Origin: an uncultured Bacilli bacterium
GTDB taxonomy: Bacteria; Bacillota_I; Bacilli_A; RF39; UBA660
Length of the DNA stretch: 40,712 nt
Direction: 5' to 3'
Assembly (NCBI GenBank): GCA_947623735.1
Contig: CANQHE010000008.1
Coordinates: forward strand, 1 to 40,712
Position 1 is the first letter of the stretch; each line of letters opens with the position of its first letter. The notes beneath the pieces were generated by a model. That model saw only the letters and a list, made by a program, of their open reading frames with translations, ran no database searches and was not told where the DNA came from. The translations under genes and the position numbers were made by a program. Below are positions 1 through 40,712 of this stretch, in pieces.

Positions 1-81
1 AGTACTTATTTTATGGGAATTTATTCTCTAAATCTTTTATTTAATCTAATTCGAGAACTTTCATTTTAATTTAATCAAAAC

Positions 82-699
82 TTACTTCTTTCTTGAAATA
101 CTTTCCAGTTCTTTCTTTTGAAACACCATTTCAATTATTCTAATTCCATCCCAAGCACCATCCACAATTGCTTCATCTTCATAATTTAAAATTAACCGAT
201 TATCTAAATTAAAACCTTTTTCACAATACTCACTAAGAAAACTTGTAATAGCTACATTATGAGTAAAAATTGCTATATTCTTATCTTCTTCAGTTTCTAA
301 AATATTATTAATAACTTTAGTCATTCTTTTCTTAACATCATTTAAAGATTCTCCCCCATTAAGTTTATAATCAAAATCATTTTCTTGCATTTCATTTACC
401 ATTCTAATTTTTTTATCCCCTAAATATCCTAAAACTCTTTCTCCTAAAAGAGAGCGAATATTTATATCTAATCCGAGAGAAGATGCCAGATACTTACTAG
501 AACCAATACTCATTACATAATTAGAAGTATATATTGCATTTACCTTTTGTAAATATTTAAGTTTTACTAAATTTTTACTTTCTTCTTCTCCTTCAATACT
601 AAGTAATCTTTTCTCTCTCTTGCGTTCCAAAGATTCTGTTTCTGGAAATACTAAATTATTCATCGTAAGTCCATTATTAATTAAATAAATAGTTGTCAT
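82..699 (-). CDS. Histidine-phosphatase fold protein, probably catalytically inactive
   Basis: 205 residues with the layout of the phosphoglycerate mutase/histidine phosphatase superfamily. The N-terminal beta strand, where active members carry R-H-G-x-T, reads LINNGLT (residues 6-12), so the phospho-accepting His and the Arg before it are both missing. Later family landmarks remain: the acidic LLGER segment near residue 85, GGES near 115, and a second His in FTHNVAI near 145. The arginine expected in the 'SPLxRAxQT' helix is also absent (the segment reads SNYVMSIGSS). I infer a pseudo-enzyme or a binding protein. Its ATG overlaps the TGA stop of the upstream membrane protein gene (ATGA), so the two are translationally coupled. 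The fold assignment is fairly sure; the function is unknown. Confidence 0.7.
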   Translation of the reverse strand: MTTIYLINNGLTMNNLVFPETESLERKREKRLLSIEGEEESKNLVKLKYLQKVNAIYTSNYVMSIGSSKYLASSLGLDINIRSLLGERVLGYLGDKKIRMVNEMQENDFDYKLNGGESLNDVKKRMTKVINNILETEEDKNIAIFTHNVAITSFLSEYCEKGFNLDNRLILNYEDEAIVDGAWDGIRIIEMVFQKKELESISRKK

Positions 700-1214
700 T
701 TAAGTATCCCTCCTAAAATTCCATAACTAAACACTAACATTATCACTCCAGCCATCACAACTCCAAGTATCGCGGCAAGACATGATTTTTTCTTATCCAT
801 TCCGAGTAGTGCGGCAATTAAACATCCTGTCCATGCACCTGTCCCGGGAAGTGGAATCCCCACAAATAAAACTAAACCTAAATATTTAAGTCTTTCAATT
901 TGTTCTTTTTTACTATCAGCCTTTTTTTCGATTTTTAATACTATTTTACCTAACGTTTTACCTCTTTTTTTCAAAAAATCAAATATCTTTGTTATAAACC
1001 ATAAAATAAAAGGAATAGGAATGATATTTCCTAAAAAACACACTAAAAAACTTGGTACCATCGGAGCATCCATTAAAGCCGCGGCAATAAGTCCTCCTCT
1101 AAGTTCTAATATGGGCATTAAAGAAATAATAAACATAACTAAATATTTCCCATACCATAAACTAGTAATACCTCCAAATATTCCTACCACTGTTTTTGCT
1201 AATTTCTCTGCCAT
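696..1214 (-). CDS. Small multidrug export protein family membrane protein (COG2426-like)
   Basis: 172 residues, mostly hydrophobic, with about four to five membrane segments. The helix containing PILELRGGLIAA (near residues 35-46) and the loop VGIPLPGTGAWTG (near 119-131) are the recognisable signature of the small multi-drug export protein family (PF06695). The transport role of this family is poorly proven, so the name is a family label only. A basic loop rich in Lys lies between the two halves. The ribosome binding site GAGG sits well placed before the ATG. The gene ends in TGA, which shows that TGA is a stop in this organism, and it overlaps the downstream histidine-phosphatase-like gene by 4 bp, indicating an operon. 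Confidence 0.8.
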   Translation of the reverse strand: MAEKLAKTVVGIFGGITSLWYGKYLVMFIISLMPILELRGGLIAAALMDAPMVPSFLVCFLGNIIPIPFILWFITKIFDFLKKRGKTLGKIVLKIEKKADSKKEQIERLKYLGLVLFVGIPLPGTGAWTGCLIAALLGMDKKKSCLAAILGVVMAGVIMLVFSYGILGGILK

Positions 1215-1265
1215 TTTTATTACCTCACAATAATTATAACTTAAATAGTTAATAATCGCAATATT

Positions 1266-1958
1266 TTAAACTCGTTTCTTTAACTTTATTCTTACATCTA
1301 TACCCTTTAAATTTAAAGCATTTTGATAATTAGCAACATTTAAAATAACATCTTTAGGTCTTGTTAAATCACTAATTTCTAAATATTCTAATATATAATC
1401 TTTAGATAATCCAACCTCTATTAATTGTTCTTTAAAATTTTCAATTAATTTTTTATTTTCACTTATAAATATATAAACTTCACCTGCTTTAGTTACCACT
1501 AATTTTTCGCAATTTTTAAAAGCATCTTCATCATAATACCAATTAAATGCTACATATCCCTGAGCTTCTAATAAAGCAAGTATTTCTCTTTGTTTATCTC
1601 TAAAAACAAGTTCCATCTTCTCTTTATTAATTTCTTTTAAAAATTTTATTTTCTTTAAAACAAACTCTTCTTTAGAAAAATTATTCCAAAAACTAGTATT
1701 TCCCAAATAAAACTTTAAATAATCTTTATAAGTTATTCCCTTACCTTTAATTATTTCTGTATCTAACTCTTTTTTTAATCTATATACCCCATCTTGATAA
1801 TCAATATATTTTAAAACTTTACTTATTCCCCTATTATTAACTTTAAAATTTGAAAAATTCATTACATTAGCTACTAAAAGCATCATATCTAAACTATCTA
1901 CTACCCCTCCAAACTCTAATAATGCTCCCATTAATAAATTATCAAAACTTATTTCCAT
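1266..1958 (-). CDS. Hypothetical protein, unrecognised
   Basis: 230 residues, soluble, rich in Lys, Glu, Leu and Ile. I do not recognise the family. There is no signal peptide, no membrane segment and no clear catalytic motif. The N-terminal 70 residues look like a small helical domain (LLMGALLEFGGV, MMLLVANVMNF), and the C-terminal half (residues about 110-230) looks alpha/beta with strands such as KLVVTKAGEVYIFI. It has its own promoter at 1989-2017 and ends shortly before the membrane protein gene that starts at 1214, so it may head a three-gene operon running down to position 82. Confidence 0.6.
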   Translation of the reverse strand: MEISFDNLLMGALLEFGGVVDSLDMMLLVANVMNFSNFKVNNRGISKVLKYIDYQDGVYRLKKELDTEIIKGKGITYKDYLKFYLGNTSFWNNFSKEEFVLKKIKFLKEINKEKMELVFRDKQREILALLEAQGYVAFNWYYDEDAFKNCEKLVVTKAGEVYIFISENKKLIENFKEQLIEVGLSKDYILEYLEISDLTRPKDVILNVANYQNALNLKGIDVRIKLKKRV

Positions 1959-1988
1959 ACTTCTACCATCTTTCTAAACATAAATCTT

Positions 1989-2017
1989 ATTATAACGAAA
2001 AAAAGAATATCCTACAA
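1989..2017 (-). promoter_or_regulatory. Sigma-A promoter for the 1266-1958 gene
   Basis: On the minus strand TTGTAG (2012-2017) and a perfect TATAAT (1989-1994) are separated by exactly 17 bp, about 30 bp upstream of the ATG at 1958. Confidence 0.65.
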
Positions 2018-2089
2018 GTCTATTATAACATTTTCTTATTTAATAAATCTTTAACTATCTTTTATTTTCGAAAATAACTTAAACCTATA

Positions 2090-2118
2090 TTTACATCTTT
2101 TAAAGAATGCTTTATAAT
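2090..2118 (+). promoter_or_regulatory. Sigma-A promoter for trmL
   Basis: TTTACA (2090-2095), 17 bp, TATAAT (2113-2118). The expected transcript start near 2125 lies downstream of the first in-frame ATG at 2107, which argues that translation begins at 2143. Confidence 0.65.
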
Positions 2119-2142
2119 GCAATATTAGAAAGACGTGATTAT

Positions 2143-2664
2143 ATGTTAAATGTCGTATTATTTGAACCTGAAATCCCTGGTAATACTGGTAATATTATGC
2201 GTACCTGTGTTGCTACGAATACTCATCTTCATCTAATTAAACCCTTAGGTTTTAGTTTAGAAGAAAAATATATTAAACGAAGTGGAGTTAATTATATAGA
2301 TAAATGTGTTTATACAGTATATGAAAACATCGAAGAATTTTTTAAACAAAATAAAGGTGAATACTTTTTCTTCACAAGATATGGCCACAAACCGCATTCC
2401 ACTCCCGATTACAGTATTATAAAAGATAATATTTATCTAATATTTGGTAAAGAATCAACTGGTATTCCACGGGACATTTTAAAACCTCATCTTGATAGAT
2501 GCTACCGGATTCCTATGACCGCAAATGTCCGGGCTCTTAATCTTTCTAATTCTGTTGCCATCTGTCTTTATGAAGTATTACGCCAAAGAAATTACGAAAA
2601 TCTTTTGTTTGACGAACCCCATAAAAGCAAAACCTTTATTGAAGATTATCAAAAAAAAGACTAA
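2143..2664 (+). CDS. trmL: tRNA (cytidine/uridine-34 2'-O)-methyltransferase TrmL
   Basis: 173 residues from the chosen ATG at 2143; an earlier ATG at 2107 overlaps the promoter -10 and is unlikely to be used. It is a SPOUT-class, SAM-dependent methyltransferase that modifies the wobble base of certain tRNA-Leu species. Seen directly: the N-terminal EPEIPGNTGNIMRTC motif, the FGKESTGIP segment and the C-terminal MTANVRALNLSNSVAI segment that forms the trefoil knot and SAM site. Length fits the family (about 155-175). Its TAA stop shares bases with the TAG stop of the convergent gene (CTAA at 2661-2664), so there is no intergenic space at all between the two. Confidence 0.92.
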   Translation: MLNVVLFEPEIPGNTGNIMRTCVATNTHLHLIKPLGFSLEEKYIKRSGVNYIDKCVYTVYENIEEFFKQNKGEYFFFTRYGHKPHSTPDYSIIKDNIYLIFGKESTGIPRDILKPHLDRCYRIPMTANVRALNLSNSVAICLYEVLRQRNYENLLFDEPHKSKTFIEDYQKKD

Positions 2665-3371
2665 CAACCAGCCTTTTCTTCTTCACAAGATTTATCCGAA
2701 ATTTTAGCAATTATCTCAGCTAAAGTTTTTTTAAGTTCTTCTTTTTCTTCACTTGTTACATCACTCTTTTTTAAAACTACATCCCCCTCATATACTCCCA
2801 CAATATCGCCATTTTTTACAACAATCACAGTTGGTATATCTAAATATTTATCTTCTAATTTATAATCTTTATTATCAATATTTAAAGTATCTATCTGTAA
2901 ATAATCTTTTAAAATATCAATTAACTTTTTATAATTATCAGTTCCCTCAACATTTACTACTAACTTATCATTTTCTACTTTATATTCAGTTTTAATATTC
3001 TTTATATCAGTATAATAAAAGTTACTAACACTATTACTATTCACAACTTCAATAAGACTTTCTACGATATTTCTAGAAGAGGTATCATCACTTGAACCTA
3101 AAAATATTACTCCTGTTCCCTTATCTAATATCTCTAATAATTCTTCATCACTTTTATATTGAACTCCATTATAAGTTGGAATACTAACCCTTATATTACT
3201 ATCATTTTTACTTTCGTATTCTTCTTTAAATTTAACTTCACTTACACTAGCATCACTATCATTTGGTTTTTCATTATCTTTTCTATCTTGATAAACATTT
3301 AAAAACTTAAATCCCACCACCATGACTAATAAAACTCCTAGTATAACTTCTAAAATTCTTTTTTTATCCAT
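2661..3371 (-). CDS. Membrane-anchored thioredoxin-like protein lacking the CXXC motif
   Basis: 236 residues. One membrane segment at about residues 8-24 is followed by a charged, Ser/Asp-rich linker and then an extracytoplasmic domain. Strand VIFLGSSDD (about residues 88-96), the central DIPTVIVVKNGDIVG segment with its cis-Pro (about residues 178-192) and the spacing match a thioredoxin fold. The position normally held by CPxC reads SSDDTSS, so the redox site is gone. The last residues (CEEEKAGC) carry two cysteines outside the fold. It has its own promoter at 3390-3418. Fold by inference from strand pattern; redox activity of the usual kind is unlikely. Confidence 0.6.
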   Translation of the reverse strand: MDKKRILEVILGVLLVMVVGFKFLNVYQDRKDNEKPNDSDASVSEVKFKEEYESKNDSNIRVSIPTYNGVQYKSDEELLEILDKGTGVIFLGSSDDTSSRNIVESLIEVVNSNSVSNFYYTDIKNIKTEYKVENDKLVVNVEGTDNYKKLIDILKDYLQIDTLNIDNKDYKLEDKYLDIPTVIVVKNGDIVGVYEGDVVLKKSDVTSEEKEELKKTLAEIIAKISDKSCEEEKAGC

Positions 3372-3389
3372 AAAAAACCACCTAAAAGT

Positions 3390-3418
3390 ATTGTAACTTA
3401 AATTTAAATAATTATCAA
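3390..3418 (-). promoter_or_regulatory. Promoter for the thioredoxin-like gene
   Basis: Minus strand TTGATA (3413-3418), 17 bp, TACAAT (3390-3395). The -35 hexamer overlaps the stop codon of the small membrane protein gene just upstream. Confidence 0.55.
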
Positions 3419-3576
3419 CCTAAAAATCTTACATAAAGCATTACAACACACACAAATAATAAAATTGCTAAAAGAACAATAATCATTGCACTATTCCGGT
3501 TATTAATTTTCTTATATCTAATTAACTCCGAATTAACTTCGGCTTCATTCATCACTTTATTATCTTCTGTCTTCAT
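3415..3576 (-). CDS. Small single-pass membrane protein, 53 residues
   Basis: Translating the minus strand from ATG 3576 gives 53 residues: a charged N-terminal stretch (MKTEDNKVMNEAE...), then a hydrophobic span at about residues 30-48 (MIIVLLAILLFVC...), ending in YVRFLG and TGA. An AGAGGTG ribosome binding site lies just upstream; a second in-frame ATG at 3582 is only 4 nt from the GAGG, so 3576 is preferred. No family recognised. It lies 43 bp upstream of the thioredoxin-like gene on the same strand and could be co-expressed. A TATAAT-like -10 lies upstream near 3594. Confidence 0.6.
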   Translation of the reverse strand: MKTEDNKVMNEAEVNSELIRYKKINNRNSAMIIVLLAILLFVCVVMLYVRFLG

Positions 3577-3760
3577 AATCATAACACCTCTATTATTATT
3601 ATAAATGATAATGGCTTATTCATGTAAAAATAATTACTACAAATTGTAAATATACTGTAAACTTTTATTCAAAATATCTCTCTAATCCCTAAAATAACTT
3701 AAATTTACCATCTAAAACTCCTTAAATTAAGCAATCACAGAACAATTTTCAAACTTATAG

Positions 3761-3789
3761 TAGACAAACCCCACAAAAAATAGTATAAT
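3761..3789 (+). promoter_or_regulatory. Promoter for rnjA
   Basis: TAGACA (3761-3766), 17 bp, TATAAT (3784-3789), about 48 bp before the ATG. The stretch 3592-3760 upstream is AT-rich and I see no gene in it. Confidence 0.7.
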
Positions 3790-3836
3790 CTTATTTAGTT
3801 TATAACTTTTATTTTTACTTGAAAGGAAAGATTTTA

Positions 3837-5513
3837 ATGAATAAAGATAATATGACTACGTCTATTGTTGCTTTAGGTGGTTTAGGCGAAGTCGGTAAAA
3901 ATATGTATGTTGTAACCCACAATAATGAAATAATTATTATTGATGCTGGTGTTATGTTTCCTGAAGATGACTTATTAGGTATTGACTATGTTATTCAAGA
4001 TGTCACTTACTTAAAACAAAATGAAGATAAAATTAAAGGATTAGTCATAACTCATGGTCATGAAGACCATATTGGAGGTATTTCTTTTCTTCTAAATTCC
4101 GTCCATATACCCAAAATTTATGCTTCAAAAATTGCCGCGGACTTAATAGTTAAAAAACTTATCGATAGAAATATTAACTATGACAATATTGAAATAGTCA
4201 CGGAAAAATCTCTTATTAAAACTAAATATTTTACGATTGAATTTATTGGTACTACCCACTCTATACCTGGTTCTTTCGCGGTTGCTATCCATACCCCTAA
4301 TGGTATCATTTTTGAAACTGGTGACTTTAAGTTTGACTTAACTCCTATTGGTCCAATGGCCAATATTCATAAAATGGCGGAACTTGGTAAAATTGGTGTT
4401 ACCCTTTTATTAAGTGATTCCACGAATGCCTTATCAGAAGGTTTTTCAAAAAGTGAATCAAGTGTTGATGAAGCCTTAAACGACATTGTATCTCGTCATT
4501 ATGGAAGAGTTATTATTGCCACCTTTGCATCTAATATTTATCGTATCAAACATATCGTTGAGACTTGCCGCAAGAACAATCGGAAAATAATTATCTTCGG
4601 TCGTTCTATGGAAACAAGTATTGAACTAGCGATAAATAATGGCTTAATTCAAGATAAATCGATATTTATCGATAATAATCAAGCAAAAAGCTTAAAGAAA
4701 AAAGAAATCTGTATTTTATGTACCGGAACCCAAGGAGAACCTCTCGCGGCCCTATCACGTATTGCAAACGGTATTCATAAACAAATAACGCTTATGCCTG
4801 ATGATTTAGTTGTCTTCTCTTCATCTCCTATTCCTGGTAATGCGGCCTCAATCAATCGTGTTATCAACAAATTATATTTAAAAGGTGTCAAAGTTTACAC
4901 CAATAAAACCTTCAATGATGTTCACACGTCTGGTCATGCCAAAATGGAAGAATTAAAGTGGATGTTAAGAATCATTAACCCTAAATATTTTATGCCAATG
5001 CATGGCGAATATCGGATGCTTAAAGCCCACGCGGACATTGCTAGTTCTTGTGGTATCCCTAAAGAAAACATATTTATTTGTAAAAATGGTGATGTCATCA
5101 ACTTAAATAATGGTGTTGCCTCTCGTGGTGAAACCGTTAAAAATGGCGATGTTTATGTTGATGGTTCTCGTATTGGTGATATCGGCTCTCAAGTTATCAA
5201 AGACCGTAAATTAATGTCTAGTGATGGTATCTTAGTAACTATATTAAATATCAATACTTTAACTAGAGAATTATTAATTAAACCCAATGTAACTACCAGA
5301 GGCTTTATCATGGTTAATGAAAATCCTGAATTAATAAGTAAAATTGAACATAAAATTACTGATATTGTTACTAAATATTTTAATACTTCTCCTTATAATT
5401 ACACTGATTTAAAAAATCAAATAATATTAGAACTCTATCCTTATATTAATGAACTAACCGGAAGACGTCCTATAATATTACCCGTAATTATGGAAGTAAA
5501 TAAAGCTAGTTAA
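3837..5513 (+). CDS. rnjA: Ribonuclease J
   Basis: 558 residues from ATG 3837, preceded by AAAGGAAAG at good spacing; the upstream TTG at 3819 overlaps that ribosome binding site and is not used. Metallo-beta-lactamase/beta-CASP ribonuclease with 5'-3' exo- and endonuclease activity in mRNA decay and rRNA maturation, cytoplasmic. Seen: LGGLGEVGKNM at the N-terminus, the zinc-binding HGHEDH at residues 73-78, ETGDFKFD near 165, SDSTNA near 200, the beta-CASP segment GTQGEP, and MHGEYRML near 385. Length fits RNase J (about 555). With RNase Y at 11.6-13.1 kb, the window carries both main Bacillota RNA-decay nucleases. Confidence 0.96.
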   Translation: MNKDNMTTSIVALGGLGEVGKNMYVVTHNNEIIIIDAGVMFPEDDLLGIDYVIQDVTYLKQNEDKIKGLVITHGHEDHIGGISFLLNSVHIPKIYASKIAADLIVKKLIDRNINYDNIEIVTEKSLIKTKYFTIEFIGTTHSIPGSFAVAIHTPNGIIFETGDFKFDLTPIGPMANIHKMAELGKIGVTLLLSDSTNALSEGFSKSESSVDEALNDIVSRHYGRVIIATFASNIYRIKHIVETCRKNNRKIIIFGRSMETSIELAINNGLIQDKSIFIDNNQAKSLKKKEICILCTGTQGEPLAALSRIANGIHKQITLMPDDLVVFSSSPIPGNAASINRVINKLYLKGVKVYTNKTFNDVHTSGHAKMEELKWMLRIINPKYFMPMHGEYRMLKAHADIASSCGIPKENIFICKNGDVINLNNGVASRGETVKNGDVYVDGSRIGDIGSQVIKDRKLMSSDGILVTILNINTLTRELLIKPNVTTRGFIMVNENPELISKIEHKITDIVTKYFNTSPYNYTDLKNQIILELYPYINELTGRRPIILPVIMEVNKAS

Positions 5514-5570
5514 GATATGCCTAAAAAAAGGTATATCTTCTTTTTATTTTAAAGTATACCTTTTTATTTT
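5512..5570. terminator. Bidirectional terminator between rnjA and the DNA ligase gene
   Basis: A 10-bp stem (5512-5521 with 5530-5539, one G:U) is followed by CTTTTT for the plus strand. The arm GGTATA at 5530-5535 can also pair with TATACC at 5555-5560; read on the minus strand this hairpin is followed by seven T and would end the ligase operon. Confidence 0.75.
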
Positions 5571-6430
5571 AAGGAAGCGTGTCTAAGCTTTCCTTCTTTT
5601 GTTTTCTCTAAATATTTAACTAATACTTTTTTTATTGGCTTAACATAAGTTATTTTAGCATCATCTAAATTTCTAATTTTATATTTATTTGTTTTAAGCT
5701 TTTTTATATCTTGTGTTATTTTATTACTTTTACTAGCACTTACTTTTCCCACATAATAATAACTATCATTTTTAAGTTCTCCTAAATATAAACTATATTT
5801 TTCTTTATTAAAAGTATAACCCAAAACATAAAACATATCATCTTTAATATTCTTTATTTTAAGCCAACCATCTACTCTTTTATTAGGATAATACTTACTC
5901 AGTTTTTCTTTGGCAACAATTCCTTCTAAACCTAATTTTTTTACAGCTTTAAATAATTTTATCCCCTCATCATATATTTTAGTTTTAATAAAATAATCCG
6001 TATCCGGATACTTATCTAATATCTTCCTTCTTTTTATTAAAACTTCCTCTATTAAACTTTTATTTTGATATAATATATCAAAAACAACAAACACAACCTT
6101 TATCTCTTCTTCTCCTCTTGATATTTCTTCTTTATTTTTTAAATGCATTCTTTTTTGTAATAAAGAAAAACTAGGTCTTCCCTCTTTAAAAGCGACAATC
6201 TCTCCATCAAATATCACTTTATTATTAAAAACTAAATTCTGTATTTCCTTTAATTCAGGAAACAAATAAGTTATATCTTTACCATTCCGACTTTTAATTT
6301 TAAAACTATTTTTACCAGCATAAATTATGGCTCTTATCCCATCAAACTTTAATTCATAAAAATAATTTTTATCTAGAAATGGTTTATCTATTTCTTTTAA
6401 AAGCATTGGTCTTATATCTTCATTAAACAT
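5564..6430 (-). CDS. ligD: ATP-dependent DNA ligase of the NHEJ LigD type, ligase domain only
   Basis: 288 residues. The covalent nucleotidyl-transfer motif KxDG is at residues 28-31 (ELKFDGIRA). Also seen are motif III (VVFVVFDILY), motif IV (LEGIVAK) and motif V (DGWLKIK), followed by an OB-fold domain ending in GKLRHASL. It seals strand breaks in bacterial non-homologous end joining with Ku. The polymerase and phosphoesterase domains of large LigD proteins are absent, so gap filling, if any, must come from another protein. It overlaps the Ku gene by 8 bp, so co-translation is expected. Confidence 0.93.
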   Translation of the reverse strand: MFNEDIRPMLLKEIDKPFLDKNYFYELKFDGIRAIIYAGKNSFKIKSRNGKDITYLFPELKEIQNLVFNNKVIFDGEIVAFKEGRPSFSLLQKRMHLKNKEEISRGEEEIKVVFVVFDILYQNKSLIEEVLIKRRKILDKYPDTDYFIKTKIYDEGIKLFKAVKKLGLEGIVAKEKLSKYYPNKRVDGWLKIKNIKDDMFYVLGYTFNKEKYSLYLGELKNDSYYYVGKVSASKSNKITQDIKKLKTNKYKIRNLDDAKITYVKPIKKVLVKYLEKTKEGKLRHASLK

Positions 6431-7163
6431 TTTTTAAACTTAACTCTAAGGCCGTCATTAAATCTTTAATACTAGATTCCCTCCGTACTTTTGGCTTTTT
6501 AATTTTCTTCCCATCTAACTTATCATCTATAGCATTCTTTATTTTTAATTGATATTCATCTTCTAATTCTTCTGGTTTAAATTTCATTTTAAGCGAATTT
6601 ATTAAAGAAACAGCTAAAGCGAGCTCTTTTTTCGTAAATTTAGCCTCTCTAACTTCTTCCGGTATCACTACTTCTTCTACAAAATATAAGGTATTCATAA
6701 TAAGTCCATCTCTTGTAAGTCTTAAGATAACATAATAAAACTTTGTGCCTATTACAGTTTTTGCTAAAGCCACTTTTTTGGTACTATCTAAAGCGGCTTT
6801 AAATAAACTAAAAGCTTTACTTTTATTATCGGTACTAACTATATAACTTTTCTCCATAAATATGGGGTCAACTTCTTTTAAATCAATAAAACCCACTATT
6901 TCAATTGTTTTTTCATCAATACTCTTTAAGTTTTTAAATTCTTCATCACTTATAGTCACATAATCATCTTTCTCATATTGATATCCTCTTATAATATCTG
7001 CTTGTTTTACTTCTTTTTTACAATGCGGACAATACTTCACATATTTAATTCTTGATAGACACTTTTTATGTAACTGATTAAAAGAAATATCATTATTATG
7101 AATAATTGGATTAATACTAACTGGAATATTTACTAATCCAAAAGAAATAGTCATTTTCTTCAT
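6423..7163 (-). CDS. ku: Ku DNA-end-binding protein
   Basis: About 246 residues from ATG 7163; earlier in-frame ATGs at 7172 and 7178 are possible but overlap the GGTGATG ribosome binding site, and starting at 7163 places SFGLVNIPVSI at the usual distance from the N-terminus. Bacterial Ku forms a homodimeric ring that loads on DNA ends and recruits LigD. Seen: the N-terminal SFGLVNIP signature, a Cys-containing KYVKYCPHCKKEV segment shared with other bacterial Ku proteins, RGYQYEKDDYV, and the helical Lys-rich C-terminus. It sits in a CYTH-Ku-ligase operon. Confidence 0.94.
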   Translation of the reverse strand: MKKMTISFGLVNIPVSINPIIHNNDISFNQLHKKCLSRIKYVKYCPHCKKEVKQADIIRGYQYEKDDYVTISDEEFKNLKSIDEKTIEIVGFIDLKEVDPIFMEKSYIVSTDNKSKAFSLFKAALDSTKKVALAKTVIGTKFYYVILRLTRDGLIMNTLYFVEEVVIPEEVREAKFTKKELALAVSLINSLKMKFKPEELEDEYQLKIKNAIDDKLDGKKIKKPKVRRESSIKDLMTALELSLKNV

Positions 7164-7209
7164 TTTTATCATCACCATTTATAGTGTTAGATAAAATACT
7201 TTTTTTATA

Positions 7210-7803
7210 CTATTTCTTTAATATTCTCCCTCTTCTATTTTTTAAGGCCATCTCTTTTTTAGATAAGTTACATTCCTCTAAAATATTAAATTTCTCTAAA
7301 TAATCATGAAAAAGATATAACTCCTCTTCTCTTCCTTCTTTTAGTTCACACTCAACCATCAAAAATTCTTCATCTTCCTCTTTTTCTATCACTGGTCTTA
7401 CTCTATCTATTCCAATTTCCATTAAAGAATTTAAAAATCTATAATTAAACCTTTTCCTCTCTGTTTTTAAAACTAATTTTTCTTCAAACGTCTTTATAGT
7501 TATTTGCCATTCACCCCTCAAAAAGTTTATTACTTCCTCTAAACTATCAAAATTAATTTCATATCTTTTAGTTATATTATTATCTATTTTTCTTTTAACT
7601 GTATAAACGGTAGTATTATTTAATTCTCTTTTTCTAACATTTATTTGATATTCTTCTAAAATATTATTTAAATCATAGTAAGTATCAATATTTATATCTC
7701 TAACCATATCTTTAATATCTAAACCCAATATATTTATAAGATTATCTATCCTTACTCCTTCTTTAAATAAATACTTCTTTTCTAATTCTATTCCTTTTTC
7801 CAT
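7210..7803 (-). CDS. CYTH-domain protein (triphosphate-binding tunnel fold)
   Basis: 197 residues from ATG 7803, preceded by AGAGGTG; a longer reading frame to 7854 lacks a ribosome binding site and overlaps the promoter. CYTH proteins bind or hydrolyse triphosphates (class IV adenylyl cyclase, thiamine triphosphatase, tripolyphosphatase) in a beta tunnel lined by charged residues. Seen: the N-terminal IELEKKYLF (the ExExK motif), DTYYDL, NVRKR, TVKRK and late VECELKEG, all in the expected order. The substrate cannot be told. It is the first gene of the operon with Ku and ligase, 46 bp upstream of the chosen Ku start; whether it acts in end joining is open. Confidence 0.75.
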   Translation of the reverse strand: MEKGIELEKKYLFKEGVRIDNLINILGLDIKDMVRDINIDTYYDLNNILEEYQINVRKRELNNTTVYTVKRKIDNNITKRYEINFDSLEEVINFLRGEWQITIKTFEEKLVLKTERKRFNYRFLNSLMEIGIDRVRPVIEKEEDEEFLMVECELKEGREEELYLFHDYLEKFNILEECNLSKKEMALKNRRGRILKK

Positions 7804-7819
7804 AAACACCTCTATAACA

Positions 7820-7848
7820 AGTATAAAATTATTTTCTTTATTATTCAA
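7820..7848 (-). promoter_or_regulatory. Promoter for the CYTH-Ku-ligase operon
   Basis: Minus strand TTGAAT (7843-7848), 17 bp, TATACT (7820-7825). No LexA-type box is visible near it. Confidence 0.6.
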
Positions 7849-7859
7849 TATCAAACATC

Positions 7860-7887
7860 AAAAAAGATAGAGAGCTTTTTCTCTATC
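7860..7887 (-). terminator. Terminator of the module A surface protein gene
   Basis: Minus strand 8-bp stem (7880-7887 with 7866-7873) and a 6-nt loop, followed by TTTTTT. Confidence 0.8.
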
Positions 7888-7901
7888 ATGGAGTTTCTTC
7901 C

Positions 7902-7934
7902 TGCTCATATATAAATTCGAAAGCAATATGAGCA
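7902..7934. repeat. Perfect 9-bp inverted repeat downstream of the variable region
   Basis: TGCTCATAT (7902-7910) and ATATGAGCA (7926-7934) flank a 15-nt loop containing TTCGAA. It lies between the stop codon of the surface protein and its terminator and has no T-run of its own. In studied retroelement systems a hairpin or cruciform 3' of the variable region helps homing; a similar role here is only a suggestion. Confidence 0.6.
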
Positions 7935-7953
7935 AGCGATACTTTATTTTTAG

Positions 7954-9579
7954 TTAAGATGTTTGGACTACGTATGGATTTCCAGATGAACCTTCTGTTC
8001 CATTATCATTGAAATCAAACTTTGTATCAGCTTTCAGATTTATTACTGGGCGCACACCAGTGTTAGTGTTGTTTACGCCGTTGCTGCCGTTGAGTCTGCC
8101 AATATCATCCACAACGAACACGACAGCATTCTGGAACGACGAACTATTATAATAATAGTAAAACGGAGACATTGCCCAATAATATTTACCGGTTTTTAAC
8201 CAATAGTTTGCATTGGTTTTTCCAAAAAAACCTCCAGCATAGATTACTTCATCCATTGTAATTAAACCAACTGGTACAGGAAGTGCATTATTTCCTTCAA
8301 CATTTCCGCTTAGTCCTTTCGTTCCTCCGCTTGTTGCACCCGGACCGGTATACAAATCTCTTTTTCTTGCATTTTCATCTGTTTTTTGTGTTGATACGGT
8401 ATATCCACATTTTAATGTTGGAGTTTGTGGATTTGAAGCACTTGTACTTCCGCTCTGCCATACTCTATCTGTTCCAGCATATGTGGTTTTGTTAGAACCG
8501 AATCCTAAACTTCCTGTTCCTGGGTAGCTATCTCCATGATTAATTGTGGATGCTGTACTATCACTACAGAATCCTGTGTCTACATCTATATATTGAGCTG
8601 CTAATGTTCCTAAGTTTGTATCTTGGTTATACCATGACTCTATTTGAGTTAATGCATCACTCTTGGTACTAGTTTTATCTACTTTATGTGCTCCATCAAA
8701 ATTTGAACTTGCTGTTCCTTTTTGACCTGGATACATATATCCTACATATTTATTATCATTATATGTTTGATTAAAATATACCGCTCTAGGATATGAATTG
8801 TTATTTGTACTTGTTTTTGGTTTTATCATTGTTTCATCACCTGTTGTTGATGGAGCAGATGTCTTACTGTTACTTGTTCCAGCATACATCAATCTTATCG
8901 TTCCATTGCCATTGATTCTTATTATTCGCCACCATATATATTTATCACCATCTGAAGTATCTTTTCCAAATACTACCCAGTTGTTATCTACTGTTCCTCG
9001 ATAATAATAACTTGTTCCATAATCATCTTCAGCCTCATATATCCCATTTTGTTTTAAATCACATCCACTATCACATGATGTACCTGTAAATGTCGCACTT
9101 CCTTTTGAAGTTAAACCTAAATCATTAAGTACATCTTCGCTAATTATTTCTTTTTCATCAAAAAATAAATAACATTTTGTTCCTTTTTTACTATATGGTT
9201 TGACACTTATTGTTTTATTTTTATTATCAAAATTTATTGTTAAATTATTATTTCTTACATCTTTAAAATTATCACTATCATCACTATATTTTTCTGTACA
9301 ATAACTCATACCTTGATTAAGTACATAATTATCATCTATGGTATCTACATCTGTATAATTTTCATTACCGCTTGCTTTGAACTTTATTTCAGCTAACTCA
9401 AAATCCACTAACGTATAATTAATCGTTCCACTAGCTAGTTTTCTACTTTCAACTAACTTATACTTTGCTCTTGTAAAAAATAAATTAATTATAATAAATA
9501 TTAAAGCACATATTATAAAACCAATTATAAATGCCTTCTTTACATTTCCACTACTATAATTCAATTTCTCAAACTTCAA
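7954..9579 (-). CDS. Membrane-anchored surface protein with C-terminal lectin-like variable region (module A)
   Basis: 541 residues starting at a TTG (GGAAG ribosome binding site; the transmembrane segment precedes any ATG in frame). Residues about 14-36 form one membrane anchor, with the rest probably outside the cell. The middle carries Cys pairs and the conserved block DDYGTSYYYRG...YIWWRIIRING...TIRLMYAGTS shared with the module B paralogue. The C-terminal domain has PVPVGLITMDEVIYAGG, YYWAMSP and GVRPVINLK, the frame of a formylglycine-enzyme/C-type-lectin fold. The 115 bases at 8051-8166 are much GC-richer than the rest and look like a retroelement variable region. No sortase motif seen. 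Ligand unknown. Confidence 0.75.
   Translation of the reverse strand: MKFEKLNYSSGNVKKAFIIGFIICALIFIIINLFFTRAKYKLVESRKLASGTINYTLVDFELAEIKFKASGNENYTDVDTIDDNYVLNQGMSYCTEKYSDDSDNFKDVRNNNLTINFDNKNKTISVKPYSKKGTKCYLFFDEKEIISEDVLNDLGLTSKGSATFTGTSCDSGCDLKQNGIYEAEDDYGTSYYYRGTVDNNWVVFGKDTSDGDKYIWWRIIRINGNGTIRLMYAGTSNSKTSAPSTTGDETMIKPKTSTNNNSYPRAVYFNQTYNDNKYVGYMYPGQKGTASSNFDGAHKVDKTSTKSDALTQIESWYNQDTNLGTLAAQYIDVDTGFCSDSTASTINHGDSYPGTGSLGFGSNKTTYAGTDRVWQSGSTSASNPQTPTLKCGYTVSTQKTDENARKRDLYTGPGATSGGTKGLSGNVEGNNALPVPVGLITMDEVIYAGGFFGKTNANYWLKTGKYYWAMSPFYYYYNSSSFQNAVVFVVDDIGRLNGSNGVNNTNTGVRPVINLKADTKFDFNDNGTEGSSGNPYVVQTS
8051..8166 (-). other. Candidate DGR variable region A
   Basis: Coding segment between the conserved P of YYWAMSP and the conserved TNTGVRP. 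Compared with the paralogue at 32501-32592, constant codons (GTG TTC, GTG, GAT, GGC, CTC) alternate with codons that differ only in their first two bases and keep a pyrimidine third base (GTC/AGC, GTT/TAT, GAT/ACT, ATT/AGT). This is what adenine mutagenesis of AAY template codons gives. One pair (AGA/AAC) does not fit, and A has seven more codons just after the conserved P. Confidence 0.6.
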
Positions 9580-9635
9580 GTTTATCTTCCTTTCTATTTT
9601 ATCAAATATATTAGTTTTTTCTAACTTATAAATAA

Positions 9636-9664
9636 ATTATAGTCTAGTAAATGTCAAAAGTCAA
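9636..9664 (-). promoter_or_regulatory. Promoter of surface protein A with TTGAC direct repeat
   Basis: Minus strand TTGACT (9659-9664), 17 bp, TATAAT (9636-9641). The -35 is the first of two direct TTGAC copies (TTGACTTTTGAC). The same arrangement with identical spacing is found before surface protein B. It is a likely operator for the divergent tandem-HTH regulator. Confidence 0.75.
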
Positions 9665-9707
9665 GAAAAAAGTCATATATTGTTACAAATACCCTATTTT
9701 AAATAAA

Positions 9708-9723
9708 AAAATGAGAAAATAAA
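9708..9723 (+). promoter_or_regulatory. Conserved 16-bp leader motif before tandem-HTH gene A
   Basis: AAAATGAGAAAATAAA, 13 bp before the ATG. The identical 16 bases occur at 33993-34008, 15 bp before the ATG of the paralogous regulator. Function unknown; possible autoregulatory site or part of the 5' leader. Confidence 0.55.
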
Positions 9724-9736
9724 AATGGTGTTATAA

Positions 9737-10186
9737 ATGAATTTTGGAGAAAAAATAATTTACTTAAGAGAAGAAAGAGAATTAACTCAAACTTACGTAG
9801 CAAAAGAATTAGAAATAAATCGTGTTCAATATAATCAATATGAAAATGATTATAATAACATACCCTTAAGACATTTAAATTCTATTTGCAATTTTTATGA
9901 TGTTTCCATTGATTATATTTTTGGGTTAAATGAAAGCAAAAAATATTATCCCAGTAAAAAAGAAATAGATTTAGAATTAATTAAAACTAGATTAAAAGAA
10001 TTTAGAAAAGAAAAAAAACTAACCCAAAAATATATAGCTAATAAATTAAATATATCTCGTACAACTATTACTGAATATGAACGTGGTACAAACTTAGTTT
10101 CTACTCCATATCTTTATTATATATGCAAAACTTACAATATTTCTGCTGATTACCTACTTGGTAAAATAGACAAAAAGCCCTTTTAA
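9737..10186 (+). CDS. Tandem XRE-type HTH regulator (module A)
   Basis: 149 residues built from two Cro/CI-type helix-turn-helix domains, about residues 1-65 (KIIYLREERELTQTYVAKEL...) and 85-147 (RLKEFRKEKKLTQKYIANKL...ADYLLG). Each copy carries the LTQ...A..L.I turn and ends in a DYIFG/DYLLG motif typical of this XRE group. Two covalently joined DNA-binding domains suggest recognition of a repeated half-site, and a TTGAC direct repeat lies in the divergent promoter of the surface protein gene 157 bp away. A paralogue with the same length and same neighbour is at 34024. The role as a regulator of the surface gene is inferred from context. Confidence 0.85.
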   Translation: MNFGEKIIYLREERELTQTYVAKELEINRVQYNQYENDYNNIPLRHLNSICNFYDVSIDYIFGLNESKKYYPSKKEIDLELIKTRLKEFRKEKKLTQKYIANKLNISRTTITEYERGTNLVSTPYLYYICKTYNISADYLLGKIDKKPF

Positions 10187-10200
10187 TTAAGAGCTTTTTT
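10172..10200. terminator. Bidirectional terminator between HTH regulator A and AAA ATPase 1
   Basis: An 11-bp stem with one mismatch (10172-10182 with 10189-10199), loop TTAATT, A-run on one side and T-run on the other. It overlaps the 3' ends of both convergent genes. Confidence 0.8.
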
Positions 10201-11458
10201 AATCTTTTAAAGTTCCAATCGAAACGACATAAACTCCATCATCACGTTTATAAGAATATTGTGCTCCAGTTAATACTACCAAAAATGATGGTTCTCCACA
10301 TTTTTCAGTATCAACTTTTTCCTTAAATTCTAAAAGATTTTTCGCGGCCTCATCTATATAACCCGCTCCCAGTTTTATTTCTATAGCGCCCCATTTTCCA
10401 CTGCTAGTTCTAAGTATAGCATCAACTTCAAAATTCTTTTCGTCGCGGTAAAATGTAATATCTCCTCCAAAACTTTCTGTATATATCTTTAAATCTCTCA
10501 TACATAAAGACTCAAACATAAATCCAAAAGTATTTAAATCTTTAATTAAATCATTCGGGGTTATTTCTAAAATTGCTGTTGCAATAGATGGGTCAACAAA
10601 ATATTTTTTTGGTTTTGTTCTTAGTGAATACTTACTTCTAAAATTTAAATTAGTCGCTTTTACATCTTCAATAACAAATAATTTTTCTAAAGTATTTAAA
10701 TAATCATTTAATGTTGGTCGGGATATTTCATCAAGAAAGCTATTTTTAACATCCCCTTCCAAAGTAGAATTAGAAACTTGCGTCGAAATATTTCTAGCTA
10801 AACTTCTTAAAACATTTAACATTTTTTCCGGATTTCTTTTTACTCCATCCACATTTTTAACTTCTTCATAAACTAAAGATTTAACATATTCTTTAGCAAA
10901 TTTATATTTAATATCACCTTTAACCCCAATAGATGCCGGCCAGCCACCTCTAACAATAATGCTAGCAATATCTTCGAGTGTTAATTTAGAAACACCTGCA
11001 ATATCTTTTCCCTCTACAATATCTTTAAATGAAACCTCTCCAGTGGATTCACCATATTCATATAAACTCATTGGTCGCATTAATACTCTTGATATTCTCC
11101 CTGTTCCTGTATGCATTGTTTTTCCTTCACTTGGCTTCGCGGAACCCGTAAGTATAAATTGTCCTTTAAGTCCTGTATGGTCTACTTCCGTTCTAATCGA
11201 ATCCCAAACAACCGGATACATTTGCCATTCATCAAACATTCTTGGCTTTTCTCCCTCTAAAAACAAAGATGGCTTCGTATTTTTTATTTCATCATATTCT
11301 TGTTTTTTATCCGGATTTTGAAATTCAATAATACTTTTGGCATGATGTGCCCCTGTTGTTGATTTTCCACACCATTTACAACCCTCAATTAATACAGCTC
11401 CCATAATTTCCATAATATCATCAATTTCTTTATCTACAATTCTTGGTAAATATTTCAT
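10199..11458 (-). CDS. AAA ATPase with DUF4143 / PD-(D/E)XK-like C-terminus (1)
   Basis: 419 residues of the COG1373 type (AAA_14 plus DUF4143). The P-loop GCKWCGKST is at residues 26-34, Walker B is RMFDEWQ, and LTGSA is the sensor-1 strand. The C-terminal domain has FEVDAIL followed by GAIEIKLG, a D...ExK pattern of the PD-(D/E)XK nuclease fold. The biological role of the family is not known; it is common in gut anaerobes, often near mobile or defence genes. A GGAGGGG ribosome binding site precedes the ATG. The promoter carries three regularly spaced 12-bp boxes shared with the paralogue at 30723-31931. Confidence 0.85.
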   Translation of the reverse strand: MKYLPRIVDKEIDDIMEIMGAVLIEGCKWCGKSTTGAHHAKSIIEFQNPDKKQEYDEIKNTKPSLFLEGEKPRMFDEWQMYPVVWDSIRTEVDHTGLKGQFILTGSAKPSEGKTMHTGTGRISRVLMRPMSLYEYGESTGEVSFKDIVEGKDIAGVSKLTLEDIASIIVRGGWPASIGVKGDIKYKFAKEYVKSLVYEEVKNVDGVKRNPEKMLNVLRSLARNISTQVSNSTLEGDVKNSFLDEISRPTLNDYLNTLEKLFVIEDVKATNLNFRSKYSLRTKPKKYFVDPSIATAILEITPNDLIKDLNTFGFMFESLCMRDLKIYTESFGGDITFYRDEKNFEVDAILRTSSGKWGAIEIKLGAGYIDEAAKNLLEFKEKVDTEKCGEPSFLVVLTGAQYSYKRDDGVYVVSIGTLKD

Positions 11459-11482
11459 ATTACCCCTCCTTTTGTTATTTTA

Positions 11483-11511
11483 ATTATACCATCATTTTAC
11501 AAAAAAAGCAA
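11483..11511 (-). promoter_or_regulatory. Promoter of AAA ATPase 1
   Basis: Minus strand TTGCTT (11506-11511), 17 bp, TATAAT (11483-11488). Confidence 0.65.
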
Positions 11512-11546
11512 ATTTCATTTTACATTTTGAGCTAATTTTACTTTAC
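11489..11546 (-). repeat. Three 12-bp boxes at 23-bp period upstream of AAA ATPase 1
   Basis: Minus strand boxes GTAAAATGATGG (11489-11500), GTAAAATGAAAT (11512-11523) and GTAAAGTAAAAT (11535-11546) repeat at exactly 23 bp. The first abuts the -10 hexamer and lies in the promoter spacer, a repressor-like position. The same design precedes the second AAA/DUF4143 gene. Confidence 0.65.
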
Positions 11547-11568
11547 AAAAAAAGCAAAATTTATCAAA

Positions 11569-11595
11569 ACAAAAGAGGCTTATCTCGCCTCTTCA
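11569..11595 (-). terminator. Terminator of rny
   Basis: Minus strand stem AAGAGGC/GCCTCTT (11587-11593 with 11573-11579) followed by TTTTGTTTT. It overlaps the rny stop codon. Confidence 0.7.
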
Positions 11596-13133
11596 ATAGC
11601 TCTTGTTTCTCTAATAACATTAATTTTAATTGTTCCTGGATATTGCATTTCGGCTTCAATTCGATCTTTAATATCTCGTGCCATCTTAAAGCTCTTGGCA
11701 TCATCTACCTCATCAGGTTTAACAATAACTCTAATTTCTCTCCCGGCTTGAACTGCGAAAGTCTTTTCTACACCTTCAAAAGAATTACCAATCTCTTCAA
11801 GTTGACTTAAACGTTTCATGTAATTATCCATAGTATCATTTCTTGCTCCCGGTCTCGCGGCTGATAAAGTATCAGCAATCTCTACTAAAACCGAAATAAC
11901 AAAATTTGCTTCTTTATCGCCATGATGAGATTCTATCGCATTAATAACTACTTCATCTTCATGATATTTTCTGGCTATTTCCGCCCCAATCTCTACATGA
12001 GAACCTTCTATTTCAAAATCAATAGCTTTTCCTATATCATGTAATAATCCTGCTCTTTTCGCAAGGGCAACGTTCTCTCCTAATTCTTGCGCCATTAATC
12101 CTGTTAAATTAGCCACTTCAACTGAATGTTGTAAAGCATTTTGGCCATAACTAGAACGATACTTAAGTTTACCCACTAAATTTATTAATTCCGGGTCCAT
12201 TTTCCCTAATCCTAAATCATAAACCGTTTGATTACCTATTTCCATAATCTTCGTGTTAATATCTTTAGAAACTTTGTCATAAACCTCTTCTATTCTCGCC
12301 GGATGTATTCTTCCATCTCTAATTAAAGTTTCAATTGTCACTTTAGCTATTTCTCTTCGAAGTGGGTCAAATGAAGAAATAACTATTGCTTCCGGTGTAT
12401 CATCAATAATTAAATCTACACCTGTAACGGACTCAATTGTTCTAATATTTCTTCCCTCTCGACCAATTAATCTTCCTTTCATTTCATCATTAGGTAAATC
12501 AATTGTACTTACAGTTTGTTCATTTGCTACATCTTCAGCATATCTTTCCATACTAGAAACAATTATCTGTTTTGCTTTCTCATGTGCTTCTAACTTCGCT
12601 ACTCTTTCTTGTTCTTTGATATAGTCAACAATTTCTTTTGACATATCTTCTTCTACACGCTTCATAATTAAATCATGAGCTTTTTCTTTCGAAAACTTGG
12701 CTATTTTTTCCAACTCTTCTAACTCTTGTCTCAAAAGTTCTTCCATTTTAAGCTCTTTTTCTTGTATTTCTTTTTGTTTTGCTAATAAATCATTCTCTTT
12801 ATCTTGTGTAATTGTATCTCTTTTTTGTAACATTTCCTCTCTTTTATCTAAAGAGGCCTCTCTTTGCATTAATCTTGTTTCATTTTCTTTAATTTCAGCT
12901 TTTTTCTCTTTTATTTCCTTATCTGTTTCTTGTTTTAATCTGTAAGATTCCTCTTTAAGTTCCATAAGAGTATCTCTTTTATGTTTATCTGCTTCTTTCT
13001 TAGCATCTTCTAATAATTTATTAGCTTTATTTTCATTTTGATTGCTTTTAATCACATTAAAGATTATTACAATCCCAAACCCAACAAAAAATCCAATTAC
13101 AAGAGTTAAAATGGACATTGAATTAAAATCCAT
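11580..13133 (-). CDS. rny: Ribonuclease Y
   Basis: 517 residues. Membrane anchor at about residues 5-27, a long Lys/Glu-rich coiled coil to about residue 180, a KH RNA-binding domain (GRLIGREGRNIRTIESVTG near 215-235), then an HD phosphohydrolase domain with LLHDIGKA near 365 and SHHGD near 405. It is the membrane-bound endoribonuclease that starts mRNA decay in Bacillota. Length matches the family (about 520). It lies just downstream of recA on the same strand, an order seen in many Bacillota, but it has its own promoter and the recA terminator lies between them. Confidence 0.96.
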   Translation of the reverse strand: MDFNSMSILTLVIGFFVGFGIVIIFNVIKSNQNENKANKLLEDAKKEADKHKRDTLMELKEESYRLKQETDKEIKEKKAEIKENETRLMQREASLDKREEMLQKRDTITQDKENDLLAKQKEIQEKELKMEELLRQELEELEKIAKFSKEKAHDLIMKRVEEDMSKEIVDYIKEQERVAKLEAHEKAKQIIVSSMERYAEDVANEQTVSTIDLPNDEMKGRLIGREGRNIRTIESVTGVDLIIDDTPEAIVISSFDPLRREIAKVTIETLIRDGRIHPARIEEVYDKVSKDINTKIMEIGNQTVYDLGLGKMDPELINLVGKLKYRSSYGQNALQHSVEVANLTGLMAQELGENVALAKRAGLLHDIGKAIDFEIEGSHVEIGAEIARKYHEDEVVINAIESHHGDKEANFVISVLVEIADTLSAARPGARNDTMDNYMKRLSQLEEIGNSFEGVEKTFAVQAGREIRVIVKPDEVDDAKSFKMARDIKDRIEAEMQYPGTIKINVIRETRAIEEAR

Positions 13134-13174
13134 TTTTAAATCTCCTAACTATAGATATAACTATCCATAATCTA

Positions 13175-13203
13175 ATTATAAAGGTTAAAACCTAAATACG
13201 CAA
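13175..13203 (-). promoter_or_regulatory. Promoter of rny
   Basis: Minus strand TTGCGT (13198-13203), 17 bp, TATAAT (13175-13180). The spacer holds a small dyad, AGGTTTTAACCT, a possible operator. Confidence 0.6.
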
Positions 13204-13234
13204 GAAAAAAATGAAATTTTTTAAAAACTTCATC
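13204..13234 (-). terminator. Terminator of recA
   Basis: Minus strand hairpin with GATGAAG and TTTCAT arms plus A/T pairs (13211-13232), followed by seven T. Confidence 0.6.
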
Positions 13235-13247
13235 TTTTTTTCTTGAC

Positions 13248-14291
13248 TTAACTTTCTTTCTTTTCTTCCTTTTTTTCTTTTTTCTCGTCTAAAAAGCCAT
13301 AATGTGCCCGTACTTTTTCTTCTATTTCATCTCTTAAATCAGGATTTTCTTTTAAATAAATTTTAACATTTTCTTTTCCTTGACCAATTTTTTCACCATT
13401 ATAGGCATACCAAGCTCCACTTTTATCTAAAATATCTAAACTCGCGGCAATATCGATAAGCTCTCCTTCTCTTGATATTCCTTCACCATACATAATATCA
13501 ACAGTCGCGGATTTAAAAGGTGGTGCCACTTTATTTTTAACTACTTTAATATTTGTTTTATTTCCAATTATTTGGTCGCCCATTTTAATTTGTTCAGACC
13601 TTCTTATATCAAGTCTAATTGTCGCATAAAACTTTAAAGCTCTTCCTCCTGGTGTCGTCTCGGGATTACCAAACATCACTCCGACTTTTTCTCTTAACTG
13701 ATTAATAAATATCGCGGTAGTTTTCGTTTTATTAATTGTTCCTGAAAGTTTTCTTAATGCTTGACTCATTAATCTTGCTTGAAGTCCCACATGAGAATCT
13801 CCCATCTCACCATCAATTTCAGCCTGTGGAACTAACGCGGCCACTGAATCAATTACCACAATATTAACAGCTTCACTTCTAACTAAAGCCTCACATATTT
13901 CTAATGCTTGCTCGCCAGTATCTGGTTGAGATAATAAAAGTTCATTAATATCAACCCCTAAAGCTTTCGCATAAACTGGGTCTAATGCGTGTTCGGCATC
14001 AATAAACGCTGCTCTTCCGCCTTTTTTTTGAACTTCCGCGATTGCTTGAAGAGCTATGGTTGTTTTCCCACTTGATTCTGGCCCATATATCTCAATTATT
14101 CTTCCCTTTGGAAATCCTCCAACTCCCAAAGCGATATCGAGTGCTAAAGACCCACTTGATGTTACATCTATCTTGGTATGTTCATCACTTCCTAATCGCA
14201 TTATTGCCCCTGCTCCAAACTGTTTTTCTATATCTGCCAAAACCTGTTCTAAAGCTTTATCTTTATTCTTTTCATCTTTGACTTGTTTCAT
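13248..14291 (-). CDS. recA: Recombinase A
   Basis: 347 residues. ATP-dependent strand-exchange protein of homologous recombination and co-protease for LexA cleavage. Seen: Walker [10 protein letters not shown] at residues 70-78, Walker B strand [10 protein letters not shown], the L2 loop region [31 protein letters not shown] split around the family-conserved residues, and an acidic/Lys-rich C-terminus (EKKEEKKES). The ribosome binding site AAAGGA is 6 nt before the ATG. A LexA-type box lies just upstream of the -35, in keeping with SOS control. Confidence 0.98.
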
Positions 14292-14319
14292 AATTTGTCC
14301 TTTCTACTAGTGCACTTTC

Positions 14320-14348
14320 AATTTACCATAAAAAAAACTATTTGTCAA
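14320..14348 (-). promoter_or_regulatory. Promoter of recA
   Basis: Minus strand perfect TTGACA (14343-14348), 17 bp, TAAATT (14320-14325). Confidence 0.75.
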
Positions 14349-14356
14349 GCAATATC

Positions 14357-14369
14357 CGAACAAATGTAT
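14357..14369. promoter_or_regulatory. LexA (SOS) box upstream of recA
   Basis: CGAACAAATGTAT, matching the window-specific consensus CRAACANNTGTAT also seen before lexA and before the 45-residue membrane protein gene. It is a variant of the Bacillus-type box CGAACRNRYGTTYG, with GTAT in the right half. Confidence 0.7.
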
Positions 14370-14440
14370 AATAATTATCTTTTAATTACCAAATTAACTA
14401 AAAAAATATCTTAAATCCCCCTCTAAAACATATAATTTAT

Positions 14441-14468
14441 TTGACATATTTAATTTTTTGAGTATAAT
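14441..14468 (+). promoter_or_regulatory. Promoter of rpsD
   Basis: Perfect TTGACA (14441-14446), 16 bp, perfect TATAAT (14463-14468): the strongest promoter in the window, as expected for a ribosomal protein gene. Confidence 0.8.
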
Positions 14469-14474
14469 TATTAA

Positions 14475-14634
14475 TGCAAGTACATGGCAGTGTTACTTTC
14501 TACTTATAATGTGTTTATTACGAATAAAAGTCTAAAAGTACTTTGGACTGCCCAAAGAAAATTACTAAAATAAACTCCCTATTAAGTAAAAGTAACAATT
14601 CCTTTGTATTTAATTTATAGAAAGGAGATATATT
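14475..14634 (+). ncRNA. Structured 5' leader of rpsD, probable S4 autoregulatory element
   Basis: About 160 nt between the predicted transcript start and the ATG. A long-range helix pairs 14492-14506 with 14583-14596 (GTTACTTT.../...AAAGTAAC). It encloses a hairpin CTTTGG-ACTGC-CCAAAG at 14541-14557 and a GTC/GAC contact that could extend it or form a pseudoknot. S4 represses its own mRNA through a structured leader in Bacillota; that this is such an element is inferred from position and folding by eye. Confidence 0.6.
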
Positions 14635-15237
14635 ATGGCAAGATATACTGGACCTGCTTATCGTAAATCAAGAAGACTTAACTTTTCTACTTTAGAAAAT
14701 GGTAAAGATTTAGCTCGTCGTCCATATGCCCCTGGTCAACATGGTAATGACCGTCGTAAAAAATTAAGTGAATATGGTGTTCAATTACAAGAAAAACAAA
14801 AAGTAAGAACTCTATATGGCTTAAACGAAAAACAATTTAGAAGATTATTTGAACGTGCTTCTAAAACTAAAGGTGTAACTGGTGAAAATTTACTTCGCCT
14901 ACTTGAATCTCGTCTAGATAATTTAGTATTCCGTATGGGACTCGCTAATACTAGACGTGGTGCAAGACAAGTAGTTAATCATGGTCATATTACTGTTAAT
15001 GGCGTTAAAGTAAATATTCCATCTTACTCTTGTAAACCTGGAGACGTTATCGCTGTTAAAGAAACATCATTAGACCATCCGGCAATTAAAGCCGCTTTAG
15101 AATCTCGAACAAGTATTCCCGCTTATGTTACTTTTGACAAAAACAAAATGTCAGGAACATATGTAAGATTACCTGAAAGAAGCGAACTTAATGCCGAAAT
15201 TAATGAATCACTTATTGTTGAATTCTATAATCGTTAA
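14635..15237 (+). CDS. rpsD: 30S ribosomal protein S4
   Basis: 200 residues, the usual length for Bacillota S4. It binds 16S rRNA early in 30S assembly and acts at the mRNA entry site. Seen: [16 protein letters not shown] at the start, the [16 protein letters not shown] segment, and the S4 RNA-binding domain ([20 protein letters not shown], near residues 92-111) with [10 protein letters not shown]. There is no zinc-binding Cys cluster, so this is the zinc-independent form. A perfect AAAGGAG ribosome binding site precedes the ATG. Monocistronic, with its own strong promoter and terminator. Confidence 0.98.
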
Positions 15238-15240
15238 TCC

Positions 15241-15303
15241 AAAAAAGACTTATAACAAAGAAAAACCTTTAAAGGCCTACACTTCCAAAAAAGTCTTTTT
15301 TTT
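15241..15303 (+). terminator. Terminator of rpsD
   Basis: Stem AAAAAAGACTT (15241-15251) with AAGTCTTTTTT (15291-15301). The long loop contains a palindrome CCTTTAAAGG; the T-run follows. Confidence 0.7.
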
Positions 15304-15336
15304 ATGTCTTAAGCTAAAAAAGAATAAATTCTAAGT

Positions 15337-16605
15337 TTATTCTTTAATCATTTTAACAACACTCATCTCTTTTGTATCTATACTATTTATTACCTCTACT
15401 ATCTCATCCATGGTAAGACTTTCATAAATATTTTTTAAATCTTCTTTTATTTCCCCATAATTAATTAAATAATTTTGTAAAATATTATTAACTGTTTCAC
15501 TATCTTCATAATTCATAACTAAAGTTGCAATCGCTGAATTAATCTTTCTTTTAAAATCATCTTCATCTATCTCTAAATTTGCCAATTTTTCTTCAACTCT
15601 TTTTATCGCTTCATCAATATATTTACTCTCGATAGTAATATCAATTATAACATAATCTTCTCCTACTATTCTATTTTCATCCAAATAAGTAATTAATCCA
15701 TTTTTAAGCATCTCTTCTTTTAAATCCGATGTATCGCCAAAATTACTATTCAAAAGAATATTTAAAAGAATATTTAATTTAACTCTATCCTGACATTTAA
15801 ACTCTTTAATCGGTATTTTAATTCCTATTTTGGCTTTCGCAACTTCTACTTTAGACTTTATAACTTCTTCCCTTTTATAGACATATTTCGGTTCTTTAAC
15901 TTTAATAATCTTCGGATTAGCATACTCCCCTATATCTTTTTTCTCTAATGTTTTATTAACATTTTCTTCTACTTCATAAGGATTAACATTCCCACATATA
16001 ATTAAAAACATATTTTTCGGATGATAAAAAGTATTATAAATTAGTTCTATATCTTTAAGTTCTATTTTTTTAATATCTTCTATTTCCCCCGCGATTAATT
16101 CTCTAAACTTTTCATTTTTATATATACATTTATTAAAAGTAAAATAAAGATTATTATAAGGCTGATCCTTCATCATATTAATTTCACTACTAATTATACC
16201 TCTTTCATTTTTAATAATATCTTTTGTAAAATAAGGATTAAAAACATAATCTAACAAATTATTTAAATTATCTAAAAACTTATTAGTTCCATAAACAGTA
16301 TAACTAGTATATTTAAAAGTTGTAAAAGCATTAATACTACTACCTAAAGGGTCAAATATATCATTCGCAGTTTTATCTTTATCCACATGAAACTTAATAT
16401 GTTCCATAAAATGGGCTATCCCCTGTGGTACTCTATATTTTTTACTTCCCACTTGAAAATCAGTATGAATTGACCCATATTTAACATTTAAGGAAATATA
16501 AAAACTTTTCACATAATCATTTTTCCATATATAAATAGGTAGTCCATCTTTAGATACTGTATAATATATTTCTTCATCTAATCCCTTAAGTTTAATTACA
16601 TCCAC
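15337..16605 (-). CDS. ymfH: M16 zinc metallopeptidase, active-type subunit (YmfH-like)
   Basis: 422 residues. The inverted zinc motif HFMEH is at residues 65-69 with the third ligand Glu in SSEINMM near 141, so the catalytic site is complete. The second half is the degenerate M16 domain typical of the family. In Bacillota these proteins come as a pair with an inactive partner (YmfF), and here that gene lies 3 bp upstream. Substrate unknown; related pairs process small peptides. The pair forms a two-gene operon converging on rpsD. Confidence 0.88.
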   Translation of the reverse strand: MDVIKLKGLDEEIYYTVSKDGLPIYIWKNDYVKSFYISLNVKYGSIHTDFQVGSKKYRVPQGIAHFMEHIKFHVDKDKTANDIFDPLGSSINAFTTFKYTSYTVYGTNKFLDNLNNLLDYVFNPYFTKDIIKNERGIISSEINMMKDQPYNNLYFTFNKCIYKNEKFRELIAGEIEDIKKIELKDIELIYNTFYHPKNMFLIICGNVNPYEVEENVNKTLEKKDIGEYANPKIIKVKEPKYVYKREEVIKSKVEVAKAKIGIKIPIKEFKCQDRVKLNILLNILLNSNFGDTSDLKEEMLKNGLITYLDENRIVGEDYVIIDITIESKYIDEAIKRVEEKLANLEIDEDDFKRKINSAIATLVMNYEDSETVNNILQNYLINYGEIKEDLKNIYESLTMDEIVEVINSIDTKEMSVVKMIKE

Positions 16606-16608
16606 TTT

Positions 16609-17868
16609 TTATTCCCCCTCTAAAACAAAATTTATATTCGGTTTAATTTTAATCGCAACCTTCATTATATCTTCTCTCGTAATATCTTTAACCATTTTAA
16701 TTCTCTCATCTATTAAAGGTAACCCTAAAAACACGTGAAAAACTAAATTATTAATAATACCCGCGGGACTATCAAAAGCTAAATTAAGCGCAAAAATAAA
16801 ACTTTCTTTAGCATTATTTATTTCATCTTCTCTAAATTTTCCTTCTCTCATTTCTCTAAATGCTTGATTAATTAATCTTTGTCCCTTGCGAATATCTTTT
16901 TTATCTATGGAAGTTTCAATAACAAGCAAATTATCATACTTTAAATACATACTTCTAATGCCATAGCATAAACCATTTTTTTCTCTTAAAAGTTGATATA
17001 ACTTGGTATTAAGTCCTCCACCCCCAAGTAGATAATTATAAAAATTAAAAGTAATTGTTTTCTCTTTTTCACTTAAGTTTTCTAAACTATATACGTTAAC
17101 TAAACAAGTTTCTACAAAATTACTTTTCTCTTTTATTTTTTTAAGTTTTCCTTTTACTTTATTATCGACATACATATCATATTCTTTAGTTTTAATAACC
17201 GGATTTTTAAAATATTTAAATACTAAATTAGCCATTTTATCCATATCTATATTACCTACAATAAATATATCACATAAATTATTATTAATAAGTTCTTGAT
17301 AAGCCTCAGTTAATTTTTTAGGCGTAATTTCTTCTAATTCTTCCACCGAACCCAAAACACTTAATCTTGTTGGTGATGCTTTATCTAAATTATTTAAGGC
17401 TTTTTTTAATGCCACCCGATTAATATCTTCTTCGATACTAAGTATTTCATCATGCAACCTATTCTTAACTACATTAAAATTTTTTATATCAAATTCTTGC
17501 GCCTCAATAAAAGGATTCATAATCATTTCAAAAGGTAATTTAACTACTTCCTCCAAATATTTTTCATCATTAACATAACTCGGATTTAAAAAAGATAATA
17601 CAAACGAAGTCATTATTAAATTACCAGTTTTATTTGTAACTCCATAAAAATTTGCCTGATAAAGTTCCTCTAATTTTCTTGCGACCATTTTTCTTGATTG
17701 ATATTTACTCGAACAATCGGTCATTAAATCAGCTAAAAAGGTCTTTACTAAAAAATTTTCTTCTTTAACTTTATCTCTAAAAACTATTTCCATATTAACT
17801 GTTTTAAATCTATTTGTCTTAACTGTGTGAATATTAAATGATGGATATTCATAAGTTTTATATTCCAT
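16609..17868 (-). CDS. ymfF: M16 family protein, inactive-type partner (YmfF-like)
   Basis: 419 residues with the M16 fold pattern (N-terminal KTNRFKTVNMEIVFRD, central LGGGGLNTKLYQLLREKNGLCYGI, the conserved R/Y-type pocket segment). At the place of HxxEH it has LADLMTDCSS, so no zinc site is present. M16 peptidases often work as an active plus inactive pair; the gene order and 3-bp gap to the active gene support this here. The ribosome binding site GAGGTG precedes the ATG. Confidence 0.85.
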   Translation of the reverse strand: MEYKTYEYPSFNIHTVKTNRFKTVNMEIVFRDKVKEENFLVKTFLADLMTDCSSKYQSRKMVARKLEELYQANFYGVTNKTGNLIMTSFVLSFLNPSYVNDEKYLEEVVKLPFEMIMNPFIEAQEFDIKNFNVVKNRLHDEILSIEEDINRVALKKALNNLDKASPTRLSVLGSVEELEEITPKKLTEAYQELINNNLCDIFIVGNIDMDKMANLVFKYFKNPVIKTKEYDMYVDNKVKGKLKKIKEKSNFVETCLVNVYSLENLSEKEKTITFNFYNYLLGGGGLNTKLYQLLREKNGLCYGIRSMYLKYDNLLVIETSIDKKDIRKGQRLINQAFREMREGKFREDEINNAKESFIFALNLAFDSPAGIINNLVFHVFLGLPLIDERIKMVKDITREDIMKVAIKIKPNINFVLEGE

Positions 17869-17886
17869 TTGCTCACCTCAAGTATT

Positions 17887-17895
17887 ATTATAACA
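17887..17895 (-). promoter_or_regulatory. Extended -10 promoter of the M16 pair
   Basis: Minus strand TGTTATAAT, an extended -10 element with no good -35. Confidence 0.5.
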
Positions 17896-17918
17896 CAAAT
17901 TCCAAAATTTATTAATTA

Positions 17919-18056
17919 TTACTTAGTTATTGTAAGCACTCCCTCATTATTACTATGATTTATACTAGCAAGTCTCGTATTAATGGCTACTATCCCCAAA
18001 AATATTACGGCATATAATAATATAACTCCTCCATAATTAATTAAAACTTTTTTCAT
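17919..18056 (-). CDS. 45-residue membrane protein under SOS control, divergent from lexA
   Basis: Translating the minus strand from ATG 18056 (AGGAG ribosome binding site 9 nt before) gives 45 residues ending in TAA. A short basic start (MKKVLINYGG) leads into one hydrophobic span at about residues 11-25 (VILLYAVIFLGIVAI), then a polar tail of about 20 residues. It has its own promoter, with a LexA-type box sitting between -35 and -10. In Bacillus the gene divergent from lexA is yneA, an SOS-induced division inhibitor with one membrane helix and a LysM domain. This protein has no LysM and is far shorter, so it is an analogue by position only. Confidence 0.7.
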   Translation of the reverse strand: MKKVLINYGGVILLYAVIFLGIVAINTRLASINHSNNEGVLTITK

Positions 18057-18079
18057 CAACAATCACTCCTTACACGAAC

Positions 18080-18109
18080 ATTATATCGCAAATACATGTG
18101 TTCGCTCAA
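18080..18109 (-). promoter_or_regulatory. Promoter of the 45-residue membrane protein gene
   Basis: Minus strand TTGAGC (18104-18109), 18 bp, TATAAT (18080-18085). Confidence 0.65.
18092..18104. promoter_or_regulatory. LexA (SOS) box in the small membrane protein promoter
   Basis: Minus strand CGAACACATGTAT, placed in the spacer between -35 and -10, the classic repressing position. Confidence 0.7.
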
Positions 18110-18194
18110 TGCTTTTTAAATCAAATTTACACTTAAATTTTAATATTACTTAAAAATCAAATAAAAAAATGTAAAGTAAATTTTAAATCTCAAA

Positions 18195-18210
18195 ATACAA
18201 ATGTTTGACA
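18195..18210 (+). promoter_or_regulatory. LexA (SOS) box over the lexA -35
   Basis: ATACAAATGTTTG (18195-18207), the reverse complement of CAAACATTTGTAT, overlaps the -35 TTGACA (18205-18210). The -10 is TATTAT (18228-18233) after 17 bp. A weaker second dyad centred on CATATG (18213-18218) lies in the spacer. Confidence 0.7.
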
Positions 18211-18253
18211 ACCATATGTTTTTGTGATATTATGTAATTGGAGGTAATATCTT

Positions 18254-18883
18254 ATGGATAAAAATTTAAAACAAATAACTGAAAAACAAAATAACGTTTT
18301 AGACTTTATTAAAAAATTCTCGGCGGAACATGGTTATCCCCCATCAATCAGGGAAATAGGTAAAGGCCTAGGTCTTTCTAGTCCCGCGACGGTTCACACT
18401 CATGTGAAGAAACTTGTTAATGCGGGATATTTAAAAGTAGACAATAATAAATTCCGGGCTATGGAAATATTAGTTGACAATGAATACTTAGATAAGGATG
18501 AAGAATTAGTAAAAGTTCCTCTTTTAGGAAAAATAACCGCCGGTTCACCTATTGAAGCAATTGAACGTCCTAATGAATTTTTTAGTCTACCGGCTAATTT
18601 AATTCCGGCCAAAGAAACTATCTTTACTTTAAATGTTTCAGGTGAATCCATGATTAATGCGGGGATCTTTGATGGTGATGTCATTATTGTTCAAAAACAA
18701 AGCACGGCTCGTAATGGCGATATTGTTGTCGCAATGACTGATGAAAACGAAGTTACTTTAAAAACTTATTACAAAGAAAAAAATCATTTCCGTTTACAAC
18801 CCGAAAATGATACCATGGCCCCGATTATTTTAAATAATGTTACGATATTAGGAAAAGCAATAGGATTATATCGTAAGTTTTAA
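18254..18883 (+). CDS. lexA: LexA repressor
   Basis: 209 residues. N-terminal winged HTH (residues 1-70, with PPSIREIGKGLGLSSPATVHTH) binds SOS boxes. The hinge carries the Ala96-Gly97 self-cleavage site (KITAGSPI), and the C-terminal domain holds the catalytic dyad Ser132 (GESM) and Lys170 (EVTLKTYY). Cleavage is triggered by RecA filaments on single-stranded DNA. GGAGG lies 9 nt before the ATG. The box over its own -35 indicates autoregulation. Confidence 0.97.
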   Translation: MDKNLKQITEKQNNVLDFIKKFSAEHGYPPSIREIGKGLGLSSPATVHTHVKKLVNAGYLKVDNNKFRAMEILVDNEYLDKDEELVKVPLLGKITAGSPIEAIERPNEFFSLPANLIPAKETIFTLNVSGESMINAGIFDGDVIIVQKQSTARNGDIVVAMTDENEVTLKTYYKEKNHFRLQPENDTMAPIILNNVTILGKAIGLYRKF

Positions 18884-18892
18884 ATTCTTAAG

Positions 18893-18922
18893 CTTCTAGC
18901 TTTAATTAGTTAGAAGTTTTTT
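18893..18922. terminator. Bidirectional terminator between lexA and the U32 peptidase gene
   Basis: Stem CTTCTAGCT (18893-18901) with AGTTAGAAG (18908-18916), one G:T, followed by TTTTTT. It overlaps the end of the U32 gene. Confidence 0.75.
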
Positions 18923-21094
18923 AATTTCTTCTAATATTTTATCTATCTCCCAAGCGCTTTCATCTAAAAGTTCCAATCTAAATGTATTAATACCTATCTT
19001 TTTATAATAAGGAATATCTTTAATTAAATTAATTTTTTTATTACTCATCAAATGCGTAAAATTATCAGAGATAATTCTAAATTTATCTTTAGACTTATTT
19101 TCTAAATAATATTTTCCCTCACTAAGTTTTAAATTACTTTTCATATTATATTTCATAATCATATACTCTAAAGTTCCATATCCTATTATTTCTACTTCTT
19201 CCCCTTCAAGTTGTTCCATTAAAAGTTCTAATCGCGAGTTTGTAAGCTCCGGACTTAAAGTAATTCTTTTAACTCCAAGGCTATTTAATAACTTAACATA
19301 ACTACTATTAACTACATTTAAATAATAATCACTAATTACTTTATTATTAGAAGTATATTTTATACTACCAGCCTCTCCCATTAATAAATTTTCATTTTTA
19401 TATTCTTTATAATCGCGAATAACTCGCTCTAACCTGAAATAAACGTTTTCACCTTTATACTTTTGATATAACTCATAATCTGTTACATATATATAATCTA
19501 CTTTATTTTTAATTAAGGCTTTAACTTGTTCTTCACTTCTTGCTAAAGCACTTATTGTAAACTTATTAACACTTCTTTTACACACCTTAACAACAGGATA
19601 ATTAACTTTTATTTGTCTTTCTACTTTTGTTCTTTCTTTAATAAGTTTTTCCACTAATTCTCTTCTTATCTCATTTAATACTCCCACCGGAATAAAAATA
19701 TTATCCCCAATATCAAACTCAATACTTCCAAGAACAAAAGGCGTATTTCCAAGTTTACCCAGTATCTCTTTAATTCTTTTTTTATCTAAGGGACTACTTT
19801 TAGCAACCTCAACTTTTGCTCCAACTTTTTTGACAACATTCTCATTATCACTATAACTAACTCGCAAATTTTCATTTGGATGAGCATATATATTCGCCTT
19901 TATTTGAATCTTTTTCTCTAAAGTATTATGTAAATCATCTGTCAAAGCTTTACTTATCGTCAGCATTACTTTACCTAAAGCATTTAATCCTACTTTATTT
20001 TGAACCAAAACAATATCTCCTTTATTTGCTTTATTAATAAGTTTATTATTGCTATCATATAAATAATTAACATACATTCCTTCATTATTCGGAAGTCTTA
20101 TTGCATCTCCCTGTCTTAATTCCCAACTTAACTTAATTTTAATTTTAGTCTTACTAAAACCTATTACTTCCCCAATTAATACCCCCTGATGATTCGAAGA
20201 AGACATACTAATAAAATCTTTATCAGTGGCATTAAATAAATAACCTTTTGTAAACCCTCTATTATATAAACTTTTTAAATTAAATATTTCTTCGTCACTT
20301 AATTTATAATTATCATTATCAAGTAACTTCCGATATATTCTTGTAACATAACCTACATATTCCGGACTTTTCATTCTTCCTTCAATCTTAAAACTACACG
20401 CCTTACATTTCTTTAACACTTCAACATAATTAGTTGTATTAAGTTCTTTTGGACTAAGTAAATATTTATCTCTTAGAATTGTTTTATCATCTTTTATTAA
20501 GTTATACGGAACACGACATAAACCCGCGCACAAGCCTCTATTCCCACTTCTATTTAAATAACAAGAAGAAAATAAACACTCCCCAGAATAACTAATGCAT
20601 AAAGCTCCATGAATAAATATTTCTAATTCCATGTTTGTCTCTAACTTATTTATTTCATCAATCCTTAATTCTCTTGCTAAAACTACTCTTTTAACCCCTA
20701 AAGATTCAAGCAATTTTATTTGTTCGATATTATGGGTATGAGCCTGAGTTGAAGCGTGTATCTCCATATCTGGAATATACTTTCTAATTAATTTAATTAA
20801 ACCAATATCTTGAACAATTATGGCATCAACACCTATATTATATAAATAACCAATATATTCTAAACATTCTTTTATTTCATCTTCATAAATAATCGTATTT
20901 ACCGTAACATATATTTTAACCCCATATAAATGAGCCTCATAAACAGCGTCTTTTAATTCTTCATTACTAAAGTTTTTCGCATACTTTCGCGCCCCAAAAT
21001 CTTGACCAGCAAGATATACAGCATCGGCTCCATTATGTATCGCAGCCTTTAAAGATGCCATATCCCCCGCGGGTGCTAATAATTCCTTTTTCAT
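18902..21094 (-). CDS. U32 family peptidase / RlhA-type rRNA hydroxylation protein
   Basis: 730 residues from ATG 21094. A reading frame extending to a TTG at 21154 would add a hydrophobic leader, but an extended -10 (TGGTATAAT, near 21110) lies inside it, so it is not used. Start MKKELLAPAGDMASLKAAI is typical of U32 proteins, as is the Cys cluster CISYSGECLFSSCYLN followed by CAGLCR near residues 165-195, which probably binds an iron-sulfur cluster. Long U32 proteins include RlhA, needed for 23S rRNA C2501 hydroxylation, and collagenase-like peptidases. The activity here is not certain. Confidence 0.88.
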   Translation of the reverse strand: MKKELLAPAGDMASLKAAIHNGADAVYLAGQDFGARKYAKNFSNEELKDAVYEAHLYGVKIYVTVNTIIYEDEIKECLEYIGYLYNIGVDAIIVQDIGLIKLIRKYIPDMEIHASTQAHTHNIEQIKLLESLGVKRVVLARELRIDEINKLETNMELEIFIHGALCISYSGECLFSSCYLNRSGNRGLCAGLCRVPYNLIKDDKTILRDKYLLSPKELNTTNYVEVLKKCKACSFKIEGRMKSPEYVGYVTRIYRKLLDNDNYKLSDEEIFNLKSLYNRGFTKGYLFNATDKDFISMSSSNHQGVLIGEVIGFSKTKIKIKLSWELRQGDAIRLPNNEGMYVNYLYDSNNKLINKANKGDIVLVQNKVGLNALGKVMLTISKALTDDLHNTLEKKIQIKANIYAHPNENLRVSYSDNENVVKKVGAKVEVAKSSPLDKKRIKEILGKLGNTPFVLGSIEFDIGDNIFIPVGVLNEIRRELVEKLIKERTKVERQIKVNYPVVKVCKRSVNKFTISALARSEEQVKALIKNKVDYIYVTDYELYQKYKGENVYFRLERVIRDYKEYKNENLLMGEAGSIKYTSNNKVISDYYLNVVNSSYVKLLNSLGVKRITLSPELTNSRLELLMEQLEGEEVEIIGYGTLEYMIMKYNMKSNLKLSEGKYYLENKSKDKFRIISDNFTHLMSNKKINLIKDIPYYKKIGINTFRLELLDESAWEIDKILEEIKKLLTN

Positions 21095-21194
21095 AAACAT
21101 CACAAATATATTATACCATATAAAAAGGAGAACAAGGTAAAATCTTTTTAACAAAGAAGTTAGCTAGCTCTTACCTTCCAAACTCTCCAAGATA

Positions 21195-21223
21195 ATTATA
21201 TATCAATTACTTTAAATATACAA
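21195..21223 (-). promoter_or_regulatory. Promoter upstream of the U32 gene
   Basis: Minus strand TTGTAT (21218-21223), 17 bp, TATAAT (21195-21200), giving a leader of about 95 nt. The rest of 21224-21303 is AT-rich, with one hairpin-like dyad (GAAGT-GCT-ACTTC, 21243-21255) that I cannot assign. Confidence 0.5.
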
Positions 21224-21303
21224 TATTATTTTTAAAAAATGTGAAGTGCTACTTCATTTTAAATTAGCATTAAAAAATTAAAATATTCTCTCTATTTAAA
21301 GAC

Positions 21304-21330
21304 TTAAAAAAAATTAACTATGCGTTAATT
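21304..21330 (-). terminator. Terminator of rmuC
   Basis: Minus strand stem AATTAAC-GCATA-GTTAATT (21312-21330) followed by eight T; it overlaps the stop codon. Confidence 0.75.
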
Positions 21331-22408
21331 CTTCTTTCTCATCATCATCCAATTTTTCAATTTCGACTTTATTTATCGAATCAAATCTCTTCGTTATTTT
21401 TTCACTTGTGGTATTAAGTTCATCAACACTTTTACTTACGGAACTAATATTTCTCGCTAGTCTATCCCATCTCTCTTTATATCTTTGAAATTCTACCGAA
21501 AGTTTATTTAACTCATCATGAATAACTTTCGCATACTTATCTCTTTCCATATTTTTTAAAATCATCTCAATAACAGTCAAAGTTGACATGAGCGTCGTTG
21601 GACTTGTAATCCACACTTTTTTATTATAAGCATAATTAAGTAAATCAGAGTGATAAGCATTAACCTCAGCAAAAATAGCTTCCGCCGGCAAAAACATTAT
21701 GGCTTCATTCGCGGTTTCACCCGGAATAATATATTTCTCACTAATGGCATCAATATGTTTTTTAAAATCACTCTTAAATAACTTTTCAAAGGCTAAACGT
21801 TCACTAGAACTTAAACTCTTATCAGTCATTTTTTCATAATTTTCTAAAGGAAACTTTGAATCAATCGCAATAGTTCCGAGAGGTGAAGGCGCATAAAGTA
21901 AAGCATCTACTATATAACCATTACTCATTTTATGTTGAATATCATATATCCCGGTACTCGTACTTCCAAAAGCATTTTCTAAAATAAAATTAAGGTTTAC
22001 TTCTCCAAAAATACCCCGCGTTTTCTTATCCGTTAAAATACTTTGTAAAGATAGAATATCTCCTCCCAAACCATCAATTTTCTTTTGAGCTTCATCAATC
22101 TTTGTAAGTCTTTCTAACACATCCTGAAAAGTTTTATTAGTCTTCTCTAAATTTTGGTCAAGTCTTTCAGTAACGCGATTATTAATCTCGGTTAATTTGC
22201 GGTCTACTTTCTCTTCTAAAGTATCAAAATCTTTTCTTATGTCACTCGCAAAATTAACTTTAAATTCGCCAATTTCTTTAACCAAACTAAGTTCTAACTT
22301 CCCCAGTCTTTCGGTGATATCAGCATCACTTTTTCTTCTTCCTTTAATTAAATTTACAATTTGTAAAAAAACTACTACTAAAAGTATTCCCAAAACTACA
22401 TATTCCAT
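21314..22408 (-). CDS. rmuC: DNA recombination protein RmuC
   Basis: 364 residues: N-terminal membrane anchor (residues 2-19), a coiled coil to about residue 120, then the RmuC nuclease-fold domain. The PD-(D/E)XK-like core is seen as IVDALLYAPSP...TIAIDSKFPLENY near residues 165-195. RmuC limits inversions at inverted repeats in E. coli; its biochemical activity is not settled. The ribosome binding site AGGAGG overlaps the stop codon of the VTT membrane protein gene upstream, so the two are co-translated. Confidence 0.93.
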   Translation of the reverse strand: MEYVVLGILLVVVFLQIVNLIKGRRKSDADITERLGKLELSLVKEIGEFKVNFASDIRKDFDTLEEKVDRKLTEINNRVTERLDQNLEKTNKTFQDVLERLTKIDEAQKKIDGLGGDILSLQSILTDKKTRGIFGEVNLNFILENAFGSTSTGIYDIQHKMSNGYIVDALLYAPSPLGTIAIDSKFPLENYEKMTDKSLSSSERLAFEKLFKSDFKKHIDAISEKYIIPGETANEAIMFLPAEAIFAEVNAYHSDLLNYAYNKKVWITSPTTLMSTLTVIEMILKNMERDKYAKVIHDELNKLSVEFQRYKERWDRLARNISSVSKSVDELNTTSEKITKRFDSINKVEIEKLDDDEKEELTHS

Positions 22409-22419
22409 AAGTATACCTC

Positions 22420-22998
22420 CTACCCAATATGAAATTTCTTATTTACTATTCTACTAACGATATAAGCAACCAATAAAAGTATTCCTACTCTCACTAAATA
22501 TATCGGATTTTTAAGACTTTCAGCGAGACTTACACCCACAAAACCCCAGAAATAAACTAAAAATACTTTTCCCATCATTAAAGCTGTAATAAACTTTTTA
22601 TAACTCATATTTGATAAACCGGCACAAATATTAACTAAAAAGGCGGGTGTAAAAGGAACAGCAATAATTGTAACTAATTGTTCAAACTTTAAATTAGTTA
22701 TCATATCTATCGTTTTCTTACTAATTATTCCTTTACTTTTAAGTCTTTTAAATAACCAAGTCTGAACCTTCTTCCGAAATAAGAAAAAAGAAATAGAACA
22801 CCCAATACACGTAAAAATCCACGAAATAATAAACCCTAAAATATTTCCAAAAGCCAAAAAATTAAGGGTAATAAAAACAAATAAAGGTAAAATTGGTACC
22901 ATTGATTCAATAGTAATAAAAAAACAACCAATAATAGGTCCCCATATACCCATCCCACTTAATGTTACATCTATAAAACTATCTATTGCTTGAAACAT
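22420..22998 (-). CDS. VTT-domain (TVP38/TMEM64, DedA-like) membrane protein
   Basis: 192 residues from ATG 22998 (GGGG ribosome binding site). An earlier ATG at 23031 overlaps a TATAAT at 23020-23025 and is unlikely. About five to six hydrophobic segments; the reentrant-loop type segments GPIIGCFFITIESMVPILP and FTPAFLVNICAGLSNM carry the VTT/SNARE-associated pattern (E...P and the F/A-x-R/N region). Members are lipid scramblases or flippases, for example for undecaprenyl phosphate in the DedA group. Substrate not known here. Confidence 0.82.
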   Translation of the reverse strand: MFQAIDSFIDVTLSGMGIWGPIIGCFFITIESMVPILPLFVFITLNFLAFGNILGFIISWIFTCIGCSISFFLFRKKVQTWLFKRLKSKGIISKKTIDMITNLKFEQLVTIIAVPFTPAFLVNICAGLSNMSYKKFITALMMGKVFLVYFWGFVGVSLAESLKNPIYLVRVGILLLVAYIVSRIVNKKFHIG

Positions 22999-23083
22999 AA
23001 TTATCAAATCCCCAACCATATTATAATACAAATTACTCTAAATTACACTATAAATTATTTTAGTTGACATAAAAAAAAGAAAA

Positions 23084-25087
23084 CTACAAGATAATATTTA
23101 TTCCTATCGCAAGTATTATTCCCACTACTAAGGGAATTATAAAAGCTAAAAAGGTATAAAAATTACTTCCGGTTTCTTTTTTTATTGTAAGCATTGTTGT
23201 ACTACATGGATAATGAAACATCATTAAAGCTAGAAAAGAAAGAGCAAATTTAACTGTCCAACCATTTAAAACTAAGATATTTTTTAATTCCACCATATTT
23301 TGCATATCAACTAAACTTGAAGTTTTAAGATAACTCATAAGTAAGGCGGGAATGACAATTTCATTCGCCGGAAAACCAAGAATTAAGGAAAGAATTACAA
23401 CCCCATCAACCCCAAGCATCACCCCAACTGGATTAAAAAATTTTATTAAATAATTCATGATTGTAACTCCCCCGACTTTAACATTGGCAACCACCCAAAT
23501 TAATGCTCCCGCGAATATTGCTACTTTAATGGCTCTTTGTAATACAAATATCGCTCTATTTTTAACACTACTTACTATTACTTGGAAAATATTCGGCTTG
23601 CGATATGGCGGAAGTTCTAAAGTAAAACTTGTTGCTTCCCCTCTAAATACTGTTTTCGCTAAAATAAAACTAACCAGAAAAGTAAATAATATCCCGAGCA
23701 ATATAAAACCTGTTAAAATAAGTGCACATATAAAGCTTCCCATTGTTTTATTAAGTCCGACAAAAAACATTGTAATAATAGCAATTAAAGTGGGAAACTT
23801 TCCATTACAGGGCATAAAAGCATTAGTAATTATGGCTATATAGCGTTCATATTTTGAATCAATTATTCTTGCCCCGGTAACTCCAACCGCATTACACCCA
23901 ATTCCCATACACATTGTAAGGGCTTGTTTCCCACAAGCATTACATTTACTAAAAGCCTTATCCATATTAAAAGCAATCCTTGGTAATACTCCTAAATCTT
24001 CTAAAAAAGTAAAAAGTGGAAAAAAAATCATCATCGGAGGCATCATTACTGATACGACCCAATAAAGAGTTTTATAAACTCCATTAACGAGCATTTCTCT
24101 TAAAAAAGGTGGTACTAAAATAAAATCTAAAATCTTTGTAAGTCCCGGTTCTAACGAAGCAAAAAACTTAAATAATAAATCGGAAGGATAATTAGCCCCA
24201 ACAATCGTTATATAAAAAAGAATTAAAAGCATCCCAAGCATAATCGGAATACCCCATATTTTACTTGTCAGTATTTTATCTATCTTTCTCGTTTTTAAAT
24301 CATAATCTTTATTCTTATAACTAACAACATTTTTAAGTTTTAACTTTGCCATTTTATGCATATTTATGACTATTTCTAAAGGTATATCCACATTTTCTAA
24401 AGCCTCTTTAGCCTCTTTCGTTTTCAAGCCTATATCCAATATTTTTCTTTTTCTAAATAAATCCAGATAATGTTTATTCCCCTCTAATATTCTTAAAGCA
24501 ACCCATCTTTTATTACCGTCATAATTTTTAATTTCTTCTTCTACTTTTTCTATTTCTTTATTTAAAATCCCATAATTAATATCTATATAATCATTTTCTT
24601 TTACTTCCTCTATTGCTTTTAATAATTCTTCCAGTCCTTCTTTTTTTCTCGCACTTGTAACTACCACTGGACATCCTAAATTCTTCTCTAATAATTTAAC
24701 ATCAATATTTATGCCTTTTTTTAAGGCTTCATCCCACAAATTTAAAGCCACAACTACTTTTTTACTCATTTCCTGAACTTGCACGACTAAATTTATGCCT
24801 TTTTCTAAACTAGTCGCATCACATACTACTACGGCTACATCAAAATTTCCTTTAAAAATAAAATCAGTTGCTACCATCTCTTCTTTTGATTTAGATATTA
24901 AGGAATAGGTTCCTGGTAAATCAAATATTGTATAATTTACTCCTTCAAATACACATTCACTACTCACATTTTCTACTGTTTTCCCCGCCCAATTTCCGGT
25001 ATGTTCATGATTATTAGTTAAAGCATTATAAATTGTTGACTTCCCGACATTAGGACTCCCAATTAAAGCCACTCTAATCTTTTTCAT
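23084..25087 (-). CDS. feoB: Ferrous iron transporter FeoB
   Basis: 667 residues from ATG 25087, which has GAGG at good spacing; an ATG at 25111 lacks one. The N-terminal G domain has G1 GSPNVGKS at residues 10-17, G3 DLPGTYSL and G4 NLWDE, followed by a helical spacer. The membrane part has two Gate domains, the first with conserved Cys (KCNACGKQALTMCMGIGCNAVG) and NAFMPCNGKFPTL, the second with GFPANEIVIP. It imports Fe(II) using nucleotide hydrolysis. It overlaps feoA by 14 bp. The feo genes face a divergent MntR-type repressor. Confidence 0.96.
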   Translation of the reverse strand: MKKIRVALIGSPNVGKSTIYNALTNNHEHTGNWAGKTVENVSSECVFEGVNYTIFDLPGTYSLISKSKEEMVATDFIFKGNFDVAVVVCDATSLEKGINLVVQVQEMSKKVVVALNLWDEALKKGINIDVKLLEKNLGCPVVVTSARKKEGLEELLKAIEEVKENDYIDINYGILNKEIEKVEEEIKNYDGNKRWVALRILEGNKHYLDLFRKRKILDIGLKTKEAKEALENVDIPLEIVINMHKMAKLKLKNVVSYKNKDYDLKTRKIDKILTSKIWGIPIMLGMLLILFYITIVGANYPSDLLFKFFASLEPGLTKILDFILVPPFLREMLVNGVYKTLYWVVSVMMPPMMIFFPLFTFLEDLGVLPRIAFNMDKAFSKCNACGKQALTMCMGIGCNAVGVTGARIIDSKYERYIAIITNAFMPCNGKFPTLIAIITMFFVGLNKTMGSFICALILTGFILLGILFTFLVSFILAKTVFRGEATSFTLELPPYRKPNIFQVIVSSVKNRAIFVLQRAIKVAIFAGALIWVVANVKVGGVTIMNYLIKFFNPVGVMLGVDGVVILSLILGFPANEIVIPALLMSYLKTSSLVDMQNMVELKNILVLNGWTVKFALSFLALMMFHYPCSTTMLTIKKETGSNFYTFLAFIIPLVVGIILAIGINIIL

Positions 25088-25310
25088 ACTTAACCTCAAT
25101 ATTTCTCGCATCTTTATTTCTAATAGCTATAACCGTATTATTTATTTTATAAGCATGAGGACTTTTAAAAGGACTTAAAAGCACACATTCTACTTTTTCT
25201 CCCGGTATAAATCCTAAATCTAAAAATCTTCTTTTAATTTCTTCTAATCCCTTCACTTTAACAATTATAACTTCTTTATTTAAATCTATTTTATCAAGTG
25301 TTTCCATCAT
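25074..25310 (-). CDS. feoA: FeoA
   Basis: 78 residues with an SH3-like FeoA fold: FLDLGFIPGEKVECVLLSPF and YKINNTVIAIRNKDARNIEV are typical. A small cytoplasmic partner needed for FeoB-dependent iron uptake. Its reading frame overlaps feoB by 14 bp. The AGGAG ribosome binding site lies before the ATG, and the palindromic operator at 25339-25356 overlaps the promoter. Confidence 0.93.
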   Translation of the reverse strand: MMETLDKIDLNKEVIIVKVKGLEEIKRRFLDLGFIPGEKVECVLLSPFKSPHAYKINNTVIAIRNKDARNIEVKYEKD

Positions 25311-25338
25311 TTTATTTCTTCTCCTTTAATATAATTTA

Positions 25339-25356
25339 TTAGTTTCCTTAAACTAA
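25339..25356. promoter_or_regulatory. DtxR/MntR-type operator between feoA and the repressor gene
   Basis: Inverted repeat TTAGTTT-CCTT-AAACTAA, two perfect 7-bp arms, resembling the DtxR/IdeR box TTAGGTTAGCCTAACCTAA. On the minus strand it overlaps the probable -35 (TTAGTT, 17 bp before TATATT) of feoAB. Confidence 0.7.
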
Positions 25357-25395
25357 CAACTACTTTAATATATGATTAAAAAAGGATTGTGTTAT

Positions 25396-25797
25396 ATGGA
25401 TAATAACTTTTATACAATAACTACTTATCTTCATAAAAATAATTTCATTACTTATGCTATGGAAGATTATATTGAAATGCTTTATCGCGAAAACCTTAAA
25501 GAAACACATCTCACTATTACCAAACTAAGTAATTTATTACATATCAAAAAATCATCCTGTAGTAAGATGATTTCTAAACTAAAAAACTATCATATTCTAA
25601 ATCCCGATTTAACTTTAACTAGAAAAGGTTTAAAAATAGGCAAATACTTATACAATAGACATTTAATTCTTACTTCTTTTCTAACTAAATTAAATAAAGA
25701 AAACTTTAAACTCGAACAAGTTGAAAAAATAGAACATTTCATCGACCCTTTAACTTTAAAAAACATTGCTAAACTAACGCATGATATATTCGATTAA
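25396..25797 (+). CDS. mntR: MntR/DtxR-type metal-dependent repressor
   Basis: 133 residues from ATG 25396 (AAAGGA upstream). N-terminal winged HTH, then a metal-binding dimerisation domain. Aligned by eye to B. subtilis MntR, all six metal ligands are present: Asp24, Glu27 (MEDYIEMLY), His89 (NRHLIL), Glu110, Glu113 and His114 (VEKIEH). No SH3-like third domain, as in MntR. Divergence from feoAB and the operator between them suggest it controls iron uptake; whether it senses Mn or Fe cannot be told. Its 3' end overlaps convergent tadC by 24 bp. Confidence 0.88.
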   Translation: MDNNFYTITTYLHKNNFITYAMEDYIEMLYRENLKETHLTITKLSNLLHIKKSSCSKMISKLKNYHILNPDLTLTRKGLKIGKYLYNRHLILTSFLTKLNKENFKLEQVEKIEHFIDPLTLKNIAKLTHDIFD

Positions 25798-26472
25798 AAC
25801 TGGAGCTAAAATAATAAGTAACATAATCGGTACAAAAAATAAAACACTTATAATACTAATCTTTGTGGGTAACTTTGATATTTCAGCTTTAACTCCAAGT
25901 ATTTGTTTTTCTCTTAAAAAATCTATTTGATTATATATTTGACTACATATATCATTCCCATAATTACTAGCTTGTATCATATTAAGTATTGCATTATTGA
26001 TAATCTCACTTGGTATTCTTTTTTTCATCGCTTCTAAACTTTCGGTTAAACTCTTACCCATATCAATTTCATTAAGAGTTCTTTTAAACTCTTTACTAAT
26101 CTCGGAATCTATATTTAAAGTTGTAAGACTAAGAGCTTGTTTTAATCCTCTTCCACTCTCTAAAGTTAAAGCTAAAACTTCAAAAAAGAATAATGCTTCT
26201 TTCTCTAATTTTTTTCCTCTAGCCTTTATAGGATTATCTATTAGTATTTTTTCTAATAAAAGATAAAAGGTAATCGCAATTATTGGGGCTAAAATATAAC
26301 CATAATCAGATAAGAAATAAATCAGTACCCATATTAATATAAACATAACTGCTCTAAAAATCAAAAATGAAGATACTGTAAACGAACAATTTTCTCCCAA
26401 TAACTTTATTTTAGCATCGATTCTTTCAATTATTTTTTTCGGATAAATTTTATAAACTATTCCCTCATTCAT
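25774..26472 (-). CDS. tadC: Tad pilus inner-membrane protein TadC
   Basis: 232 residues; a T2SSF/GspF-type domain with membrane segments near residues 35-75 and a C-terminal pair near 205-230. The cytoplasmic part contains LALTLESGRGLKQAL and AEISKLPTKISIISV, typical for TadC. It forms the platform complex with TadB for pilin assembly. Last gene of the operon; it overlaps tadB by 4 bp. Confidence 0.88.
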   Translation of the reverse strand: MNEGIVYKIYPKKIIERIDAKIKLLGENCSFTVSSFLIFRAVMFILIWVLIYFLSDYGYILAPIIAITFYLLLEKILIDNPIKARGKKLEKEALFFFEVLALTLESGRGLKQALSLTTLNIDSEISKEFKRTLNEIDMGKSLTESLEAMKKRIPSEIINNAILNMIQASNYGNDICSQIYNQIDFLREKQILGVKAEISKLPTKISIISVLFFVPIMLLIILAPVLIEYIMR

Positions 26473-27464
26473 ATTTCTACCTCCAATACTCTTTTAATTA
26501 TTAAGATATAAAGAATGTAAAGAAGGATTGTCAAGATTAAGATTATTATTCCCAAAGTTGTTGTAAATAAAGGTGTAAAGTAACTTGGATTAAGTATAAA
26601 TATAATCATTATAAATAAGAAAGGTAAAACCATTAAAAACTTAAACACAAACTGACTAGATGCGGTTAAACTATTTAATTCATTTTTAAGATTTTTCTTA
26701 TCAAAGAAAGACTTCTCAATAAGGGAAAATACTTTGATAATATCTCCTCCTGTTTTATTAAGTAAAGTTAAAGAAGAAGTAATATATTTCGCATCTTCAA
26801 GTCTTACACGTTCATAAAACCGTTTAAAGACCACATCTAAACTAAGTCCATAAGTAATATCTAAATATATCTTTTTAAATTCATCTTTAATTGGTCCATC
26901 AAGTTCATTTTTTACTATTTCAATCGCTTGCATAATATTTCTTCCACTCTTAAAAGCACTATTCATAATTGTAATCGCGACAAGCAAATCTTCTTCAATT
27001 CTTTTTCTTTTCTTCATGTAAACATAATGTAAAAATACATCTGGAATAAAAAAGCTTACTAAAAAGATTATTAATAAAACCATCAAAGATATTTTTGCTT
27101 TCTCGATAATCATCGAAAGACTTACTAAAATAATAATAGCAAACGCGAGTAAAAACTTCCCCGCCACATAATCTATGCCATCTTTTTTACTTCTTTCTTC
27201 ATAAAGAATATATTTATTATATTTTTCCCCATAATTACTAAATACTACTGATTTCTTCAAATATTTCGCAAGCCATTTATTAATTTTCCAAATAAAACTT
27301 CCTATTCTATCCATTAAGGGAATTTCTTCATCTTCCCTAGAACTTATCGCAAATGGGGCTAATCTTTTTTCTTTTTTTAAAGCATGAGAAAGTTGAAGTA
27401 GATATAAAACTACTCCGATAATTAATAAAATAATTATAGTTTGCAATAATCTAACTCCAACCAT
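26469..27464 (-). CDS. tadB: Tad pilus inner-membrane protein TadB
   Basis: 331 residues with an N-terminal membrane segment, two middle ones near 110-150 and two at the C-terminus. The GspF-like domain includes LLVAITIMNSAFKSGRNIMQAIE and LTLLNKTGGDIIKVFSLIE. It partners with TadC. It overlaps tadC and lies 11 bp after tadA. Confidence 0.88.
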   Translation of the reverse strand: MVGVRLLQTIIILLIIGVVLYLLQLSHALKKEKRLAPFAISSREDEEIPLMDRIGSFIWKINKWLAKYLKKSVVFSNYGEKYNKYILYEERSKKDGIDYVAGKFLLAFAIIILVSLSMIIEKAKISLMVLLIIFLVSFFIPDVFLHYVYMKKRKRIEEDLLVAITIMNSAFKSGRNIMQAIEIVKNELDGPIKDEFKKIYLDITYGLSLDVVFKRFYERVRLEDAKYITSSLTLLNKTGGDIIKVFSLIEKSFFDKKNLKNELNSLTASSQFVFKFLMVLPFLFIMIIFILNPSYFTPLFTTTLGIIILILTILLYILYILIIKRVLEVEI

Positions 27465-27475
27465 TTTATTCCTTT

Positions 27476-28912
27476 CTATTTCGGACCTATGCCCTCATAT
27501 TTTCCTCTATAATAAAGCATCTCTGGCTTTTTTTCCTCCGGTTTCTCTTCATTTAATGGTGATACTTCATCATTTTTATTAAACTTTTCGGGATAGAAAA
27601 TATCTTCAATATCCATCACACCCCGGGCTTTTATTTTCTTATATACTTTAGGTACACCCTTATAAAGTATAAACTCGCCATCAACTTCGCCTTTTTCCGT
27701 TAAACCATGTTGTTTAAAAGCAAATATTTCCTTTAATTTAATTTCATCCCCTGTAAAATCTTCCAACTCGGAAATACTTGTAACTTTTCTTCTCCCATCA
27801 CTCATCCGTTCAATATTAACAACTAAATCAATCGCACTTGTAATATACTCTCTTACTGCTTTAATGGGAATATCAAGCCCTCCCATTAAAACCATTGTCT
27901 CTAATCTATTTAAAGCATCAAGTGGCCCATTCGCGTGCATCGTTGTAAGCGACCCATCATGTCCGGTATTCATTGCTTGTAACATATCAAAGGCTTCTTT
28001 TCCTCTAACTTCACCGACAATAATTCTATCCGGGCGCATTCTAAGACTATTTATTACTAAATCTCTAATGGTAATCTCAGCATTTTCATCATAATTAGTC
28101 CTTCTTGTTTCCAAAGAAATAACATGATTTTGATTTAAACGTAACTCGGCGGCATCTTCAATTGTAATAATTCTTTCATTATCAGAAATAAAACTACTCA
28201 CAATATTAAGTAAAGTTGTTTTCCCACTTCCAGTTCCGCCACATATAATCATATTGCACTTTCCTCTAACCGCGACTTCTAAAAATCGCGCCATATAAGG
28301 TGTAAGTGTTCCAATTCTAATTAATTCATCAATATTATTCATTGATTCTTTAAACTTTCTGATTGTAACAACTGGTCCCTTCGTACTAAGAGGAGGAATA
28401 ACCGCATTAATTCTTGAACCATCAAGTAATCTTGAATCAACCATCGGATTCGCGGCATCAATTGTTCTTCCAAGTGGTCCTATAAGTCTTTGCACTGTTC
28501 TAATAATATGTTCATCATTAATAAATGATACACTTTCATCTTTAGTTAATACTCCATCCATTTCAATATATATTTCATTAGGTGAATTAACCATTATTTC
28601 GGTAATATTATCACTATTTAAAAGTTCGGTAATAGGTCCATAGCCATTAATTTCATTATCAATTAAATTAAATAAATGACTTCTCTCTAAATTTGATAAA
28701 TCATACCCCAAAGTTGCTTTATCTATTTCGGTATTAATCCATTCATTAAGTGATACATTTTGGGGAATTTCATTATCAATTAAAGCTTCAACTATCTCTG
28801 TTCTAAACTTATCTAATAACTTTTTATCTTTAAATATTTCATAATCATTAATACCACTGGCATCTTTACTTTTAAACTTAATATCAAAAGCATCTCTTAA
28901 ACTTTGTTTCAT
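27476..28912 (-). CDS. tadA: Tad pilus assembly ATPase TadA/CpaF
   Basis: 478 residues, a type II/IV secretion ATPase. N-terminal helical domain, then GYGPITELLNSDNITEIMVNSP, Walker A GGTGSGKTT, the Asp box ITIEDAAELRLNQ, Walker B region RMRPDRIIVGEVRGKEAFDMLQ and the His box GSLTTMHAN, each interrupted only by family-typical residues. It powers Tad pilus assembly. The C-terminal 50 residues are a Pro/Glu/Lys-rich tail. It overlaps tadZ by 4 bp. Confidence 0.95.
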   Translation of the reverse strand: MKQSLRDAFDIKFKSKDASGINDYEIFKDKKLLDKFRTEIVEALIDNEIPQNVSLNEWINTEIDKATLGYDLSNLERSHLFNLIDNEINGYGPITELLNSDNITEIMVNSPNEIYIEMDGVLTKDESVSFINDEHIIRTVQRLIGPLGRTIDAANPMVDSRLLDGSRINAVIPPLSTKGPVVTIRKFKESMNNIDELIRIGTLTPYMARFLEVAVRGKCNMIICGGTGSGKTTLLNIVSSFISDNERIITIEDAAELRLNQNHVISLETRRTNYDENAEITIRDLVINSLRMRPDRIIVGEVRGKEAFDMLQAMNTGHDGSLTTMHANGPLDALNRLETMVLMGGLDIPIKAVREYITSAIDLVVNIERMSDGRRKVTSISELEDFTGDEIKLKEIFAFKQHGLTEKGEVDGEFILYKGVPKVYKKIKARGVMDIEDIFYPEKFNKNDEVSPLNEEKPEEKKPEMLYYRGKYEGIGPK

Positions 28913-29673
28913 TTGGCACCATCCTCATTATAAATATCGGTAATAAGTTGCATCATTGTTGTATAATCTTTCTGAAAACTAAGAGGAGCCTTACTATCTA
29001 AAGTAATAATCTTACCACTCATAATAATACTATCGATATTCTTAATATAAAAATCTTTAGATATTACATAATCAACATTACTCTTAATAATATTTTTAAT
29101 ATCATATAAACTAAAATATTTTTTAAAAGGATTTACACTTTCATTTAAAACAACTTTATAATTATTATAATTAATATCTTTTAATATCGCTATTAAACTT
29201 CGCATATTCTTTAAATCCATTGGGTCATTAGTAATCATAAATATTATTTCATCAACTAAATCCATTGTAAGAATATTAAACTCATTCAAAGCATGAGTTG
29301 TATCTATTAAAACAATATCATAATTATATACGGCTTTATCAAGTATTAATTCAATATATTTCGGATTAATTTTACTAGCTTGTCTTGGGTCTTTAGGACT
29401 AGCTAAAATATCAATCGCATCATCATACTTTACAACATAATCTTTAAAATCTTTATAACGATTATTATTATAATCATCAACTAAATTATAAACACTTTTA
29501 GTGGCCTCTAAATTTAGAGCAACTTGAATCCCTCCACTTGCTAAATCAAAATCTATTATTAGTACTTTTTTATTTAAAACTTCACATAATCCGGCGAGAT
29601 TAATCGTGGAAATAGTCTTACCTACTCCCCCTTTAGCACTCGTAATACATATTGATATGCCTTTGTTGTTCAT
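28909..29673 (-). CDS. tadZ: TadZ/CpaE-type ParA ATPase
   Basis: 254 residues, MinD/ParA-like. Deviant Walker A KGGVGKT at residues 14-20 (SAKGGVGKTISTINLAG), Walker A' IIDFDLASGG, Walker B VLIDTTH. It lacks the N-terminal receiver-like domain found in CpaE of other Tad systems. It localises the pilus machine to a pole or patch. Operon position between the pseudopilin genes and tadA supports the role. Confidence 0.88.
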   Translation of the reverse strand: MNNKGISICITSAKGGVGKTISTINLAGLCEVLNKKVLIIDFDLASGGIQVALNLEATKSVYNLVDDYNNNRYKDFKDYVVKYDDAIDILASPKDPRQASKINPKYIELILDKAVYNYDIVLIDTTHALNEFNILTMDLVDEIIFMITNDPMDLKNMRSLIAILKDINYNNYKVVLNESVNPFKKYFSLYDIKNIIKSNVDYVISKDFYIKNIDSIIMSGKIITLDSKAPLSFQKDYTTMMQLITDIYNEDGAK

Positions 29674-29682
29674 AATATCCCT

Positions 29683-30054
29683 CTATTCTATTACTAGTCT
29701 TTTATCCCAATACCCCACTAAATCTATTTTAATTTTATATTTTTTAATACCAATAATCTTCCCAAAAATACTCTCAATCTCCGTTGTTTTTTTAACTCTT
29801 AACTTTTCATCTTCTTCTTTTATCTCTAAATTTTCATCATCTATCTTATTTTTATTAAGTAATTTTTTTGTAAGCGTAACATCTATTCCATCTTCTTTAA
29901 TTGTATCCATCAAGACAGTTTTAACTGTTTCTTTTAATTCATGCTTTTTAGCTATTACCAGTCCTGTATCTACCACTAAAGCGCAAAACCCTAAAATGAG
30001 TGGTATTAATATAATGAATACAATAAGTGTTTGACCCCTTTTATTTCTAATCAT
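29683..30054 (-). CDS. TadE/TadG-like pseudopilin (1)
   Basis: 123 residues. Short basic leader ending in Gly (MIRNKRG, then QTLIVFII...) and a hydrophobic helix at residues 7-29, followed by a small extracytoplasmic domain. Compared with the other pilin-like genes the Glu after the cleavage site is replaced (QTLIV instead of QALVE). Overlaps the upstream pseudopilin gene by 8 bp. Likely a minor pilin of the Tad apparatus. Confidence 0.75.
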   Translation of the reverse strand: MIRNKRGQTLIVFIILIPLILGFCALVVDTGLVIAKKHELKETVKTVLMDTIKEDGIDVTLTKKLLNKNKIDDENLEIKEEDEKLRVKKTTEIESIFGKIIGIKKYKIKIDLVGYWDKRLVIE

Positions 30055-30391
30055 TAATTATACTCCTTGATACTTTAAGAACATAAGGATTATCAAAAAT
30101 TAAATTTAAACCCGGTGTTAAAATATCTATATCTTTTGTTAAAATAACCTCTTTAAATTCGCCATCAACTTTGGTATCTAATTTAATTTTTTCCTCTCCC
30201 AGTTCTAACTTATCTTTAATATCATTATCACTTAAACCCTTATCATATAAAGAAACAACATCACTTATTTCATCTTCCAAAGTAATTTTCGTATAATAAA
30301 TCCGTCCCATATCCATAATACCCATTAAAATTAGTAATAAAATAGGAAGAATTATTACAAACTCAACTAATGCTTGACCTCTTTTCTTCAT
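30047..30391 (-). CDS. tadE: TadE-like pseudopilin (2)
   Basis: 114 residues starting MKKRG then QALVEFVIILPILLLI, with the Gly/Gln cleavage site and Glu at +5 of TadE proteins. One N-terminal membrane helix, then about 80 extracytoplasmic residues. A minor pilin of the Tad system. Follows flp by 26 bp. Confidence 0.85.
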   Translation of the reverse strand: MKKRGQALVEFVIILPILLLILMGIMDMGRIYYTKITLEDEISDVVSLYDKGLSDNDIKDKLELGEEKIKLDTKVDGEFKEVILTKDIDILTPGLNLIFDNPYVLKVSRSIIND

Positions 30392-30417
30392 ATTTCGACC
30401 CCTTTTTTAAGTAAAAG

Positions 30418-30621
30418 TTACTCTTCTTCTTTAATCTCTTCACACTTAGCTTCTCCTGGTTTATCTCCCTTAACATATTTTTCATCAACTAAGCTACAAG
30501 AAGATTTGGTAATCGCATCTTTAAGATACCCACCAAAATAATTAACCAAAGCAATAGCAATAACACTAATAAGTGCAATAATTAGAATGTATTCAACTAA
30601 TGCTTGGCCATCCTTTTTCAT
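30418..30621 (-). CDS. flp: Flp-type major pilin
   Basis: 67 residues from ATG 30621; a GTG-type upstream start at 30639 is less likely because the GGGTG ribosome binding site lies between. Leader MKKDG, then QALVEYILIIALISVIAIAL, the Flp/Fap signature with Glu at +5 and Tyr at +6. The C-terminal tail is longer than in most Flp pilins (about 30 residues, highly charged, two cysteines that could form a disulfide). First gene of the Tad operon. Confidence 0.9.
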   Translation of the reverse strand: MKKDGQALVEYILIIALISVIAIALVNYFGGYLKDAITKSSCSLVDEKYVKGDKPGEAKCEEIKEEE

Positions 30622-30643
30622 AACCTTCACCCTTATCATAATA

Positions 30644-30672
30644 ATGATATAATATTTTCACTAAAAAGTCAA
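30644..30672 (-). promoter_or_regulatory. Promoter of the Tad pilus operon
   Basis: Minus strand TTGACT (30667-30672), 17 bp, TATCAT (30644-30649). Confidence 0.7.
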
Positions 30673-30684
30673 TTTTTAAGCACT

Positions 30685-30724
30685 AAAAAAAGAATAAACT
30701 CCTCTAAAAGATTATTCTTTTTTT
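30685..30724 (-). terminator. Terminator of AAA ATPase 2
   Basis: A 13-bp stem pairing 30685-30697 with 30712-30724 (AAAAAAAGAATAA with its complement), followed on the minus strand by its own T-run. Confidence 0.75.
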
Positions 30725-31931
30725 ATTTTCCTCGAGCATTAATAACGGAAGATATTGGAATAATATAATTTTTCTCATCTAAATGCATTAAATTATCATA
30801 ACAACAAATTAATCCCCCTACTCCAATATCTTTCTTAGTTTTTTCTAAAACTTTAAAATGTTTAATCATTCCTTCATTAGGTAAAGAAGTCTTTTTTATC
30901 TCAAAAGGATAAAGTTTATTATTCATATAAAATATAAGGTCAATTTCAATTTTTTCTTTATCGCGATAATAAGATAAATTTGGTTGTATTCCTCGAGCAT
31001 TATAAGCCTTAACTATTTCACTAACTATATAAGTTTCTAAATAATGTCCAGCATTACTACTTAATTGCAATTCCTTAGCACTTTGCCAACCTGCAAGATA
31101 ACAAGCTAATCCTGTATCCATAAAAATTATTTTAGGAATATGGGTTAATCTTTTTAATTCACTCGACATATAAGGTTCTAATAAATACACTAAACCTGAT
31201 GAAACTAAAATAGATAACCATGCTTTCGCGGTCGGTACACTTATTCCTGAATCTTGCGCTAAAGAAGTATAATTTAATTGTTCTCCAGTTCTTGAAGCCA
31301 CACTTACAATAAATTTTTTAAAAGATTTTACATTATTTATTTTCATAACATCTCTAGCAATATAAGTATCAATATAACCCTGATAATAAATATTATTATT
31401 TATATTAGGAGTATCATATAACGCGGGCATTCCACCTTTATATATAAACTCAAATAAATCATTTACATTAATTTTTTCAGCTTTCTTTAAATTTAGAGGG
31501 TCAAACAAAATCTTATCATCATTCTCCATTAATTCTGAATACATAAAACTATTAAGATTAACAATACCAACACGACCCGCTAAAGACTCACTAACATTTT
31601 TCATTAAATGAAACTGCTGCGAACCAGTAAGCCAATACATCCCATTTTTCTTTTCTTTATCTACATATATTTTGATATAAGAAAACAAATTCGGAGCATA
31701 CTGAGCTTCATCAATAAGAAGTGGTGCTGGATGCTCCTCCAAAAATAATTTAGGGTCATTTATAGCCTGATTTCTAAGAACTTCATCATCTAAAGTTACA
31801 TATTCCATATTATCAGGTTTTAAAGCCAAAAGTAGTGTTGTCTTTCCTACTTGTCGCGGTCCAGTTACCAATAGTACTCTAAATGTTTCATTTATATTTT
31901 TAATTACTTCAGCTGCTTCTCTTTTATACAT
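30723..31931 (-). CDS. AAA ATPase with DUF4143 / PD-(D/E)XK-like C-terminus (2)
   Basis: 402 residues, COG1373 type. Walker A GPRQVGKTT is at residues 24-32, Walker B PLLIDEAQ, sensor LTGSQQ. The C-terminal domain has IEIDLIF and PFEIKKTS, the D...ExK pattern of the PD-(D/E)XK fold. Only distantly like the AAA gene at 10199-11458, yet both have the same three-box promoter design. Both lie next to a module with a lectin-like surface gene and a tandem-HTH gene. Family function unknown. Confidence 0.87.
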   Translation of the reverse strand: MYKREAAEVIKNINETFRVLLVTGPRQVGKTTLLLALKPDNMEYVTLDDEVLRNQAINDPKLFLEEHPAPLLIDEAQYAPNLFSYIKIYVDKEKKNGMYWLTGSQQFHLMKNVSESLAGRVGIVNLNSFMYSELMENDDKILFDPLNLKKAEKINVNDLFEFIYKGGMPALYDTPNINNNIYYQGYIDTYIARDVMKINNVKSFKKFIVSVASRTGEQLNYTSLAQDSGISVPTAKAWLSILVSSGLVYLLEPYMSSELKRLTHIPKIIFMDTGLACYLAGWQSAKELQLSSNAGHYLETYIVSEIVKAYNARGIQPNLSYYRDKEKIEIDLIFYMNNKLYPFEIKKTSLPNEGMIKHFKVLEKTKKDIGVGGLICCYDNLMHLDEKNYIIPISSVINARGK

Positions 31932-31953
31932 ATTATCAACCTCTTTCAGACTT

Positions 31954-31982
31954 ATTATAAGCTAGCACTTTAAAAAAGTCAA
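31954..31982 (-). promoter_or_regulatory. Promoter of AAA ATPase 2
   Basis: Minus strand TTGACT (31977-31982), 17 bp, TATAAT (31954-31959). Confidence 0.7.
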
Positions 31983-32019
31983 GCATATCACTTTAAATTA
32001 GTCAGTACCATCATTTTAA
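31962..32019 (-). repeat. Three 12-bp boxes at 23-bp period upstream of AAA ATPase 2
   Basis: Minus strand boxes TTAAAGTGCTAG (31962-31973), TTAAAGTGATAT (31985-31996) and TTAAAATGATGG (32008-32019), each preceded by a TGACT. Same 23-bp period and same position relative to the -10 as at 11489-11546. Confidence 0.7.
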
Positions 32020-32083
32020 ATTAGTCAAAAATTTTACACATATTTTTTCTAAATTTATGATATAATTAAATAGGTGAAAATAA

Positions 32084-32413
32084 ATGTATTTAAAAACAAA
32101 TAAACAAAAATATGAAATAATAATTGCTAATAATTTTTATAAACGTTTAACTGGTCTTATTGGTAAAAAAAATATTGACTTTGGTATGCTTTTTCCTAAG
32201 TGTAACTCTATTCATACTTATTTTATGAAAGAAAATATTGATGTCATAGGTTTAAATATAAACAATGAAGTAATCTATAAATATGAAAACTTAAATAAAA
32301 ATAGAGTCATTAGAATTAATAATCTCACCAGTGAAACCAGTATTCTAGAATTACCTGCGAATAGTACCAAAAAAATAAAGATAGGCACCATTCTTCTCTT
32401 TACAGAAGACTAA
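32084..32413 (+). CDS. DUF192 family protein
   Basis: 109 residues, a small beta-rich cytoplasmic protein. Seen: NNFYKRLTGLIGKK, GMLFPKCNSIHTYFMKENIDVIGLN and VIYKYENL, the DUF192 pattern in full. The function is unknown; DUF192 genes are often found beside Tad pilus loci, and the Tad operon lies 1.5 kb away. AGGTGA is its ribosome binding site and an extended -10 (TGATATAAT) lies upstream. Confidence 0.88.
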   Translation: MYLKTNKQKYEIIIANNFYKRLTGLIGKKNIDFGMLFPKCNSIHTYFMKENIDVIGLNINNEVIYKYENLNKNRVIRINNLTSETSILELPANSTKKIKIGTILLFTED

Positions 32414-32424
32414 CCTATCTTTTT
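32377..32424. terminator. Bidirectional terminator between DUF192 gene and surface protein B
   Basis: Outer stem AAAGATAGG (32377-32385) with CCTATCTTT (32414-32422) and inner stem TCTTCT (32392-32397) with AGAAGA (32404-32409), T-run after it. It overlaps the 3' end of the DUF192 gene. Confidence 0.75.
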
Positions 32425-33858
32425 CTATTCTATAACATATGGGTCTGTATCTATACCTGTTCCAGTTATTTCAACATTTGCTTTAATGTTTATTACAGGG
32501 CGAGCACCAGTGTTAGTGACGTGCACGCCGCCGTAGCCGAGGTTGCCACTATCAGTCACATAGAACACGCTAGCATTCGGATAGCGGCCCGGAGTCATTG
32601 TCCAATAATATTGATTTGTATATAACCAATAACCTTTGTTGTACATTCCTCCAAAACCTCCTGCAAATACTACTTCATCACTTGTTATTAAACCAACTGG
32701 TACTGGTAAAGTATTATTTCCTTTTACTATTTTTCCGTTGCTGCCTTTTGTTCCCCCTTCATTGGCACTCGGACCTGTATACAAGTCTCTTTCTTGTGCT
32801 GTTTTATCTATTGAACCATCTGACTTATATCCACACTTTAATGTTGGCGTTTGAGTTTTCTTCCAACTACCATTATTAATAAATCTTCCCAATGGGGCAT
32901 ATCCTGTATAACTTGTTCCGTAGCCATCACCTTGAAAACTTGTATCAGCGGTTTTATCTACTTGTCTATCTCCACAGAATCCTGTATCTACATCTATGAA
33001 TTGGTCAGCTAGTGTTCCTAAGTTTGTATTATTTGTATACCAATTTACTATTTCATCTAATACTGTACTATTACTTGCATTTGTATGTGTTTCAGCAAAA
33101 CTGGACTTACCTGTCCCACCTGTCCTATAACCTACATATGTATTATCATCTGCTGGATTATTAAAATACACAGCACGAGGATATGAACTACTAATAGTTT
33201 GTCGTGGCGTTATCATTGTATCTACTCCTTGAGTGCTAGGAGCGGTTTTATTACTGCTACTTGTTCCAGCATAAATAAGTCTTATTGTTCCATTTCCATT
33301 AATTCGAATGATCCTCCACCAAATGTATTGTTTATTTATTGTATCTTGTCCAAACACTAACCAGTTATTATTGACTGTTCCTCTATAATAGTAGCTAGTT
33401 CCAAAATCATCTTCCGCTTCATAAACACCATTTTGATTCATATTTTTATTTCCGCAATTACCTGAACTTGAATAACAACTGGGGCCGGTAAACTCTTTTA
33501 CTTCACCATTTGATGTTAAGTTAAATTTGGCTAAAGTTTTTCCACTCTCTGTTAAATTGAAATATAAATAACAACTAGTATTATCCTTAGTTAAATTACT
33601 TAATTTTAAACTATTCGTATTACTATTCCATTTAGGAATTGCTCCATTACTACATTTACTCTTACTACTATTTAAAACATAATCTCCTTTAGGTATAGCA
33701 TTTGTTTTTTCATAAGTTCCATCTTTTTCAATATATAAAGCCATCATATTATTAGCCATAATATCTTTTTCATTTAAAGTTTTTGTTTTACTACTAACAA
33801 ACATTACTCCTAAAGTAACTCCAAAACCAACTAACACTAAACATATTTTCTTTATCAC
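32425..33858 (-). CDS. Membrane-anchored surface protein with C-terminal lectin-like variable region (module B)
   Basis: 477 residues from a GTG at 33858 (AAGGGAAG ribosome binding site). N-terminal signal or anchor at residues 5-22, then a Lys/Ser/Asn-rich region with paired cysteines. From about residue 120 it aligns along its length with the module A protein (EAEDDFGTSYYYRG, YIWWRIIRINGNGTIRLIYAGTSS, DVDTGFCGD, TPTLKCGY, RDLYTGPSA, NNTLPVPVGLITSDEVVFAGG). The last segment, YYWTMTP to TNTGARPVINIK, holds the candidate variable region. Both module proteins start with non-ATG codons. The N-terminal 100 residues are unrelated between the two. Confidence 0.75.
   Translation of the reverse strand: MIKKICLVLVGFGVTLGVMFVSSKTKTLNEKDIMANNMMALYIEKDGTYEKTNAIPKGDYVLNSSKSKCSNGAIPKWNSNTNSLKLSNLTKDNTSCYLYFNLTESGKTLAKFNLTSNGEVKEFTGPSCYSSSGNCGNKNMNQNGVYEAEDDFGTSYYYRGTVNNNWLVFGQDTINKQYIWWRIIRINGNGTIRLIYAGTSSSNKTAPSTQGVDTMITPRQTISSSYPRAVYFNNPADDNTYVGYRTGGTGKSSFAETHTNASNSTVLDEIVNWYTNNTNLGTLADQFIDVDTGFCGDRQVDKTADTSFQGDGYGTSYTGYAPLGRFINNGSWKKTQTPTLKCGYKSDGSIDKTAQERDLYTGPSANEGGTKGSNGKIVKGNNTLPVPVGLITSDEVVFAGGFGGMYNKGYWLYTNQYYWTMTPGRYPNASVFYVTDSGNLGYGGVHVTNTGARPVINIKANVEITGTGIDTDPYVIE
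32501..32592 (-). other. Candidate DGR variable region B
   Basis: GC-rich coding segment from the conserved P of YYWTMTP to TNTGARP. It shares CACTAACACTGGTG (minus strand, 32505-32518) with region A at 8055-8068, which would be the homing-site end. The codons between conserved ones keep C or T as third base (AGC, TAT, ACT, AGT, AAC, GGC, TAC, GGC, CAC). See region A for the codon comparison. Confidence 0.6.
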
Positions 33859-33899
33859 TCTTATACTTCCCTTCTATTGTAAATTTCTACTATATCAAA

Positions 33900-33928
33900 A
33901 TTATAATATTGCCAAAGTCAAAAGTCAA
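33900..33928 (-). promoter_or_regulatory. Promoter of surface protein B with TTGAC direct repeat
   Basis: Minus strand TTGACT (33923-33928), 17 bp, TATAAT (33900-33905), with the same TTGACTTTTGAC repeat as module A. Confidence 0.75.
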
Positions 33929-33992
33929 CAAAAAATATCGATATTATTTGATTTAATCGAATACATTTGATAATTTTACTATTACACTTTTT

Positions 33993-34008
33993 AAAATGAG
34001 AAAATAAA
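33993..34008 (+). promoter_or_regulatory. Conserved 16-bp leader motif before tandem-HTH gene B
   Basis: AAAATGAGAAAATAAA, identical to 9708-9723. Confidence 0.55.
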
Positions 34009-34023
34009 TATAGGTGGTATATT

Positions 34024-34479
34024 ATGTTATATGGAAATAAATTAAGATATTTAAGAGACAAAGATTTAATTAAACAAACCGAATTAGTTAAATATATTGG
34101 AATAAGTAATGCTTCTTATAGTGAATTTGAAAGAGAAAGAGCCATTATACCTTTAAAACATTTAGTAAAAGCTTGTGACTACTTTGATGTATCACTTGAT
34201 TATATATTTAGTTTTACAGAAGAACCAAAATACCAAGATTTAAGAAAAAATATTGAAAAAGAAACCTCAAGATTAAGATTAAAAGAATTTAGAAGAAAAA
34301 ACAAATTAACTCAAAAAGACTTAGCCGCCAAACTTAAAATAGCTACATCTTTAATTAGTGACTACGAAAGAGATAAACGTTTAATATCCACGAATGTTTT
34401 ATATAAAATATGTAAAAAATATAACATATCTGCTGATTATCTTTTAGGAAGAACTGACGAAGAAAACATTAAAAATTAA
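34024..34479 (+). CDS. Tandem XRE-type HTH regulator (module B)
   Basis: 151 residues, two Cro/CI-type HTH domains (about residues 4-66 and 83-147; LRYLRDKDLIKQTELVKYIG and RLKEFRRKNKLTQKDLAAKL). The domain ends DYIFSF and ADYLLGRTDE match the module A regulator in position. The second HTH copies are more alike between the two regulators than the first. AGGTGG is the ribosome binding site. It is divergent from surface gene B with a 165-bp gap. Confidence 0.85.
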   Translation: MLYGNKLRYLRDKDLIKQTELVKYIGISNASYSEFERERAIIPLKHLVKACDYFDVSLDYIFSFTEEPKYQDLRKNIEKETSRLRLKEFRRKNKLTQKDLAAKLKIATSLISDYERDKRLISTNVLYKICKKYNISADYLLGRTDEENIKN

Positions 34480-34499
34480 AACTTTACTCAAGTTTTTTT
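34477..34499 (+). terminator. Terminator of HTH regulator B
   Basis: Stem AAAACTT with AAGTTTT around a short loop, followed by T-run. Confidence 0.6.
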
Positions 34500-34552
34500 A
34501 ATTTTTCCATAATTCGACAAATTTCGCCCTCTTTTTATGTTATTCTAACATC

Positions 34553-34574
34553 ATTTCTTATTTTTATAAGAAAT
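34553..34574 (+). promoter_or_regulatory. Hairpin in the Rpn leader
   Basis: Perfect stem ATTTCTTAT (34553-34561) with ATAAGAAAT (34566-34574), loop TTTT, no T-run after it, 6 bp before the GGGGGTGA ribosome binding site. A possible control element for translation or mRNA stability. Confidence 0.5.
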
Positions 34575-34593
34575 TAGATTGGGGGTGAAAATT

Positions 34594-35427
34594 ATGCTTC
34601 AAGAAAAAAAATTTGTTAGTTTAAGTAATGACCTATTATTTAAAGAAGCTCTTACTCACACAGATAACAGAGATAAACTAATTTATTTCTTATCATGTTT
34701 TACTGACTTTAAAAAAGAATATTTAGAGAGTGTAAATTTAATAGTTCAATATGAAAGTATCTTTACTAAAACTAAGCTTAATGATAAAGCTTATCGTGGT
34801 GATGTCGTCATAAAATTTGCTAATTTCCGTATTAATTTAGAATGTTATTCTACTTTTAATGAACAATCATTTAATAAATCAACTAGTTATATTATGCGTA
34901 TCTTTTCCACTCAAAAAGACCGCGGTAAAAAAAGTAATTACTTAGAAAGTATTATCCAACTTAATTTTATTGATAAAGTAAATTACTCTTTTGACCCTAA
35001 TATAATTAGTACTTATGGTTTAGTTAATCTATCTAACATTGAAGATAAAAAATTATCTGATAAATTTATCATCAAATATTTTAGACTTGACAAAGCAAGA
35101 ATGCTTGATTACAATAAAGATGACAAAGTATTATTATGGCTTAAATTTATTGGTGCCGAAAGTAATGAAGAACGTTCTAAAATAGCTGAAGGAGATGATG
35201 CCTTAATGGCCTTAAATGAATGGATAGATGAATATGTTAATGACTTACATACCCAAGAAGTATTTGGTAAATGGGCTGAAGAAATTGCCGAAGAAAAGAA
35301 AGCCACAGAAATTGCCCAAAACTTATGTAAATTAAACTATCCTTTAGAGAACATTTCCAAAGCTACCGGAATATCTTTAGAAGAATTGAAAAAAATAAAG
35401 AATGAGCTAAAGGAGATGAAGCCCTAA
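34594..35427 (+). CDS. Rpn-family recombination-promoting nuclease / PD-(D/E)XK transposase-like protein
   Basis: 277 residues from ATG 34594 (GGGGGTGA upstream; a TTG at 34579 overlaps it). N-terminal PD-(D/E)XK nuclease domain of the PDDEXK_2 type: SNDLLFKEAL start, Asp70 in RGDVVIKF, Glu83 in INLECYS. The residue where relatives carry Gln or Lys two positions after the Glu is Tyr85, so catalysis may be altered. The C-terminal domain (from about residue 205, MALNEWIDEYVND...) includes a coiled segment and a final HTH-like KATGISLEELKKI. An in-frame ATG at 35206 after GGAG could start a short C-terminal form. The 3' 215 bp are duplicated directly downstream. Confidence 0.85.
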   Translation: MLQEKKFVSLSNDLLFKEALTHTDNRDKLIYFLSCFTDFKKEYLESVNLIVQYESIFTKTKLNDKAYRGDVVIKFANFRINLECYSTFNEQSFNKSTSYIMRIFSTQKDRGKKSNYLESIIQLNFIDKVNYSFDPNIISTYGLVNLSNIEDKKLSDKFIIKYFRLDKARMLDYNKDDKVLLWLKFIGAESNEERSKIAEGDDALMALNEWIDEYVNDLHTQEVFGKWAEEIAEEKKATEIAQNLCKLNYPLENISKATGISLEELKKIKNELKEMKP

Positions 35428-35655
35428 TGGTCTTAAATGAATATATAGATGAATTTGTCAATGACTTACATACCCAAGAAGTATTTGGTAAATGGGCTGA
35501 AGAAATTGCCGAAGAAAAAGGTGAAGAAAAAGGTGAAGAAAAAGGTAAAAAAAAGAAAGCCACAGAAATTGCCCAAAACTTATGTAAATTAAACTATCCC
35601 TTAGAGGACATTTCCAAAGCAACTGGAATACCTTTAGAAAAGTTGAAAAAAATAG
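35191..35655 (+). repeat. Tandem duplication of the Rpn 3' end
   Basis: Unit 1 begins at 35191 and unit 2 at 35412 (offset 221 bp). Both begin GGAGATGA and run nearly identical through the coding end. As 221 is not a multiple of three, unit 2 is out of frame with gene 1, and the first gene stops 14-16 bp into it. Unit 2 also has three copies of a 12-bp GAAGAAAAAGGT repeat (35511-35546) where unit 1 has less. Confidence 0.85.
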
Positions 35656-35669
35656 AGAGCGAACAGTAA
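35427..35669 (+). CDS. Stand-alone copy of the Rpn C-terminal domain
   Basis: 80 residues (MVLNEYIDEFVNDLHTQEV..., ending KLKKIESEQ), nearly identical to residues 205-277 of the Rpn protein just upstream except for an inserted GEEKGEEKGKKKK-type stretch. Its ATG overlaps the Rpn stop codon by one base (TAATG), with AGGAG 11 nt upstream, so coupled translation is likely. It may be a decaying fragment of a duplicated gene. However, the reading frame is open, has a ribosome binding site and is close to its parent, and for E. coli Rpn proteins a short C-terminal form made from inside the gene has been reported to act as antitoxin. Confidence 0.65.
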   Translation: MVLNEYIDEFVNDLHTQEVFGKWAEEIAEEKGEEKGEEKGKKKKATEIAQNLCKLNYPLEDISKATGIPLEKLKKIESEQ

Positions 35670-35686
35670 ATAGCTCTCTATTTTAT
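35647..35686. terminator. Bidirectional terminator between Rpn-C gene and obg
   Basis: A 12-bp perfect stem AAAATAGAGAGC (35649-35660) with GCTCTCTATTTT (35673-35684); the Rpn-C stop lies in its loop. Confidence 0.85.
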
Positions 35687-36957
35687 TCTTTAAATTCAAA
35701 TATATAATCACAAATTTGCACTTCGTCTCCCCTTTTAGCCCCTAATTTTTCTAATTCTTCTTCAACTCCCATTCCCTTTAACTTGCGAGCAAATCTTACT
35801 ACGGCATCATCTTCATTAAAGCGAGTCATCTTAAATAATTTTTCTAATTCTTTACCCTCAAGTACCCAAACATCACCATCTCGGGTTATTGTAAAAGGTT
35901 TTTCATTTTTAAATTTATAAACAACATGACTTTCCATTTCTTCATCATCATATAAATTTAAATCTTCAATATTTTGAAGTTCATCGGCAAGCTTTTTCAT
36001 TAACTCATCAAAACCTGTATTTGTAATCGAACTAAGTTCCATTATTTCTTTATCTTTAAATTTCTTTTTAAACTTTGCTAAATTTTCTTTTGCCTTTGGT
36101 AAATCCATTTTATTAGCTACGATTATTTCTTTCTTTTTAGCAAGTTTAGCACTATATTTTTCTATTTCTTCTCTTATAATTTGATAATCTTCGATTGGGT
36201 CTCTATTTTCTTCTGCTCCCATATCTATAACGTGCACCAACACTTTAGTCCGCATCGCGTGTCTTAAAAATTTATGGCCTAATCCTACTCCTTCATGGGC
36301 CCCTTCAATTAAACCTGGTAAATCAGCCATAATAAATGTTCTCTCATCTTTTAATTTAACTACTCCCAAATTAGGTGCCAAAGTTGTAAAATGATAACTT
36401 GCTATTTTAGGTCTCGCGGCACTCACACTCGCTAAAATTGTTGATTTTCCAACACTTGGAAGTCCCACTAAACCGACATCAGCAATCATTTTAAGTTCTA
36501 CTTTTAATATTCTTACTTCTCCTGGTTCTCCCAGTTCACTAATTCTCGGGGCGGTATCACTATGAGTTTTAAAGGCGGCATTACCTCTTCCACCTCGACC
36601 CCCATGAGCAACCACTACTTCGGTATTATCATGAACTAAATCAGCTATAACTAAATTGGTATCTTTATCAGTTATAACAGTTCCTTCCGGCACTTTTACA
36701 ATAATATCTTGGGCATTTGCTCCATTCCGATTCGCTCCTTCGCCATTTGTTCCTTTATTTCCTTTAATAATCTTCATATATCGCAAATCAATTAAAGTTT
36801 TAAGGCCTTTATCCACTTTAAAAATAATACTAGCGCCTCGTCCCCCATTTCCCCCATCCGGACCACCCATGGGTACAAACTTTTCTCTTCTAAAAGAGGT
36901 ACATCCATCTCCCCCTTTACCTGCGATAACTTTAATTGTTAATTCATCTACGAACAT
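35683..36957 (-). CDS. obg: GTPase Obg/CgtA
   Basis: 424 residues. Gly-rich Obg fold (residues 1-158, KGGDGCTSFRREKFVPMGGPDGG), then the G domain with G1 GLPSVGKST near 165, the DLPGLIEGA switch, NKMD G4 and SSI G5-type segments. It ends in a C-terminal OCT domain (VYKFKNEKPFTI...) of Bacillota-type Obg. Essential GTPase in ribosome assembly and stress control. It has its own promoter. Confidence 0.97.
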   Translation of the reverse strand: MFVDELTIKVIAGKGGDGCTSFRREKFVPMGGPDGGNGGRGASIIFKVDKGLKTLIDLRYMKIIKGNKGTNGEGANRNGANAQDIIVKVPEGTVITDKDTNLVIADLVHDNTEVVVAHGGRGGRGNAAFKTHSDTAPRISELGEPGEVRILKVELKMIADVGLVGLPSVGKSTILASVSAARPKIASYHFTTLAPNLGVVKLKDERTFIMADLPGLIEGAHEGVGLGHKFLRHAMRTKVLVHVIDMGAEENRDPIEDYQIIREEIEKYSAKLAKKKEIIVANKMDLPKAKENLAKFKKKFKDKEIMELSSITNTGFDELMKKLADELQNIEDLNLYDDEEMESHVVYKFKNEKPFTITRDGDVWVLEGKELEKLFKMTRFNEDDAVVRFARKLKGMGVEEELEKLGAKRGDEVQICDYIFEFKE

Positions 36958-36975
36958 GATTAATCACCTAAAACT

Positions 36976-37004
36976 ATTGTAACACATTTATAAGATTTAA
37001 ACAA
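36976..37004 (-). promoter_or_regulatory. Promoter of obg
   Basis: Minus strand TTGTTT (36999-37004), 17 bp, TACAAT (36976-36981). Confidence 0.6.
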
Positions 37005-37009
37005 CCAAG

Positions 37010-37037
37010 AAAAAATACTACTCTTCTCCAGTAGTAT
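37010..37037 (-). terminator. Terminator of the 37018-37821 gene
   Basis: Minus strand stem ATACTACT (37037-37030) with AGTAGTAT (37022-37015), T-run after it; overlaps the coding end. Confidence 0.7.
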
Positions 37038-37821
37038 CTTCATTATTTTCTTCTATAACTCGTTCATTTATTTTTATATTTTCATAAGTATTAAGAACTT
37101 CTTTTTCCATTTCCCCATCTTTAAATTCATATTTATATTCTACTAAATTAATAATCTTTTTATTATTTTTATCTTCTTCTAACTCTAAACTATAAAAAGT
37201 ATTCCCTTCTCTTTTAGCTCTAACCATTCCTTCATGGTCATAAAAACAATCTAATTTTTCATCATCTTGATTAGTATAATAAGCACTATCATCCTTCGCT
37301 ACTATTCCTTTAACTAAAGCATGACACTCATCATCAAACAAATAATATTTACTTTTTACATGTCCATCTAAATATGCTCCTGTTTTAATAAAGAAATAAT
37401 CTTTCCCACCTTCTTTTATAATTTCTAAATCACTCATTGGTATTCTAACATTTTCTACTATTCTCGTATCTTTAAATAAATCTTCAATCGTTTGGGCTTC
37501 TACATTACTAACTACAACATCATTAATAATAATACCCCCATTCATATATACATTTAATACTACTTTAGCTATATTAGTTCCCTCAACAATAGTTGTCCTA
37601 TACTCTAACTTTATTTTATGTCTTTCTCCATTTAAATAAACATTATATATTTCTGATACCCCATTATTATTAATATCTTTAGTAACATTCTCTATCGGTT
37701 GTACAACTTTTTCTTCATTGTTAATTTTAACTGCTTTAGTAGTTAAAGTATATACCGTAATAGCCACAATTCCTGAAAGTGCCACAATTAAAACAACTAA
37801 ACTAACTACCCTTTTCATCAT
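37018..37821 (-). CDS. Hypothetical membrane-anchored protein
   Basis: 267 residues, no family recognised. One N-terminal membrane segment (residues 4-27, VVSLVVLIVALSGIVAITVY), then an extracytoplasmic domain. That domain has beta-strand-like stretches (IYNVYLNGERHKIKLEY, AKVVLNVYMNGGIIINDVVV, DYFFIKTGAYLDGHVKSKYYLF), suggesting a beta-sandwich, and an acidic tail (ENNEDTTGEE). It lies between obg and the pilin-like operon and is separated from the latter by a terminator. Confidence 0.6.
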   Translation of the reverse strand: MMKRVVSLVVLIVALSGIVAITVYTLTTKAVKINNEEKVVQPIENVTKDINNNGVSEIYNVYLNGERHKIKLEYRTTIVEGTNIAKVVLNVYMNGGIIINDVVVSNVEAQTIEDLFKDTRIVENVRIPMSDLEIIKEGGKDYFFIKTGAYLDGHVKSKYYLFDDECHALVKGIVAKDDSAYYTNQDDEKLDCFYDHEGMVRAKREGNTFYSLELEEDKNNKKIINLVEYKYEFKDGEMEKEVLNTYENIKINERVIEENNEDTTGEE

Positions 37822-37868
37822 GCTATCTCCTCTTTGTTATATTATATCAGTATTTATAAATTTTTAAA

Positions 37869-37897
37869 ACAAAAAAATCACATCATTTGTGATTTTT
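37869..37897 (-). terminator. Terminator of the pilin-like operon
   Basis: Stem AAAAATCACA (37873-37882) with TGTGATTTTT (37888-37897); the minus strand T-run follows at 37869-37877. Confidence 0.8.
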
Positions 37898-38897
37898 ACT
37901 TAAATATGTTAAATAACTTAGTTTTATTAGCTCCTCCCCCATTAATTCTTGAAAAACCAAGAGCTACTAAAAAATCATCAAGTACTTGTTCATGTTCTTT
38001 TTTATCATCAACATAAGGAATATTAAAAAATACTTTACTATTAGTTTCATTTTCAAAATCATTAATATCTCTAGAATTTAAAACACTCTTATTTAAAACT
38101 ATCTTTTTATCTTTAAGTTTAACAAAAGCATCTCTATCATTTCTAATTAATTTATTAAGTTTAATTAAACCCGGCTCTATTAAATATATCACATCATTAC
38201 ATAAACTTTCTTGTTCTGAATCATTTAAATCAATTAATATAACTTCCGCATCAGGATTATTAGATATATTAAATGACAAATCAAGTCCCGTTGTCGATTT
38301 TAAAGATTTATCATTTAAATATTTAAAATCTTCACCATCAGCCTCAATCGCAATAACATTATATGCTACTTCTAAATGTTTTTTAAGCATATAAATTAAA
38401 GTCGTTGCTCCCGCATGACTAGTAACATTCTTAAATCCTACTATTCGAAGCCCCCCACTTCCAGTTCCAGAAAAAGTATCAAAATTTACATTATCTCCAT
38501 TATTACTATTAGAACCATTTAAATTATGATACTGAGCTACATCTTTATACGTATTAGGATTATCAATTAAAAATTTAACAGCATTTATATTTCTTGTAAA
38601 ATTATATATTCCCATAGAAACTAACTGGGATAAATAAGCCCCACTATTAACCATTGCACTATCATCAAGAAGTAATATAATTTTACTCATATCAAAATTA
38701 ACTGATAATTTTTGAATATTTTTAATATTTTGATATCCCTTAATAGCTGTAATATCAATAATCATTTTATTAAAATAAAAATTTGTAAATTGACTAATAA
38801 TTTCATCCGCACTAAATTCTCCATTAATGCTTTTTATTACATCTATATCTAAAGTTGCAAGCATATTTTGATATTTATTAGATACTATAACATTCAT
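37896..38897 (-). CDS. TadZ/CpaE-like protein with degenerate ParA domain
   Basis: 333 residues. N-terminal 110 residues look like a receiver-type domain (KMIIDITAIKGYQNIKN, KIILLLDDSAMVNSG, LVSMGIYNFTRN). A Ser/Asn/Gly-rich linker (residues about 127-147) follows, then a MinD/ParA fold. There the P-loop position reads SHAGATT (in GFKNVTSHAGATTLIYMLKK), with no Lys in place of KGGxGKT; ATP binding is doubtful. This domain order is that of CpaE/TadZ. It differs from the active TadZ at 28909-29673. Last gene of an operon of pilin-like proteins, so it probably positions or scaffolds that system. Confidence 0.7.
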   Translation of the reverse strand: MNVIVSNKYQNMLATLDIDVIKSINGEFSADEIISQFTNFYFNKMIIDITAIKGYQNIKNIQKLSVNFDMSKIILLLDDSAMVNSGAYLSQLVSMGIYNFTRNINAVKFLIDNPNTYKDVAQYHNLNGSNSNNGDNVNFDTFSGTGSGGLRIVGFKNVTSHAGATTLIYMLKKHLEVAYNVIAIEADGEDFKYLNDKSLKSTTGLDLSFNISNNPDAEVILIDLNDSEQESLCNDVIYLIEPGLIKLNKLIRNDRDAFVKLKDKKIVLNKSVLNSRDINDFENETNSKVFFNIPYVDDKKEHEQVLDDFLVALGFSRINGGGANKTKLFNIFK

Positions 38898-38914
38898 TTT
38901 CTAACCTCCCAATT

Positions 38915-39391
38915 TTATCCAACTTCTTCTTTATATAAATCATTATCAAAAGCCTTAAAATTATTTGATGTTCCTCTGACTGTAAAACCTGATGCATTAC
39001 CTATCACAGGCAAATTAAATTTATAAAAAACTACAATTTGATAATAATTAGTAACTCCTGTCCCTTTATATTTCTTTATACAATAATCATATTTTCTATT
39101 TGGAACAGCTTTTTCTAACTTATCAGAAACCAAAAGTCCTCCATAAACTCCGGCTTCATCTTTAGTACTACATTTACCTGATGCACTATAACCCTGAGCT
39201 GTCAAATAATTATTAACTAATTTAATCGAATAATCATTTAAACCTTCATATTTTTCTACAATACTTATTACTTCATTTTTAATTTTAACCGTTTTAGAAT
39301 AGTTAATTGTCAATATTATATAACCCGCAAAGAGGAATATAAACAAAATCATCAACTGAAATATCCATGTACTCCCAATACTCTGTCTCAT
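38915..39391 (-). CDS. Pilin-like membrane protein (d)
   Basis: 158 residues. Starts MRQSIG, then a hydrophobic helix at about residues 9-30, followed by an extracytoplasmic domain with cysteines and strands such as YYQIVVFYKFNLPVIG. It resembles the next gene upstream in layout, including the phrase (NYSK...KNE) after the helix and the strand (YYQ..VFY.(F/L)(N/D)LPV). The MxxxxG start suggests a six-residue prepilin leader cleaved after Gly, but Glu at +5 is missing. Overall identity to known pilins not seen. Confidence 0.65.
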   Translation of the reverse strand: MRQSIGSTWIFQLMILFIFLFAGYIILTINYSKTVKIKNEVISIVEKYEGLNDYSIKLVNNYLTAQGYSASGKCSTKDEAGVYGGLLVSDKLEKAVPNRKYDYCIKKYKGTGVTNYYQIVVFYKFNLPVIGNASGFTVRGTSNNFKAFDNDLYKEEVG

Positions 39392-39393
39392 AA

Positions 39394-39921
39394 TTAATTC
39401 TCCTTACACCATAAATTACCATACGATGTACCTTCGCCACATTCATTTGGAGCATAAATTCTCGAAGTCTCACCGGAAACTGAAAATTCAAACAAACGAT
39501 TAAAAACTGGTAAATCTAATTGATAAAATATTTTAACTTGATAATATAAGGCATTAGGAAGTTCTGAATTAGCACTGACATTTACTCCTTTAATACAAAA
39601 AGCGGCATTTTTGGCACTTTCTCCCATAAACTCACCAGCTCTAGAAAAACCTACCCAACCATCATCACAATTACCAGTACTCCGATAACTTTCTTCTTGG
39701 AAATAATCTTTTATTTGTTCTGTAAAATTTTTACAAATATCTCCTGAAGTTGGATCATTAGTTGTACATAATCCCCCTTGATTTTTAATAATATTTAAAA
39801 GTTCATTTTTAACATTATATGCCTTAGAATAGTTAATTGACAAACTAATATAACCTGTAAAAATTACTACAAAGACGATTACAATATTAAAAAGCGAAAT
39901 TCCTCCTATTGCTTCCTTCAT
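39394..39921 (-). CDS. Pilin-like membrane protein (c)
   Basis: 175 residues, start MKEAIG, hydrophobic helix at about 8-29, then a soluble domain with six or more cysteines and late strand LYYQVKIFYQLDLPVFNRL. Paralogue of the following gene (NYSKAYNVKNELLNI versus NYSKTVKIKNEVISI). Probably an exported, assembled subunit. GGTGG lies upstream as ribosome binding site. Confidence 0.65.
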   Translation of the reverse strand: MKEAIGGISLFNIVIVFVVIFTGYISLSINYSKAYNVKNELLNIIKNQGGLCTTNDPTSGDICKNFTEQIKDYFQEESYRSTGNCDDGWVGFSRAGEFMGESAKNAAFCIKGVNVSANSELPNALYYQVKIFYQLDLPVFNRLFEFSVSGETSRIYAPNECGEGTSYGNLWCKEN

Positions 39922-39935
39922 CTAACCACCTTCAA

Positions 39936-40193
39936 TTAACCTTTCCAAGTGCACATAATTTTTTCATTAGGTTTCCCTTTAATATGACACTCGACAATAC
40001 CATCATCAGGTATTTTACACCTTCCATCACTATCTCTTGCTGGACACAAACATATTGCATTATCACATTGTGTTTGTTCATTAAAATTATTTTTAATTCT
40101 TGGCCATAAATATGTAAAGAAAAAAAGAGACAACATTGCCACTATTGTTACAACAATTACCGTTACATTAAGTTCACCTGTAGCCTCTTTCAT
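39936..40193 (-). CDS. Small pilin-like Cys-rich protein (b)
   Basis: 85 residues. Start MKEATGELN, hydrophobic span at about 10-30 (VTVIVVTIVAMLSLFFFTYLW), then a 50-residue domain with six cysteines likely to form disulfides. Paralogue of (a). The ribosome binding site GGAGG precedes the ATG. Major-pilin-like size. Confidence 0.7.
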   Translation of the reverse strand: MKEATGELNVTVIVVTIVAMLSLFFFTYLWPRIKNNFNEQTQCDNAICLCPARDSDGRCKIPDDGIVECHIKGKPNEKIMCTWKG

Positions 40194-40224
40194 CTCTTAA
40201 CCTCCATTTTATTTTAAAATGCTA

Positions 40225-40494
40225 TTAATCTCCACCAGAATCAGAATTATCTTGGTATGTACAAGTTATAGGTCCTTCACTAAAATTCTCACCATACATA
40301 CAAGAAGTACACTTTCTTTGTCCATTTTCAACCGTGCAACTAGCTGCATCACATTGTGCTTGAGAGCAATTGGTTGAAGCCGTTATACTATTCCTGATAC
40401 CAGGCCATACAAATGCATAAAAGAATGCTGCAACAGCCGCAATAGCAACTACTGTAACAACAGTCATATTTAACTCACCAGTAGCTTCTTTCAT
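40225..40494 (-). CDS. Small pilin-like Cys-rich protein (a)
   Basis: 89 residues. Start MKEATGELN, hydrophobic span about 10-30 (MTVVTVVAIAAVAAFFYAFVW), PGIRNSI and then a domain with six cysteines and an acidic end (NSDSGGD). The first gene of the operon, with AGGAGG before the ATG. Shares its first nine residues with (b). Sequence does not match the Flp signature QALVEY; the pilin label rests on size, Gly-terminated leader, helix and operon context. Confidence 0.7.
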   Translation of the reverse strand: MKEATGELNMTVVTVVAIAAVAAFFYAFVWPGIRNSITASTNCSQAQCDAASCTVENGQRKCTSCMYGENFSEGPITCTYQDNSDSGGD

Positions 40495-40529
40495 CTATTA
40501 TTCCTCCTTTTTTATTTTATCTGTATATT

Positions 40530-40558
40530 ATTATACCTAATTTTTTATAAAATATCAA
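40530..40558 (-). promoter_or_regulatory. Promoter of the pilin-like operon
   Basis: Minus strand TTGATA (40553-40558), 17 bp, TATAAT (40530-40535). In 40559-40712 I see no supported gene; it is AT-rich up to the window end. Confidence 0.65.
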
Positions 40559-40712
40559 CACTTAAGCATAACTTTACATAACCTTTTGTATAACTCTTAA
40601 ATCTTAAGATATAATGTCTACCATTTTTTAAAAACATTATTAATTAAAAAGTCAAGTGCAACTTTAGAATAATCAATAATAATTGAGAAATGCGATTTTA
40701 TGCCGAGAAAAC

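Follow-up and report, generated by a model that had tools for sequence, protein, structure and literature searches.

Diversity-generating retroelements (DGRs) are usually described as systems in which one invariant template feeds one or few target genes. Antigenic variation by silent cassettes (pilE/pilS, vls) pairs a stock of partial copies with mosaic expressed genes. The DGR of Bordetella phage BPP-1 has one template repeat (TR) beside the reverse transcriptase (RT) and the target; the TR is not diversified, and a hairpin follows the variable repeat (VR) (PMC3240598). Several remote surface-protein targets, two to seven per isolate, are served by the DGR of Treponema denticola, with one TR per genome beside the RT (PMC4891356). 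The DGRs of Thiohalocapsa PB-PSB1 act in trans, with several RT-TR loci and fourteen targets, and each VR matches one TR at all non-A sites (PMC10907252). Remote or trans targets were already known (PMC10907252, PMC4891356, PMC3521204), and a survey lists DGRs that have more than one TR; in the accessible part of that survey, such cases were called on single sequence records with the RT, and dispersed structured template genes or mosaics are not described (PMC6642488).

The window analysed here is a whole stretch of 40,712 nt (bases 1–40712 of contig C8) from the draft genome of an uncultured Bacilli bacterium (1.34 Mb, 77 contigs, 91% complete). Judging from sequence comparison, two of its segments are very probably VRs of a DGR acting wholly in trans, with a remote RT operon, at least 11 template RNA genes, mosaic VRs, and diversified templates. 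The system has the defining features of a DGR, namely the type of RT and the A-directed difference between template and target, and it has Avd in addition. It resembles the BPP-1 element (bRT, Avd, TR, and mtd VR) in its related RT, its Avd, the changes directed by template A, which lie near the C-terminus of a probably lectin-like protein, and the GC-rich box that ends the repeat on its 3′ side. It departs from BPP-1 and from usual DGRs in the location, number, and stability of the templates, which are many dispersed and diversified RNA genes, and in the lack of a hairpin downstream of the VRs. The partial-copy library and the mosaic expressed genes recall pilE/pilS and vls, from which the present system differs by its RT, structured RNAs, and A-directed changes. 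As in T. denticola (PMC4891356), one cellular DGR has several remote surface-protein targets, but 11 trans templates and approximately 37 targets were found here. Neither a free-standing template RNA gene family nor mosaics have been described for Thiohalocapsa PB-PSB1 (PMC10907252), unlike here. The literature searched, the coverage of which left out most subscription journals and preprints, contained no account of a dispersed structured template RNA gene family, of mosaic VRs, or of A-directed divergence among templates.

Probable Variable Repeats in the Window

The sequence-only reading of the window had described two GC-rich minus-strand segments (8051–8166 and 32501–32592) in two C-terminal domains, with common sequence at one end and fixed codons alternating with NNC/NNT codons, and this description was borne out. 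The segments lay in frame near the C-termini of the ORFs of targets 1 and 2 (Table 1), and their GC contents were 45% and 60%, respectively, compared with 28% for the window. The common 14-mer CACTAACACTGGTG occurred exactly twice in the window (8055–8068 and 32505–32518) and in none of 100 shuffles of it. The full repeats, the limits of which are approximate, were a little longer than first noted and were bounded by a CTCCG box at one end and by GGTGTGCGCCC (first) or GGTGCTCGCCC (second) at the other. The two exceptions flagged in the same reading, the codon pair AGA/AAC and a length difference, were real, and both are compatible with two copies from different templates. The misfit of these features to a single template is explained by the mosaic composition that most VRs appear to have.

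No template copy was found in the 40,712-nt window, so the interpretation of both genes as remote targets was right. A genome search for A-rich template copies and a DGR-type RT, which had been proposed, found both in the same genome. The claim that both genes are DGR targets with the machinery elsewhere was supported, with two refinements. The genome has two DGR-type RTs, either of which may serve these genes, and one template common to the two window genes was rejected because both fitted several of the 11 templates better under the copying model.

Table 1. Features of the window discussed in the text.
Feature	Coordinates	Strand	Basis and remarks
Putative target gene 1, 541 aa	7954..9579	-	ORF; N-terminal membrane helix, probably lectin-like C-terminal domain with VR1; one of approximately 37 paralogous targets
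Variable repeat 1 (VR1)	8048..8170	-	CTCCG anchor to GGTGTGCGCCC box; template-VR alignment and copying model
GC-rich box GGTGTGCGCCC, 3′ end of VR1	8048..8058	-	IMH-like position; same box in 11/11 templates
Double helix-turn-helix (XRE-type) regulator gene, 149 aa	9737..10186	+	Pfam HTH_3 2.3e-27; divergent, 158 nt from target 1
Putative target gene 2, 477 aa	32425..33858	-	ORF; paralogous surface protein with VR2
Variable repeat 2 (VR2)	32498..32604	-	Template-VR alignment and copying model
GC-rich box GGTGCTCGCCC, 3′ end of VR2	32498..32508	-	Sequence
Double helix-turn-helix (XRE-type) regulator gene, 151 aa	34024..34479	+	Pfam HTH_3 6e-26; divergent, 166 nt from target 2

Target Genes and Their Products

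The genome was searched with the two window segments, and approximately 40 copies were found on more than 20 contigs. Two classes of copies were told apart by the sequence after the GC-rich box GGTGTGCGCCC. The first class, the VRs, comprised approximately 39 copies that mostly ran on as AGTAATAAAYCT, in frame, in approximately 37 genes. Most VRs ended 18–28 aa before the C-terminus, the C-terminal position that is typical of DGRs, and three long target proteins also held an internal VR copy. The VR-bearing ORFs were mostly 460–1026 aa in length, with an N-terminal hydrophobic stretch. On these sequence features, the approximately 37 target genes appear to encode membrane-anchored surface proteins that bear the marks of rewriting by an error-prone RT at their tips.

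The target genes were paralogous over their whole length, and target 2 was 48% identical to target 1 (alignment A3). The structure model of target 1 had a mean pLDDT of 79. A Foldseek search with the full-length model gave no significant match. A second look with VIA-align gave an IgA-peptidase region (Z 12.2), Lcl (5.4), Mtd (3.9), the BPP-1 target, and CD23 (3.5); the lectin-type matches came only from VIA-align and were weaker than the IgA-peptidase match. A lectin-like ligand-binding tip on a membrane-anchored target protein is likely.

A divergent gene for a double helix-turn-helix regulator of approximately 150 aa was located upstream of at least 18 of the 36 targets, including both window targets, mostly at a distance of 140–180 nt; the same orientation was seen in none. 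The two divergent regulators of the window probably control the adjoining targets 1 and 2. The presence of such a regulator at half of the targets suggests that the targets may be turned on and off one by one.

Putative Template RNA Genes

The second class, the templates, comprised 11 intergenic copies that were non-coding and A-rich and ran on as AATATCCTTTT after the box. Five were located on C12, two on C1, two on C10, and one each on C18 and C35, and four of the C12 copies stood in a row at a spacing of approximately 305–316 nt. The architecture was the same in all 11, with a 5′ leader (GGGTTAATCT-like), the template, the GC-rich box, and a conserved 3′ domain of approximately 80 nt, which holds a long hairpin and is followed by a small hairpin and then by a terminator hairpin with a T run. 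A TATAAT-like sequence was located just upstream of most templates and was not clear at C35 and at one C1 copy. Some templates of this genome, and some of the sister species G018, were without the 5′ half.

The consensus fold of the template RNA contained 63 pairs, 21 of them with compensatory changes. Pairing of the leader with AGATTAATCC, where the 3′ domain ends, closes the RNA around the template. In this closing helix, 97.5% of the cells pair (52 RNAs, five genomes), a value reached by 0 of 2000 shuffles, and the compensatory changes were T-A to C-G or A-T and G-C to T-A or A-T. Since the pairing was kept to this extent, most template copies look maintained. From sequence and predicted fold, each template appears to be an RNA gene in its own right, structured and closed by a helix, with a conserved 3′ domain, a terminator, and in most cases a promoter. 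No Rfam family matched the three stretches that hold 8 of the 11 templates (L022, L030, and L027), and no template copies were found in IMG/VR with two exact patterns.

A covariance model of the 3′ domain, the E-values of which are rough, detected copies in 32 of the 36 genomes of the genus, the highest number in one genome being 25; of the four genomes without a match, three also had no detected RT. Beyond the genus, among 243 genomes sampled from the family, the template RNA was found in one genome of one other genus (G137). The five template-like RNAs of G137 (L198–L202) had the same leader and 3′ arm and a different box, GGCGTGCGC. Given these copies, the architecture of the template RNA is older than the genus.

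Reverse Transcriptase Operon

On contig C28, an operon carries genes for three proteins: one resembling MutS domain I, one resembling Avd, and an RT of 370 aa. The best solved relative of this RT was 8ub7 (5e-29), the BPP-1 DGR reverse transcriptase, and the next best match was at 5e-14. The DGR motif IGxxxSQ was present as IGNMTSQ, together with YMDD, in both RTs of the genome and in the sister species. The Avd-like protein adjoining the RT scored below the curated cut-off in its matches to both Pfam bAvd (1.5e-9) and NCBIfam Avd (2.8e-9). The operon was kept in approximately 20 species, and the closest RT relatives in public records were from uncultured Bacilli, many of the “Lapin” (rabbit) series, and from Candidatus Caccenecus. 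A template beside the RT, which is usual in DGRs and not defining, was not the arrangement here, with no template-RNA match within the 265 kb around 23 RT loci.

RT genes with internal stop codons were observed in G001, G007, G009, and G013, which are sister species that still carry template RNAs. These species represent natural losses in which the decay of VRs and templates could be followed.

A-Directed Differences between Templates and Variable Repeats

The VRs with no more than 20% non-A mismatch to the best template numbered 27. In these VRs, 47.5% of the template A positions differed from the best single template, compared with 10.3% of the other positions. In the reverse direction, with the VR taken as template, there was no enrichment at A (16.6% vs. 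23%). Furthermore, the per-column diversity of the VRs tracked the A content of the templates (Spearman 0.83). For about a dozen VRs, which may be old or inactive, no template gave a good fit. No stem of at least 7 bp, as in the hairpin or cruciform of phage DGRs, was found in the 60 nt downstream of 40 VRs.

Mosaic Composition of the Variable Repeats

The copying model lets a VR switch between templates along its length. Such switching reduced the non-A mismatches of 26 VRs from 186/1923 to 95/1928, and within the resulting mosaic patches, template A was changed at 351 of 854 positions compared with the 95 of 1928 for the other bases. The best fit of VR1 was a mosaic of the template types C12_17818 (5′) and C12_18446 (3′), with changes at 11/35 template A and 6/84 non-A positions. 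VR2 was best fitted by C35_2240 (5′), C18_151 (middle), and C12_18446 (3′), with changes at 13/29 and 5/69, respectively. The two window VRs were among the less perfect mosaic fits of the genome in their non-A mismatches, and the mosaic gain of each exceeded that of all 200 single-template simulations. In these simulations, one template received an equal number of random non-A changes. The gain exceeded nearly all or all of them in 21 of 27 VRs, with length differences inflating it for some VRs.

Six VRs had zero or one non-A mismatch as mosaics (C4_53313, 0/87; C61_3317, 0/72; C45_2986, 0/71; C22_14635, 0/70; C10_18606, 1/76; C6_9698, 1/74), and each was of the same 5′ length class as its own single best template. 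Part of the mosaicism could reflect unseen templates because the draft genome may lack some. Ten well-fitting VRs required at least nine different template combinations, which the unseen templates of a 91%-complete genome would hardly supply. G018 (99% complete), compared against its own templates, gave mosaics as well; one of its VRs was a two-template mosaic with 0/74 non-A mismatches. By likelihood, templates from the same genome gave the VRs a better fit than templates from the other species in 25/26 and 6/7 cases. A strict three-module compatibility test was too coarse and classified only six VRs, all of them as multi-template. Taken as alignments, most VRs fit as mosaics of two or three templates and not as copies of one.

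Diversification of the Templates

In usual DGRs, the template is not diversified and is protected by a different 3′ box. The templates here differed mainly at A, and these non-coding copies therefore appear to be rewritten themselves; because the same 3′ box is present in the templates and in most targets, nothing visible protects them. Among the core columns of the templates of this genome, 31/34 of those containing A were variable and 2/39 of the others, a comparison that is in part circular, as variation in a column raises the chance of finding A there. The corresponding values were 28/31 and 3/39 in G018 and 26/29 and 7/41 in G028, and G030, G026, and G031 showed the same direction more weakly. 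The 3′ domains of the same RNAs showed a weak difference between A and non-A columns. The codon test, with 720 entries from six genomes, is cleaner. Positions 1 and 2 of the AAN codons departed from A 282 and 248 times, respectively, and position 3 departed from the majority 76 times; ordinary mutation, if constrained at the level of the protein, would be expected mainly at the silent third position. A leave-one-out template test is not evidence of direction because the comparison of template with template is symmetric. G030, the genome with the highest number of template RNAs (25), had templates with only 17% A in the core, compared with 24–31% in the other five genomes compared, as if these templates were worn out by repeated rewriting.

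Mechanism and Alternative Explanations

In the proposed mechanism, the candidate error-prone RT would be supplied by the MutS_I-like/Avd/RT operon on another contig and the templates by at least 11 free-standing RNA genes on five other contigs. In copying a template RNA, the RT would err at random opposite A, and the cDNA would replace the matching 3′ end in one of the approximately 37 surface-protein genes. All templates have the anchor codons and the 3′ box in common, so mosaic VRs could be built by partial replacements drawn from more than one template or by template switching. The templates carry the same box and homology and could be overwritten too, by cDNA from other templates or by refilling from VRs, so that the template set would become diversified. 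We lean toward the view that the template RNA genes are donors as well as recipients, subject either to the same A-directed rewriting or to refilling from successful VRs. The genome would then keep a heritable, evolving library of partly fixed templates, pieces of several of which would be joined per target, giving combinatorial and point diversity.

An ordinary DGR, with one or two working templates at a time, decaying duplicates as the other copies, and mosaics left by older templates that have changed or been lost, is an unlikely explanation. The second template-target set of the genome, the decayed RT genes of the sister species, and the missing 5′ half of some templates agree with it, but decaying duplicates would not be expected to keep the leader-arm pairing over 52 copies with compensatory changes, or to change at A and not at random. 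Moreover, the combinations required by the ten well-fitting VRs speak against it, as does the recurrence of the pattern in the 99%-complete G018.

Silent-cassette gene conversion, in which the intergenic copies would be DNA archives converted by a RecA-type process into the expressed surface genes and the RT would have a minor or past role, is judged decidedly improbable. The VRs are indeed mosaics of intergenic copies, some of the copies are partial, and one array is tandem. However, DNA conversion leaves unexplained the concentration of changes at A, the structured RNA with closing helix and terminator, and the conserved RT/Avd operon in the same genus. A pattern of patchwork only was not found, since the A-directed changes persisted inside the patches; cassette conversion and a DGR could act together. 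Strong diversifying selection on paralogous lectin-like surface genes, without templated mutagenesis, is scarcely credible: paralogy extends throughout these genes and variable surface loops are frequent, but non-coding copies with the same codon pattern are not under direct protein selection, the third codon positions are fixed while the first and second change, a DGR-type RT and Avd are present, and the template RNAs and the one-way A bias contradict it.

If the trans-acting DGR with a diversified template family is the correct reading, a small-genome gut bacterium appears to maintain a dispersed structured template RNA family that serves dozens of surface proteins. Two strategies of surface variation, the shuffling of cassettes and directed point mutation, would then be joined in one RNA-based system. 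Whether DGR templates evolve and store past variants becomes testable. Natural stand-alone template RNAs of defined structure could also serve directed protein evolution in laboratory hosts.

A Second Template-Target Set and Associated Genes

A second, smaller set was located in the same genome and follows the textbook DGR pattern. It comprised one nearly all-AAC template RNA (C44:4937-5038, minus strand) and three targets, which carry a different 3′ box, TTGCGGCC. In two of these targets, template A was changed at 17/35 and 23/35 positions and non-A at 2/67 each; the third has one extra codon and was left out of the counts. This set fitted its single, nearly intact template, and no mosaic was needed.

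The second DGR-type RT of the genome, 64% identical to the first, was located at the end of a short contig (C57:3454-4524, minus strand), on which no Avd gene was visible beside it. This RT may serve the second, smaller set. Genes of the PDDEXK_2 type (PD-(D/E)XK nuclease family transposase) adjoined the template loci on C12 and C44 (L022:8473-9411, minus strand, and L197:514-1425, plus strand), and these genes are possibly linked to the spread of the templates.
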